Under the pieces are notes generated by a model, which ran no database searches, was not told the origin of the DNA, and worked only from the letters and a program-made list of their open reading frames with translations. Positions 1 through 36,367 of a DNA stretch of 36,367 nucleotides are shown in pieces. A program made the translations under genes and the position numbers. Source of the DNA: a virus. The stretch spans positions 1 to 36,367 of IMG/VR virus record IMGVR_UViG_3300028862_000398; one strand, 5' to 3'. How positions within the stretch are numbered: the first letter of the stretch is position 1; every line of letters begins with the position of its first letter.

Positions 1-2
1 TG

Positions 3-113
3 GAATGGGATTTCGAAAGCCCTTCAATCAAATGGTTTTCAGGAGGGAAATTAAACATTACGGAAAATATCTTTGAACGAAATCTGTACACCATCGGAAA
101 CCAACCTGCCCTA
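3..113 (+). pseudogene. acs: Host acetyl-CoA synthetase fragment (N-terminal part)
   Basis: Reading from base 3 gives EWDFESPSIKWFSGGK followed by LNITENIFERNL and YTIGNQPA. This is the signature N-terminal stretch of AMP-forming acetyl-CoA synthetase (acetate + CoA + ATP to acetyl-CoA), where a W-F-x-G-G-K-L-N-I-T-E-N block is normally followed by a xGxxxAxIWEPN segment. After NQPA the match is lost and the frame ends in a TGA at 135-137, so the gene is cut by the prophage end or by a contig junction. The 5' part lies outside the window. The family call is from motif recall; the exact residue where host sequence stops is uncertain. Confidence 0.6.
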
Positions 114-127
114 TATAATCGCGAAAA

Positions 128-132
128 CAATT
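128..132. other. Candidate left target-site duplication and prophage terminus
   Basis: CAATT at 128-132 is followed by TGTGATTTTT. The same CAATT occurs at 36248-36252, directly after a ...CTTTTCA end. This gives the TG...CA termini and 5-bp duplication expected for Mu-like transposition, with the prophage at 133-36247. The left end also carries two direct copies of AAAAC(A/G)ATTTGTG (124-136 and 146-158, 22 bp apart), reminiscent of transposase-binding sites. The caveat is that joining the two flanks here does not restore the acs reading frame. Confidence 0.4.
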
Positions 133-173
133 TGTGATTTTTATTAAAACGATTTGTGCAAATAAAACACACG

Positions 174-986
174 CTATAAGTCTAGTGTATATAACTTTGC
201 CTCATTAATTTCATAATTCATAACTATCCATTCAGCTTGCTTTCTGCGATTTACAGTACTTACTGATATCGTTCGTTCGACTTCTACCAGCTTCCAGCCA
301 TTTCGATCGATGTATTCTTTCAGTACATCATGAGGAAACATGGTTAACATGAACTTGCCTTTTAAACCCTCACAGAGCGTAAGTAACTCTTCGAAGTTCA
401 TAAGATTAAACGTGTCGGTATAGTGGCCACAATCGCTGTTTATATAGGGCGGATCAATGAAATGAAAGGCTTCCAGACAGTCGCGGCTTTCTATCACATG
501 CAGTGCGTTAGTGCATTCAATTTGAGTGCGCTCGATGCGCTTTTGCAGGGCAATGGTAAACGATTGCTTTGAGCCTTCAATCTTCTTACACATGCTATTG
601 CTAGTCTTATCATAGCCAAAGCTCCCGTCTAGCATTGAGGCGAAGCCCATCTTTGATTTTACCCACAACGCCCACGCCCTGGTTACCGGGTCAAAGAAGT
701 TAGGGTAATCATACACTATCGATGCAAAATCGAATATTTCACGGCTGTGTAGTGTCGTTTCAATCTTTTCGAATAGCTCATTGAAACGGCTTTTCAACAC
801 TCTATAAAAGTTGATTAAATTGCCGTTAATGTCATTCAAGACTTCGATGTCTGCGGGTTTCTTTGCCCAATACAGGGCAGCCCCACCACAAAACGCTTCG
901 GTATAAACTAAATGTCCGGGTACTAGCGGCTCCATATGCTTCAACATCGTTTGTTTGCCGCCATAGTAACTAATTGGTGTTTTCAT
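174..986 (-). CDS. dam: DNA adenine N6-methyltransferase (Dam/D12 class)
   Basis: This 270-residue D12-class (alpha-group) methylase transfers a methyl group from S-adenosylmethionine to adenine N6 in a short DNA site. The N-terminal YYGGK (residues 7-11) and EAFCGGAAL (30-38) form the AdoMet-binding motif I region, and DPPY (178-181) is the catalytic motif IV. Length is typical for Dam. It is the last gene before the left prophage end, separated from the tail genes by a strong hairpin at 1032-1088. That position resembles the DNA-modification gene mom at the end of phage Mu. The likely role is protecting phage DNA from host restriction; the recognition sequence cannot be read from the protein. 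Confidence 0.93.
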   Translation of the reverse strand: MKTPISYYGGKQTMLKHMEPLVPGHLVYTEAFCGGAALYWAKKPADIEVLNDINGNLINFYRVLKSRFNELFEKIETTLHSREIFDFASIVYDYPNFFDPVTRAWALWVKSKMGFASMLDGSFGYDKTSNSMCKKIEGSKQSFTIALQKRIERTQIECTNALHVIESRDCLEAFHFIDPPYINSDCGHYTDTFNLMNFEELLTLCEGLKGKFMLTMFPHDVLKEYIDRNGWKLVEVERTISVSTVNRRKQAEWIVMNYEINEAKLYTLDL

Positions 987-1031
987 ATATTCAGTTTTAA
1001 TCTATCTTTGTTGTCTCTCACGTCAATAAAT

Positions 1032-1088
1032 AAAGGTGCCATAACACCGCGAAGACATTTGCCTTCGGCGTGGTGTTATGGCACCTTT
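1032..1088 (-). terminator. 17-bp perfect hairpin between tail operon and dam
   Basis: The arms at 1032-1048 and 1072-1088 are perfect inverted complements (AAAGGTGCCATAACACC and its reverse complement). An inner GAAG/CTTC pair can extend the stem. On the minus strand the hairpin is followed by TTTATTTATT, so it looks like a rho-independent terminator or attenuator at the end of the tail gene operon. It would limit read-through into dam. On the plus strand it is followed by TTTGCTTTT, so it may act in both directions. Confidence 0.75.
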
Positions 1089-1160
1089 GCTTTTCAGTTT
1101 GCGGCGTGAGAACTTTAAACTGAAGGGAGTCGGAGGCTTTTTATTCTCTCCGACAAAATA

Positions 1161-1616
1161 CTAATCGAACGTGATCACAATAGCCCCGGCCTCAAACCGT
1201 GGAGTCATTCCGGCTGCTACGGCAAAATCGGCGGATAACTGAACCCAGGCGATGCGATCGGCTTCGGTGGCTCCGGTGTTGTTTTTCCAGATTTCGACAT
1301 AGCGGATCGTTTCGGCTCCTGCTGTACAGGCACCAAATACCAACTCGGCGGCGTTAACTGCCTGATTGTTGGTTACTGTCCAACCTACTGCTGAACGCAC
1401 TACCGCAATCCCTTTTGCAACATAACCGGTGTAAGCGCACTCGGTGCCAATTGTAGCGTCGTTAACTGCTACGGCGGAGGTACACAGCCGTAAATATAAA
1501 TTTCCGGCTGCTGCGGATGCCAATAACCCGGCTGCATCGCCAATACCGGCGATTGCCAAATTCTGAAACAAATGTTTCAAAAAGGCATTTTCGAAAGAAT
1601 CACTTGCTTTACTCAT
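1161..1616 (-). CDS. Phage tail fibre / tip-associated protein
   Basis: This 151-residue Ala/Thr-rich, predicted beta-rich protein starts with a short helix (SDSFENAFLKHLFQN) and ends with TPRFEAGAIVITFD. That architecture, an N-terminal 'xxFxNAxLxHxF' helix, a GYVAKGIAVV strand and a C-terminal 'PxFxAGxxxITxD', is the pattern I recall for small proteins annotated as phage tail fibre protein next to receptor-binding genes. No transmembrane segment is seen. It lies 42 bp downstream of the FISUMP adhesin in the same operon, so it is probably a distal tail component or trimeric fibre partner. The exact role is inferred from position. Confidence 0.55.
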   Translation of the reverse strand: MSKASDSFENAFLKHLFQNLAIAGIGDAAGLLASAAAGNLYLRLCTSAVAVNDATIGTECAYTGYVAKGIAVVRSAVGWTVTNNQAVNAAELVFGACTAGAETIRYVEIWKNNTGATEADRIAWVQLSADFAVAAGMTPRFEAGAIVITFD

Positions 1617-1658
1617 TTTCTGAAATATTTAAGGTTAAAAATCAATTGTTTTTATTGT

Positions 1659-3359
1659 TTAGGCATTAGCCGAATCATGATTATAGCATACTCTTGCTCC
1701 CGATGACTGCCCATCCAATCCGCTTGTTATTAGCGGAATTGTATCTCCATTTCTATATTTTGTTTCAAGCAAATTATCAGCTAGCCATTCCTGTGTACCA
1801 ATACATATTGTTCGATATAATTTGCCGTCATTCCCAGTATATGTTCCTTCTTGTCCGTTGGTTAAAGTCGTACTATCTTTAATCAATCGCTGTGATGTAT
1901 ATACATTAAAACCAGTGACTCCACCAGACAAATTTTGCCCACTGTTACTTATCGCCCAAATATATCTGGCAGTGCCACCATTGTATGAATAGTCATTTCG
2001 ACATCCTGTGTGAAATTGAAAATGAAGTCCCCCGAATGAACTGGCATAACAGCCGCATGGCCTTGCATTGAACTTCGAACTATTTGTAGCTCCGGTGTTG
2101 GGAGAAGACCAATCGCTAGTTCCAATTTCTTTCATTTTTCCACCGGCAACGCTCAAACCCCCCAGATAACCAAGCATAGTCCAATATTCGAGTTCACGCG
2201 CAACATGCCATCCTGTATTTGCCATATTCCTAGAATCGAGAAGCGCGTAATAGTTGTACTCATATCCGTATTTAATTACTGCGTAAACTGGCCCTGCTGG
2301 TTTATTGGTAACAGTTCCAGAAATGGTCATTTGCATTGCCATAGTTGCTATCAGATCGAGTTTATTTCCGGACAGTTCAGCCAGAGTGACCAAACTCATC
2401 GGAATATTTACAGCACTTAATGAGGCGTATGCTTTTAAAACAGCCTGAGCATTCAGACTCATCGGAAGACTATCAGCTATCAGTTTCTTATATGCGGTCA
2501 AAAGAGCCTGCCCATCCAGTTCCATGTTCATGCTTGCCTGAATACGACCATAAGCGGTAAGGATTGCCGAGCTATCCAGAACCATCGGCAATTGAGCCTG
2601 AAGGTTTGAGTATCCGGATAAGCCAACTTCGAAATTCAGAGCCATGTCAGCAGTTGCTTGCAGGTTTAAATAAGCTTGCAAATAGGCAGTAGTTTCAAGG
2701 ATCATGCTCATTTCAGAATCGATATCCCAGAATCGTTCACTCAAAACGCAACGTTCAAAACACAGGTGAATCCGCTTTGCATTTTCGGTCATTCCGGTAA
2801 GCGTGGCAAACAGTTTCTTTGTCCCGGCATTAACGCCACAGACCAACGTGATTGAGGCATTAGTCAGCATCGCAGTATCATCAACTACTTTTACAGCATC
2901 TGAGTAATCAAAACTCAGGATGTTCATGAGTTTTTTTATTGTATCAAGCGACTTATCTCGGATCATCACCACCGCCTTGAATTCTCCAACCTGTTCATTG
3001 TATTTTTCAACTGTCCATGATGAAGCAACCGTTACTTCCGTTTCTTCAGTATTTTCAATCAGGAATGATTCGTGATTGTTCCCGGAGGCGGTTTTAATGG
3101 CTGTCGGTAGAGTAACCTCGATAATATTCGTGATTTCGTTGGAAATTTCTTCGATTTCAGTAGTGACTATTTCCACAACTATTGACTCAATTTCAGACTC
3201 AGTTAAACCTTTGTTTTTCACGTTTCCCCAAAGCATAAGTGCCTCACGCTTGCCACCATTTACCGGGGTAATTCTCCCCAGCTTATAAATGACAAAACCC
3301 GAGTCCCTTAATGGGTCAATGTGTTCTTTCGATACTAATATTTCAGAGGTATCTATCAT
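1659..3359 (-). CDS. Receptor-binding tail protein with FISUMP domain
   Basis: This 566-residue protein is the likely adhesin. Residues 1-~200 form a virion-attachment region. Residues ~215-350 hold about six degenerate 20-21-residue repeats built on xxAxLxAYxxLxAxxxMxL. The rest is a FISUMP-type (Fibrobacter succinogenes major paralogous) domain: YGYEYNYYALLDSRN, GWHVARELEYW, LGGLSVAGGKMKEIGTSDW, SPNTGATNSSKFNARPCG and RLIKDS. The block GTYTGNDGKLYRTICIGTQE plus WLADNLLETKYRNGD, normally the N-terminal half of FISUMP, comes last, so the halves are swapped. FISUMP domains share the C-type-lectin-like fold often diversified by DGRs, but no stretch matches the DGR template in this window. The CDS starts 3 bp after the upstream baseplate gene ends. 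Confidence 0.75.
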   Translation of the reverse strand: MIDTSEILVSKEHIDPLRDSGFVIYKLGRITPVNGGKREALMLWGNVKNKGLTESEIESIVVEIVTTEIEEISNEITNIIEVTLPTAIKTASGNNHESFLIENTEETEVTVASSWTVEKYNEQVGEFKAVVMIRDKSLDTIKKLMNILSFDYSDAVKVVDDTAMLTNASITLVCGVNAGTKKLFATLTGMTENAKRIHLCFERCVLSERFWDIDSEMSMILETTAYLQAYLNLQATADMALNFEVGLSGYSNLQAQLPMVLDSSAILTAYGRIQASMNMELDGQALLTAYKKLIADSLPMSLNAQAVLKAYASLSAVNIPMSLVTLAELSGNKLDLIATMAMQMTISGTVTNKPAGPVYAVIKYGYEYNYYALLDSRNMANTGWHVARELEYWTMLGYLGGLSVAGGKMKEIGTSDWSSPNTGATNSSKFNARPCGCYASSFGGLHFQFHTGCRNDYSYNGGTARYIWAISNSGQNLSGGVTGFNVYTSQRLIKDSTTLTNGQEGTYTGNDGKLYRTICIGTQEWLADNLLETKYRNGDTIPLITSGLDGQSSGARVCYNHDSANA

Positions 3360-3361
3360 GG

Positions 3362-5665
3362 CTATTCTTCAGCTAATGGAACTTTTACATACAAAAAATA
3401 TCCGTCGTCGTCGGGCAGGGTAATATCAGTTTGGGCAATGTTCCACGATCGGGTTGGATCATAAGGCAATTCAGCATCTTTCAGCTTCTGAATTTCATAC
3501 CGATCGAGCGTTTTATAATTCGAAACGATCAGCGATCCTGCGCCAATAATAATATCGTTGGCAACGCCTCCCACGTTAGTTTCAACCAATGTCTCTTTTA
3601 GCGAGTAAGGTAAAACTACATCAGGTGCCATCATTCCCGGGTCGAGGCTTGATTCTCTGACAAGCCTGTCGGCCTTAAACTTATCATCTGTCGGATCAAG
3701 CAGTCTATTGCGTAGCTCGTTGGTTGTTTCCTGATCCTTTCGGGTTGCTTCGGTTGTATCTTTCTTCGCATCGCTCAAAGCGCGTTCAATGGCTTCGAGG
3801 CGCATGTCTGTTTTCTTCAGCTTTGGCACCTTCACAACTTCTGAAAGTGTCAGCTCATAAGTGCCTTTATAAACATCGTATACCAGCGAACTAATCCGGA
3901 GCGGGCCGTCAACGCCATGCTCCGGAAATATGAACGGCACACGGTCTCCAGCTTCAAAACCAAAAGGCTGATCCTGGGCTTTCACAAAAGCAGGGTGAAC
4001 CGTTACATTGTATGGGTATTTAGGTATGCAATGCATATCAAGGTCTGTCTGTGCAGCTGCTTCCAATTCAGCTTCCGCAAGAGCCACGTAACTGGTAGGC
4101 TGATCGATATCAATTAGAGTATATTGATTGTCTACAGCAATCGGAAAGTTTGCATTTGGAAATAAATCACCGCGCTCATCCTTAAACGGAATGATGTATA
4201 TTTCTTTGGTATCATTATCGAAGCGGTTTATCTCAAATTGCATTCCGGCCAGATCACCGGTTTTCATCACCACTTTAGCCGAAAGACCGCCAAGTAGGTA
4301 GTCGTTAATATTGAAGTCAAGTGTCGAGTCTGTCAGCTTAAAAATTCCTTCCGGATGAGCGTACTTTTCTTCAACCGTTAATTCGTCCTGAAGCTTTTGA
4401 ACATAGCCAGTAACTATTCCGGTGAAACGAGGAAAAATATCTTCGTAAAATAGAGTTTTGGATTTAACTCCCAAGTCGCCAGCTGCAAAATCTAATCCAT
4501 AGTTTTTCTTCAGCGGGTTATTATCGAACGACAAACGACGGGTTCCATTGCGGTAGCCTGGCTTCAAATTTTTGGTTGATCCAAATGCGAACAGGCAGGT
4601 ATAGAATTCGTCAGCCAGCATTTCACCCGGAGTGATTTCGTACAAACCTTTGCCTTTGCCATATTCAAGAACAATATCTTTGTCATTTGCAATCTGTGCC
4701 CTTACGTTGATATTAAATTCCCACTGTGTTTCATGCAACGATTCAAACTCGTATTCCAGTTTATATTCGGTGCAAAGCCTTCGAAGTACCGACAAACAGT
4801 TTTCGCCTGAAAATTTATGCAACCGGCGTTCAGTAGTATCAATGGTTCCCTTGAAAAATTTACGGGCATAATAGTCTCGTCCGTGATTGTTACAAATCAG
4901 GGTAATAATCTCATCGAAGTTAGCGAAGTACGAAAAGTCTGATTCGCCCAGATCGTTCAGGAAATCAGAATGAGAAAGCCAGTTTCCCATATGATTGGCC
5001 CTGATGTTATAAACAAACTTATTGTTCGAGATCTTCTTAGGTTTAGGCTCCGACTCAAAGTAAAAGCGATCTGGGCTCGATCCGTTTGAACTGATACTTA
5101 TATCATCGAAAAACCGGATATCTAACTTTTGATTTGTTTCGAATGAGAAGGTCGCGTAAAAATCACCCTGCAAGGTTTTTTGAACTTTTAAGTCGCGGGT
5201 TAAAACCGTAGCAATAATATTATTGCTGTATGTTCGTGAAATGTGAAGCTGATAAAAGTCGATATCACCGGCAACAGTTAGGCGAAGGGTAAACATGCCA
5301 ATTTGCAGCGAACTGACGTAAGACGTTTTGCGAGTCATCTGTATGGCCTGCTGAACAGTTACGTGTTCAATTTCGTTGCCGTAAACAGTTGTCAGCGTTC
5401 GTTCACCAGGAGCCACCAGCGCAGCATAAAAAGCAGCTACTTTGGTTTTAAATTCTTCGTACCCGGCTGCTTTTATCCAGCAGTTTAATGATATTTCCCG
5501 ATCCTGGTATTTCACGTCAGCGGCATCCTGCCAATAGTCGCGCCCATTCTCATCGAGCCAGTCGGTTGACTCATCGAAAATTTTAGGCATATCCAGTACT
5601 CCGGATGTTTTTACTACAACAACGCCGTAGTTCTTAAAGTCTATATCGTCAAGTTTCCAGCTCAT
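3362..5665 (-). CDS. Baseplate/tail-tip protein: Dit-like N-terminus plus Tal-like hub
   Basis: This 767-residue protein has an N-terminal ~140 residues (GVVVVKTSGVLDMPK, DREISLNCWIKA, APGERTLTTVYG) resembling siphophage distal tail (Dit) proteins. The following several hundred residues resemble the N-terminal baseplate-hub region of tail-associated (Tal/gp44-like) proteins, including the LSVLRRLCTEYKLEYEFE segment. The C-terminal ~120 residues are charged and probably coiled (ERALSDAKKDTTEATRKDQE). Position between tape measure/119-aa Dit-like gene and the adhesin fits a tail-tip hub connecting tube to receptor-binding protein. It overlaps the upstream gene by 4 bp. No hydrolase motif is obvious. 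Confidence 0.6.
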   Translation of the reverse strand: MSWKLDDIDFKNYGVVVVKTSGVLDMPKIFDESTDWLDENGRDYWQDAADVKYQDREISLNCWIKAAGYEEFKTKVAAFYAALVAPGERTLTTVYGNEIEHVTVQQAIQMTRKTSYVSSLQIGMFTLRLTVAGDIDFYQLHISRTYSNNIIATVLTRDLKVQKTLQGDFYATFSFETNQKLDIRFFDDISISSNGSSPDRFYFESEPKPKKISNNKFVYNIRANHMGNWLSHSDFLNDLGESDFSYFANFDEIITLICNNHGRDYYARKFFKGTIDTTERRLHKFSGENCLSVLRRLCTEYKLEYEFESLHETQWEFNINVRAQIANDKDIVLEYGKGKGLYEITPGEMLADEFYTCLFAFGSTKNLKPGYRNGTRRLSFDNNPLKKNYGLDFAAGDLGVKSKTLFYEDIFPRFTGIVTGYVQKLQDELTVEEKYAHPEGIFKLTDSTLDFNINDYLLGGLSAKVVMKTGDLAGMQFEINRFDNDTKEIYIIPFKDERGDLFPNANFPIAVDNQYTLIDIDQPTSYVALAEAELEAAAQTDLDMHCIPKYPYNVTVHPAFVKAQDQPFGFEAGDRVPFIFPEHGVDGPLRISSLVYDVYKGTYELTLSEVVKVPKLKKTDMRLEAIERALSDAKKDTTEATRKDQETTNELRNRLLDPTDDKFKADRLVRESSLDPGMMAPDVVLPYSLKETLVETNVGGVANDIIIGAGSLIVSNYKTLDRYEIQKLKDAELPYDPTRSWNIAQTDITLPDDDGYFLYVKVPLAEE

Positions 5666-6021
5666 TCGGTTATGGTTACTGATATCATTACTTTGGCTAT
5701 TTTGCCGCCGTTGTAGCTAATTACTTCAAAACCTTTATCGAATACTCCATTGAAGGTCTCATTATGTCCAACCAGTTCAATGGTGTGATTTAATTGCGCT
5801 TTCAACAACGTTTCAAAAGCGTTTAATTTGGCTAATAAGTCACCGGCATTGGTATATCTTCCCAGTAGTGGTATCGATGCCGTTTTTGGTTGGAAAACAA
5901 TGTCTTTGGCCTCGGTTCCCGGAACGGTTAATATTTTCTTTCGTGCCGGAAGATTGAAGAAATCGTCCAGGTTTAAAACCTTAAGCCCGAATGCTGAAAT
6001 ATTGGTGCCGTCAATGGTCAT
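5662..6021 (-). CDS. Small Dit-like tail-tip protein
   Basis: This 119-residue protein contains IDGTNISAFGLKVLNLDDFF at the N-terminus and LNHTIELVGHNETFNGVFDK towards the C-terminus. The opening 'xxIxGxxIxxFGLxV' is typical of the start of distal tail proteins, so this may be a truncated or minimal Dit paralogue working with the larger downstream protein. It lies directly between tape measure and the Dit/Tal-like gene, overlapping both neighbours by 4 bp (translational coupling). The family assignment is tentative and based on motif and position. Confidence 0.5.
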   Translation of the reverse strand: MTIDGTNISAFGLKVLNLDDFFNLPARKKILTVPGTEAKDIVFQPKTASIPLLGRYTNAGDLLAKLNAFETLLKAQLNHTIELVGHNETFNGVFDKGFEVISYNGGKIAKVMISVTITE

Positions 6022-9000
6022 AGCTTGTCTGTTAATGTTTGGTTCATTTTGGTAATACCCTCTTCAATGGCTTTCAAACGATAGATCGGTTTAGTATTTT
6101 CCGCAATTTCTTTCATATATAGCAGCGTTTTACTTACATCATCCTGACCAGCTGCCATATTCACCAGAATGCTTTTAATGTCAATCCGGACAGCCGTAAT
6201 CATACCAATAAAGGCTGACATCGTATCTTCAGTAACTGATCTCGAGATACCTGTTGCAGCCGAACTCGAATTATTCCCAATATTAAAGCCAGCCGTTTGT
6301 AGAGCTTGCTGAACTGCCGCAAATGCCGGGGCCGTTGAAGCGTATAAATCATCCATCGACTTTTTAAATTTGGCAGCTTCGTCGGTAGTTAATCCGTCAC
6401 CTGAGTCATTAACCAGGATATTTACAGCGTCAGTAACTGGCTTGGTTAATAGCTGGGCAGTAAGCTGACGGGATATCACATTTTTAATAATATCATCAAC
6501 CTTTTGGCCCCAAGACTCAGCAGCATCTTCGCCCGAAAGAAAAGCATCGGCCAAACCGCGACTCAAGTCGCTAACTGTTGTGCCGGTGATATCCTGAACT
6601 GTTGCATCAATCTTTGCGAGCAGTTCGTTATAGCTGTCCAAAACGGCTTCAATGGCCTTTCGCTGATCGTCGGAAATGTCTCCCTGAAGTAACCTATTCG
6701 ATAGCTTATCAATCTCAGCGTTCAGATCAACGGCCTGCTTAACCAAGTCCTGAGCAGGCAAGTTCATGTCTGTAGCACGACGGCGACCCGTTGAACTTTT
6801 GGCCAGTTCGTCATTCAACGATTTGGCATCATCGGCAAGCGATAACAATTCAGATTTAACGATCCGGAGAGATAACAGCGAACTATCCTGACCAATATTC
6901 GAAAGCGACTTTTCGGCAATTTCGAGCGATTTGATTACTTTGTTTATTTGCTCATATACATGCTCGAACTGCTCCGATATTTTAACCGGGGCCTTAACAA
7001 ACAGATCGAGCGTTGACGATATGAGGCTAAATGCTCCACCAACTACGTTACCAGATGCGATTTCGGCCACTCCTTTGGCATATCCACTTACCGATTTTAA
7101 CACCTGAGCCTGGTCTTTAGTCAGTCCCAGTTGCTCGGCATATTTTTCGGTAATTTGATCTACATACCCCGAAATTTCAGCAATAGAATTGAGCTGTTCT
7201 TGAATAAATTTGCGCTGTTGCTCTTTTGTTTTTATCGTGATCTCGTTATCCAATAATTGAGCAGCCTTTTTGTCTTTTGGATCGGATGACTGTTTTAAAA
7301 GTTCAAGCTTCTGTTTTTGATATTTTACCCAGGTTTCAAAATTTGCCTTCTCAAGCGCAGACTGCCGGTTAAGTCCTTTTGCATGTATCTCATTTTTCTG
7401 CGTTTCAATTTTTTCTTGAAAGTCTAATTCTTCAAGGGCGTATTTACGGTCAATATCATCATTGGCCTTTTTCCGGAGTGGCACAATTGCAGCTAATAAA
7501 GCAGTGTCACCAGCCTTTTTAGCTAGTTTCTCCATATCGTCGTAATACTTCTTTACCGCTTCTTTTTCCTTTTCAATACCCTTTAGCCGGTAGTCGGTAA
7601 CTTCCTGCCACATTTGCTTAATTTTTTCAGCCTCTTTTTCATTGATCTTGTCAATCGTGCTGTTTTTTAATTCTTCAGCCGCTATTACTTTACCATCAAT
7701 TTGAGCCTGATCAGCCTCAGGTAGTGTAGCGATATACTTATCAGTTTTTTTGCCTGTTTTGAGATCGATGCCACCATTGGCCTCGTTCATTTTCTTCAGC
7801 TGGTTCTCTTTCTGGTTGGCGATATCGACCAACGTTTTGCGGAAATCCAATTCGGCTTGCTGACGCTGTTTTTCAGCACTATCTTTTTTGGCATTCAGCA
7901 GCGTTTGTTCAATTTCGATCTGGTTGCTGATTCGCTGGCGACCTATCTCAGAATCATAGTCAATTTGTTTTTTCGAAAGCGTATTGGCATCTTCCTGGGC
8001 TTTCTTGGCAGCTGCTGTCGCTTCAGCTTCTTTTTTATTGATTGCGGTAGCCAACAAATTTTCGTCTCTACGACTACCAATTTGAGCCTGACCTTCCAAT
8101 TCGGTCTGAACCTTTTTCAGATCAGCCAGTCCTTTGAGAGCCTTAAGCGTTGGTTTCTCAAAATTAGCGGCCAACTTTCCGGCATCTTCGCCGGTCATCT
8201 GGAAGCTGTTTTGCAACTCCGAGTTAATCAATGCTATTTCGGTTTGAACTTCATTATATTTTCCGGGTCGTGTACGTTTGAAATATTCAGCCTTACCACC
8301 AGTGCCTATTTTCTTTTGAGCGGCATTATACTTTTCTCCAAGCTCTAAAATTTCCTGATTCTTAGTATATTCAAAGGTTAATGCTTCTATTTTGTCAGCC
8401 GACATCTTATTTTCAAGTGCCATTTGATTACGGGTAATCTCATACTTTTTGGTGGCTATTGCTGCCTGATTGGAAAAATCAGCCTTTTGAATTTCAATAA
8501 TTTGTTTGGTATTTTCAATCAGTTTATCTCTGTTTTCAACGCCTTTGTCAAAAGTACCAGCGCGAAGTTCGGCAATCTTCTTGCTTGCTTCGGCTCCTTT
8601 AACCTCCTGCTCAATGCTTCTGCGCTCAACTTTTTCCATTTCGTCGGTTAACTTAATGGCACCGGCAACAGACTTTTCCATGCCCTCCCAAAAGTTACTC
8701 CAATCGCCTGAAGCAATTGCCTTGAAGAAATACTGAGTCGCAGTAGTTACAGCGTTTATACCCTGCTCAAATTTGTGCGAAGTGGCTTCGGTTGATTCAA
8801 GAATATCTTTCGTCACTTTCATTGCGGCTACAACAGAAAACAACCCAATGGCCCAACGACCAACGCTGCCGATTAAAGAAGTTTGAGAAACCTCCTCCTT
8901 TCCATTAGCAAGAGTAAGCTCTTTTTGCATATTTATTAATGCACCCTGCTCTGCAACTAAGTCTGCTTTAGCCGTTGAAAGAAGTCCGTTTGCAGCTAAG

Positions 9001-9281
9001 TTTTGTTTATAATTTCCGCCTCCCTTGCCGGCCTCAAGAGTCATCTCTTTTATTGACTGCTGGAGTTCTTTTATAGACTGCTTCTGAATGGCAATTGCCT
9101 GCTTCATTTCCTTTGTTGATTGCGTGGCAAAGTCGCCCATCGCATCAGACATTACTTTTGCAGCAACCTTCGTGTGGTCAACAACGCCGCTGATCTCGGC
9201 TTTCATCTTTGCGCCCTCTGCCGCAACGTTGGTATGCTTCAGTACAAAATCAATTTCAACAGGATCAATGCTGTTACTCAT
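6018..9281 (-). CDS. Tail tape measure protein
   Basis: This ~1087-residue protein sets tail length and is threaded inside the tail tube. It is very long, rich in Lys/Glu/Gln/Ala with extended coiled-coil regions (for example ~250-680), has a hydrophobic segment near residues 145-165 (WAIGLFSVVAAMKV) and another near 755-775 (GVAEIASGNVVGGAFSLIS). The position after tail tube and chaperone and before the tail tip is diagnostic. An upstream ATG at 9302 is in frame, but the ATG at 9281 (MSNSIDPVE) overlaps the upstream gene by only 8 bp (ATGAGTAA) and gives the more usual start, so it is preferred here. Confidence 0.88.
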   Translation of the reverse strand: MSNSIDPVEIDFVLKHTNVAAEGAKMKAEISGVVDHTKVAAKVMSDAMGDFATQSTKEMKQAIAIQKQSIKELQQSIKEMTLEAGKGGGNYKQNLAANGLLSTAKADLVAEQGALINMQKELTLANGKEEVSQTSLIGSVGRWAIGLFSVVAAMKVTKDILESTEATSHKFEQGINAVTTATQYFFKAIASGDWSNFWEGMEKSVAGAIKLTDEMEKVERRSIEQEVKGAEASKKIAELRAGTFDKGVENRDKLIENTKQIIEIQKADFSNQAAIATKKYEITRNQMALENKMSADKIEALTFEYTKNQEILELGEKYNAAQKKIGTGGKAEYFKRTRPGKYNEVQTEIALINSELQNSFQMTGEDAGKLAANFEKPTLKALKGLADLKKVQTELEGQAQIGSRRDENLLATAINKKEAEATAAAKKAQEDANTLSKKQIDYDSEIGRQRISNQIEIEQTLLNAKKDSAEKQRQQAELDFRKTLVDIANQKENQLKKMNEANGGIDLKTGKKTDKYIATLPEADQAQIDGKVIAAEELKNSTIDKINEKEAEKIKQMWQEVTDYRLKGIEKEKEAVKKYYDDMEKLAKKAGDTALLAAIVPLRKKANDDIDRKYALEELDFQEKIETQKNEIHAKGLNRQSALEKANFETWVKYQKQKLELLKQSSDPKDKKAAQLLDNEITIKTKEQQRKFIQEQLNSIAEISGYVDQITEKYAEQLGLTKDQAQVLKSVSGYAKGVAEIASGNVVGGAFSLISSTLDLFVKAPVKISEQFEHVYEQINKVIKSLEIAEKSLSNIGQDSSLLSLRIVKSELLSLADDAKSLNDELAKSSTGRRRATDMNLPAQDLVKQAVDLNAEIDKLSNRLLQGDISDDQRKAIEAVLDSYNELLAKIDATVQDITGTTVSDLSRGLADAFLSGEDAAESWGQKVDDIIKNVISRQLTAQLLTKPVTDAVNILVNDSGDGLTTDEAAKFKKSMDDLYASTAPAFAAVQQALQTAGFNIGNNSSSAATGISRSVTEDTMSAFIGMITAVRIDIKSILVNMAAGQDDVSKTLLYMKEIAENTKPIYRLKAIEEGITKMNQTLTDKL

Positions 9282-9456
9282 CTTTTGCGTTTTTAAATTC
9301 AACAGGCATTTCGCTTTTTCTCAAGTCGCGGCCAATTAGTTTTTTAATTGACCCGGAAGGCAACCGTATAAAATTCCGGTATCCGTTCTCGTCGGGTTGG
9401 TCTTTCCAATCGTAAATCAATTCAGTCCCATCAATATCGAGAGCCAGGTAGGGCAT
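9274..9456 (-). CDS. Small conserved phage protein upstream of tape measure
   Basis: This 60-residue acidic/basic protein begins MPYLALDIDGTELIYDW and has no membrane segment. It sits between the tail assembly chaperone frameshift product (ending at 9474) and tape measure, and its stop codon overlaps the preferred tape measure start. The function is unknown. The 'DIDGTE' string resembles a HAD motif by chance, but the protein is far too short for a HAD domain and lacks the other motifs. Position suggests a tail assembly role, an inference only. Confidence 0.55.
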   Translation of the reverse strand: MPYLALDIDGTELIYDWKDQPDENGYRNFIRLPSGSIKKLIGRDLRKSEMPVEFKNAKDE

Positions 9457-9473
9457 TTCTTTGTATTACTTTA

Positions 9474-9686
9474 TTATTCAGCGCAAAAATCATCGAGGAA
9501 ATCTTCGTCTTTCTTTTTTCGGTTTCCTGAAACATAGCGGGGAGCATCTGCCAGCATCATTTTAATGTTGATCCACGACACACCGTCCATCACGTATTGA
9601 TACGTCCATCCGGTAGCCTCGCAAATGCTCCAGATCATTCCCCAGGGGCTATGGAGTCCTACTGTTCGGCCTCTTGACTCCCCTTT
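9474..9686 (-). CDS. -1 frameshift extension of tail assembly chaperone (gpGT-like)
   Basis: The 200 bp between the chaperone stop and the next gene lack a start-to-stop ORF of their own, but are open in the -1 frame from a slippery heptamer A AAG GGG (9686-9680). After slippage the reading is GAG TCA AGA..., continuing through GMIWSICEATGWTYQYVMDG and VSWINIKMMLADAPRYVS to a TAA at 9474-9476. This adds 68 residues. The fused product would be ~230 residues. This is the G/GT layout of lambda-like siphophages, where a small fraction of ribosomes make the extended chaperone that recruits tape measure. Standalone translation from the ATG within it (51 aa) is an alternative. Confidence 0.8.
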   Translation of the reverse strand, partial: KGESRGRTVGLHSPWGMIWSICEATGWTYQYVMDGVSWINIKMMLADAPRYVSGNRKKKDEDFLDDFCAE

Positions 9687-10165
9687 TCTTCCGGACTCAG
9701 ATTCTTTGGCATCATCGTCGTCAGACTCATCTGCTTGAACAATCTGATAGAACTCGTAAAATCCTGATAGCGGCTCATCAAAACGATGGTAACCGTTATT
9801 TCAAGTAACTTCTGATTGGTAAGTTTCGAAAACAACCAACTTCCGACACGTTTCGAAAACAACCTGTTTTTCCACTTCCCATTCAGGAAATAAACAGCTA
9901 CAATTCGCGCCGCTGTTTTACTGTGTTTGTTTATCAGCTCAAGAGCAGCATCGGTTTGTCCCTGATCAAGACCATCGAGTGAAAAACCGTCTGATAGTGC
10001 CAATTCGGAGGCCGTGAACAGCGTTCTCAGGTATGGTTGGCGTATTACTACGTTCACCGTCTTTTTGCCGAACAGCCGCAAAAAACGCGGGGCGGGTAGT
10101 GGAACCCTTACCCCGCGTTCGAGAAATGTTTCGGCTGCTTTCCGCTGAATAGCGTTAGCGTCCAT
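9659..10165 (-). CDS. Tail assembly chaperone (gpG-like, zero-frame product)
   Basis: This 168-residue protein lies between tail tube and tape measure, the canonical location of tail assembly chaperones. It is mostly helical, with a basic middle (KWKNRLFSKRVGSW) and a charged, presumably flexible C-terminus (NLSPEEKGSQEAEQ). The EEKG codons form the slippery sequence that leads to the longer fusion product. Its ATG overlaps the TAA of the tail tube gene by one base. The function is assigned from synteny plus the frameshift site, not from clear sequence similarity. Confidence 0.75.
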   Translation of the reverse strand: MDANAIQRKAAETFLERGVRVPLPAPRFLRLFGKKTVNVVIRQPYLRTLFTASELALSDGFSLDGLDQGQTDAALELINKHSKTAARIVAVYFLNGKWKNRLFSKRVGSWLFSKLTNQKLLEITVTIVLMSRYQDFTSSIRLFKQMSLTTMMPKNLSPEEKGSQEAEQ

Positions 10166-10686
10166 TATACTCCTGCCGGTGTTTTGTACTTCTTAATTGG
10201 TGCCACACCTGCTTTTAGAGGAACTAAAATAGTTCCAACAAATTTGATGCGGTTAACATCTTTTTTCGAGAACTTCCACTGCATCGTATTGGCAAACTTT
10301 ACACGCGGAATATCAATATTTTCGCCTGTTTTTGTTTTAATACGAACTGATTTCTCAATAATTACCGAATCTCGTGGGCCTTCCCAAACCTCGGCATCGC
10401 CTTCGCCGGTTATTTCTCCACCAAAAGCGGCTTTACAAGCGGCAGCAGATGTGTTGATAATTTCAAACTCAAGAGTTTTTTTGGTTGTGCCAATAATTAT
10501 CTCTTCAGCATCGGCGTTTTCTTCCGAGTAAATTGGGTTAGTTTCAGGCGTTTCCTGAGCTAGTGTACAAGAGTCCTGAAAGGTTACTCCAACAGAAGCA
10601 AGGTCGCCGTCGGCAGCCATACCACCGTCTACGGCAATGGCTCCAATTAATATGGCGTTTAAGCCAATTGATCTTTTTTCACTCAT
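10165..10686 (-). CDS. Major tail tube protein
   Basis: This 173-residue protein has the composition and strand pattern of siphophage tail tube subunits: GLNAILIGAIAVDGGMA near the start, ENADAEEIIIGTTKKTLEFE in the middle and FVGTILVPLKAGVAP at the end. The subunit would polymerise into the hollow tail tube around tape measure. It sits between the lysis cassette and the chaperone gene, which is the expected gene order. No Ig-like extra domain is present at this length. The assignment combines synteny and sequence character. Confidence 0.65.
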   Translation of the reverse strand: MSEKRSIGLNAILIGAIAVDGGMAADGDLASVGVTFQDSCTLAQETPETNPIYSEENADAEEIIIGTTKKTLEFEIINTSAAACKAAFGGEITGEGDAEVWEGPRDSVIIEKSVRIKTKTGENIDIPRVKFANTMQWKFSKKDVNRIKFVGTILVPLKAGVAPIKKYKTPAGV

Positions 10687-10689
10687 GAT

Positions 10690-11232
10690 TTATGATTTAG
10701 AAAACAATTTTATTATCCATGAAAAGGGATTGAAACCCAATTTAATTGCCGTTACAATTACGGCCATAAATACAAGCGAAAACAGAATACCTATCATCCA
10801 ACCCCTCGTAGTGTGCCAGGCTTTCGCCAGCCAACTTTCCTTTTGTTGGTATTCTGTTGTTTCGCTTTTGTAGTTCGATATCGTTTTTTCCTGAACGGTA
10901 ACTTTTTCTTCAATATCCTTGCTTACAGCAGTAGCCTTGATTTCACCTGTTTTAGTGAGCTCAATTGTAACTTTTGTGCGCTTGGTTTCGAGAGTTTGAG
11001 TCTGTGGGGTAAATTCCGGTTTTTCTTCCGATCCGACATTTTCAGTTGGCTTATTAAGCTGAGCCTGCATATTCGTCTTTAACGTATCACCTTCAATGTG
11101 TATAGTTTTTTCAACCTCACGATACGAAACCGTCGTACTGTCGCTTTTGGTTTGCTGTACAACCTGCCGGGTCGAGCGGCAGGCCGAAAACATGACCAAC
11201 AAACTTATTACTATGAAAAAAAACTTATACAT
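10690..11232 (-). CDS. Unimolecular spanin (u-spanin) candidate
   Basis: From the ATG at 11232 the protein has 180 residues. It starts with a lipoprotein signal MYKFFFIVISLLVMFSAC (lipobox FSAC), continues with a hydrophilic Thr/Glu/Lys-rich periplasmic stretch of ~115 residues, and ends with a membrane segment GWMIGILFSLVFMAVIVTAI. A lipoylated N-terminus plus C-terminal transmembrane helix is the defining plan of u-spanins, which fuse inner and outer membranes in the last step of lysis. It is the third gene of a lysis cassette, overlapping the holin candidate by 8 bp (ATGTATAA). A longer ORF from 11310 would bury the signal peptide and is rejected. Confidence 0.75.
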   Translation of the reverse strand: MYKFFFIVISLLVMFSACRSTRQVVQQTKSDSTTVSYREVEKTIHIEGDTLKTNMQAQLNKPTENVGSEEKPEFTPQTQTLETKRTKVTIELTKTGEIKATAVSKDIEEKVTVQEKTISNYKSETTEYQQKESWLAKAWHTTRGWMIGILFSLVFMAVIVTAIKLGFNPFSWIIKLFSKS

Positions 11233-11638
11233 CTTGTTTATCCGCTTTTTCAATTTCATCCTGAATTTCTTTGGCAACGATCTCAAAGTTTTCGTGCGAT
11301 ATACTTGCAAGCAATCTCAATATCTTTTGATTAGTTGCGGTTAAACAACGAATCGATTTTTTTAACCCTGAAACCTCTTTTACCAGAACCTCATAATTAA
11401 TAAGTGCATCGTCTCGTTGGTTTTTCAAACTTTCTGCAATATCTCGCCAAATTTTAATCGCTTTTTCAACATTGTCAAGCTCGGTACTTTCGGCACTTGC
11501 ATCGGCACCTTTGGCCTCTGCGTCGGCTTTCTTTTTCTGAGCCTTCCATGTTAAAAGTCCACCAACAAAACCGCCTCCTAAAAGAGATGCAACAATGGTC
11601 GAAACCATGCTCCAGACTCCAAATCCGTAATCCATCAT
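11225..11638 (-). CDS. Single-TM holin or i-spanin-like protein
   Basis: This 137-residue protein has one N-terminal membrane segment (VWSMVSTIVASLLGGGFVGGL, residues ~8-28). A Lys/Ala/Glu-rich coiled-coil follows, extending to the C-terminus. It lies between endolysin and u-spanin genes and overlaps both by a few bases, so it belongs to the lysis cassette. With a u-spanin present, a holin-type role (permeabilising the inner membrane or triggering endolysin release) is the simplest reading. The long coiled coil also fits an Rz-like inner-membrane spanin. Sequence alone does not separate the two. Confidence 0.55.
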   Translation of the reverse strand: MMDYGFGVWSMVSTIVASLLGGGFVGGLLTWKAQKKKADAEAKGADASAESTELDNVEKAIKIWRDIAESLKNQRDDALINYEVLVKEVSGLKKSIRCLTATNQKILRLLASISHENFEIVAKEIQDEIEKADKQDV

Positions 11639-12159
11639 GCTGCTATACCTGGGGGAATAAAGGTTTTTAGTTTTGTACTAACCTCGCCAACCGTGATTTG
11701 CATATCCTTATTCAGATCGTACAACGGGTTCCATCGGGCAACTTTCTGAGCCGACAGCGTTGCTGTTTGCAATACAAACTGTTCGGGTTTTCCCATTGCT
11801 ACAGGAAACAAAACAGCCAAATAACAATCAGTAAGGCTTTTTATGCGGCTGGCATAAGGCGCCAGGTATCGGTAAACAACTTCCAGCTGCTGAACATTAC
11901 TCATATTGCAGATCACATCAGAAGTTAAACCCATCGACAACAGTGTGCGAGGCATAAATTGCAATAAACCGGTTGCTCCAAGCGCGTTTTTTATGCGGTG
12001 ATTAATCTGGCCGTATACTGCGGCTCCGGTTTCGATATAAAAAACAATCATGAGCCAGTTGGCCTGTATGCCTAAGCGGTTTGCTATTTCGGTCACCTTC
12101 AGTGCGAACATTTCGCGGTTTTCCGGAATAAGATTTATGTATGCCAGCTGATTGTTCAT
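11635..12159 (-). CDS. Endolysin: lytic transglycosylase-like (SLT fold)
   Basis: This 174-residue enzyme has the lysozyme-like transglycosylase motifs. The putative catalytic Glu43 lies in IVFYIETGAAVYG, and NALGATGLLQFMP (residues ~59-71) matches the GxxGLxQ-x-MP motif of the SLT family. Such enzymes cleave the N-acetylmuramic acid-N-acetylglucosamine bond of peptidoglycan to give 1,6-anhydro ends. There is no signal peptide, so export probably depends on the neighbouring holin candidate. It is the first gene of the three-gene lysis cassette and overlaps the next gene by 4 bp. Confidence 0.8.
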   Translation of the reverse strand: MNNQLAYINLIPENREMFALKVTEIANRLGIQANWLMIVFYIETGAAVYGQINHRIKNALGATGLLQFMPRTLLSMGLTSDVICNMSNVQQLEVVYRYLAPYASRIKSLTDCYLAVLFPVAMGKPEQFVLQTATLSAQKVARWNPLYDLNKDMQITVGEVSTKLKTFIPPGIAA

Positions 12160-12197
12160 AGTTGAATACTCATGATTGTTTTTTCGAGCTTGAGTTA

Positions 12198-12227
12198 TTG
12201 AAGGACTGAGTAAAATCAGTCCTTCAA
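12198..12227 (-). terminator. 12-bp perfect hairpin after the major capsid gene
   Basis: TTGAAGGACTGA (12198-12209) and TCAGTCCTTCAA (12216-12227) form a perfect stem with a 6-nt loop. It lies just downstream of the capsid stop codon and upstream of endolysin. On the minus strand it is not followed by a long T-run, so it may attenuate or stabilise the capsid mRNA 3' end. This separates abundant head transcripts from the lysis and tail genes. Confidence 0.65.
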
Positions 12228-12239
12228 TTTATTCGGTTA

Positions 12240-13304
12240 TTAGGTAGCTTGTACCAGTGCAAATACACCCTTACCGTCGCCACGTTTAATACGACCACCC
12301 ATGCGAACTAATGCAGAATAGATATCGCCGTAATGCTGTGGATCGCCCAGATTTTCGAAGAATTCTTTTTCTCCAAGTGCGCGAACTACTAAATCTTTAT
12401 GCCAGAATAGCGAGGCACCGTTATCGGTGTTTGCAGCTTCAGCATCAGGATCAATAGGAGCCGGAGTGGCGGCGTTGGTATAACGCAATACTGTAGCACG
12501 TGAGTCAAGGAAGACAAACCCAAATAACTTACCAACTACACCCGTTGTAGCGTCGTAGTATTTAGAGAACTCACGTTCTTGAGTTATACTCAAATCGTCA
12601 GTAAACTGATCCATCATATCGGCATCTAAACAAGCTACACGTCCGTCAGAAGGGATATTCTGTTTGTCCATCCATTTTTTCATGGCTTTCACATCGGCCA
12701 CGGTAACAGCTTTACGATTTCCGGTTCCGTAATGTCCTGCAACGGCAGCACCGGTAGTGCGTTTAATGTTGGTTGCCAAAGTTGGAGCCCAATACCTGAA
12801 GAACCAATCGCCTACTAATTCATTAATAGCGGCTGACTGTTCGCTCAATACGCTGGCGCGTTTGTCGTACGATACTTCGTATTTATCGGCGTTTTCGATC
12901 TTAATAGGATCAGAAGTAAATTCGTCTAATACAAAGGTGATATCGGTATCCTGGCGAAGGGTTACAGTTGCCGGGAAATTCTCACGGTTACGTTTTACTG
13001 CTGGTTTCGATCCTGCGTTAGGTATGTGAACCACTTTACCCGAAAGCACAAATGCGTCAGCGTTCATAGCGAAATTCAGGTGAGGATTAGCTTTAAACAG
13101 GTTGCCAACAATATCGTTTATCCAGATTTCTTTCTGTATGCCTTCGAAGGCTGCGCCGCCTGGCATCTGAAGAAATGAAGCTGCAAATAATCCGCCAGCC
13201 AACGGAATAAAGGGAACTGCGGCCACCGAGGCGAACGCGAACGCTGAAAGCATCGCAAACATGAGCGACATTATCAGACTTTTAAGGGAAATACGTCTTT
13301 TCAT
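12240..13304 (-). CDS. Major capsid protein (HK97-fold, hydrophobic N-terminus)
   Basis: This 354-residue protein is placed by synteny directly after protease/scaffold and the decoration candidate. It contains features of Bacteroidetes phage major capsids: FEGIQKEIWINDIVGNLFKA, then AMNADAFVLSGKVVHIPNAG, and WAPTLATNIKRTTG in the middle. The first ~45 residues are unusual: MKRRISLKSLIMSLMFAMLS, then a long Ala/Phe-rich hydrophobic stretch that looks like a signal peptide or two membrane segments. In HK97-type heads an N-terminal delta domain is commonly removed by the prohead protease, which could explain a disposable membrane-like leader. The fold assignment is by synteny and recall. Confidence 0.78.
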   Translation of the reverse strand: MKRRISLKSLIMSLMFAMLSAFAFASVAAVPFIPLAGGLFAASFLQMPGGAAFEGIQKEIWINDIVGNLFKANPHLNFAMNADAFVLSGKVVHIPNAGSKPAVKRNRENFPATVTLRQDTDITFVLDEFTSDPIKIENADKYEVSYDKRASVLSEQSAAINELVGDWFFRYWAPTLATNIKRTTGAAVAGHYGTGNRKAVTVADVKAMKKWMDKQNIPSDGRVACLDADMMDQFTDDLSITQEREFSKYYDATTGVVGKLFGFVFLDSRATVLRYTNAATPAPIDPDAEAANTDNGASLFWHKDLVVRALGEKEFFENLGDPQHYGDIYSALVRMGGRIKRGDGKGVFALVQAT

Positions 13305-13334
13305 TGTGTATAAAGAATTAAATTGATTTTAGAA

Positions 13335-13793
13335 CTATGCGTTTTCCAAAGCGGTTACGCGACCTGCAAGAGCAGTAACATCAGCTTCAACTTTTGCAGT
13401 TGAGAAAACCGGAACAAATCCAGCTCCATCAAAAGCGAATGAAACGAATACGGTACCGTTTGCGGGTACTACCACTTCGGGAGCTTCAGCGTCAAAACCG
13501 TCACCTAAGGTTACGGTACGCTCGGTTTCGTCAGCAACTAATTTCACGTGCAATTTTGCACCAGGAGTTACCTGTTCATCGATGACTAAATCGATAGTTA
13601 CATTTCCGGTCAACTCTTCCGGCTGTAGGAAAGTATCCATCTGTTTGATGTCAACGTCCAGTACTGCACCGTATTCAGGAGCTTGTTTTTCGGCAATTGG
13701 GAATAACACTTCGGTTACCTGTTCGCCTGCGCCGGTTGGCGGGATGAAATTGAACGAGCTCGATGAGCCGTCCTGATTTTTTTTAATCCACAT
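13335..13793 (-). CDS. Putative head decoration / capsid accessory protein
   Basis: This 152-residue acidic, beta-rich protein has no membrane segment. The pattern is short strands separated by Gly/Pro/Asp (ELTGNVTIDLVIDEQVTPGA, EVVVPANGTVFVSFAFDGAG) and a short C-terminal heptad-like helix (VTALAGRVTALENA) that could trimerise. It sits between protease/scaffold (6 bp away) and major capsid (30 bp away), where tailed phages often encode trimeric decoration proteins. I do not recognise a named family; the role is inferred from location. Confidence 0.5.
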   Translation of the reverse strand: MWIKKNQDGSSSSFNFIPPTGAGEQVTEVLFPIAEKQAPEYGAVLDVDIKQMDTFLQPEELTGNVTIDLVIDEQVTPGAKLHVKLVADETERTVTLGDGFDAEAPEVVVPANGTVFVSFAFDGAGFVPVFSTAKVEADVTALAGRVTALENA

Positions 13794-13798
13794 AATTC

Positions 13799-14806
13799 CT
13801 ATTTTTTAGAGGGTTTCTTTCCGAATTTTGTTTCAAACTTGCTTTCATACAAGTCAGGGTATTTGGTTTTCAGGAGTTCCTGTTTACCACTACGGTCAAT
13901 CTCGTCCCAACTTTTTGCAGTAAGGTCGGCCAGTTCAATGGCATCTTTATCGCCGGTTTGGATTTGGCTTTGAATAGACTGTCTCTGAGGGATTGCTTCA
14001 ATGGTTGCTTTTGCCGATTCGAAATCAACATCAAACAGTTTAATGAAGTTGTCTTTTGCTTTTGCATCGATGCGGCCTTCCCTGATTGCTGTATCAACCA
14101 AAGTAATTGCTTCAGCTTTCTTTGCAGTTTCGGCGGCAGTTTCGATATCGCTCAACTTAACGGTCAAGCTTTCGTTTGCAGTTTTCAGCGCATCGCGTTC
14201 GGCGATAATGGCTTTAACGGCGGCAGTTCGTTCTACTGGTGTAGCCGTATCTGCCAGATTCAAAATCTGAGCTAATTCATCCATCTGTTTATTTTTAGGA
14301 TTGATAATTTTTGGAGTAGAGTCCATCAGTTTAATTATTGCTGACGGGTCATTTAATTCAATTTGTTTTCCGGTTTCCCGATCGTAGAAAACCATAGAGT
14401 TGTGGTTCGATCCGATTGTAACGATGGAGGCTTCGCGAGCCGTCCATTTGGTTACAGTTGCCAACAGCTGACCAGGCATCATGACTGATTCGTCGTATGA
14501 TACTTCCTCTGGTGGCCATGAACCGATAGAAGCCATACGGATAAAATCACGCTCAACCTGCGACGATACTTCAGCGCCACCGTTCTCACGTCTGTCTTCA
14601 GTATCAAAAATAGGATCGGCTAAAATCTGACTTCCTTCAATACGGATATTTTCCCATCGGCCAATAGGGCGCGTCCAGTCGTTATGCATATAAAGCATAA
14701 CCGGATTTTTAATTAACTCTTCGAGATTGCATCCCGCAGTAAGCATTCGGAATCCTTTTGTGTTAACCGATTCGTCGTGAAGTACAAATGATTTAATCTT
14801 TGCCAT
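13799..14806 (-). CDS. Prohead protease fused to scaffold
   Basis: This 335-residue protein has an N-terminal ~150-residue prohead serine protease-like domain (HK97 gp4/U35 herpesvirus-type). Candidate catalytic residues are His41 in VMLYMHNDW and Ser93 in RMASIGSWPPEEVSY. Residues ~170-240 are a coiled, Ala/Glu/Lys-rich scaffold-like region (AIIAERDALKTANESLTVKL). The C-terminus is basic (KFETKFGKKPSKK), as in scaffolds that bind the capsid interior. This is the fused analogue of the Mu I (protease)/Z (scaffold) genes. It is the first gene of the leftward structural operon. Confidence 0.8.
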   Translation of the reverse strand: MAKIKSFVLHDESVNTKGFRMLTAGCNLEELIKNPVMLYMHNDWTRPIGRWENIRIEGSQILADPIFDTEDRRENGGAEVSSQVERDFIRMASIGSWPPEEVSYDESVMMPGQLLATVTKWTAREASIVTIGSNHNSMVFYDRETGKQIELNDPSAIIKLMDSTPKIINPKNKQMDELAQILNLADTATPVERTAAVKAIIAERDALKTANESLTVKLSDIETAAETAKKAEAITLVDTAIREGRIDAKAKDNFIKLFDVDFESAKATIEAIPQRQSIQSQIQTGDKDAIELADLTAKSWDEIDRSGKQELLKTKYPDLYESKFETKFGKKPSKK

Positions 14807-15013
14807 TACATGCTTCTGTTTTTAGTTTGTTGAGCCCTATTTCGGGTAATTCGATGAGCAAACTTAAACTGTTTTATAATGCCCTGAAAATCAACCAGAC
14901 ACGGTACGTAAGTAAAAAGGAGACAAAACGGCAGCAATAAGGACATGATGTCACATTGATTTTTACACCTCTTATTTATAGTGCAATTTTGATCAACCAA
15001 AGCAGTAAATAAG
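14807..15013. promoter_or_regulatory. Divergent late promoter region
   Basis: This 207-bp gap separates the leftward structural operon (protease start at 14806) from the rightward packaging operon (terminase start at 15014). Both late operons must be driven from here. It is AT-rich, with T-rich blocks such as TTATTTATAGTGCAATTTTG near 14970-14989. I find no convincing TTTG-N19-21-TAnnTTTG promoter in either direction, which fits late promoters needing a phage activator. A 74-residue minus ORF crossing it is not considered a gene. Confidence 0.5.
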
Positions 15014-15463
15014 ATGTCCGGATTAACCAACGATCAGAAAAGAGAATGGGCTGAATCACTAATTTGCAAAGAGGGTTATACCCAAAAAGAGGCAGCTATC
15101 AAGGTGGGAATTTCAACCGTTACCATGAATAAATGGTATTTAAAATACGGTTGGGAACGGTTGAAACAATCGATGCTGATTACCCGTCAGTCGCAATTGA
15201 GCCGCTTGTATATGCAGCTCGATGAACTTACCTCAAGCATCCAGAAAAAGCCCGAAGGCGAACGCTACGCCGATTCGAAACAAGCCGACACGATTTCTAA
15301 ACTTTCAGGAGCGATTAAGACGATGGAAACTGAAGCCAGTATCGCCGATGTGGTTGAAGTATCGAAACGCTTTCTTACGTGGTACCGCCCGTTCAACCAC
15401 ACCAAAGCTTTGGAAATTGCCGGGCTGTTCAACGACTTTATTAAGGACATCCTAAAACGCTAA
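15014..15463 (+). CDS. Small terminase subunit-like DNA-binding protein
   Basis: This 149-residue protein begins with a helix-turn-helix: CKEGYTQKEAAIKVGIS followed by TVTMNKWYLKYGW (residues ~18-48). A helical C-terminal part follows. Small proteins with an N-terminal HTH directly upstream of the large terminase are the DNA-recognition subunits of the packaging motor; Mu-like phages have a DUF1804-type protein in this slot. It is the first gene of the rightward late operon, 3 bp upstream of the terminase ATPase gene. Confidence 0.72.
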   Translation: MSGLTNDQKREWAESLICKEGYTQKEAAIKVGISTVTMNKWYLKYGWERLKQSMLITRQSQLSRLYMQLDELTSSIQKKPEGERYADSKQADTISKLSGAIKTMETEASIADVVEVSKRFLTWYRPFNHTKALEIAGLFNDFIKDILKR

Positions 15464-15466
15464 CCG

Positions 15467-17002
15467 ATGGCTCAGTCAGTATTAAAACCGGGTGACCGGC
15501 AGGCGGGGCGCGAGTGGGACGGATACTACGAAAGCTTTATCGCTTCGGTAGCAGCCGAAACCAACGAAAGTGACGCTGATCGTAAAAAGCGAATCGCCCG
15601 ACTGGAAGCAAATTTCGAAGACTGGAAGATGTACTACTTTCCGAAGTATTGTTATGCACCATCGGCACCTTTTCACAAACGGGCAGAAAAGCGCGAACTC
15701 GAAAACGACGAATGGTACGAGTCGAGGGTTTGGGCACGTGAGCTTGCGAAAGACGTCAATGAAATGATCATCACACTACACCAGGCGCTTACCCGTAAAA
15801 AGAAAAATATACTTTTCATTTCGAACAGTAACGATAAAGCGGGCGAATTACTTGAACCATACCGGATCAACCTAACGAGTAACGAACGGATCATTAACGA
15901 CTACGGCGTTCAGGAAAATCCGGGATCATGGGCATATGGCGATTTCACAACTACGCAGGGCGTTTCATTCCTCGCCGTTGGTGCCGATCAGTCTCCTCGC
16001 GGATCGAGAAACGAGGAAGTTCGTCCGGATAAAATTATTATCTCGGATATTGATACCGATTCGGACGTTCGTAATGAGGAGATTATTAAGAAGCGTTGGA
16101 CTTGGTTCGAAAAGGCTGTATTTCCAACCCGATCGGTTTCGAAAGCATTGCAGGTTATCTGGTTGGGTAACCTTATTGCAAAAGATTGCTGTGTTGCCCG
16201 GGCGATGCTCAAAGCTGACCACGTGAGTAAGGTGAATCTCGAAGATAAAAATGGTAACAGTACCTGGCCTGAAAAAAACAGTCCGGAAAATATTGCACGT
16301 ATTAAATCGAAGATCAGTACCGCTGCTTATCAGGCTGAGTATATGAACAACCCGCTTACCGAAGGCGAAACATTTAAGGAAATGCACTGGGGTAAGGTTC
16401 CGGCTCTCCACAAATTCAAGTATCTGGTTGCTTACGGCGACCCTGCTCCCAGCAATGCCAAAAATAAAGCCGGTTGCAATAAGGCTCTTTTCCTTATGGG
16501 AAAGCTTGAGGGTAAAACGTACGTTTTTACAGGCTTTTTGGATAAAGTTGTCAATGCTGAATATGTGGGCTGGTATTACGACCTGAAAGAATATGTCAGG
16601 GAGCGAACCCAGCTTTACAACTACATTGAAAACAACTCGCTTCAAGACCCTTTTTATGATCAGGTTTTTATTCCGCTGTTTGTGGCCGCTACACATGAAA
16701 AAGGTTATTCAATTGGCATTATTCCGGACGAACGGAAAAAGCCGGATAAATTTGCCCGTATCGAGGGAAACCTCGAACCATTAAACCGCTTGGGAAACCT
16801 GATTTTTAATGAAGACGAAAAGGGCAATCCTCACATGAAACGCCTCGAAGAGCAATTCCTTTTAATTTCTCCACAACTCAAATCACCATGCGACGGCCCC
16901 GACTGTATTGAAGGCGGCGAATGGATATTAAAAGAAAAAGAAATGCAACAAACCGGGTCGTTCACCTTTGGCAAACATCAACGAAACTCTAAACGCTATT
17001 AA
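15467..17002 (+). CDS. Large terminase subunit (ATPase/nuclease)
   Basis: This 511-residue protein drives ATP-dependent DNA packaging and makes the headful cut. The ATPase part spans residues ~80-260: KKKNILFISNSNDKAGELL (~110), the GADQSPRGSRNEEVRPDKII region and a Walker-B-like IIISDIDTDSD (~189-199), in which the usual DE is replaced by DID. The RNase H-like nuclease begins at ~319 with LVAYGDPAPS (first metal-binding Asp) and continues through KTYVFTGFLDKV and FVAATHEKGYS. No canonical GxxGxGKT P-loop is evident, as in several Mu-type terminases. The protein is complete and of normal length. Confidence 0.85.
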   Translation: MAQSVLKPGDRQAGREWDGYYESFIASVAAETNESDADRKKRIARLEANFEDWKMYYFPKYCYAPSAPFHKRAEKRELENDEWYESRVWARELAKDVNEMIITLHQALTRKKKNILFISNSNDKAGELLEPYRINLTSNERIINDYGVQENPGSWAYGDFTTTQGVSFLAVGADQSPRGSRNEEVRPDKIIISDIDTDSDVRNEEIIKKRWTWFEKAVFPTRSVSKALQVIWLGNLIAKDCCVARAMLKADHVSKVNLEDKNGNSTWPEKNSPENIARIKSKISTAAYQAEYMNNPLTEGETFKEMHWGKVPALHKFKYLVAYGDPAPSNAKNKAGCNKALFLMGKLEGKTYVFTGFLDKVVNAEYVGWYYDLKEYVRERTQLYNYIENNSLQDPFYDQVFIPLFVAATHEKGYSIGIIPDERKKPDKFARIEGNLEPLNRLGNLIFNEDEKGNPHMKRLEEQFLLISPQLKSPCDGPDCIEGGEWILKEKEMQQTGSFTFGKHQRNSKRY

Positions 17003-17003
17003 T

Positions 17004-17399
17004 ATGAAAATCAAATCAATCTTACTTTCATTCTGGCTATGGATTACTTCACCCCTTGTCAGGTTTTTCCTGAACGAGTATAAACGCTATAAGGGTCGCC
17101 CGGCTGCGCTTTTAAAAGCCATTGCAATGGCAAATAAAAAGCATCTGAAAACAGGTAAGCATTACAAAGTTTATTTTCTCGAAAATCAATATCTCATCTT
17201 AAACCGGTGCGACATTCAGACAAAGCGCAGGCATGGAAAGGTATTTATGCAGCACATCAATGTTACAAAGCTTGGAGCTATCGCCTTTTTCGATACGCAG
17301 ACCGGGTTCGTTGCATCGTTTGCTTACGATCTGCTGAAAACCAAATACAGCGGTATGCGGCTGATTAAGCTTGGCATTGTTCAATCATTAAAAGATTAA
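17004..17399 (+). CDS. Small membrane-anchored phage protein
   Basis: From the ATG at 17004, just after the terminase stop, this protein has 131 residues. It has an N-terminal membrane segment (SILLSFWLWITSPLVRFFL) followed by a basic soluble domain (KRYKGRPAALLKAIAMANKK, YLILNRCDIQTKRRHGKVF). An ORF start at 16968 overlaps the terminase gene and is less likely. I do not recognise the family. It is embedded in the packaging operon, so a role in head assembly at the membrane or in host takeover is possible but not shown. Confidence 0.6.
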   Translation: MKIKSILLSFWLWITSPLVRFFLNEYKRYKGRPAALLKAIAMANKKHLKTGKHYKVYFLENQYLILNRCDIQTKRRHGKVFMQHINVTKLGAIAFFDTQTGFVASFAYDLLKTKYSGMRLIKLGIVQSLKD

Positions 17400-17402
17400 A
17401 AT

Positions 17403-17813
17403 ATGTTCCTTACTCAAGAAGAATTAAAAACCCATCTCTACGGCGAAAATGTAGATGTGATCACCCGCGACGATGATACTATAGTGACAGCTGCTGTCGA
17501 CGGAGCTATCGCCGAGGCTAAAAGCTATTTAGGCGATTATAATACGGAAAGTATTTTTGGTGCATCAGGAACTTCGCGCCACGCGCTGCTTTTGATTTTT
17601 GTAAAAGATATCGCCGTATGGCACCTGATTAACCTTTCTAATCCGGGTATTGACTTCGATATGCGCCAGAAACGCTACGATGCAGCAATTGCCTGGCTGA
17701 AGGGAGTACAAAAGGGAAACATTACTCCTGATCTCCCTAAAAATGCAATCAGCGAAACCAATCCAGGCACAATAAGCTACGGCAGTAATCCAAAACGAAT
17801 TCAACATTACTAA
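17403..17813 (+). CDS. Mu gp36-like head-tail connector (DUF1320)
   Basis: This 136-residue protein matches the plan of Mu gp36/DUF1320: FLTQEELKTHLYGENVDVIT at the start, VDGAIAEAKSYLGDYNTESI in the first third and KRYDAAIAWLKGVQKGNITP near the end. The family is helical and forms the connector ring between portal and tail. It lies 3 bp after the small membrane protein and 1 bp before the portal fusion. The family match is by motif recall and fits Mu-like synteny. Confidence 0.8.
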   Translation: MFLTQEELKTHLYGENVDVITRDDDTIVTAAVDGAIAEAKSYLGDYNTESIFGASGTSRHALLLIFVKDIAVWHLINLSNPGIDFDMRQKRYDAAIAWLKGVQKGNITPDLPKNAISETNPGTISYGSNPKRIQHY

Positions 17814-17814
17814 T

Positions 17815-20376
17815 ATGGTAACCCGAAAAAAAGACACGATAACCGATACCTCGAAAGGTATTGTTGTTAACCAGCTGGTCATTAAAACACTCAACCGGCA
17901 AACGCAAAGCATTGATAAATGGCGCCTAGCTCTTAAGAGTGCCGACAACGGTCGTCGAACACTATTATATAACCTGTACGAAGACATATTAATGGACCCA
18001 ACTTTATCAAATGCGATTGGGAAACGAGTACGACCAATAACCAATGCCGGGTTGACGTTTACCATCAATAATGAGGAGGTTCCTGAAATAAACGACCTGA
18101 TTAAGACCAAAGCTTTCCGAAAACTTCTGAAAGAAATCATATTGGCTGAAATGTGGGGTATTACCGTTCTCGAAACTTCGTACGATAAGCTTTTCGATTG
18201 TTGGAGTATTCCAAGAACTCACATCAATACAAAGAACAAAGTGATCGGATTTAATGAGGGTGACGATTTCGGGATCAGTTACCTCGATGATCCTTTCCTA
18301 ATAGCCGTTGAAGGTGAAGAAAAATTTGGCGAAATACTAAAAGCAGTACCGTATGTAATATACAAGCGCGGCAATTTTGGAGACTGGGCGCAATTTGCCG
18401 AACTGTTCGGAATGCCCTTCCGTTTGGGTAAGTATGATAGCTTTGATGAAGCTGGCAGGATTCAGCTAACTGAGGCATTAGATAAAGCCGGATCAGCTGC
18501 TTATGCTGCCGTTCCAAAAAATACCGATCTGGAATACATTGCCAATAATTCAACCGGCGACGGTGCATTATACGACAATTTGCGGAAGGCTTGTAATGAG
18601 GAGATCCTAATTGGTATTTTAGGGCAAACCATGACAACCGTGCAGGGAGATAAAGGCGCACGCTCTTTGGGCGAAGTTCACCAGGGCGTTGAAGATGGCA
18701 TACATGCTGACGACCGTATTTTTGTTGAAACAATTCTAAACACTGAAGTATTACCACGACTCGAGGCGCGAGGCTTTAAAGTTACCGGTGGAACATTTGC
18801 GTATCCGGAGTTAGGCGAAACAATTAAGTTAAAAGATCGGATTTCAATCGATACGGCATTGGATAAACTTGTCGAAATTGAAGCTGACTATTTTTATGAG
18901 ACTTACGGAATTCCGAAACCTGAAGATGGTGGAGGAAAAAAGCAACCGCCTGTTCCTGTACCTCCAGCGACAGAACCAGCGGTCGATCCGGCAAAGAAAG
19001 GCAAGCAACCTCCAAAAGAAAAAGTAAAGCTTAACGACGATGGCGCAATAGAACTGCGCGATCAAAAAAACTTTTGGAAAGGGCTCGCTAGTTTTTTCGT
19101 TTCGGCCTCGGGGAGCGAGGCTTTGAAAATTGGAAATCACCTCACATCGATTAACCTGTCCGACACATCTGAATTCAATGACGATGATTTTTTAAAACGG
19201 TTTTATTCCGAACGGCCTGATTTCGACATACCGCTGTTTAATCATACTGCCGGTAAACTGATCAGCAGTTTCCGGAAAGGTTGGGCGAATGATCGCATTA
19301 AACTGGCCGATATCGGTTTCGATTATGGCTTTACCAGCGAAGTGGCGCAAACGGCCATGGAGCTTAATTTGTTCCATTTCAGCGCAGCCAAAACATTGGC
19401 CGAATGCCAGGACTTAAATTCAATCTTTCGTGAATCGAAAAGCTTTGAAGACTTCCTGAAGCTGGCACAGCCAAAGCACGACATTTTCAATAAAACGTGG
19501 GCTGAAACGGAATACACTACCGCAAATCTGGTAGCTGAGAGTACGGCCACGTATTACCGCCTGCTGGCTCAAACTGATATTTTTCCTTACTGGCAGTTCA
19601 CCACCCAGAACGATGGAAAGGTACGCGAGTCGCACATATTGCTTCACGGGCTGATCCTTCCGGCTAACGATCCGGCATGGAAAAAGCTTTATCCGCCTAT
19701 CGACTGGAACGATCGCTGTTATGTATTGGCTCGTACCCGGAGCGAAGCCGGGCAGATTGATATTAATGCTATGCAGCAATTAGCGCAGGATCATTTCGAT
19801 TCCGCCGAATTTAAGAAAGCGGAGGCGCAAGGATGGGGAGTTAACCGCGCTGACCTGAAACAGGTTTTCACGAGCAACCAGATGTACATGAAAAAGTTTC
19901 CGGGAAAGGCTTCAAAAGGCCTGACGGATTTATTGGCTCCTGACTATGGTTTAAAGAGTATTTCAACGGAAATGAAAACAGCTTTAAACGCGGTTTCAAA
20001 ATACGAAGGTGAAGCTCAAGCCTGGTGGAACGCTCAGGATAAGCAGGTAGGCGATTTAATACTTAAGGATTACAATAACCGGCACCTGGTGATGACTGCC
20101 GAAAGCTTTAAGGCGCATACAACCGGAAGTAAAGCGGCACAAGCGGCTTACCTCGACGCCTTGAAACAAACGTTGACTGAGCCTGCCGAAGTCTGGATAA
20201 ACGGTAAGAAGTTGGACAATGTAGTCTTGATTAAATACTATACCGATGAAATTTTGGTGGTGGTTTGCCAAATCGAGAACGGAACGGTGAATAAGGTAAA
20301 AACATGGTTCCCGCTGAATTTAACCAAGTCCGAAATTAATCAGTACCGTTCCGGATTGCTAATTCAGAAACGATGA
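17815..20376 (+). CDS. Portal (DUF935/gp29) - MuF - nuclease-like domain fusion
   Basis: This 853-residue protein fuses three units. Residues 1-~365 resemble the Mu gp29 portal (DUF935): LYNLYEDILMDPTLSNAIGK, EMWGITVLETSYDKLF, FGMPFRLGKYDSFDEAGR and LGQTMTTVQGDKGARSLGEV. Residues ~371-402 are a Pro/Lys linker. Residues ~480-650 form a Mu gpF-like head morphogenesis domain with ESHILLHGLILPANDP and IDWNDRCYVLARTRSEAG. Residues ~750-850 (NRHLVMTAESFKAHT, EPAEVWINGKKLDNVV, VNKVKTWFPLN) resemble the C-terminal PBECR-type (phage Barnase-EndoU-ColicinE5/D-RelE-like) nuclease modules often attached to MuF proteins. It forms the DNA entry/exit ring and could carry an effector into the host. The last domain is the least certain. 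Confidence 0.82.
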   Translation: MVTRKKDTITDTSKGIVVNQLVIKTLNRQTQSIDKWRLALKSADNGRRTLLYNLYEDILMDPTLSNAIGKRVRPITNAGLTFTINNEEVPEINDLIKTKAFRKLLKEIILAEMWGITVLETSYDKLFDCWSIPRTHINTKNKVIGFNEGDDFGISYLDDPFLIAVEGEEKFGEILKAVPYVIYKRGNFGDWAQFAELFGMPFRLGKYDSFDEAGRIQLTEALDKAGSAAYAAVPKNTDLEYIANNSTGDGALYDNLRKACNEEILIGILGQTMTTVQGDKGARSLGEVHQGVEDGIHADDRIFVETILNTEVLPRLEARGFKVTGGTFAYPELGETIKLKDRISIDTALDKLVEIEADYFYETYGIPKPEDGGGKKQPPVPVPPATEPAVDPAKKGKQPPKEKVKLNDDGAIELRDQKNFWKGLASFFVSASGSEALKIGNHLTSINLSDTSEFNDDDFLKRFYSERPDFDIPLFNHTAGKLISSFRKGWANDRIKLADIGFDYGFTSEVAQTAMELNLFHFSAAKTLAECQDLNSIFRESKSFEDFLKLAQPKHDIFNKTWAETEYTTANLVAESTATYYRLLAQTDIFPYWQFTTQNDGKVRESHILLHGLILPANDPAWKKLYPPIDWNDRCYVLARTRSEAGQIDINAMQQLAQDHFDSAEFKKAEAQGWGVNRADLKQVFTSNQMYMKKFPGKASKGLTDLLAPDYGLKSISTEMKTALNAVSKYEGEAQAWWNAQDKQVGDLILKDYNNRHLVMTAESFKAHTTGSKAAQAAYLDALKQTLTEPAEVWINGKKLDNVVLIKYYTDEILVVVCQIENGTVNKVKTWFPLNLTKSEINQYRSGLLIQKR

Positions 20377-20945
20377 GATACAAAGATTTAGATTCATTCA
20401 TTGCCTCGCTCGAACTGAAGATACGAATGATCGTTCCGAATGTCGTGGCCGAAACTGCTGTCGAGTTTTTTAAAGAGCGGTTTCAAACCAAAGAATGGGA
20501 CGGAAATCCGTGGCCGCAAACCAAGCGGGTTGTGCGTAAAGGTTCGTTGTTGGTACGTAAATCTGAATTAGTCAACTCCATACGTCCGTCGCTGGTAGCT
20601 TTCAATAAAGTGCGAATCAGCGCAGGAAACGAAAATGTACCGTATGCTAAGGTTCACAACGAAGGCGGAACTCTTCACCCCAAAGTAACGCCAGCCATGC
20701 GACGGTGGGCATGGGCGCAGGCTTATAAAGCAGGAATGACATCGGCTAAATCGGCAACTGAAAAGGGATTGAATAAGTCAACTTTTAATCAGGGTAAAAG
20801 CGAAGAAATAAACTTTTACCGGAGGCTGGCCATGACTAAAAAAACACAGCTGGATATCGTAATACCTATGCGCAAATTTATGGGGCACAGTGACCGGCTG
20901 AACGAGAAAATTCACGGTCGTATTGTTGGAATCATTAACGAATAA
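20373..20945 (+). CDS. Phage virion morphogenesis protein (Mu gpG-like)
   Basis: This 190-residue protein has the hallmarks of the gpG/tail-completion family: VAETAVEFFKERFQTKEWDG near the N-terminus, LVRKSELVNSIRPSL, ISAGNENVPYAKVHNEGG and a C-terminal PMRKFMGHSDRLNEKI. The 'xYAxxHNEGG' and 'PxRxFxGxS' pair is diagnostic. The protein finishes the connector at the head-tail joint. It overlaps the portal fusion by 4 bp (ATGA) and continues the Mu gene order. Confidence 0.85.
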   Translation: MRYKDLDSFIASLELKIRMIVPNVVAETAVEFFKERFQTKEWDGNPWPQTKRVVRKGSLLVRKSELVNSIRPSLVAFNKVRISAGNENVPYAKVHNEGGTLHPKVTPAMRRWAWAQAYKAGMTSAKSATEKGLNKSTFNQGKSEEINFYRRLAMTKKTQLDIVIPMRKFMGHSDRLNEKIHGRIVGIINE

Positions 20946-20953
20946 ATTAGAAT

Positions 20954-21391
20954 ATGAAAGACATTTATTTAAAAACCGTAGCCCGCTTAAAAACGGTTCC
21001 TGCACTCCGCTGGATTGACATGGAAGACGGGCAGCTCGAATTTTTTGAATTGAAACCTGCCGTTGCATTCCCCTGCGCATTGATCGATGTAGAGTATCCG
21101 AAATGTGAAGACATCGACGAGGACGGAACACTGCAAATGGTAAACGCCCGGATTACTATTCGCCTGGCATTTGAGCCCATTGGCCAAACTAACAGCGCAG
21201 CTCCAACAGCGATACAAACTAAAGCACTAAGCCGATACGACACGGTAAACGCCTGCTTTACGGCCTTACAAGGGTGGAGCGATGACGAAGTATCTGGCTT
21301 CAGCCGGAAAAGCCAAACAACCGAAAAACGGGATGACAACCTGAAGGTAATTCGCCAGGTATGGGAAACTGCGTTTGAGGAAGAGGCATGA
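20954..21391 (+). CDS. Putative tail terminator / Mu gp37-like protein
   Basis: This 145-residue alpha/beta protein begins YLKTVARLKTVPALRWIDME. It continues with ALIDVEYPKCEDIDEDGTLQ, a strand rich in ITIRLAFEPIG and a C-terminal NLKVIRQVWETAFEEEA. The short alternating fold and location after gpG fit a tail terminator that caps the tail tube, comparable to Mu gp37. No family is recognised with certainty. It is the last gene of the rightward operon and faces the early operon head to head over a 28-bp palindrome. Confidence 0.55.
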   Translation: MKDIYLKTVARLKTVPALRWIDMEDGQLEFFELKPAVAFPCALIDVEYPKCEDIDEDGTLQMVNARITIRLAFEPIGQTNSAAPTAIQTKALSRYDTVNACFTALQGWSDDEVSGFSRKSQTTEKRDDNLKVIRQVWETAFEEEA

Positions 21392-21396
21392 ACGAT

Positions 21397-21424
21397 GTAG
21401 AGACGCACGATCGTACGTCTCTAC
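21397..21424. terminator. 28-bp palindromic REP-like element between convergent operons
   Basis: GTAGAGACG (21397-21405) and CGTCTCTAC (21416-21424) are perfect inverted complements around an ACGATCGT palindrome core, giving a near-complete 28-bp hairpin. It sits between the 3' ends of the rightward late operon and the leftward early operon, where it can stop transcription in both directions. The GTAGAGACG...CGTCTCTAC sequence is one I recall as a widespread chromosomal palindrome of Bacteroidetes, so it may be a mobile REP-like unit that landed in the phage. Confidence 0.7.
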
Positions 21425-21732
21425 CATGCAAAAAAAGGAACTTCTTTTTTAAGCTCGTGTACCATTGGCCGTGCTTTCATCAAATCATTAATCTGATCAT
21501 TGTTCATTTGCAGTCTGTCAGTAATGGTTCGTTCGGCCAAATCAAATTCAAGGATCAACTGCCGGATTGTGTCGTCGTATTTCAGTCGTTTGAAGTAAGT
21601 GTGGAAATAATAGCGGAGGATGAGCTTTCGATCGCGTCGGAGGATAAGAGTGTTAGAACGGCCTCGCCCGGTTGGTTGGTTGTCGGATTCGTCACAAAAG
21701 TAGGGTAAATAAAGTGCCTGTTCTCCGCGCAT
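21421..21732 (-). CDS. Small HTH-type protein at the end of the early operon
   Basis: From ATG 21732 the protein has 103 residues. It is basic in the middle (RRDRKLILRYYFHTYFKRLK) and has a helix-turn-helix-like stretch YDDTIRQLILEFDLAERTIT and DRLQMNNDQINDLM, then HELKKEVPFFAW. This 'RDxxxxxRYYxxxxxKRxxYDDxxxxLxxEFxLxxxTI' pattern is one I recall in small Bacteroidetes mobile-element proteins. An ORF start at 21858 would overlap the upstream membrane protein, so the inner ATG is preferred. A DNA-binding role, perhaps early/late switching, is inferred only. Confidence 0.55.
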   Translation of the reverse strand: MRGEQALYLPYFCDESDNQPTGRGRSNTLILRRDRKLILRYYFHTYFKRLKYDDTIRQLILEFDLAERTITDRLQMNNDQINDLMKARPMVHELKKEVPFFAW

Positions 21733-21808
21733 CAATTTGGTTTTGAACAAAATTAAAAAAAACCGCTGCGAATTAACACAGCGGTTGTAAAAAGTTTGCA
21801 AAAACAGG

Positions 21809-22042
21809 TTAAATACGCCTGGAATATATAGCCTTTTTTTCATCGTTCTTGGTTTCAACTATTTCCAGTTCAGGTTCATCTTTCGGTTCATCTTCCTGTT
21901 CGTATGCAATAACTTCGAGCAGCCGAATAATTTCGTCGTTTTGCGACACGATTCTGTTTATTTTAAAGTACCAGGTTACCAATTCCCGTATAACAGCAAT
22001 AACAATAAGAGTAACTACAACGGAGATTAAAATTATTTCCAT
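21809..22042 (-). CDS. Small single-pass membrane protein
   Basis: This 77-residue protein has an N-terminal membrane helix (EIILISVVVTLIVIAVIREL) followed by an amphipathic stretch (TWYFKINRIVSQNDEIIRLL) and an acidic tail (EQEDEPKDEPELEIVE). The family is not recognised. It lies near the end of the early operon. Small membrane proteins at this place in prophages can act in exclusion or lysis timing, but nothing in the sequence decides this. Confidence 0.5.
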   Translation of the reverse strand: MEIILISVVVTLIVIAVIRELVTWYFKINRIVSQNDEIIRLLEVIAYEQEDEPKDEPELEIVETKNDEKKAIYSRRI

Positions 22043-22080
22043 GATGATTGGTTTTAGTGATTATTGTCAAATATATGAAA

Positions 22081-22302
22081 TTATCTTCTCACCTGTTTGC
22101 AGCGTTCTTTGGCCACTGCCTGTTCGGCCAGGCGAATGATATTAATACCATTGTCGTTATCCTGGTTACGTTTGCCATTTAACACCGACGAAACGTAACC
22201 TCTCGAAATTCCCAACCGCCGTGCAATTCGTTTTTGTTCGCCAACTGGCATCCAGTTAATCAGGTCAAGTCGTCGGTAGCGTGGTTTTTGTTCCTTTGTC
22301 AT
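22081..22302 (-). CDS. Small HTH DNA-binding protein
   Basis: This 73-residue protein contains a helix-turn-helix in EQKRIARRLGISRGYVSSVL followed by NGKRNQDND, the pattern of Cro/CI-like regulators. It ends in a basic tail. The ATG at 22302 overlaps the TGA of the upstream zinc-ribbon gene (ATGA), which supports this start over an ORF start at 22395 that would run over that gene. It probably regulates phage transcription; its operator is not known. Confidence 0.65.
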   Translation of the reverse strand: MTKEQKPRYRRLDLINWMPVGEQKRIARRLGISRGYVSSVLNGKRNQDNDNGINIIRLAEQAVAKERCKQVRR

Positions 22303-22430
22303 GGCATGGCATTTACTGAGGTTCCGCAATCGGGGCAATTGTCGCCACACATACGACGGTCGAACCAACGGCCACACTTGGCGCATTGGTGCCAAATTTC
22401 GTGATTAAAAAAATGAATAATCTTTTTCAT
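22299..22430 (-). CDS. 43-residue zinc-ribbon protein
   Basis: The minus strand reads MKKIIHFFNHEIWHQCAKCG then RWFDRRMCGDNCPDCGTSVN and AMP before a TGA. Two Cys pairs (CAKC, residues 16-19, and CPDC, 32-35) with an intervening MCGDN form a compact zinc ribbon. It is short enough to be missed by length-filtered gene callers. Its stop codon overlaps the start of the next HTH gene by 4 bp, strong support for translation as a coupled pair. A role as nucleic-acid or protein adaptor is typical for such ribbons. Confidence 0.65.
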   Translation of the reverse strand: MKKIIHFFNHEIWHQCAKCGRWFDRRMCGDNCPDCGTSVNAMP

Positions 22431-22436
22431 ATCTGT

Positions 22437-22775
22437 TTATTTATAATATGCTTCCCAGTTGGGTTGCAGCGATTTATCGTCTATGTAAAAATCTGCGTAT
22501 ACCTTTCGGCTTTTGCCTAACAGGTTAAAGGGGCTATCGGGTGTGTTTTCGTTTACCGCGTCGAATTCAAGTCCGTTGGCACGGCAAAACTCAATCGCTT
22601 CAGTGAGGTAGTTCCGCTCTGGCGAGTCTTCGCGGCAAGTCCAGAGAATGATTTTATACCCGTTTTCCTTAAACTTACGAACGGCCTCCATTGCTAAAAA
22701 TAAGGGCTCGCCAATTTCAGGAAAGCGGTCGGCAACCAAAGTGCCGTCGAAGTCAATTGCAAGTATTTGTGACAT
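22437..22775 (-). CDS. HAD-superfamily phosphatase-like protein
   Basis: This 112-residue protein has the HAD motif I DFDGTLV (Asp8 nucleophile, Asp10 acid/base), motif II Thr/Ser in IILWTCRED and a C-terminal FYIDDKSL corresponding to motif IV. The size is that of minimal HAD proteins without a cap, such as those common in Bacteroides and their phages. It would hydrolyse a phosphomonoester; the substrate is unknown. It sits between the C5 methylase and small regulators in the early operon. Confidence 0.8.
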   Translation of the reverse strand: MSQILAIDFDGTLVADRFPEIGEPLFLAMEAVRKFKENGYKIILWTCREDSPERNYLTEAIEFCRANGLEFDAVNENTPDSPFNLLGKSRKVYADFYIDDKSLQPNWEAYYK

Positions 22776-22816
22776 ACTTTATAAATTATTAGTGTTATTT
22801 CGAATTCTCCAAAATC

Positions 22817-24430
22817 TTAAACAACTTCTCTCTTTTCTAATGCAACCTGAAGCGCAGATAGAACCGGTTCAATCATCAGTTTAGCCCATTCGGGAGGAAC
22901 TGCGTTGCCAATCAGTTTGGTTTGTTCTTTCTTGGTCAGCTTCAGTAGCGGATCAGTAAAATATCGTTCCGGGAACGTGGAGATAAGGCCCAACTCTTCA
23001 GGATCAAGAAATCGCATCCGGATATCAAAATCAAATTCGCCGCTTTCGATGGCCGAGATCAATGCTTGTTTGTTGGTGCCTGTTGTGATCGTGCCTAGAG
23101 GGCTGTCAATACTCTGGTTCTGGCTGCCTTGTTTACCCGAGCTGGAATAATAGGCCGTAATGAATTGAATCTTCTCTTTTGTGGTAATTGAATTCATTGG
23201 ATCATCCATGCTCTGGTTATTCCCGTTTCCAAAATGATGCGATATAAACTGCTGTTTTTGCTCCGAAGTGATCGCGTTCAATGGCTCATCAATGCTTTGG
23301 TTGTTGGCTACTGGATTGCCATTGCTGTTGTACTGATGCGAGATGAAATGAGTCGAAACCAGATGTTTTGAATTTTCGGTGGTGATGGTATTGGCCGGAC
23401 CGTCTAAACTATGCGCTGTATTGAACCGTCCGTAGTAATCGCCTAAAAATTGTTTTTCAACGGTTACCAGCTGTTTCGTCTGGCGGGTAAGTATTGGGTT
23501 AAGCGGTTCACTGGCTGAGTTATAGCTATTGGTGTGGCAATGATCGGCGATGAAGTTCAGCTTTTCCATAGTCACCAAAACATGACGGTCTTTTGTTGTA
23601 ACAGCGTTTAAAGGAGATTGTAAACTCTGAACATTTTTGCCGTTTCCGTAATACTGGAAGATGAACGACAGTTCAGGAGCATACTTGTCGATGCCTCCGG
23701 CAATGCGTTCGTGGGTATTGGGGCAAAGTTCTTTCCGGTGACCCTTCTTAATATTCGGGTTAAACTTACGGCCAAAAATGCTCTCACCCTCTTTGGTCAA
23801 ATCGATAAAGCTTTTGCAGGCTACCCATTTCTGAAGGCCGTTTTTACCATCTTTCGAATGTGTAGGTTCAGGCCAATTAAAACTTAGCTGAAGGTGTGAT
23901 TTTGTGAAGAACGCAAAATAACGTACCCGACGCGTTGGTATTCCGAAATCGGCGGCATTATTAATATATTCGCTGTAATCGTAGCCCAATGCACAGATGG
24001 CAGCTTTCCACTTTTCAAACTCTTCACCTTTTCTGGTTTTGTCTGGCTTGCCATCTTTTAGCGGCGCCCATTCTTTAAATTCAGGTACGTTTTCAATACC
24101 AATCACTGAAGGCTGCAAAAACCTGACATATCTTAACAATTCCCATCCAAGAGTATAGCTACCTATTTTCTTCTCACGGCCACCGTTGGCGCGACTGTGC
24201 TGGGTGCATTCTATAGATGCCCAAACAAAGTCAACCGGTTCCATCTCATGCTCATCCTGAGTATAGAAGTTAGCCAGATAATGTTTGATTCCTTTGTTGT
24301 TGTGCATATTGGTACGGATTGCGATCTGATTGTGATTAAGCACCCATTTCACTTTCAATCCCGATTTTTTCATTGCGTGTGTAACTCCGCCGCCACCGGC
24401 TAAAAAGTCACCTGAAGTAAGTTCGATCAT
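22817..24430 (-). CDS. DNA (cytosine-5) methyltransferase with internal repeats
   Basis: This 537-residue enzyme methylates cytosine C5. Motif I is SGDFLAGGGGVTHAMKKSG (6-24), the catalytic Cys75 lies in WASIECTQHSRANG (EC in place of the usual PC), ENV is at 113-115 and RRVR at 167-170, and GNAVPPEWA near the C-terminus is motif X. Between motifs VIII and IX, where the target-recognition region lies, are six degenerate repeats of the type QSIDEPLNAITSEQK, spaced roughly 40 residues apart. No restriction enzyme is next to it, so it is probably an orphan methylase that shields phage DNA. It lies mid-operon with non-overlapping neighbours. Confidence 0.9.
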   Translation of the reverse strand: MIELTSGDFLAGGGGVTHAMKKSGLKVKWVLNHNQIAIRTNMHNNKGIKHYLANFYTQDEHEMEPVDFVWASIECTQHSRANGGREKKIGSYTLGWELLRYVRFLQPSVIGIENVPEFKEWAPLKDGKPDKTRKGEEFEKWKAAICALGYDYSEYINNAADFGIPTRRVRYFAFFTKSHLQLSFNWPEPTHSKDGKNGLQKWVACKSFIDLTKEGESIFGRKFNPNIKKGHRKELCPNTHERIAGGIDKYAPELSFIFQYYGNGKNVQSLQSPLNAVTTKDRHVLVTMEKLNFIADHCHTNSYNSASEPLNPILTRQTKQLVTVEKQFLGDYYGRFNTAHSLDGPANTITTENSKHLVSTHFISHQYNSNGNPVANNQSIDEPLNAITSEQKQQFISHHFGNGNNQSMDDPMNSITTKEKIQFITAYYSSSGKQGSQNQSIDSPLGTITTGTNKQALISAIESGEFDFDIRMRFLDPEELGLISTFPERYFTDPLLKLTKKEQTKLIGNAVPPEWAKLMIEPVLSALQVALEKREVV

Positions 24431-24443
24431 AGTTGTTTGTTAT

Positions 24444-24704
24444 TTATTTTTGTTCGTCAGTTGGCTTCATTGTAGCCGGTAGTATAAAGCGTATTCCCAG
24501 TTCAGTTAGGGCTTCTATCAGTGTTACATCGGTTTCTCGTTCATCTTTATAAAGTCCGCTACCCTGACAGGTTGAACAGTTTACCGTTTTGCGTTGATTG
24601 TTTCCGAGGTTAATATTTCGGGTTCGTTTCCCAAGGCAGGTTGGGCACAGGCGCGTTTCAAATGTTATCTTTTTAACCCGGTACTCCGGTAGCCGCTGAT
24701 CCAT
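24444..24704 (-). CDS. Zinc-ribbon protein (DnaJ-type CxxC repeats)
   Basis: This 86-residue protein carries two CxxC knuckles: RLCPTCLGKRTR and VNCSTCQGSGLYKDE. The CxxCxGxG second knuckle is the DnaJ-type zinc-binding motif. The ATG at 24704 shares its A with the TGA of the upstream gene; a TTG one codon earlier is an alternative. It has no J domain, so it is likely a stand-alone zinc adaptor, common in small numbers in phage early regions. The function is not known. Confidence 0.6.
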   Translation of the reverse strand: MDQRLPEYRVKKITFETRLCPTCLGKRTRNINLGNNQRKTVNCSTCQGSGLYKDERETDVTLIEALTELGIRFILPATMKPTDEQK

Positions 24705-25111
24705 CAAAAGTAAAGCTCAACGAGTGGCACTTTCGTCATTTTCATGGGGCGTTTATGCCAGTTTCTATATTGCATCTGCGCCGACGAAAAGTTGGCGCTA
24801 TGCTCGTACTGCTTATCGAGCTGACGGATATAAACCGAATGATGCTGAAGCTTACAACCGGGTTTAAGCGAGGTACACGAAGAGCAAAAGATAAGCCCAA
24901 CAATTAAAATCTTTGCGAGCGAGTATTGAGAAAAGTGTTTGCCTTCTATCTCAATAGTTCTTGAGCAAATGGCCAATCCTGCTTTTTTAAGTTCTTTGAT
25001 ACGTGCCGCAAGGCGAAGGCATTTGTATTGATAAAATGCTTCCAGTGCAGTAATAGTTGATCCGGCTTCCAGATGTTGCCTGATCTGTTCATTTTGTGAT
25101 TTATTTGCCAT
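24704..25111 (-). CDS. HTH-domain protein with fused lipobox-like C-terminal part
   Basis: The N-terminal ~75 residues (NEQIRQHLEAGSTITALEAF, CLRLAARIKELKKAGLAICS, HFSQYSL) match the small winged-helix proteins common in phages, which usually end about here. The frame instead continues into KILIVGLIFCSSCTSLKPGC, a hydrophobic stretch with a lipobox-like SSC, then a polar tail (QLDKQYEHSANFSSAQMQYR). A separate lipoprotein gene may have been joined by loss of a stop and start codon. No ATG is seen at the junction. The N-terminal call is fairly secure; the C-terminal role is unknown. Confidence 0.55.
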   Translation of the reverse strand: MANKSQNEQIRQHLEAGSTITALEAFYQYKCLRLAARIKELKKAGLAICSRTIEIEGKHFSQYSLAKILIVGLIFCSSCTSLKPGCKLQHHSVYIRQLDKQYEHSANFSSAQMQYRNWHKRPMKMTKVPLVELYF

Positions 25112-25131
25112 CTTTGTTGCGTTTTTGGTAT

Positions 25132-25151
25132 GGCCACGACATGTCGTGGCC
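25132..25151. repeat. 20-bp perfect palindrome (REP-like)
   Basis: GGCCACGACATGTCGTGGCC is a perfect 20-bp palindrome in the 96-bp gap between two early-operon genes. I recall GGCCACGACATGTCGTGGCC-type palindromes scattered through intergenic regions of Bacteroidetes chromosomes. It is distinct from the palindrome at 21397 but occupies a similar intergenic niche, and can form a cruciform or RNA hairpin. Confidence 0.7.
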
Positions 25152-25167
25152 GTACGGTTAATAATTA

Positions 25168-25203
25168 GAGCCTCGCAATCCTCGTCCGACTGCGGGGCTC
25201 GTT
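25168..25203 (-). terminator. Stem-loop after the DGR gene block
   Basis: GAGCCTCGCA (about 25168-25177) and TGCGGGGCTC (about 25191-25200) pair with one G-T wobble around a 13-nt loop. On the minus strand the stem is followed by TAATTATTAA. It lies 8 bp or so downstream of the last gene of the DGR block, so it could end or attenuate that transcript before the next genes. On the plus strand it is followed by GTTTTGTTT. Confidence 0.5.
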
Positions 25204-25207
25204 TTGT

Positions 25208-25399
25208 TTATTGAAATAATGAGGGTTGAACAGCGTCAGCCACCTGTTTCTTTTCGGGAAGCTGGCCGACGTTTAGAAATTCGTCAACTTCGCTTTCAGC
25301 TTTTTTGCATTCCATCAGGATAAATTTGTCATGATTGCTCCTGAAGTAAAGCTTCTGAAGTCTCCGCATTTCTGCCACTTTTTTAATGAATTCGTCCAT
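25208..25399 (-). CDS. Small helical protein downstream of the DGR reverse transcriptase
   Basis: From ATG 25399 this is a 63-residue protein: MDEFIKKVAEMRRLQKLYFR, then SNHDKFILMECKKAESEVDEF and a tail ending SLFQ. It is almost fully helical with alternating charge. An ORF start at 25495 would overlap the preceding gene and is rejected. It ends the DGR gene block. Typical DGR accessory proteins (Avd) are helical bundles of ~120 residues, so this could be a reduced analogue, but no Avd signature is visible. I do recall similar 'EFIxKVxxMRxxQKxYF' proteins in Bacteroidetes phages. Confidence 0.5.
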   Translation of the reverse strand: MDEFIKKVAEMRRLQKLYFRSNHDKFILMECKKAESEVDEFLNVGQLPEKKQVADAVQPSLFQ

Positions 25400-25412
25400 A
25401 GATAAGTTTGTG

Positions 25413-25718
25413 TTATGTGAATTTAAACCGTTCGTTTTCTTTGATAATAATTGTTTTGAAAGGGAAGCAGTCTTCAGGAACTTGCATAATTGCATCTATC
25501 AGCCCGGATGCTCCGGTAAATACAATATGCTTTTCGTCATTAATTGATATTTGCAAATGCATACACTTTCCTGATCCAGGCTCTTTGAAAACCTTTGATT
25601 CTACAATCTTGAAATGGTGAACTATAATTTCGCGATCCAAGATTTTAGACATCTTAATTTTATCGCCTTCAAAGGCTTGAGAGGTTACTTTTATATTGAA
25701 TTGACTAAAACTGTTCAT
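25413..25718 (-). CDS. Small beta-rich protein overlapping the RT gene
   Basis: This 101-residue protein overlaps the end of the RT gene by 14 bp. It is rich in alternating strands (DREIIVHHFKIVESKVF, GKCMHLQISINDEKHIVFTG, PFKTIIIKENERFKFT). The pattern could suit a small nucleic-acid-binding barrel, but no motif proves this. Its tight coupling to the RT suggests a role in retrohoming or simply shared expression. It does not resemble the helical Avd accessory factor of classical DGRs. Confidence 0.55.
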   Translation of the reverse strand: MNSFSQFNIKVTSQAFEGDKIKMSKILDREIIVHHFKIVESKVFKEPGSGKCMHLQISINDEKHIVFTGASGLIDAIMQVPEDCFPFKTIIIKENERFKFT

Positions 25719-26664
25719 GTAATAACTTTTTCATTAGGTTTTTGCTGTTGCAGTGTTTGGCCCAACCGTTATAGCTGGCTATCGACTTTGCATTTCTATT
25801 TTTCTTCAGCATTCGGGCAAAATTCTGTTTAATGGTTTTTCGGAGTAGCGTGTGCGTGTGATAAAAGACATAGCCAACGAAATCAATCCCTCGGGCGGAA
25901 ACCGGAAAGACCTGGTAGTTTCCTTTAACTGTCAGCCTCAAATTATCCTTAAGATATGCCCTGATTTCAGCTAATAATTGGTGCAAATAGGGCTTAGAGT
26001 CAGAAAGTATTACCAGATCGTCAGCATAGCGGAAATAGTAATGAACCCGCTTTTCTTCTTTGATCCAGTGGTCAAAATACGTCAGGTAGAAGTTGGCGAA
26101 ATATTGGCTGAGGTAATTTCCAATAGGGAGCCCCGACGTACTGTCTATAATTTCGTCAAGCAGCCAAAGCAGATCATTATCTTTAATCTTCCGGCGCAGC
26201 AATTGTTTTAAAGTGGCATGATCTACGGAAGGATAAAACTTCTTAACATCAAGCTTCAAACAATACCTGGTGTTTTCAACATCATTTAAAGCTTGTTTAA
26301 CTGCTCTTGCAGCGGCGTGAATGCCTTTGCCTTTGATACAACTGTATGAATCAGTTGTAAAAACGGATACAAATACATGCTCCAGAATATTCATGACAGC
26401 GTGATGCAATATCCTGTCTGGAAAATAAGGCAATCGGAATATGATCCGCTCCTTTGGTTCGAAGATTGTAAACGTAGTATATTCGGATGTCCGGTAAGTC
26501 TTATTCATCAGCATATCATGCAATTTCTGAATATTGTCTTCGCGGTTTTTATCGTGAGAAATTACACCTGGTTGTTTTGCCTTTCCTTTCCGGGCTATTG
26601 AGTCTGCCAGTTCAAGGTTTTCAATGCTTATTATTTTACCGTACAAATTATTGATCCGCTTCAT
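25705..26664 (-). CDS. Diversity-generating retroelement reverse transcriptase
   Basis: This 319-residue RT has all core motifs in order: RLPYFPDRILHHAV (motif 1/2 area), LKLDVKKFYPSV (motif A, catalytic Asp139), LPIGNYLSQYFANFYL (180-195) and FRYADDLVIL (YADD at 213-216, catalytic Asp pair), then RLTVKGNYQVFPVSARGIDF and a thumb. The IGNYLSQ motif ([ILV]GxxxSQ) is the signature that separates DGR RTs from group II intron and retron RTs. The enzyme copies the adjacent template-repeat RNA with errors at adenines; the cDNA then replaces the variable repeats. Length is normal for DGR RTs (~300-400). The start at 26664 is 96 bp from the template repeat. Confidence 0.95.
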   Translation of the reverse strand: MKRINNLYGKIISIENLELADSIARKGKAKQPGVISHDKNREDNIQKLHDMLMNKTYRTSEYTTFTIFEPKERIIFRLPYFPDRILHHAVMNILEHVFVSVFTTDSYSCIKGKGIHAAARAVKQALNDVENTRYCLKLDVKKFYPSVDHATLKQLLRRKIKDNDLLWLLDEIIDSTSGLPIGNYLSQYFANFYLTYFDHWIKEEKRVHYYFRYADDLVILSDSKPYLHQLLAEIRAYLKDNLRLTVKGNYQVFPVSARGIDFVGYVFYHTHTLLRKTIKQNFARMLKKNRNAKSIASYNGWAKHCNSKNLMKKLLHEQF

Positions 26665-26760
26665 GCCTTTGCTTTTAAAAGATCGTTTTCACTTTCGTTA
26701 CCAACGCTCTCGAAAATGTGTTGTTTTTTGCCATGTGGGCAAGGTTTATGCTGCGAATGA

Positions 26761-26850
26761 TTGTGCATAGGTGCGAACTGACGTTCGAGTTACGATTATC
26801 GTAGTTCGAATTCGAATTCGAAAAGTCGAACCCTGAACCTGAGGAAAGAA
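26761..26850 (-). repeat. DGR template repeat (TR)
   Basis: This 90-bp segment is one of three near-identical copies and is the adenine-rich one on the minus strand. Where it differs from either variable repeat, it always has an adenine (20 of its 23 adenines differ in at least one copy; 0 of 67 other positions). It contains six AAY codons in the pattern SNSNSNYDNRNSN, typical of TRs because AAY can mutate to 15 amino acids and never to a stop. It lies between the diversified genes and RT, where the TR-containing RNA is expected. A 64-residue ORF running through it is a by-product. Confidence 0.95.
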
Positions 26851-26887
26851 CCGTCAGAATAGGCAGCATACAACCGTTTATTTCAAA

Positions 26888-27298
26888 TTATATCAACCAC
26901 GTTTTGTAATCGTCATTCAGCACTTTGAACACGTGCATCGTTTTGTCATCACTGTCCGTGCAAAGGCGCGAACCGACGCCCGAGCCACGAGTAACGTAGT
27001 GCGAAGACGAATTCGAAAAGTCGAACCCCGAACCCGAGGAAAGAACTCTTGCATATGCGAAGTATTTGTCAGTATTTTTTGTGAAGTCTACTTTCTTGCC
27101 TTCGTTTACTGCCGATACTCCAACCATGATCCGGTAAACAGCGATTAAGGGTTCACGAAATTCTTCGGGTAAATTATCCACTCCGGGAAGTTGAGTCGGA
27201 TCAATGTTTCGTGCTTTGCAGAAATCTTCGAATGATTGCATTTGTGTGAAATCAACTTTTTGCTGATCTTCTTTTGGGTTTATTTTTTCCTTTGTCAT
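26888..27298 (-). CDS. DGR-diversified small protein 1 (VR1)
   Basis: This 136-residue protein has a constant N-terminal region (DFTQMQSFEDFCKARNIDPT, GVDNLPEEFREPLIAVYRIM) and contains the variable repeat at residues ~85-114: SSGSGFDFSNSSSHYVTRGS and GVGSRLC. A 22-residue tail (DDKTMHVFKVLNDDYKTWLI) follows, so the VR is not at the very C-terminus as in many DGR targets. No signal peptide, lipobox or membrane helix is visible, so the protein is predicted to be cytosolic. It lies 4 bp downstream of the second target gene and directly upstream of TR. I recall similar SGxGF...VGSRLC proteins in Bacteroidetes phages, without known function. Confidence 0.85.
   Translation of the reverse strand: MTKEKINPKEDQQKVDFTQMQSFEDFCKARNIDPTQLPGVDNLPEEFREPLIAVYRIMVGVSAVNEGKKVDFTKNTDKYFAYARVLSSGSGFDFSNSSSHYVTRGSGVGSRLCTDSDDKTMHVFKVLNDDYKTWLI
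26956..27045 (-). repeat. DGR variable repeat 1 (VR1)
   Basis: This 90-bp copy aligns with the template repeat without gaps. It differs at 16 positions, all adenines in the template. Codon changes include AAT to TCT, AAC to CAC, GAT to GTT, AAT to ACT, two AAC to GGC, AGT to GGT and CAC to CGC. It encodes residues ~85-114 of the 136-residue protein. The conserved 3' part GTCGGTTCGCGCCTTTGC is GC-rich and is the likely initiation-of-mutagenic-homing side. Confidence 0.95.
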
Positions 27299-27302
27299 GA
27301 TT

Positions 27303-27761
27303 TTAATTTTTGTTTGTTATCAATAATTTAAATAGTGGTAAGAATGTTTTTCCGATGAAATCTGACTTTTCCTGAGTCTCCGCGCAAAGGCGCGAACCGA
27401 CGTTCGAGCAACGATCATCGTAGTGCGAATACGAACACGAAAAGTCGAACCCCGAACCCGAGGAAAGAAAAACTTGCTCCCATTTCCGTTGGTTAGGATT
27501 TGGAAGATCAGCTATCCATTCGCCATTCACTGTTTTTGTGATATGGCATAATTGCTTAAAGGCAACAATATGAGGGCGGTCGGTAGAGTAAATAATGTCA
27601 TCTTCATCAACTGGACGCATTTCAACTGCATCCTCGTAGGTTTCGATGTCGCGCCAGTCAGTTTTGAAGCTTTTCTCACCGAATTCTTCAGCTAATTCCT
27701 TCTTAAACCAATCAGGAGAAAGAGGATATATCTTTTTTGCTTTTTGAAGTGTCAGTTCCAT
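27303..27761 (-). CDS. DGR-diversified small protein 2 (VR2)
   Basis: This 152-residue protein is a paralogue of the next gene in the VR and tail. The N-terminal ~95 residues (TLQKAKKIYPLSPDWFKKEL, IETYEDAVEMRPVDEDDIIY) differ from protein 1 and resemble a small domain with acidic and aromatic residues. The VR covers residues ~98-127: SSGSGFDFSCSYSHYDDRCS and NVGSRLC; the tail EKSDFIGKTFLPLFKLLI follows. It has no export signal. It begins just downstream of DUF4494 and ends 4 bp before protein 1, so both are made from the early operon together with RT. The biochemical function is not recognised. Confidence 0.85.
   Translation of the reverse strand: MELTLQKAKKIYPLSPDWFKKELAEEFGEKSFKTDWRDIETYEDAVEMRPVDEDDIIYSTDRPHIVAFKQLCHITKTVNGEWIADLPNPNQRKWEQVFLSSGSGFDFSCSYSHYDDRCSNVGSRLCAETQEKSDFIGKTFLPLFKLLITNKN
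27380..27469 (-). repeat. DGR variable repeat 2 (VR2)
   Basis: This 90-bp copy is gap-free against the template and differs at 15 positions, all template adenines. Changes include AAT to TGT, AAT to TAT, AAC to CAC, AAT to GAT, AAC to TGC, AGT to GGT and CAC to CGC; one AAC is unchanged. Several substitutions are different from those in VR1, so the two repeats were mutagenised independently. Confidence 0.95.
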
Positions 27762-27765
27762 ACTA

Positions 27766-28242
27766 TTATTTAACGATTGGTTTCAGGTTGCTCGGAATTT
27801 GTTTGTTTACAGTATCCTCGAAGTATGGAAACACATCGCAAATATTGCTGACTGCCAGAGAAGTAATTGTGAACGGTACCATGATATAGCTTAATCCATC
27901 TTCAAGGCGTTTTAAAGCCTGTTTAATGTCATCGGCAGCAATCAAAAATTGATTACTAATTTTCTTTTCTTTCCCTGCTTTTTCGTCGATGGTAACAATT
28001 GAGATTTTACCAACAAACCACCATTCTCCAACTTCGTGAGGGAAAATCTCAACGATGTTCGTTTGAGTAATTTGTTTTACCACGAATTTACCGCGAACCA
28101 TAGTTGCCAGCTGGGAAATAATACGAGCTTCAGCATCGGTATAAGTTACCGCATCGATCAGGTAAGCTTCGCTAACTTTGCGTTCACGTCCGTCATCGTC
28201 AATTTTAACGTACTGAACTACACATTTGAACCATTTTTGCAT
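27766..28242 (-). CDS. DUF4494 family protein
   Basis: This 158-residue protein matches DUF4494 as I recall it: MQKWFKCVVQYVKIDDDGRE at the start, VSEAYLIDAVTYTDAEARII, then a second half GEWWFVGKISIVTIDEKAGK and KISNQFLIAADDIKQALKRL. The two halves look like a tandem duplication of a ~70-residue alpha/beta unit (W-F-C/G-K, then x-x-x-L-I-D/A-A, then a helix). The family is found mainly in Bacteroidetes phages and mobile elements; its function is not known. It is directly upstream of the two diversified proteins. Confidence 0.75.
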   Translation of the reverse strand: MQKWFKCVVQYVKIDDDGRERKVSEAYLIDAVTYTDAEARIISQLATMVRGKFVVKQITQTNIVEIFPHEVGEWWFVGKISIVTIDEKAGKEKKISNQFLIAADDIKQALKRLEDGLSYIMVPFTITSLAVSNICDVFPYFEDTVNKQIPSNLKPIVK

Positions 28243-28259
28243 AATAGATTTGTTTGTTG

Positions 28260-28530
28260 TTTCTGGCTTATGCCATTGTTCAGGGTAAGGTTTCGAACCT
28301 ATAAATACTCCCCAATGAGTTACCCCGCTTCCACCTTCTAATTATGAAGGATTAAGACTTACCTTGCAGTCTAACCGTGTTCCCTTTTCTCCAGAGACCA
28401 ATATCACCCGATTAAAGTCTGGGTACACCGACCTCCCTCGAAAACCTTTAGTGCAGTTCCTCACGAGGGAAGTTATTGTTACTGCACGATCCTGATTAAT
28501 CAGGCTTTTCTACCGGCATACACCGGCCTT
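28260..28530 (-). ncRNA. Candidate structured RNA / leader (hairpin-dense gap)
   Basis: The 306-bp gap between DUF3164 and DUF4494 genes has no convincing ORF but is packed with short inverted repeats: GGCttatGCC (28265-28274), AGGTTtcgAACCT (28288-28300), CCTTC-7-GAAGG (28334-28350), AGACT-8-AGTCT (28355-28372), GTGCAGT-23-ACTGCAC (28451-28487), CCTGATTAATCAGG (28491-28504) and CCGG-6-CCGG (28513-28526). CCCTCG (28435-28440) can also pair with CGAGGG (28464-28469), overlapping the GTGCAGT loop. On the minus strand it would be the 5' leader of the DUF4494-DGR block. No tRNA, known riboswitch or intron core is recognised. Confidence 0.45.
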
Positions 28531-28548
28531 CCTATTGGTGGGTTTGTC

Positions 28549-29223
28549 TTAAAGCCTGTTAAAGCTTGGTTCCAGCTTGGTCCATACTCCCATATGGTTC
28601 TTTTGCCAGAAATAGAAGTTCGTGGCAGTTGTTTCAACCAGGTGCGATTCTTTGAACAAGTTCATAATTGCTGAGTATTCAGTATTATTGAACTTTTCCT
28701 CCAAATCGTACAGGTTCGAAATCTGTTTATAATCCAGATCGCCGTATTTATTACGTTCGAGCATAGTCATAGCCAGCTGGTACATCGGATCGTCGGTGCC
28801 TTTTGGTTTTAGGGCAATCCAAGCCTGAAGGAATTCAATCAGACGGGCGGCGGCCACATCGGCGCGTTCGTCAAACTTCTTAACCTTATTGGTTTTCACT
28901 TCAATCTTGAAGTTCTTTTCTTTGAGCGTATAACTCAGTTGGTTATCGAAACGAAGCTCACCGTATTCGGCCATAATACCCTTAAAGGCTTCAGTTTCTT
29001 CGCTCACGTAGGCAAATAAGCCCATAACTTCAGATACCACCTGTCGAACCTTCTGTTCAATCCGGAGAACGATATCGGCACGAATGCCCTCGTAAGCGGC
29101 GCGTTTATTAACTCTTTTGTCGTGCTCTTCTTGCTGCTTTTGTTTCAATAAAACTTCCAGATCGGCAGCCGATACTTGTGAAAGATCAATCGTTTGTTTT
29201 TTTTCTTGAGTTGCAGTTTCCAT
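28549..29223 (-). CDS. DUF3164 family protein
   Basis: This 224-residue protein has the typical features of DUF3164, a family of Mu-like phage early regions: a helical N-terminus (LSQVSAADLEVLLKQKQQEE), a middle that begins GIRADIVLRIEQKVRQVVSE, the FDNQLSYTLKEKNFKIEVKT strand pair, and a C-terminal region with EFLQAWIALKPKGTDDPMYQ. The function is unknown; the gene travels with Mu GemA-type genes upstream of it here. It is part of the leftward early operon, 24 bp after the GemA-like gene. Confidence 0.8.
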   Translation of the reverse strand: METATQEKKQTIDLSQVSAADLEVLLKQKQQEEHDKRVNKRAAYEGIRADIVLRIEQKVRQVVSEVMGLFAYVSEETEAFKGIMAEYGELRFDNQLSYTLKEKNFKIEVKTNKVKKFDERADVAAARLIEFLQAWIALKPKGTDDPMYQLAMTMLERNKYGDLDYKQISNLYDLEEKFNNTEYSAIMNLFKESHLVETTATNFYFWQKNHMGVWTKLEPSFNRL

Positions 29224-29247
29224 TTTTAAATTATTATTGATTAGTGA

Positions 29248-29694
29248 TTAATTTAGTGACGATAAATATTCGAGTTCCTCGGCGGTAACCTTGTTAACGC
29301 CCTTAAAATCTTTCTGCTTATTCAGAAAGGTATTATAGATGTTCCGGAGGCGTTCGGTAGGTATCTCGTTAAACCGTCGGTACCCGGTTGCGCGGCAGGC
29401 AATGGCCTTAATGCGCTGTGCATCACTTTCCAGATTGATTGTTTTCAGCCAACCGCCAATCGATGCCATTACCTGTTTGCGAAGTTTGTCGAGTACCGGA
29501 GCTTTAGGGTTATTGTCGCGCTCCAGAACATTGCACAACTCAAATAATTCCGTAACCGATAAATCGAGCGAACTTGCAACTCCGTAGCTTTCCATAATGG
29601 CTGCCTTATCGCTTTTATCGAGTCCGATTCGTGTTGCCAGCGTGTGATACTTTTTGATCAGACGGGCGTGTTCTTGGTCGGTTGTTGCTTTCAT
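29248..29694 (-). CDS. Mu GemA (gp16)-like regulator
   Basis: From ATG 29694 the protein has 148 residues. It has the GemA-like plan: an N-terminal LIKKYHTLATRIGLDKSDKA helix pair with SSLDLSVTELFELCNVLE, a linker, and a C-terminal domain VMASIGGWLKTINLESDAQR with IKAIACRATGYRRFNEIPTE. GemA of Mu modulates host gene expression and DNA gyrase. A longer ORF start at 29790 would run over the upstream gene and is rejected. The gene lies between a small phage protein and DUF3164, as in other Mu-like elements. Confidence 0.6.
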   Translation of the reverse strand: MKATTDQEHARLIKKYHTLATRIGLDKSDKAAIMESYGVASSLDLSVTELFELCNVLERDNNPKAPVLDKLRKQVMASIGGWLKTINLESDAQRIKAIACRATGYRRFNEIPTERLRNIYNTFLNKQKDFKGVNKVTAEELEYLSSLN

Positions 29695-29698
29695 TGTA

Positions 29699-30199
29699 TT
29701 AGTATTTAAGTTTTGTCCAGTGAATAATTTTGCCTGTGAAATCTTTATTAAACCATTCGAAAAACTGAGTAATAGACTTAAATCCATCATTTTTAGCCAG
29801 AATTTTCACTTCTTGCCAGTTCAATGATCTTCCGTCTATTTTCATAAAATGCAAGCAATCTTTTTCAAAAATTTCAATCTTCTGAACCGATTTGCAAACG
29901 AGCGTAGGCGCAAACTGAAATTGGTTTTTCGAACGGTTAAAAACAACCGGGTGAATCAGGCAGCCTTCATGCCAACGGTCATGGATATCTTCTCGGATGG
30001 TATGAGGTTTTGGAGCTCTTTGGCTAAACTCTAGGCATCCATCCCAATAATATCCGAGTTTATCAAAGAATAAATCGGCATATTCTATTTCTTTTTTTCC
30101 ATTTGTTACTAAACCATTAATCGTAATAGAATGCCATATTTTATCTATAAAATAGGTCGGAGTTCCGTTTTTAAACTGTGTTGAAAATGGTAGTATCAT
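29699..30199 (-). CDS. Conserved phage protein of unknown function
   Basis: This 166-residue protein has a mixed strand/helix pattern with conserved-looking blocks: KPHTIREDIHDRWHEGCLIH, FQFAPTLVCKSVQKIEIF and a C-terminal FFEWFNKDFTGKIIHWTKLK. The 'TIRxDxxxRWxxGxxIH' stretch recalls ASCH/PUA-like RNA-binding proteins in which a basic pocket precedes a 'V/I-x-S-I-x-x-I' strand. I recall similar proteins in Bacteroidetes prophages. An RNA-binding role is possible but not shown. It starts 30 bp after the upstream ATPase ends. Confidence 0.5.
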   Translation of the reverse strand: MILPFSTQFKNGTPTYFIDKIWHSITINGLVTNGKKEIEYADLFFDKLGYYWDGCLEFSQRAPKPHTIREDIHDRWHEGCLIHPVVFNRSKNQFQFAPTLVCKSVQKIEIFEKDCLHFMKIDGRSLNWQEVKILAKNDGFKSITQFFEWFNKDFTGKIIHWTKLKY

Positions 30200-30229
30200 A
30201 ACTTTAAATTTTAAACTTTAAACTTTTTA

Positions 30230-30847
30230 TTATCCCCAGTACATTTCGCTCATATCCGAGTTAATCTCTATCGATCCGCCTTCAGAAAAACGGCTCACTA
30301 CGAAAGCTCTTAAACCTTTCACGTTGATTATCACCTTTGCCAGTTTTGATGCCAGTTTGGCGCAGGCTGGGTAAGGTAATTTGCGCTCTTCGTGCGAAAC
30401 GAAAATGATCAGCTTAGTAGGGAACGCTTCGATAAAATCACGTATCCCATGACATTTAAACTCGTCGGGGTAAATCGTGAGATTATCTATTACAATAATG
30501 TTGGGCATTTTGGGCTTCAGAAACTTTTGTTTTATTTCCTCTACCGACAGATACTCGTCGAAGAGTATTTTGTCAGCTGCCGTTATTCCTGCCCGTTCGC
30601 AGGCTCTTCTAAAACTGAGGTCTGTGCCTTCCTCTGCGCTGATGTAGGCAACCTTTTCGAAGTATGCCAGTGCTTTCACCAGTTGCAGCGTAAACCAGGT
30701 CTTTCCGTTTTTTTCGGGTCCGTATATCAGCCAGCATCCTTTTCTTTCTGCCTTTCCAATCGCCTTGGTTAGTAGTTCGCTGTCAAATCTTACAGTTGTT
30801 CCAGTGCGTTTTTCAAAAAGATTGCGGGCGGTAAGAGATCGCGTCAT
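30230..30847 (-). CDS. RecA-like P-loop ATPase (AAA_24-type phage ATPase)
   Basis: This 205-residue ATPase has a clear Walker A GPEKNGKT (43-50) followed by a helix WFTLQLVKALAYFEKVAYIS, and a Walker B-like NIIVIDNLTIYPD. The short RecA-fold core without extra domains is typical of phage ATPases that load recombination or replication factors on DNA. With transposase and Mu B-like ATPase upstream, it could act in target handling or replication restart. It starts 3 bp after the preceding gene. Confidence 0.65.
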   Translation of the reverse strand: MTRSLTARNLFEKRTGTTVRFDSELLTKAIGKAERKGCWLIYGPEKNGKTWFTLQLVKALAYFEKVAYISAEEGTDLSFRRACERAGITAADKILFDEYLSVEEIKQKFLKPKMPNIIVIDNLTIYPDEFKCHGIRDFIEAFPTKLIIFVSHEERKLPYPACAKLASKLAKVIINVKGLRAFVVSRFSEGGSIEINSDMSEMYWG

Positions 30848-30850
30848 GCG

Positions 30851-31054
30851 CTAGTTATTTTCAGTCAGTTCACAAATACCATCATTCAGTTGGTTCAGCA
30901 TTTCGCTGAGCCGCTCGGTTTCTTCGAGGTATTCGGCTCCTTTTTGCGAATCCTGCCATCGGTCGCCGTGACTGTCATAAAACTTTTTGCGGGTCTCAAC
31001 TTCCTTTTCAATATCTGCGATTAGCTCTTTTACTTTTTGGATGATTCGTTTCAT
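30851..31054 (-). CDS. Small coiled-coil protein
   Basis: This 67-residue, highly charged, helical protein (KVKELIADIEKEVETRKKFY, EYLEETERLSEMLNQLNDGI) has no recognised domain. Its ATG overlaps the upstream gene's stop (4 bp), so it is translated with the zinc-finger protein. The role is unknown; the heptad pattern suggests a dimerising partner for one of its neighbours. Confidence 0.5.
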   Translation of the reverse strand: MKRIIQKVKELIADIEKEVETRKKFYDSHGDRWQDSQKGAEYLEETERLSEMLNQLNDGICELTENN

Positions 31055-31479
31055 AGTGCTAGGGTTAGTTGTTGTTTTTGTTTTTTGTTAGGGTCTGTCA
31101 TTCGCGGCCAAAATGGATAGGTAGTTTTTAGCCAAACTTCATGGTCATCTCTCCAAACGGCATCGCGCATATTGAGCCACCACGAAAAGCATCGTATACC
31201 GCGACAAAGCCACTCCCATTCATATATTGCCCCGTATTCTCTTCCACAACACATACAAACTCTTTTCTGAGTTCCTATTTCTTCATAATGATCGATTAAC
31301 CAAAAAGTACCCATGTCAGGAATTGCACGTTTATGATAGTCTCTCATTGATTCAATTCGTTGGTCGTTTCGACTATGCCACCATTCACGTTCTTCAGGAG
31401 TTGTTTTAATCTTATAAGTATCAATAGTGCTTATGTCTCGAAATCCCGTTGCGGCAGCTATATATTTAAATTCGCTCAT
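31051..31479 (-). CDS. Cys/Trp-rich early protein with zinc-finger-like cluster
   Basis: This 142-residue protein has a Cys cluster CMCCGREYG (three Cys) followed by ECLC-like spacing in WLCRGIRCFSWWLNMRDAVW; together these can bind zinc. It is unusually rich in Trp. The N-terminus (YIAAATGFRDISTIDTYKIK) shows no motif. It overlaps the Mu B-like gene by 4 bp (ATGA), so it is co-translated. The family is not recognised. Confidence 0.5.
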   Translation of the reverse strand: MSEFKYIAAATGFRDISTIDTYKIKTTPEEREWWHSRNDQRIESMRDYHKRAIPDMGTFWLIDHYEEIGTQKRVCMCCGREYGAIYEWEWLCRGIRCFSWWLNMRDAVWRDDHEVWLKTTYPFWPRMTDPNKKQKQQLTLAL

Positions 31480-32393
31480 GCTGCGTCCTCCTGATTTGAA
31501 AGTAAAATCAACAACGATTCGGCACGACGTAGACCTCCGATATGGCCGTTACTATCGTTCGCCAGGCATTTATTCACAATGGTGTTCAGTAAGTCAGCCG
31601 GGCAATTATTAGCCATCAAAACGTCAGTAATTAGTTTACGGTAAAAGTCTATCCGGTCTTGTCTTCCTGTTGGAACGATGTTCGAAAACTTACCTGAGAA
31701 TCGTGAGAATATTTCAGCGAAACCCACCTTTTTAGCGGTTATTCCGGCCTCAATTTTTTTGCGTAATCCATCGGCACCGGTAATGTACCAGCCACAATAA
31801 TTTTCGGTCGAGTTCCACAGTTCCTTCAATTCCAAAAAGGCTTCGTATTCCAGGTCACCGGCTTCGTCAATAATTACAACCGGCTTACTCAGGCTTTTTA
31901 GGTAAAATTTCAGGGTTTCTTTAACTTCAATATATCGGCCCTTACTTTCGGCTCCAACGGTTTTGGCGAGTAGGCGAATAAATGCTTGTTTCGTTTTAGC
32001 CTGACTGGCATCCACATAAAAACAGTTCTTTATCGTTCGGCTTAAAACTTTGCAGGTATGTGTTTTTCCGATTTCGCAATCGTCAACAAACATCATCGAT
32101 TTGGCGTGAGCCTTACAGAATAAAACATCGTCTTCAATCGCCTGAGTAACATCTGTCCGGGCAGTAACCCATTTTCTGTTTTCAACAGTTAATCCCAATT
32201 CATGAGCAATCATAATCCACTGGGTAGTTCTCAGCAGTCCCATGTGTTCGCCGTTGTTCAGGCGCGAGAAAACCGCTGACGATATGCCAAATGTTTTGGC
32301 GAACGATGCATTACTACCTTCGTAAAGTTTACGGCGATCATGTAATGCTTCGATAATTTTTAGTTTGAATTCGGTAGTAAGGGTAATAGCCAT
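31476..32393 (-). CDS. Mu B-like transposition ATPase
   Basis: This 305-residue protein is the AAA+ target-selection partner of transposase. Residues 1-~70 form a CI-like helix-turn-helix (NASFAKTFGISSAVFSRLNN), as in Mu B. The ATPase core has a Walker A variant FVDDCEIGKTHT (102-113; Gly-Lys-Thr kept, first Gly replaced by Asp), Walker B PVVIIDEAGDL (171-181, Asp176/Glu177), and a sensor region with ENYCGWYITGADGLRKKI. Mu B binds DNA in filaments and directs transposase to targets away from its own ends (target immunity). It is directly downstream of transposase with an 18-bp gap. Confidence 0.9.
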   Translation of the reverse strand: MAITLTTEFKLKIIEALHDRRKLYEGSNASFAKTFGISSAVFSRLNNGEHMGLLRTTQWIMIAHELGLTVENRKWVTARTDVTQAIEDDVLFCKAHAKSMMFVDDCEIGKTHTCKVLSRTIKNCFYVDASQAKTKQAFIRLLAKTVGAESKGRYIEVKETLKFYLKSLSKPVVIIDEAGDLEYEAFLELKELWNSTENYCGWYITGADGLRKKIEAGITAKKVGFAEIFSRFSGKFSNIVPTGRQDRIDFYRKLITDVLMANNCPADLLNTIVNKCLANDSNGHIGGLRRAESLLILLSNQEDAA

Positions 32394-32411
32394 AGCTTGT
32401 TTGTTTTTTGG

Positions 32412-34460
32412 TTAAAATCGGTCTTTTAAACTCTTATTAAATGATGGTGAAATAGTCTTGAAAATGTCGTCTTCCTCTTCCACGTCTTCCATGATCTCAA
32501 CTGGCCCAACACGTTCGGTAATTGGTTTGCGTAATCCTGAAATCTGGAATTTGTTGTTTAATGTCTTTGGAGTATTGTCGATCACGGTAACGCGGTCAAT
32601 CTTATTCTTTTGAGTGCGAATGAACTTGTCAACTGATGACACATACATCGACATTGCGGTGTAATTCTCAATATCTTCAGGAGTGCGCTCAATTTGCGCC
32701 TTGTTGTGACTTGGTTTAGCAACAGCCTCGCAAACGCAACGGTCGGTACCGCGCAAATAAACCAGAGCTTTCATTATTTGGCCGTCGTTGCCATCCAACC
32801 AGTAAACGTCAAGGTCTTTACCTTCAATCTGTGTCATTAATCCAATCAGCCTGTCGCTAAATACGAGCTTCCCATTTTCGCCAATCAAATACTTTTTGTT
32901 ATTCAGACTAATTTGTCCGAGGTTGCACGATGTTTCTGTTTTCCATCCGATGTATGGAAGGAAGGCGCGCCAGTTTGTTGGTAAAATATTCGGATTTTGC
33001 TTTTCGGTGAAAACTTCCCAGCGTGTTTTTCCCTTAATCTTCGAATGCTCCATGTTGTTCCAGGTCTCAATATCTTTCAGGCAACCTTCAGCCAGTTGGT
33101 CGTAGGGTATAAACGGTTGTGCCTTTGGCCCTGCCTGATTCGATTCTGAAAGCGCAAATGGACGAGCTAACCAGCCTTCGCGTTCTTTTTCAATGTTGTA
33201 TCGTAGGTTTCCGTAGTAGCGTTCTATACGTTTTCCACGGGCATTATTAGCCTCAATGTGGGTAAATTGAAACATTGTACCTTTCTCAAGAAAAGTGTTC
33301 AGAAACTTGCTGTTTAAACTCATTTCACCTTCCAGTTCAGCCGGTAGGTTAAATCCCCAGCCGATATAATTTCGAACCATCTGACGGTAGAAATCGTCGA
33401 TAATTCCCTCCTTAGTTTGTCCGTAAACCCATGTTGTAAATGCTTCAGAACCCAAATCGATACCATTATAAAACCACATGCGTTTTCCTTTGGCATATTC
33501 AAACGGCGGCTGACGGTCATCAATCGAAATAATTGATCCTGAATATTCGGGTTGCTTCATGTCGTGGAACGATCTAAATTTCGACATCCATATTTGTCGG
33601 TTTCCTGAGCGGATCGTGTGCGTTCCAACTTTTGAAGACCATTTGGCGAGATAATTGGTAATTGTTGCTGGCGAAAGCTTTGGAAATTCCTTCGGATCGT
33701 ACACTTCGCCAGTTTCACTATTGATTACTTTAACATATCCGGATAAAAAACTATCGTATTGTCTTGAAATCTGTGTAGCTGTTGGCTTATCTGATTGATA
33801 GGCGAACATGCTATTGAGTAAATTAATGACAGATTCATCAACCTTTAAAGCCGACTTATTGCAGAAGTTGCCATGAATTAAAGCCTCGTAGCTCTCTTTT
33901 TGGTATTCCTTCAGTTTACGGCGAAGGCTCGCAGCGTTGGCCGGAAGTGTATGGCCCTGAATATCTCTAAAACGGTTGCACTCATTGGTAACAATTGTCC
34001 AAATGTCGGCAACTCCGCCGCGAAGACTTTTGCGCAGCTCATAACGTTTTTTATAAATCGTTTCGGCAGTATTTAAAACCGAAGCATTAAGCGTGTACTC
34101 GTCAATAACTGCATCAGGCAAAAATTTACCGTCCTGAAGCTGGTAATTGGTGTAAAACTCAATAGCAACACTGTCACGGCTGTAGTGCCTTTCAAAAAGC
34201 GACTGCCTAACTTGTCTTTGTGGCTCACCAAAAGTTTCAACTAATAGCTTTTGCCAGTCACGCGGTAGAGTATCCCACTTTACTAATGCCGGAGTATTAG
34301 GCCCGCGCATCCGTAACCTTTTAATATAACCGTTTTCAATCCGATGCCGTAAACCGCGCTCTCCGATCAGAACTAAGCTGCTCGGGTCTGCATCTTCGCC
34401 AGAAATCAGAACGTTTGCACGTATTCCTAGCTGTTCATTATGGTATTCGTATGGGATCAT
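32412..34460 (-). CDS. Mu A-like DDE transposase
   Basis: This 682-residue transposase carries out integration and replicative transposition. It has N-terminal DNA-binding regions, an RNase H-like core with the first acidic residues in SIISIDDRQPPFEY (~residue 313), a GIDLGSEAFTTWVYGQ strand and the final Glu in ANNARGKRIERYYG (~residue 413), followed by a WLARPFALSESNQ region and a beta-barrel-like domain near residues 500-580. The strand where the second catalytic Asp is expected reads LPAELEGEMSLNSKF, with Glu but no Asp, a feature I recall in Bacteroidetes Mu-like transposases. Its early-operon position just before the Mu B-like ATPase gene confirms the role. Confidence 0.92.
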   Translation of the reverse strand: MIPYEYHNEQLGIRANVLISGEDADPSSLVLIGERGLRHRIENGYIKRLRMRGPNTPALVKWDTLPRDWQKLLVETFGEPQRQVRQSLFERHYSRDSVAIEFYTNYQLQDGKFLPDAVIDEYTLNASVLNTAETIYKKRYELRKSLRGGVADIWTIVTNECNRFRDIQGHTLPANAASLRRKLKEYQKESYEALIHGNFCNKSALKVDESVINLLNSMFAYQSDKPTATQISRQYDSFLSGYVKVINSETGEVYDPKEFPKLSPATITNYLAKWSSKVGTHTIRSGNRQIWMSKFRSFHDMKQPEYSGSIISIDDRQPPFEYAKGKRMWFYNGIDLGSEAFTTWVYGQTKEGIIDDFYRQMVRNYIGWGFNLPAELEGEMSLNSKFLNTFLEKGTMFQFTHIEANNARGKRIERYYGNLRYNIEKEREGWLARPFALSESNQAGPKAQPFIPYDQLAEGCLKDIETWNNMEHSKIKGKTRWEVFTEKQNPNILPTNWRAFLPYIGWKTETSCNLGQISLNNKKYLIGENGKLVFSDRLIGLMTQIEGKDLDVYWLDGNDGQIMKALVYLRGTDRCVCEAVAKPSHNKAQIERTPEDIENYTAMSMYVSSVDKFIRTQKNKIDRVTVIDNTPKTLNNKFQISGLRKPITERVGPVEIMEDVEEEDDIFKTISPSFNKSLKDRF

Positions 34461-34489
34461 TGGGTTTTTGGTTTTTTGTTTTTAAGAAA

Positions 34490-34522
34490 CCGGGGGCCGC
34501 TTGTTGTCGCGGCTAATCCCGG
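34490..34522 (-). terminator. Two-step GC hairpin upstream of transposase
   Basis: CCGGG (34490-34494)/CCCGG (34518-34522) and GCCGC (34496-34500)/GCGGC (34509-34513) nest into one stem-loop with an 8-nt loop and a small bulge. On the minus strand it is followed by TTTCTTAAAAAC and then the transposase start ~25 bp further. It may attenuate early transcription ahead of transposase, keeping transposition low. Confidence 0.6.
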
Positions 34523-34543
34523 AATCACTTACTCGGCTTATTT

Positions 34544-34716
34544 TTACTTTCCTGAAAGACCAGGTTTATTCTGATCGCTGGAGTCTGCAAAAAATAGCAG
34601 GCTTAAAAACATACAGGCAACGCAGGTGGCAAAGTGCCAGTGAGTGCCTTTAAACGCAGCTCCAAAAAAAGCAGTACTCCAAGTACTGCGAAAACAAATG
34701 CGAAAAATTTATTCAT
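34544..34716 (-). CDS. Small two-TM protein interrupted at a poly-T tract
   Basis: The zero frame from ATG 34716 starts MNKFFAFVFAVLGVLLFLEL and stops after 37 residues. In the -1 frame after the T7 tract (34664-34670 on the plus strand as A7), the reading changes to GAAFKGTHWHFATCVACMFL and SLLFFADSSDQNKPG, giving a 57-residue protein with two membrane helices. The zero-frame site T TTT TTG is a -1 slippery heptamer. Programmed frameshifting, phase variation or a homopolymer error are all possible. The start overlaps the stop of the upstream Ner-like gene (ATGAATAA). Confidence 0.45.
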
Positions 34717-34945
34717 CTTTTTCATTTTCTGGTGATTTGGTTTCTGGTGTAATAAAATCGATAAGTTTTTTTGCAGCTTCCAGTACCGTTGGGCTCATGG
34801 TTCGGCGTTGGGCAAACATATGCCTGATGGTTCCTGGCGTATATTCTTTATTAATCATTTCCGAAATAGTGCTAAATGCACATCTTTTCGGAAGTTTATT
34901 TCTCACGTCTTCAATGTCCTGATTAAAAAATATTTGTTTTTTCAT
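34709..34945 (-). CDS. Ner-like HTH early regulator
   Basis: This 78-residue protein is the first gene of the early operon. It has a Ner/Cro-size DNA-binding fold (DIEDVRNKLPKRCAFSTISE, INKEYTPGTIRHMFAQRRTM) and an acidic tail. In Mu, Ner is made first and represses both early and repressor promoters to tune the lytic switch. It is divergent from the S24 repressor over an 87-bp control region. Confidence 0.6.
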   Translation of the reverse strand: MKKQIFFNQDIEDVRNKLPKRCAFSTISEMINKEYTPGTIRHMFAQRRTMSPTVLEAAKKLIDFITPETKSPENEKDE

Positions 34946-34981
34946 TTTGAATTATCGTACATTTGTTACGGTTATGTGTTA

Positions 34982-35012
34982 CAAATATAGAGTTTATTCA
35001 ATACGATACAAA
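34982..35012 (-). promoter_or_regulatory. Early promoter (Bacteroidetes -33/-7)
   Basis: On the minus strand TTTG (35012-35009) is followed after 19 bp by TATATTTG (34989-34982). This fits the Bacteroidetes primary sigma consensus TTTG-N19-21-TAnnTTTG exactly. Transcription would start about 34970-34976 and read leftwards into the Ner-like gene, transposase and the rest of the early operon. An operator copy (34985-35002) covers the -7 box and spacer. Confidence 0.8.
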
Positions 35013-35034
35013 TATAATATAGAGTTTTTTCAAT
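34985..35034. promoter_or_regulatory. Two operator repeats over early promoter and repressor start
   Basis: ATATAGAGTTTATTCAAT (34985-35002) and ATATAGAGTTTTTTCAAT (35017-35034) are 18-bp direct repeats with one mismatch, 32 bp apart (about three helical turns). The first covers the early promoter -7/spacer. The second runs into the ATG of the repressor gene (35033). Binding would shut the early operon and also block the repressor's own transcription, a simple autoregulated switch. Confidence 0.7.
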
Positions 35035-35773
35035 GAAATTTGAAAATATTATACAACGACTTGATTATTACGCTAAAGAAAAAGGTCTTAACGATAATAA
35101 GATAACAGTAGACGCTGGTTTATCGGTGGGTTCGTTGGGCAAATCTCGCGCTGGTAAGGGTGGACTCAATTCGGAGACTATTGAAAAAATACTATATGCG
35201 TATAGAGACTTATCAGCACGGTGGTTTTTAACTGGCGAGGGAAGTCCTACCGTTATTCCAGGATTAAATTATTATCCTGAATACGATACTGATAATGTTA
35301 TCGAGGATAGAACTGTCGAAAGTTTTAAATTAAAAACAGATAATTTAAGAGGTAATCAAAATATTCCGTTATACGATATGGAGGCAGTTGCGGGCTTGGT
35401 ACCATTATTCAATGATGCAGTCAAACAAATACCTGTTGATTATATCCGCATTCCAAATTTGCCGAAATGTGATGGAGCTATTCACATCACCGGCGACAGT
35501 ATGTATCCATTATTAAAGAGTGGTGATATCGTTCTTTACAAACGGGTACACGATATCAATAACGGTATCTTTTGGGGCGAAATGTATCTAATTTCAATCG
35601 ACATCGATGGAGAGGAATATGTGACCGTAAAATATATTCAAAAAAGCGATATCCCCGAACATGTTCGGCTGGTTAGCCATAACCAGCATCACTCCGATAA
35701 GGATGTTTCAATTTCAAGTATTCGGGCTTTGGCTTTTGTCAAAGCTAGCGTAAGAGTAAACTCAATGAAATAG
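35033..35773 (+). CDS. Prophage repressor, HTH plus S24/LexA-type peptidase
   Basis: This 246-residue protein has an N-terminal helix-turn-helix (NDNKITVDAGLSVGSLGKSR) and a C-terminal self-cleaving domain. Cleavage would be at Ala120-Gly121 (MEAVAGLVP). The catalytic pair is Ser156 in ITGDSMYPLL and Lys200 in YVTVKYIQ. On DNA damage, RecA* normally triggers cleavage of such repressors and releases the early operon. It is transcribed away from the early operon and its start codon lies inside an operator repeat. Length and domain order are typical, and the prophage thus looks inducible. Confidence 0.92.
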   Translation: MKFENIIQRLDYYAKEKGLNDNKITVDAGLSVGSLGKSRAGKGGLNSETIEKILYAYRDLSARWFLTGEGSPTVIPGLNYYPEYDTDNVIEDRTVESFKLKTDNLRGNQNIPLYDMEAVAGLVPLFNDAVKQIPVDYIRIPNLPKCDGAIHITGDSMYPLLKSGDIVLYKRVHDINNGIFWGEMYLISIDIDGEEYVTVKYIQKSDIPEHVRLVSHNQHHSDKDVSISSIRALAFVKASVRVNSMK

Positions 35774-36247
35774 TATTAACTGCGCACACACACGTTTTTT
35801 ATAGGTAAAATACCCTAAAACATTATTAAAGCACTAATTATTAGCTATTTATTACAACATGTTAATATTATGTTATAGGATTATAGGTATATATAAACGC
35901 CTATAAATGGCTTTTTATTGGTGTTTTTAATACTTAAAGGTGTACTTATAGCCAGTTATTTTAGTGCTTTTATGTCCGGTGTTCGTCCGGTGTTCGTTCC
36001 GGTGTATGTTTATACCACATTTTTTCAGCGTTTAAATACCATTAAAAAAAAGGCACAAAAAAAGCCCCAATTTAAGGAGCTTTCAATTAGTCATCATACT
36101 TCGTAAAGGGGCTAAAATGGCTTATTTTAAGGGCGTTTCAGGCTATAATCGGGTCAGTGTACCAGGCGATTAAAGTGAATGCAATTTTTGCCCCGTTTTT
36201 TCCTTCCTGAATTAAAGCAACATTAAAGCAATCAATAACTCTTTTCA
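35774..36247. other. AT-rich immunity-end region without genes
   Basis: This 474-bp stretch after the repressor has no supported gene. It is AT-rich with ATTATAGG-TATATATA segments, then tandem 11-bp repeats TCCGGTGTTCG (35975-35985 and 35986-35996, partial third copy 35998-36005), a hairpin AGCCCC (36063-36068)/GGGGCT (36108-36113) with a 39-nt loop, and two direct copies of ATTAAAGCA (36211-36219, 36222-36230) close to the proposed right end. The last pair is a plausible transposase-binding site. A 36-codon minus ORF (36138-36248, GTG start) is too weak to call. Confidence 0.6.
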
Positions 36248-36252
36248 CAATT
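36248..36252. other. Candidate right target-site duplication
   Basis: CAATT following ...AATAACTCTTTTCA, matching the CAATT before TGTGATTTTT at the left end. The 115 bp beyond it (36253-36367) would be host or other flank, and does not continue the acs reading frame. An alternative duplication TGCCC (107-111 and 36328-36332) keeps an open acs-like frame across the join, but its ends lack TG...CA. Confidence 0.4.
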
Positions 36253-36367
36253 CGTTTTTCTCAACGTTTCGCTATCTCATTGATTTTCATTAAGGTTGCG
36301 TGTCATGCTTTTGAATGGTTCGTTTTATGCCCCTTATGTAATTCATGGAAATCCCGAGTGGCGAGTT

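Follow-up and report, generated by a model that had tools for sequence, protein, structure and literature searches.

Diversity-generating retroelements (DGRs) diversify defined segments of phage proteins, and among the known targets in phages tail proteins form the majority (PMC8144416). The repeats in that survey were sought within 20 kb of the reverse transcriptase (RT). Distal second variable repeats (VRs) were reported near counter-defence genes (PMC8008677; PMC12629997), and the non-structural second target of Quimbyvirus was described with a C-type lectin domain (PMC8008677). The window, i.e., the whole 36,367-nucleotide stretch of viral DNA analyzed here, contains a DGR whose interest lies more in its targets than in the element itself.

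The DGR cassette and its repeats

The element in the window is a genuine DGR: an RT of the DGR group is accompanied by a template repeat (TR) beside the RT and by VRs within coding genes, with differences confined to adenines (Table 1). As claimed in the original prediction, three 90-nt repeats align without gaps on the minus strand, and the order VR2 gene, VR1 gene, TR, and RT was confirmed, as were the coordinates. The copy adjoining the RT is the TR, with 23 adenines among its 90 bases. The predicted counts were likewise reproduced, as all 31 differences from the TR (16 in VR1 and 15 in VR2) are at template adenines, 20 of the 23 adenines are altered in at least one VR, and none of the 67 other sites is altered. 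The chance of every difference falling on an adenine is 1.1e-12 for VR1 and 1.1e-11 for VR2, which rules out a chance origin of this restriction. No further TR copy was detected within the window on either strand. Around related RTs, 151 loci (some of them duplicates) showed VR changes relative to the TR at 4391 of 6423 template adenines and at 46 of 16718 other sites. When C or T took the place of A in a scan of related-RT loci, nothing was found, and G yielded 9 of 54 loci, which are probably VR-to-TR pairs read backwards; a special base other than adenine was ruled out by these scans.

Table 1. Features of the DGR and the transposition genes in the window.
Feature	Position	Strand	Remarks
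101-aa gene overlapping the RT end	25413..25718	-	most related loci have a homologue in this position
DGR reverse transcriptase (319 aa)	25705..26664	-	phrog_1423 (1.7e-130); RVT_1 (2.4e-19); PDB 8ub7 (1.6e-40); tree
Short hairpin (TGCC-CACAT-GGCA, then A-run) 3' of TR	26729..26741	-	kept in relatives
Template repeat (TR)	26761..26850	-	23 adenines; active core at about positions 25-70 of the repeat
Target T1 (136 aa)	26888..27298	-	phrog_11581 family; contains VR1
Variable repeat 1 (VR1), in T1	26956..27045	-	16/16 differences at template A
Target T2 (152 aa)	27303..27761	-	paralogue of T1; contains VR2
Variable repeat 2 (VR2), in T2	27380..27469	-	15/15 differences at template A
MuB- and MuA-type transposition genes	31476..34460	-	phrog_296 (2.3e-29), phrog_310 (1.7e-35)

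The RT carries the motifs PIGNYLSQ and YADD, and its best PDB match is the BPP-1 DGR RT, followed by a group II intron RT (4.3e-16). In the RT tree, it belongs to a cluster of 42 RTs (SH-aLRT 89), all of which serve small targets. RTs that serve lectin-type targets fall outside this cluster, and those of group II introns are distant. Long branches leave the positions of BPP-1, BT-TP2, and LoVEphage unsure. Nearly all RTs of its clade have adenine-biased TR/VR pairs. The comparison with DGR RTs, proposed earlier as a check, therefore agrees with the motifs and the TR/VR pattern that a full DGR is present.

With the conserved G-S-R-L-C motif as the anchor, adenines were sorted into three classes across 211 related VRs. 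Those of the core, at offsets of about -48 to -11, appear as any of the four bases, in proportions that vary. On the 5' side, offset -61 is changed in 111 of 112 related VRs (108 of these to G) and offset -54 is G in 139/140; on the 3' side, A is replaced by G at offsets -6 (191/191) and +1 (174/174) and by T at +5 (137/143). The near-uniform outcomes at these five offsets indicate fixed TR/VR differences outside the exchanged tract. Within the window, 10 changes are the same in VR1 and VR2, and seven of them lie outside the active zone: repeat positions 17, 72, 79, and 83 belong to the fixed-mark class, and positions 11, 89, and 90 lie at the edges and are also alike in both VRs. Thus, although every variable site originally listed is at a template adenine, 7-8 per VR are probably fixed marks around an active core of ~45 nt, a distinction missed at that time, and these flank sites provide no measure of recent activity. 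The active core contains 15 adenines, with 9 changed in VR1 and 7 in VR2; 12 are changed in at least one VR and only 3 identically.

BPP-1 has IMH/IMH* differences, which the 3' marks resemble. Judged by their pattern, the fixed differences at -6, +1, and +5 form an IMH-like 3' boundary of the exchanged tract. No description of equally strict 5' marks was found in the part of the literature searched.

Accessory elements and activity

The cassette as originally proposed lacked a conserved gene that directly follows the RT. Of the loci searched, counting overlapping fetches, 164 contain a homologue of this 101-aa gene, usually in the same position, and lectin-target DGRs have similar genes close to their TR or RT. 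The gene had no match in Pfam or PDB and fits no known family. No Avd gene was recognized at the DGR of the window, and the 101-aa gene is proposed as a putative accessory factor replacing Avd. In 107 of 114 relatives (5.8 would be expected), a short stem followed by an A-run is located 14 to 29 nt 3' of the TR, and several of the stems are compensating. This hairpin probably belongs to the DGR RNA; it is judged by these counts, as the alifold z-score was inflated by gap columns and set aside. A BPP-1-like hairpin directly 3' of the VR was not found (mean best stem of 4.25 vs. 4.02 in shuffled sequences), and an Rfam search gave no match.

Both targets have changed in relatives, with the changes limited to adenines. 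A viral contig (L045) and a Chitinophagaceae MAG (L088) differ by 21 substitutions in 12,945 bp that are otherwise identical, and all 21 (11 in VR2 and 10 in VR1) are at template adenines; VR differences at non-adenine positions, named in the original prediction as evidence against it, were absent from these close relatives. Among Elizabethkingia prophages, VR adenine sites are changed at 13/19 and 10/19 positions and other VR sites at 0/116, with 58 scattered changes in 1,097 bases of the flanks. Between genomes, the TRs differ at 26% of non-adenine core sites, whereas TR and VR inside one genome differ at 0.3% of non-adenine sites, which suggests that each TR keeps overwriting its own VRs (concerted evolution). 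Likeness at core adenines is 0.38 for VR pairs of one genome and 0.46 for VRs of different genomes; accordingly, VR1 and VR2 diversified independently, and a coordinated change of the two is unsupported. The sole near-identical contig (L002) has VRs without a difference from the window, and no TR codon in the target frame can mutate to a stop codon. The earlier description of the DGR as recently active thus holds for the relatives L045 and L088, and for the window itself we infer recent activity from sequence.

Target proteins and their genomic context

The two target genes named in the original prediction do carry the VRs, and two traits had been overlooked, namely that they are paralogous and probably early, non-virion genes. 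T1 and T2 are small proteins with neither a signal peptide nor a membrane helix, and the maximal 19-residue hydropathy (0.94 and 0.51, respectively) indicates no membrane stretch. Beyond the VR, these targets end in a conserved stretch of 21-24 aa, compared to mostly 2-6 aa in the lectin-type targets of the sister group. The VR loop is hypervariable, contains many Tyr, Asp, Ser, Gly, and Cys residues, and is predicted to lie between conserved helices. Two AlphaFold2 models based on 91 aligned sequences (pLDDT 83 and 84.5) have the same helices and show the VR as a loop that is their least confident part (pLDDT < 50); the helical scaffold is therefore predicted with fair confidence and the form of the VR loop with low confidence. 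Foldseek searches with both models found no fold match in the PDB, and good matches in BFVD were essentially only uncharacterized phage proteins. Sequence searches of Pfam, NCBIfam, PADLOC, and PDB returned nothing significant, and no database link of the family to defense or counter-defense was found (PADLOC included). The missing Pfam match is no evidence against a lectin, because in a control the lectin domains of tail-type targets were also unrecognized by Pfam.

The gene set of the window, with MuA- and MuB-type genes, terminase, major head protein, tape measure, and a repressor on the opposite strand, identifies it as a Mu-like transposable phage of Bacteroidota. The DGR cassette shares strand and gene run with the transposition genes and is separated from the head-protease/MCP/tail block by at least ~11 kb. 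The order T2, T1, TR, RT, and 101-aa gene recurs with almost constant spacing in >100 Bacteroidota phage and prophage loci, many of which have MuA-MuB on one flank and oppositely oriented head genes on the other. In 17 near-complete relatives, TR copies occur only in the small T1/T2 family, and most of these relatives have MuA/MuB-type genes on the same strand. Tail genes contain no copy of the TR in either the window or these 17 relatives, and the window record, which may lack its ends, has no tail VR. A fourth TR copy in one genome (G322) was considered as a tail VR and rejected, being another small target. Homologues were absent from 295 other genomes of one phylum sample and from plasmids; viral contigs were searched with one family member as the query instead of a profile.

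Several neighboring observations concern other genes. A 566-aa protein with a Fib_succ_major domain and no VR is encoded at the tail end (1659-3359), and this domain occurs in other DGR targets. Two DNA methyltransferases, of the D12 adenine type and the C5 cytosine type, are located at 174-986 and 22817-24430, and small early genes at 29248-31054 have no assigned function, several of them being kept in relatives (e.g., 30230-30847). A 43,428-bp record (L039/G316), one of the 17 near-complete relatives, contains two separate DGRs, at 3859-5520 and 34318-36400, one of them being the cassette with twin small targets. The other DGR of this record has an RT with GLPLGNVTSQ, its own TR (4808-4927), and a VR (5401-5520) in a 755-residue ORF; 21 of 34 template adenines are changed and the target is tail-type. 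The two DGRs apparently serve one kind of protein each.

The T1/T2 family also occurs as a remote second target in other phages. In G305, BT-TP2, Versailles, cr56_1, cr60_1, and LoVEphage, one TR serves both a tail-type protein adjoining the RT and a small T1/T2 homologue kilobases away. A scaffold-only profile, from which the VR had been removed, matched the six small proteins at 8e-20 to 1e-9 and matched no lectin target, with shuffled sequences at 0.4 or worse. Similarly, phrog_11581 spans the small proteins along their length, and its overlap with the tail family phrog_5302 is confined to the VR segment. The small gene is among recombination and replication genes in Versailles, beside lysogeny genes in BT-TP2, downstream of exonuclease/RecT and methyltransferase genes in LoVEphage, and inside a block of small uncharacterized genes in the crAss-like phages (cr56_1 and cr60_1). 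On the basis of LoVEphage, the non-structural second target of Quimbyvirus (PMC8008677) would be a member of the T1/T2 family, and the distal VRs near counter-defense genes (PMC12629997) perhaps belong to it as well. Given the 20-kb limit of the survey in PMC8144416, most remote small-target VRs would be missed there; its target clusters probably include such twin-target loci. No paper on exactly this twin-target layout was found among the main texts searched.

Individual records of these phages show further details. In cr60_1 (NC_055891), the first adenines turned out alike in the tail VR (60389-60489) and the remote small VR (14234-14301), as would be expected if a single cDNA had reached the two VRs, a pattern absent in cr56_1. 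The RTs of cr60_1 (L230, 4762-5787) and cr56_1 (L232, 3434-4441) have in-frame stops under table 11, so that 132 and 176 aa are read, presumably due to amber recoding. The small target of BT-TP2 (L226, PQ571279; 44859-45224 and 1-300) spans the record ends and is unannotated, and the small gene of Versailles among the recombination genes (L233, ON453897; 4182-4763) is annotated as “tail protein,” a label that apparently stems from likeness of the VR segment only.

Possible role of the targets and comparison with known systems

The locus is probably best explained as an early-operon DGR that diversifies two paralogous intracellular early proteins. Copying of the TR transcript by the RT would be error-prone at adenines, and the resulting cDNA would replace the core (~45 nt with 15 mutable adenines) of VR1 and VR2 independently. 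The fixed TR/VR differences on both sides would mark the limits of the exchanged tract and, judging from BPP-1 and the pattern itself, probably shield the TR from overwriting. The products would be two paralogous small proteins with a hypervariable loop between conserved helices. The position of T1 and T2 beside transposition genes, together with that of their homologues beside replication, recombination, and methyltransferase genes, argues for action inside the host cell, either early in infection or in the lysogen; we infer early expression, intracellular location, and ligand alike. T1 and T2 may form a diversified module for counter-defense or exclusion whose ligands are changing factors of the host or of rival phages, a role that, taken alone, we put forward tentatively and with slightly more doubt than conviction.

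T1 and T2 might instead be minor virion proteins, such as receptor-binding or adhesion subunits encoded out of place, whose diversification would change host range as in BPP-1. Their VR segment does resemble that of tail lectin-type targets, the prevalence of tail proteins among known phage DGR targets (PMC8144416, available part) fits such a role, and gene position alone is compatible with it. A virion role is nevertheless unlikely, as the genes are on the early strand in the window and its relatives, homologues stand among replication or lysogeny genes in unrelated phages, the tail target is a separate protein from the small target wherever it exists, and the T1/T2 scaffold is unrelated to tail proteins. 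The shared VR segment could also mean that T1 and T2 are unrecognized small C-type lectin-like proteins, released or exported for glycan binding or receptor masking (superinfection exclusion), and the C-type lectin domain given to the related Quimbyvirus protein (PMC8008677) and the poorly modeled VR loop are in line with this. Such lectins seem quite improbable considering that T1 and T2 have no signal or membrane stretch, that both models are predicted with high confidence to be helical outside the VR, that no PDB fold matches, and that likeness to tail targets is confined to the VR segment.

Intact genes for the RT and both targets, a layout kept in >100 loci, relatives changed only at VR adenines, and a TR without codons that can turn into stops make it highly improbable that the cassette is a decayed remnant of past activity whose small proteins have no present role, even though L002 shows no VR difference from the window and part of the TR/VR differences are fixed marks. 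Returning to T1 and T2 as intracellular early proteins, selection on the DGR seems to be maintained by the small proteins alone, with no tail VR in the record (whose ends may be missing). It is possible, though rather doubtful, that a widespread Bacteroidota phage lineage uses its DGR solely for paired intracellular non-lectin binders, which would provide an anticipatory repertoire against host defenses or rival phages by placing a hypervariable segment like that of tail lectins on a helical scaffold.

A conserved group of Bacteroidota phages thus appears to spend its DGR only on paired small early proteins, and the sharing of these targets by dozens of relatives suggests that some phages may rapidly diversify non-virion proteins. 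One protein family now accounts for the hitherto unexplained second target of several gut phage DGRs. A testable question is therefore raised as to what phages diversify inside the cell and against whom, and a small natural scaffold bearing a hypervariable loop is of possible use.

Compared to BPP-1 (mtd, avd, brt), the RT is homologous along its length, the TR is beside the RT, transfer from TR to VR is limited to adenines, and the fixed 3' TR/VR differences are comparable to IMH/IMH*. The window differs from BPP-1 in that it diversifies a pair of paralogues that are probably not tail lectins, has no recognized Avd, bears fixed marks at the 5' end as well, and shows no hairpin 3' of the VR. 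Hankyphage (PMC6199706; PMC12135933) is likewise a transposable Bacteroidota phage with a DGR, but its target is a large tail fiber with a C-type lectin domain accompanied by an Avd-like gene, in contrast to the small early proteins of the window. The RTs of the crAss-like DGRs (cr56_1, cr60_1, and cr55_1) are 54-59% identical to that of the window, and cr56_1 and cr60_1 also carry a small T1/T2 homologue with a VR; in these DGRs, however, the primary tail target adjoins the RT and the small target is tens of kb away. The second target of Quimbyvirus (PMC8008677) and the distal VRs of gut prophages (PMC12629997) resemble the window in having a hypervariable protein away from the tail genes and near methyltransferases, and the LoVEphage homologue belongs to the T1/T2 family. 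In those phages, the protein serves a tail DGR as its second, distant target and was described as a C-type lectin, whereas in the window the small protein is the only kind of target, is duplicated, is located beside the RT, and has a predicted helical scaffold.

What the first reader, a model, noticed from the sequence alone, without database searches (positions are those of the whole stretch)
28260..28530. Hairpin-dense non-coding block upstream of the DUF4494-DGR cassette
At least seven inverted repeats with 3-7-bp arms, including a perfect 14-bp palindrome CCTGATTAATCAGG, are packed into ~270 bp with no ORF. The block lies in the transcript leading into DUF4494 and the DGR. Density and distinct loops suggest a structured RNA or a long regulatory leader rather than a single terminator.
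Basis: partly seen in the sequence, partly recalled or inferred. Interest (0 to 1): 0.7.

Follow-up and report, generated by a model that had tools for sequence, protein, structure and literature searches.

The report
Pseudoknotted phage RNA beside tRNA-like fold
The gap between two phage genes encodes, on the minus strand, a chain of conserved folded RNA pieces, one of which is a new pseudoknotted RNA that recurs in unrelated phages next to tRNA genes, probably a small phage RNA cut out by the host's tRNA-processing enzymes.

Summary
The block (28243-28548, minus strand) is a structured non-coding RNA. Hairpin density alone is not above chance; the proof is comparative. It is modular: (1) two hairpins plus an H-type pseudoknot, both stems kept through double changes; (2) an ~85-nt element, here called M2 (28347-28434): pseudoknot, two hairpins and an almost invariant core; (3) a tRNA-like fold that ranges, across relatives, from complete cloverleaf through this window's anticodon-less form to a bare 11-bp hairpin; (4) a small covarying hairpin and an A-rich leader before the DUF4494 start. 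M2 has significant covariation (0/500 shuffles), no protein-coding signature and no Rfam 15 match. It occurs once per genome in ~20 distinct phage contigs, usually with a tRNA starting 14-19 nt downstream; elsewhere it is followed by an intrinsic terminator or directly by an ORF. Flanking protein genes vary, so it is not a dedicated DUF4494 or DGR leader. Best model: a phage small RNA excised from its transcript by tRNA-type processing (RNase P/RNase Z), with the degenerate tRNA kept as a cutting signal, as phages P1/P7 release C4 RNA. Structure and context are shown; excision and trans-acting function are inferred. Its target is unknown.

The parts
28513..28526 (-). Module 1, hairpin CCGG-UGUAUG-CCGG
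   Evidence: Present in the 4 sequences that carry module 1; coordinates
28491..28504 (-).
28434..28487 (-). Module 1, H-type pseudoknot: GTGCAG (28482-28487)/CTGCAC (28451-28456) and TCCCTCG (28464-28470)/CGAGGGA (28434-28440)
   Evidence: Both stems fully paired in 4 of 4 sequences; 4 pairs changed on both sides among them; coordinates
28347..28434 (-). Module M2, new RNA motif: H-type pseudoknot, hairpins P2 and P3, near-invariant core UAUUGGUCUCUGRAGAAAAGGGAACACGG
   Evidence: R1 hit 96.9 bits (the window is in the model's alignment); pair counts on 22 sequences; 1 core match in window, 0 expected
28417..28432 (-). M2 stem P1 GUC/GAC; its loop GUACCC (28421-28426) pairs with GGGUGA (28404-28409) to form the pseudoknot
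   Evidence: Outer P1 pair is CG, AU, GC or UA in different phages; pseudoknot pairs change on both sides in L053 and L054
28381..28397 (-). M2 hairpin P2 UCUCU/AGGGA, loop GGAGAAA
   Evidence: Double change UUCCU/AGGAA in L067; UCUCU/AGAGA in L074
28355..28372 (-). M2 hairpin P3 AGACU/AGUCU, loop GCAAGGUA
   Evidence: Two pairs with 6 and 12 double-change cells
28334..28350 (-). P4 hairpin CCUUC-AUAAUUA-GAAGG between M2 and the tRNA-like fold; in most other phages its loop is GAAAGA
28281..28327 (-). tRNA-like fold without anticodon arm: acceptor CGGGGUA (28321-28327)/UACCCUG (28281-28287), D arm 28307-28320, T arm AGG-UUCGAAA-CCU (28288-28300)
   Evidence: 7/7 and 3/3 pairs; complete tRNA at the same place in L003, L006, L009 (L009 36.3 bits to RF00005)
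28264..28275 (-). Module 4 hairpin UGGC-AUAA-GCCA just after the tRNA-like 3' end (N-CAAU)
   Evidence: Replaced by UCCCGA/UCGGGA or UGACA/UGUCA in relatives, pairing kept
28243..28263 (-). A-rich unstructured leader GAAACAACAAACAAATCTATT up to the DUF4494 ATG

Best explanation
The block is a non-coding RNA unit inserted between DUF3164 and DUF4494 in the minus-strand operon of a Mu-like Bacteroidota phage. Its core, M2, is a compact pseudoknotted phage small RNA. In most phages M2 and a short 3' hairpin (P4) abut a tRNA, so RNase P cleavage at the tRNA 5' end would free the 3' end of the small RNA; in others an intrinsic terminator makes that end. In this Mu-like group the tRNA has decayed as a tRNA but is kept as an acceptor/T-arm helix, which would act as a cutting signal: RNase P cuts 5' of it, releasing the upstream RNA (modules 1 and M2), and RNase Z or another nuclease cuts at N-CAAU, giving the DUF4494 mRNA a 5' end protected by the module 4 hairpin. 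Shown: structures, covariation, modularity, tRNA adjacency, independence from the downstream gene. Inferred: cleavage, a stable small RNA, a trans-acting function. The target is unknown; near-invariance of the unpaired core across unrelated phages suggests a conserved host protein or RNA rather than variable mRNAs.
For: Covariation of M2 (92.5% of cells paired, 7 pairs with double changes, score 0.242 against 0.093 shuffled, 0 of 500; slid controls 0.02-0.10). Model R1 finds distant members that were not used to build it (G019 64 bits, L074 58 bits). Non-coding: 9 synonymous of 36 codon variants, as expected without selection, plus an in-frame stop and frame-shifting indels. One copy per record in 15 of 15 carriers among 20 records searched. 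tRNA start 14-19 nt after M2 in 7 of 8 software-called cases. M2 begins directly after the CCA of a tRNA-Met in L067. The 3' end is an intrinsic terminator formed by P4 in L046; terminator stems with T runs follow in L052 and L068 by reading. Graded tRNA decay with the helix retained, including an 11/11-bp hairpin in L005, L007 and L051. Covarying module 4. Downstream genes differ: DUF4494, an HNH protein (L068), an exonuclease (L048), others. Precedent: RNase P cuts phage C4 and M3 RNAs and polycistronic mRNAs (PMC11143913, PMC5320573).
Against: No transcript or cleavage data exist for any carrier. The window's tRNA-like T stem is only 3 bp, and no CCA is encoded (N-CAAU), which would weaken RNase P recognition. 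In L048, L057 and L062 M2 leads straight into an ORF, as a cis leader would. Promoter motifs near a standalone copy are not above chance, and the terminators of L052 and L068 were read by eye, not found by the scan.
Confidence: 0.5

Rival explanations
1. Cis-acting 5' leader: the folded block controls translation or transcription of the downstream gene (DUF4494), as a riboswitch, antiterminator or attenuator.
For: It lies directly before DUF4494 in most Mu-like relatives; in L048, L057 and L062 M2-P4 directly precedes an exonuclease-type ORF; a hairpin and A-rich leader adjoin the ATG.
Against: The downstream gene varies (DUF4494, HNH, exonuclease, tRNA, terminator). In L046, L052 and L068 a terminator follows M2 closely. 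In G019 M2 and DUF4494 lie about 6 kb apart on the contig. L019 and L022 have DUF3164 and DUF4494 7-8 nt apart, without the block.
Confidence: 0.2
2. tRNA 5'-leader element: M2 only assists folding or processing of the phage tRNA beside it, in cis, perhaps as a recruiting site for RNase P or as an unrecognised ribozyme.
For: Near-constant 14-19 nt spacing to the tRNA; the P4-type hairpin also precedes the tRNA-like fold without M2 in L031 and L036.
Against: Copies followed by a terminator and no tRNA (L046, L052, L060, L068); retained where the tRNA has decayed (window, L004, L008) or become a plain hairpin (L005, L007).
Confidence: 0.2
3. Evolutionary debris: remnants of a tRNA array passing through a Mu-like phage, with no present function.
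For: The tRNA part is visibly degenerate in the window and in L004, L005, L007 and L008.
Against: Module 1, M2, the replacement hairpin and module 4 all keep pairing through double changes, and the M2 core is nearly invariant across unrelated phages; debris would not.
Confidence: 0.06

Closest known systems
C4 antisense RNA of phages P1/P7 (RNase P-processed phage small RNA; PMC5320573, PMC11143913)
   Same: Structured phage RNA that lies in a longer phage transcript and is matured by host RNase P; compact, multi-stem (processing of M2 is inferred only).
   Different: C4 has three stem-loops with antisense loops and is cut at the 5' end of its own P1 stem; M2 has a pseudoknot and an invariant core, and the presumed cut is at its 3' side, at a separate tRNA or tRNA-like fold. 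No C4 match in Rfam scans.
Theta ribozymes (HDV-like, tRNA-adjacent, gut phages; PMC10879173)
   Same: Phage-encoded, pseudoknotted, next to phage tRNAs, some of them suppressor tRNAs (L009 has anticodon UUA).
   Different: Theta ribozymes lie 3' of the tRNA with a nested double pseudoknot; M2 lies 5' of the tRNA in most carriers, and its covariation-supported stems (P1, pseudoknot, P2, P3) do not give that order.
GOLLD and ROOL RNAs (PMC12286853)
   Same: Structured non-coding RNAs found in phages, often near tRNAs (tRNA link from own knowledge).
   Different: Several hundred nt with many helices (own knowledge); M2 is about 85 nt and matches no Rfam 15 model.
t-elements / tRNA punctuation of organelle transcripts
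   Same: tRNA-like folds kept as RNase P / RNase Z cutting signals inside longer transcripts (own knowledge).
   Different: Known from mitochondria; here proposed, untested, for phage mRNA.

Membership tests
tRNA (RF00005) | Cloverleaf with acceptor, D, anticodon and T arms | tested here: not met
   The window's fold lacks the anticodon arm; no ARAGORN or Rfam hit. Met in relative L009 (36.3 bits) and by ARAGORN in L003 and L006.
Any Rfam 15 family, including riboswitches and known ribozymes | Match at or above gathering score, or E up to 5 on the block | tested here: not met
   none in the window or block
Theta / HDV-like ribozyme | Nested double pseudoknot with cleavage site at its 5' end, 3' of a tRNA | tested here: not met
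   Stem order is a simple H-type pseudoknot followed by hairpins; no dedicated HDV descriptor was run
Theta / HDV-like ribozyme | Self-cleavage in Mg2+ | not testable with these tools
   Needs an in vitro assay
C4 antisense RNA | Match to the C4 covariance model in Rfam | tested here: not met
   No match
C4-like RNase P-processed phage small RNA (works like) | RNase P cleavage releasing the RNA | not testable with these tools
   Acceptor/T-arm helix present; cleavage unknown
tmRNA / permuted tmRNA | tRNA-like domain plus tag ORF | tested here: not met
   No tmRNA in the window; but tmRNAs lie beside M2 in L050 and G019
M2 motif (this work) | Pseudoknot, P2, P3 and core, as model R1 | tested here: met
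   Window 28347-28434, 96.9 bits; the window sequence is one of those the model was built from

The most novel reading that the evidence does not exclude
M2 is a previously undescribed trans-acting phage RNA whose invariant core binds a conserved host factor (for example an RNA-processing, translation or defence component); diverse Bacteroidota phages carry one copy and free it with host tRNA-processing enzymes, and the Mu-like group has turned a tRNA into a bare cutting signal for it.
Probability: 0.35. Interest if true: 0.8.

Novelty: new variant of a known kind. Interest (0 to 1): 0.6.

Why it matters
It defines a new recurrent RNA motif shared by unrelated phages, mapped well enough (pseudoknot, core, ends) to be tested at once. 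It also offers a traceable series from complete tRNA to 11-bp hairpin that suggests phages use tRNA processing to punctuate mRNA. If M2 acts in trans it would be a small RNA that many Bacteroidota phages rely on, in hosts where phage RNA biology is little known.

Tried and rejected
Inverted-repeat density as evidence: not above chance. Terminator reading of the palindrome: only a weak plus-strand match, wrong strand for these genes. Decayed coding gene or conserved small peptide: one frame is open through M2 in several phages, but codon variants are 25% synonymous against 26% expected without selection, with an in-frame TAG and frame-shifting indels. Rfam families: none. M2 as a cellular RNA: 1 of 395 Bacteroidota and 1 of 140 same-family genomes, the same one; one exact core match in 84,980 species genomes. 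Named phages and plasmids: no M2 found; the weak phage hits inspected are the P4 hairpin only. Base pairing of M2 to host 16S/23S rRNA: nothing above shuffles. One viral scan was lost to a mis-spaced pattern. Module 1 elsewhere: only the four known contigs.

Full report
WHERE IT IS. The window is a 36.4-kb IMG/VR virus record. Minus-strand genes read from a 682-aa ORF with no Pfam match and a MuB-like transposition ATPase (31476-32393, phrog_296) through DUF3164 (28549-29223), the block (28243-28548), DUF4494 (27766-28242) and two phrog_11581 proteins to a reverse transcriptase of DGR type (25705-26664). It resembles transposable Bacteroides phages at DUF3164. The block is on the transcribed minus strand.

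THE OBSERVATION. The hairpins and the palindrome are real, but their density is ordinary for this genome and the folding z-score is only -2.3. The finding could not be settled from this sequence alone.

RELATIVES. DUF3164 and DUF4494 searches of viral contigs gave 28 and 14 loci. Where both genes are close relatives they are separated by 179-327 non-coding nt; in more distant L019 and L022 they are 7-8 nt apart, so the block is an insertion, not an obligatory part. The gaps are modular: module 1 in the window, L003, L006, L009; M2 in the window, L004, L005, L007, L008, L009, L032; a tRNA-like fold or a replacement hairpin in all of these; module 4 before the start codon in all of these.

MODULE M2. 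A 25-nt core pattern found 20 viral loci and two looser patterns eight more (L067-L074), many on unrelated contigs. One exact match exists among 84,980 bacterial and archaeal species genomes, and the covariance model R1 hit 1 of 395 Bacteroidota genomes: it behaves as a phage RNA. Pair counts on 22 distinct sequences support a 3-bp stem (outer pair CG, AU, GC or UA in different phages), a 6-bp pseudoknot GUACCC/GGGUGC (AUCCCC/GGGGGU in L054, UGCCC/GGGCA in L053), hairpin P2 (UCUCU/AGGGA; UUCCU/AGGAA in L067) and hairpin P3. RNAalifold, which cannot draw pseudoknots, offers a competing long hairpin that uses the same pseudoknot pairs; the four-way variation at the outer P1 pair favours the pseudoknot, or an alternation between the two. 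L074, not used in the model, has a longer P1 (AAGUG/CACUU) and another pseudoknot (ACCGC/GCGGU) around the same core.

NOT CODING. One frame is open through M2 in several phages, so this was tested: 9 of 36 codon variants are synonymous (25%; 26% expected without selection), L067 has an in-frame TAG, and L058, L068 and the window group have indels that shift the frame.

CONTEXT OF M2. In 7 of 8 cases with a software-called tRNA downstream, the tRNA starts 14-19 nt after M2, the gap usually being filled by the P4 hairpin; L050, L059 and L069 look the same by eye. In L067 M2 starts directly after the CCA of a tRNA-Met. tmRNAs lie just upstream in L050 and G019. Without a tRNA, M2 is followed by an intrinsic terminator formed by P4 itself (L046), by longer-loop terminators read by eye (L052, L060, L068; the scan, limited to loops of 3-8, does not list them), or by an ORF (L048, L057, L062). 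Each of the 15 carriers among 20 records has one copy. Neighbouring proteins differ: DUF4494, HNH, exonuclease, terminase region, replication region.

THE tRNA-LIKE PART. At one syntenic place in the Mu-like group: ARAGORN calls tRNA-Asn (L003), tRNA-Lys (L006) and a UUA-anticodon tRNA (L009, 36.3 bits to RF00005); L031, L032 and L037 keep acceptor and T arm; the window keeps acceptor (7/7 pairs), D arm and a short T arm but no anticodon arm; L004 and L008 keep acceptor and T arm only; L005, L007 and L051 have an 11-bp hairpin with double changes. A complete acceptor/T-arm stack is 12 bp, the part RNase P recognises (established knowledge). The 3' end is N-CAAU, then module 4, whose stem is rewritten three ways with pairing kept. 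L023, another DUF3164 phage, has a 7+5-bp acceptor/T-arm fold just before a different ORF (by reading).

HOW IT MOST LIKELY WORKS. M2, with module 1 where present, is read as a small RNA freed from the mRNA by tRNA-type cleavage at the tRNA or tRNA-like fold, or by a terminator in other phages. Host RNase P is known to process phage C4 and M3 RNAs and polycistronic mRNAs (PMC11143913; C4 also PMC5320573). No cleavage data exist here. What M2 does afterwards is unknown; no pairing to rRNA was found.

NOVELTY. No Rfam 15 match; no M2 in the phage and plasmid records searched; no paper found in the open library that describes it, though most subscription papers are not held. The kind of thing (structured phage RNA near tRNAs) is known; this family and the decayed-tRNA arrangement appear new.

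Noticed in passing
L090:1453-2116 (Mahlunavirus cr128_1, MT774392): An unannotated tmRNA-like sequence read by eye (5' domain, tag GNTYRAAA*) followed by a group I intron match (RF00028, 86 bits); it holds the same 19-nt hairpin GACTGATGGAAAGACATCA that ends M2 in L047, L059 and L061.
   Followed up: partly
L086:723-978 (phage record G019): A permuted tmRNA (RF04321, 56 bits) in a phage, directly upstream of M2 and a tRNA-Met.
   Followed up: partly
L089:1500-1530 (Flavobacterium phage elemoA 7-9A): The P4 hairpin GATGGAAAGACATC followed by eight T, an apparent intrinsic terminator of an unannotated RNA after a tRNA; the 19-nt match recurs in 68 Flavobacterium phage records.
   Followed up: partly
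L063:10736-10878; L047:7919-8058; L067:5667-5768; L070:1870-1979: tRNAs following M2 are unusually long (102-143 nt in all), with inserted sequence; L061 and L069 have tRNAs with predicted 4-letter anticodons (ctag, ttga).
   Followed up: no
L009:3861-3933: tRNA with anticodon UUA, of ochre-suppressor type, in a Mu-like phage.
   Followed up: no
L023, about 440-530 nt after the DUF3164 stop (near 4116): Acceptor/T-arm minihelix (CTCCCGG...GCGGGTTCGATTCCCGC...CCGGGAG) directly before an ORF start in another DUF3164 phage, like the decayed tRNA in the window.
   Followed up: partly
window 27000-27050 and 27360-27475: Near-identical segments (around gaaaagtcgaaccccgaacccgaggaaagaa) at the ends of two adjacent ORFs upstream of the reverse transcriptase, probably DGR variable or template repeats.
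   Followed up: no
L037:5264-5342, L008:5859-5937, L006:5981-6063: Sub-threshold matches to reverse-transcriptase-associated RNAs RT-17 and RT-14 in relatives.
   Followed up: no
L018, about 480-600 nt after the DUF3164 stop: Another intergenic segment that looks folded (AGGGCGAGATTGCC...GGTCTCGCCCT) between phage genes.
   Followed up: no
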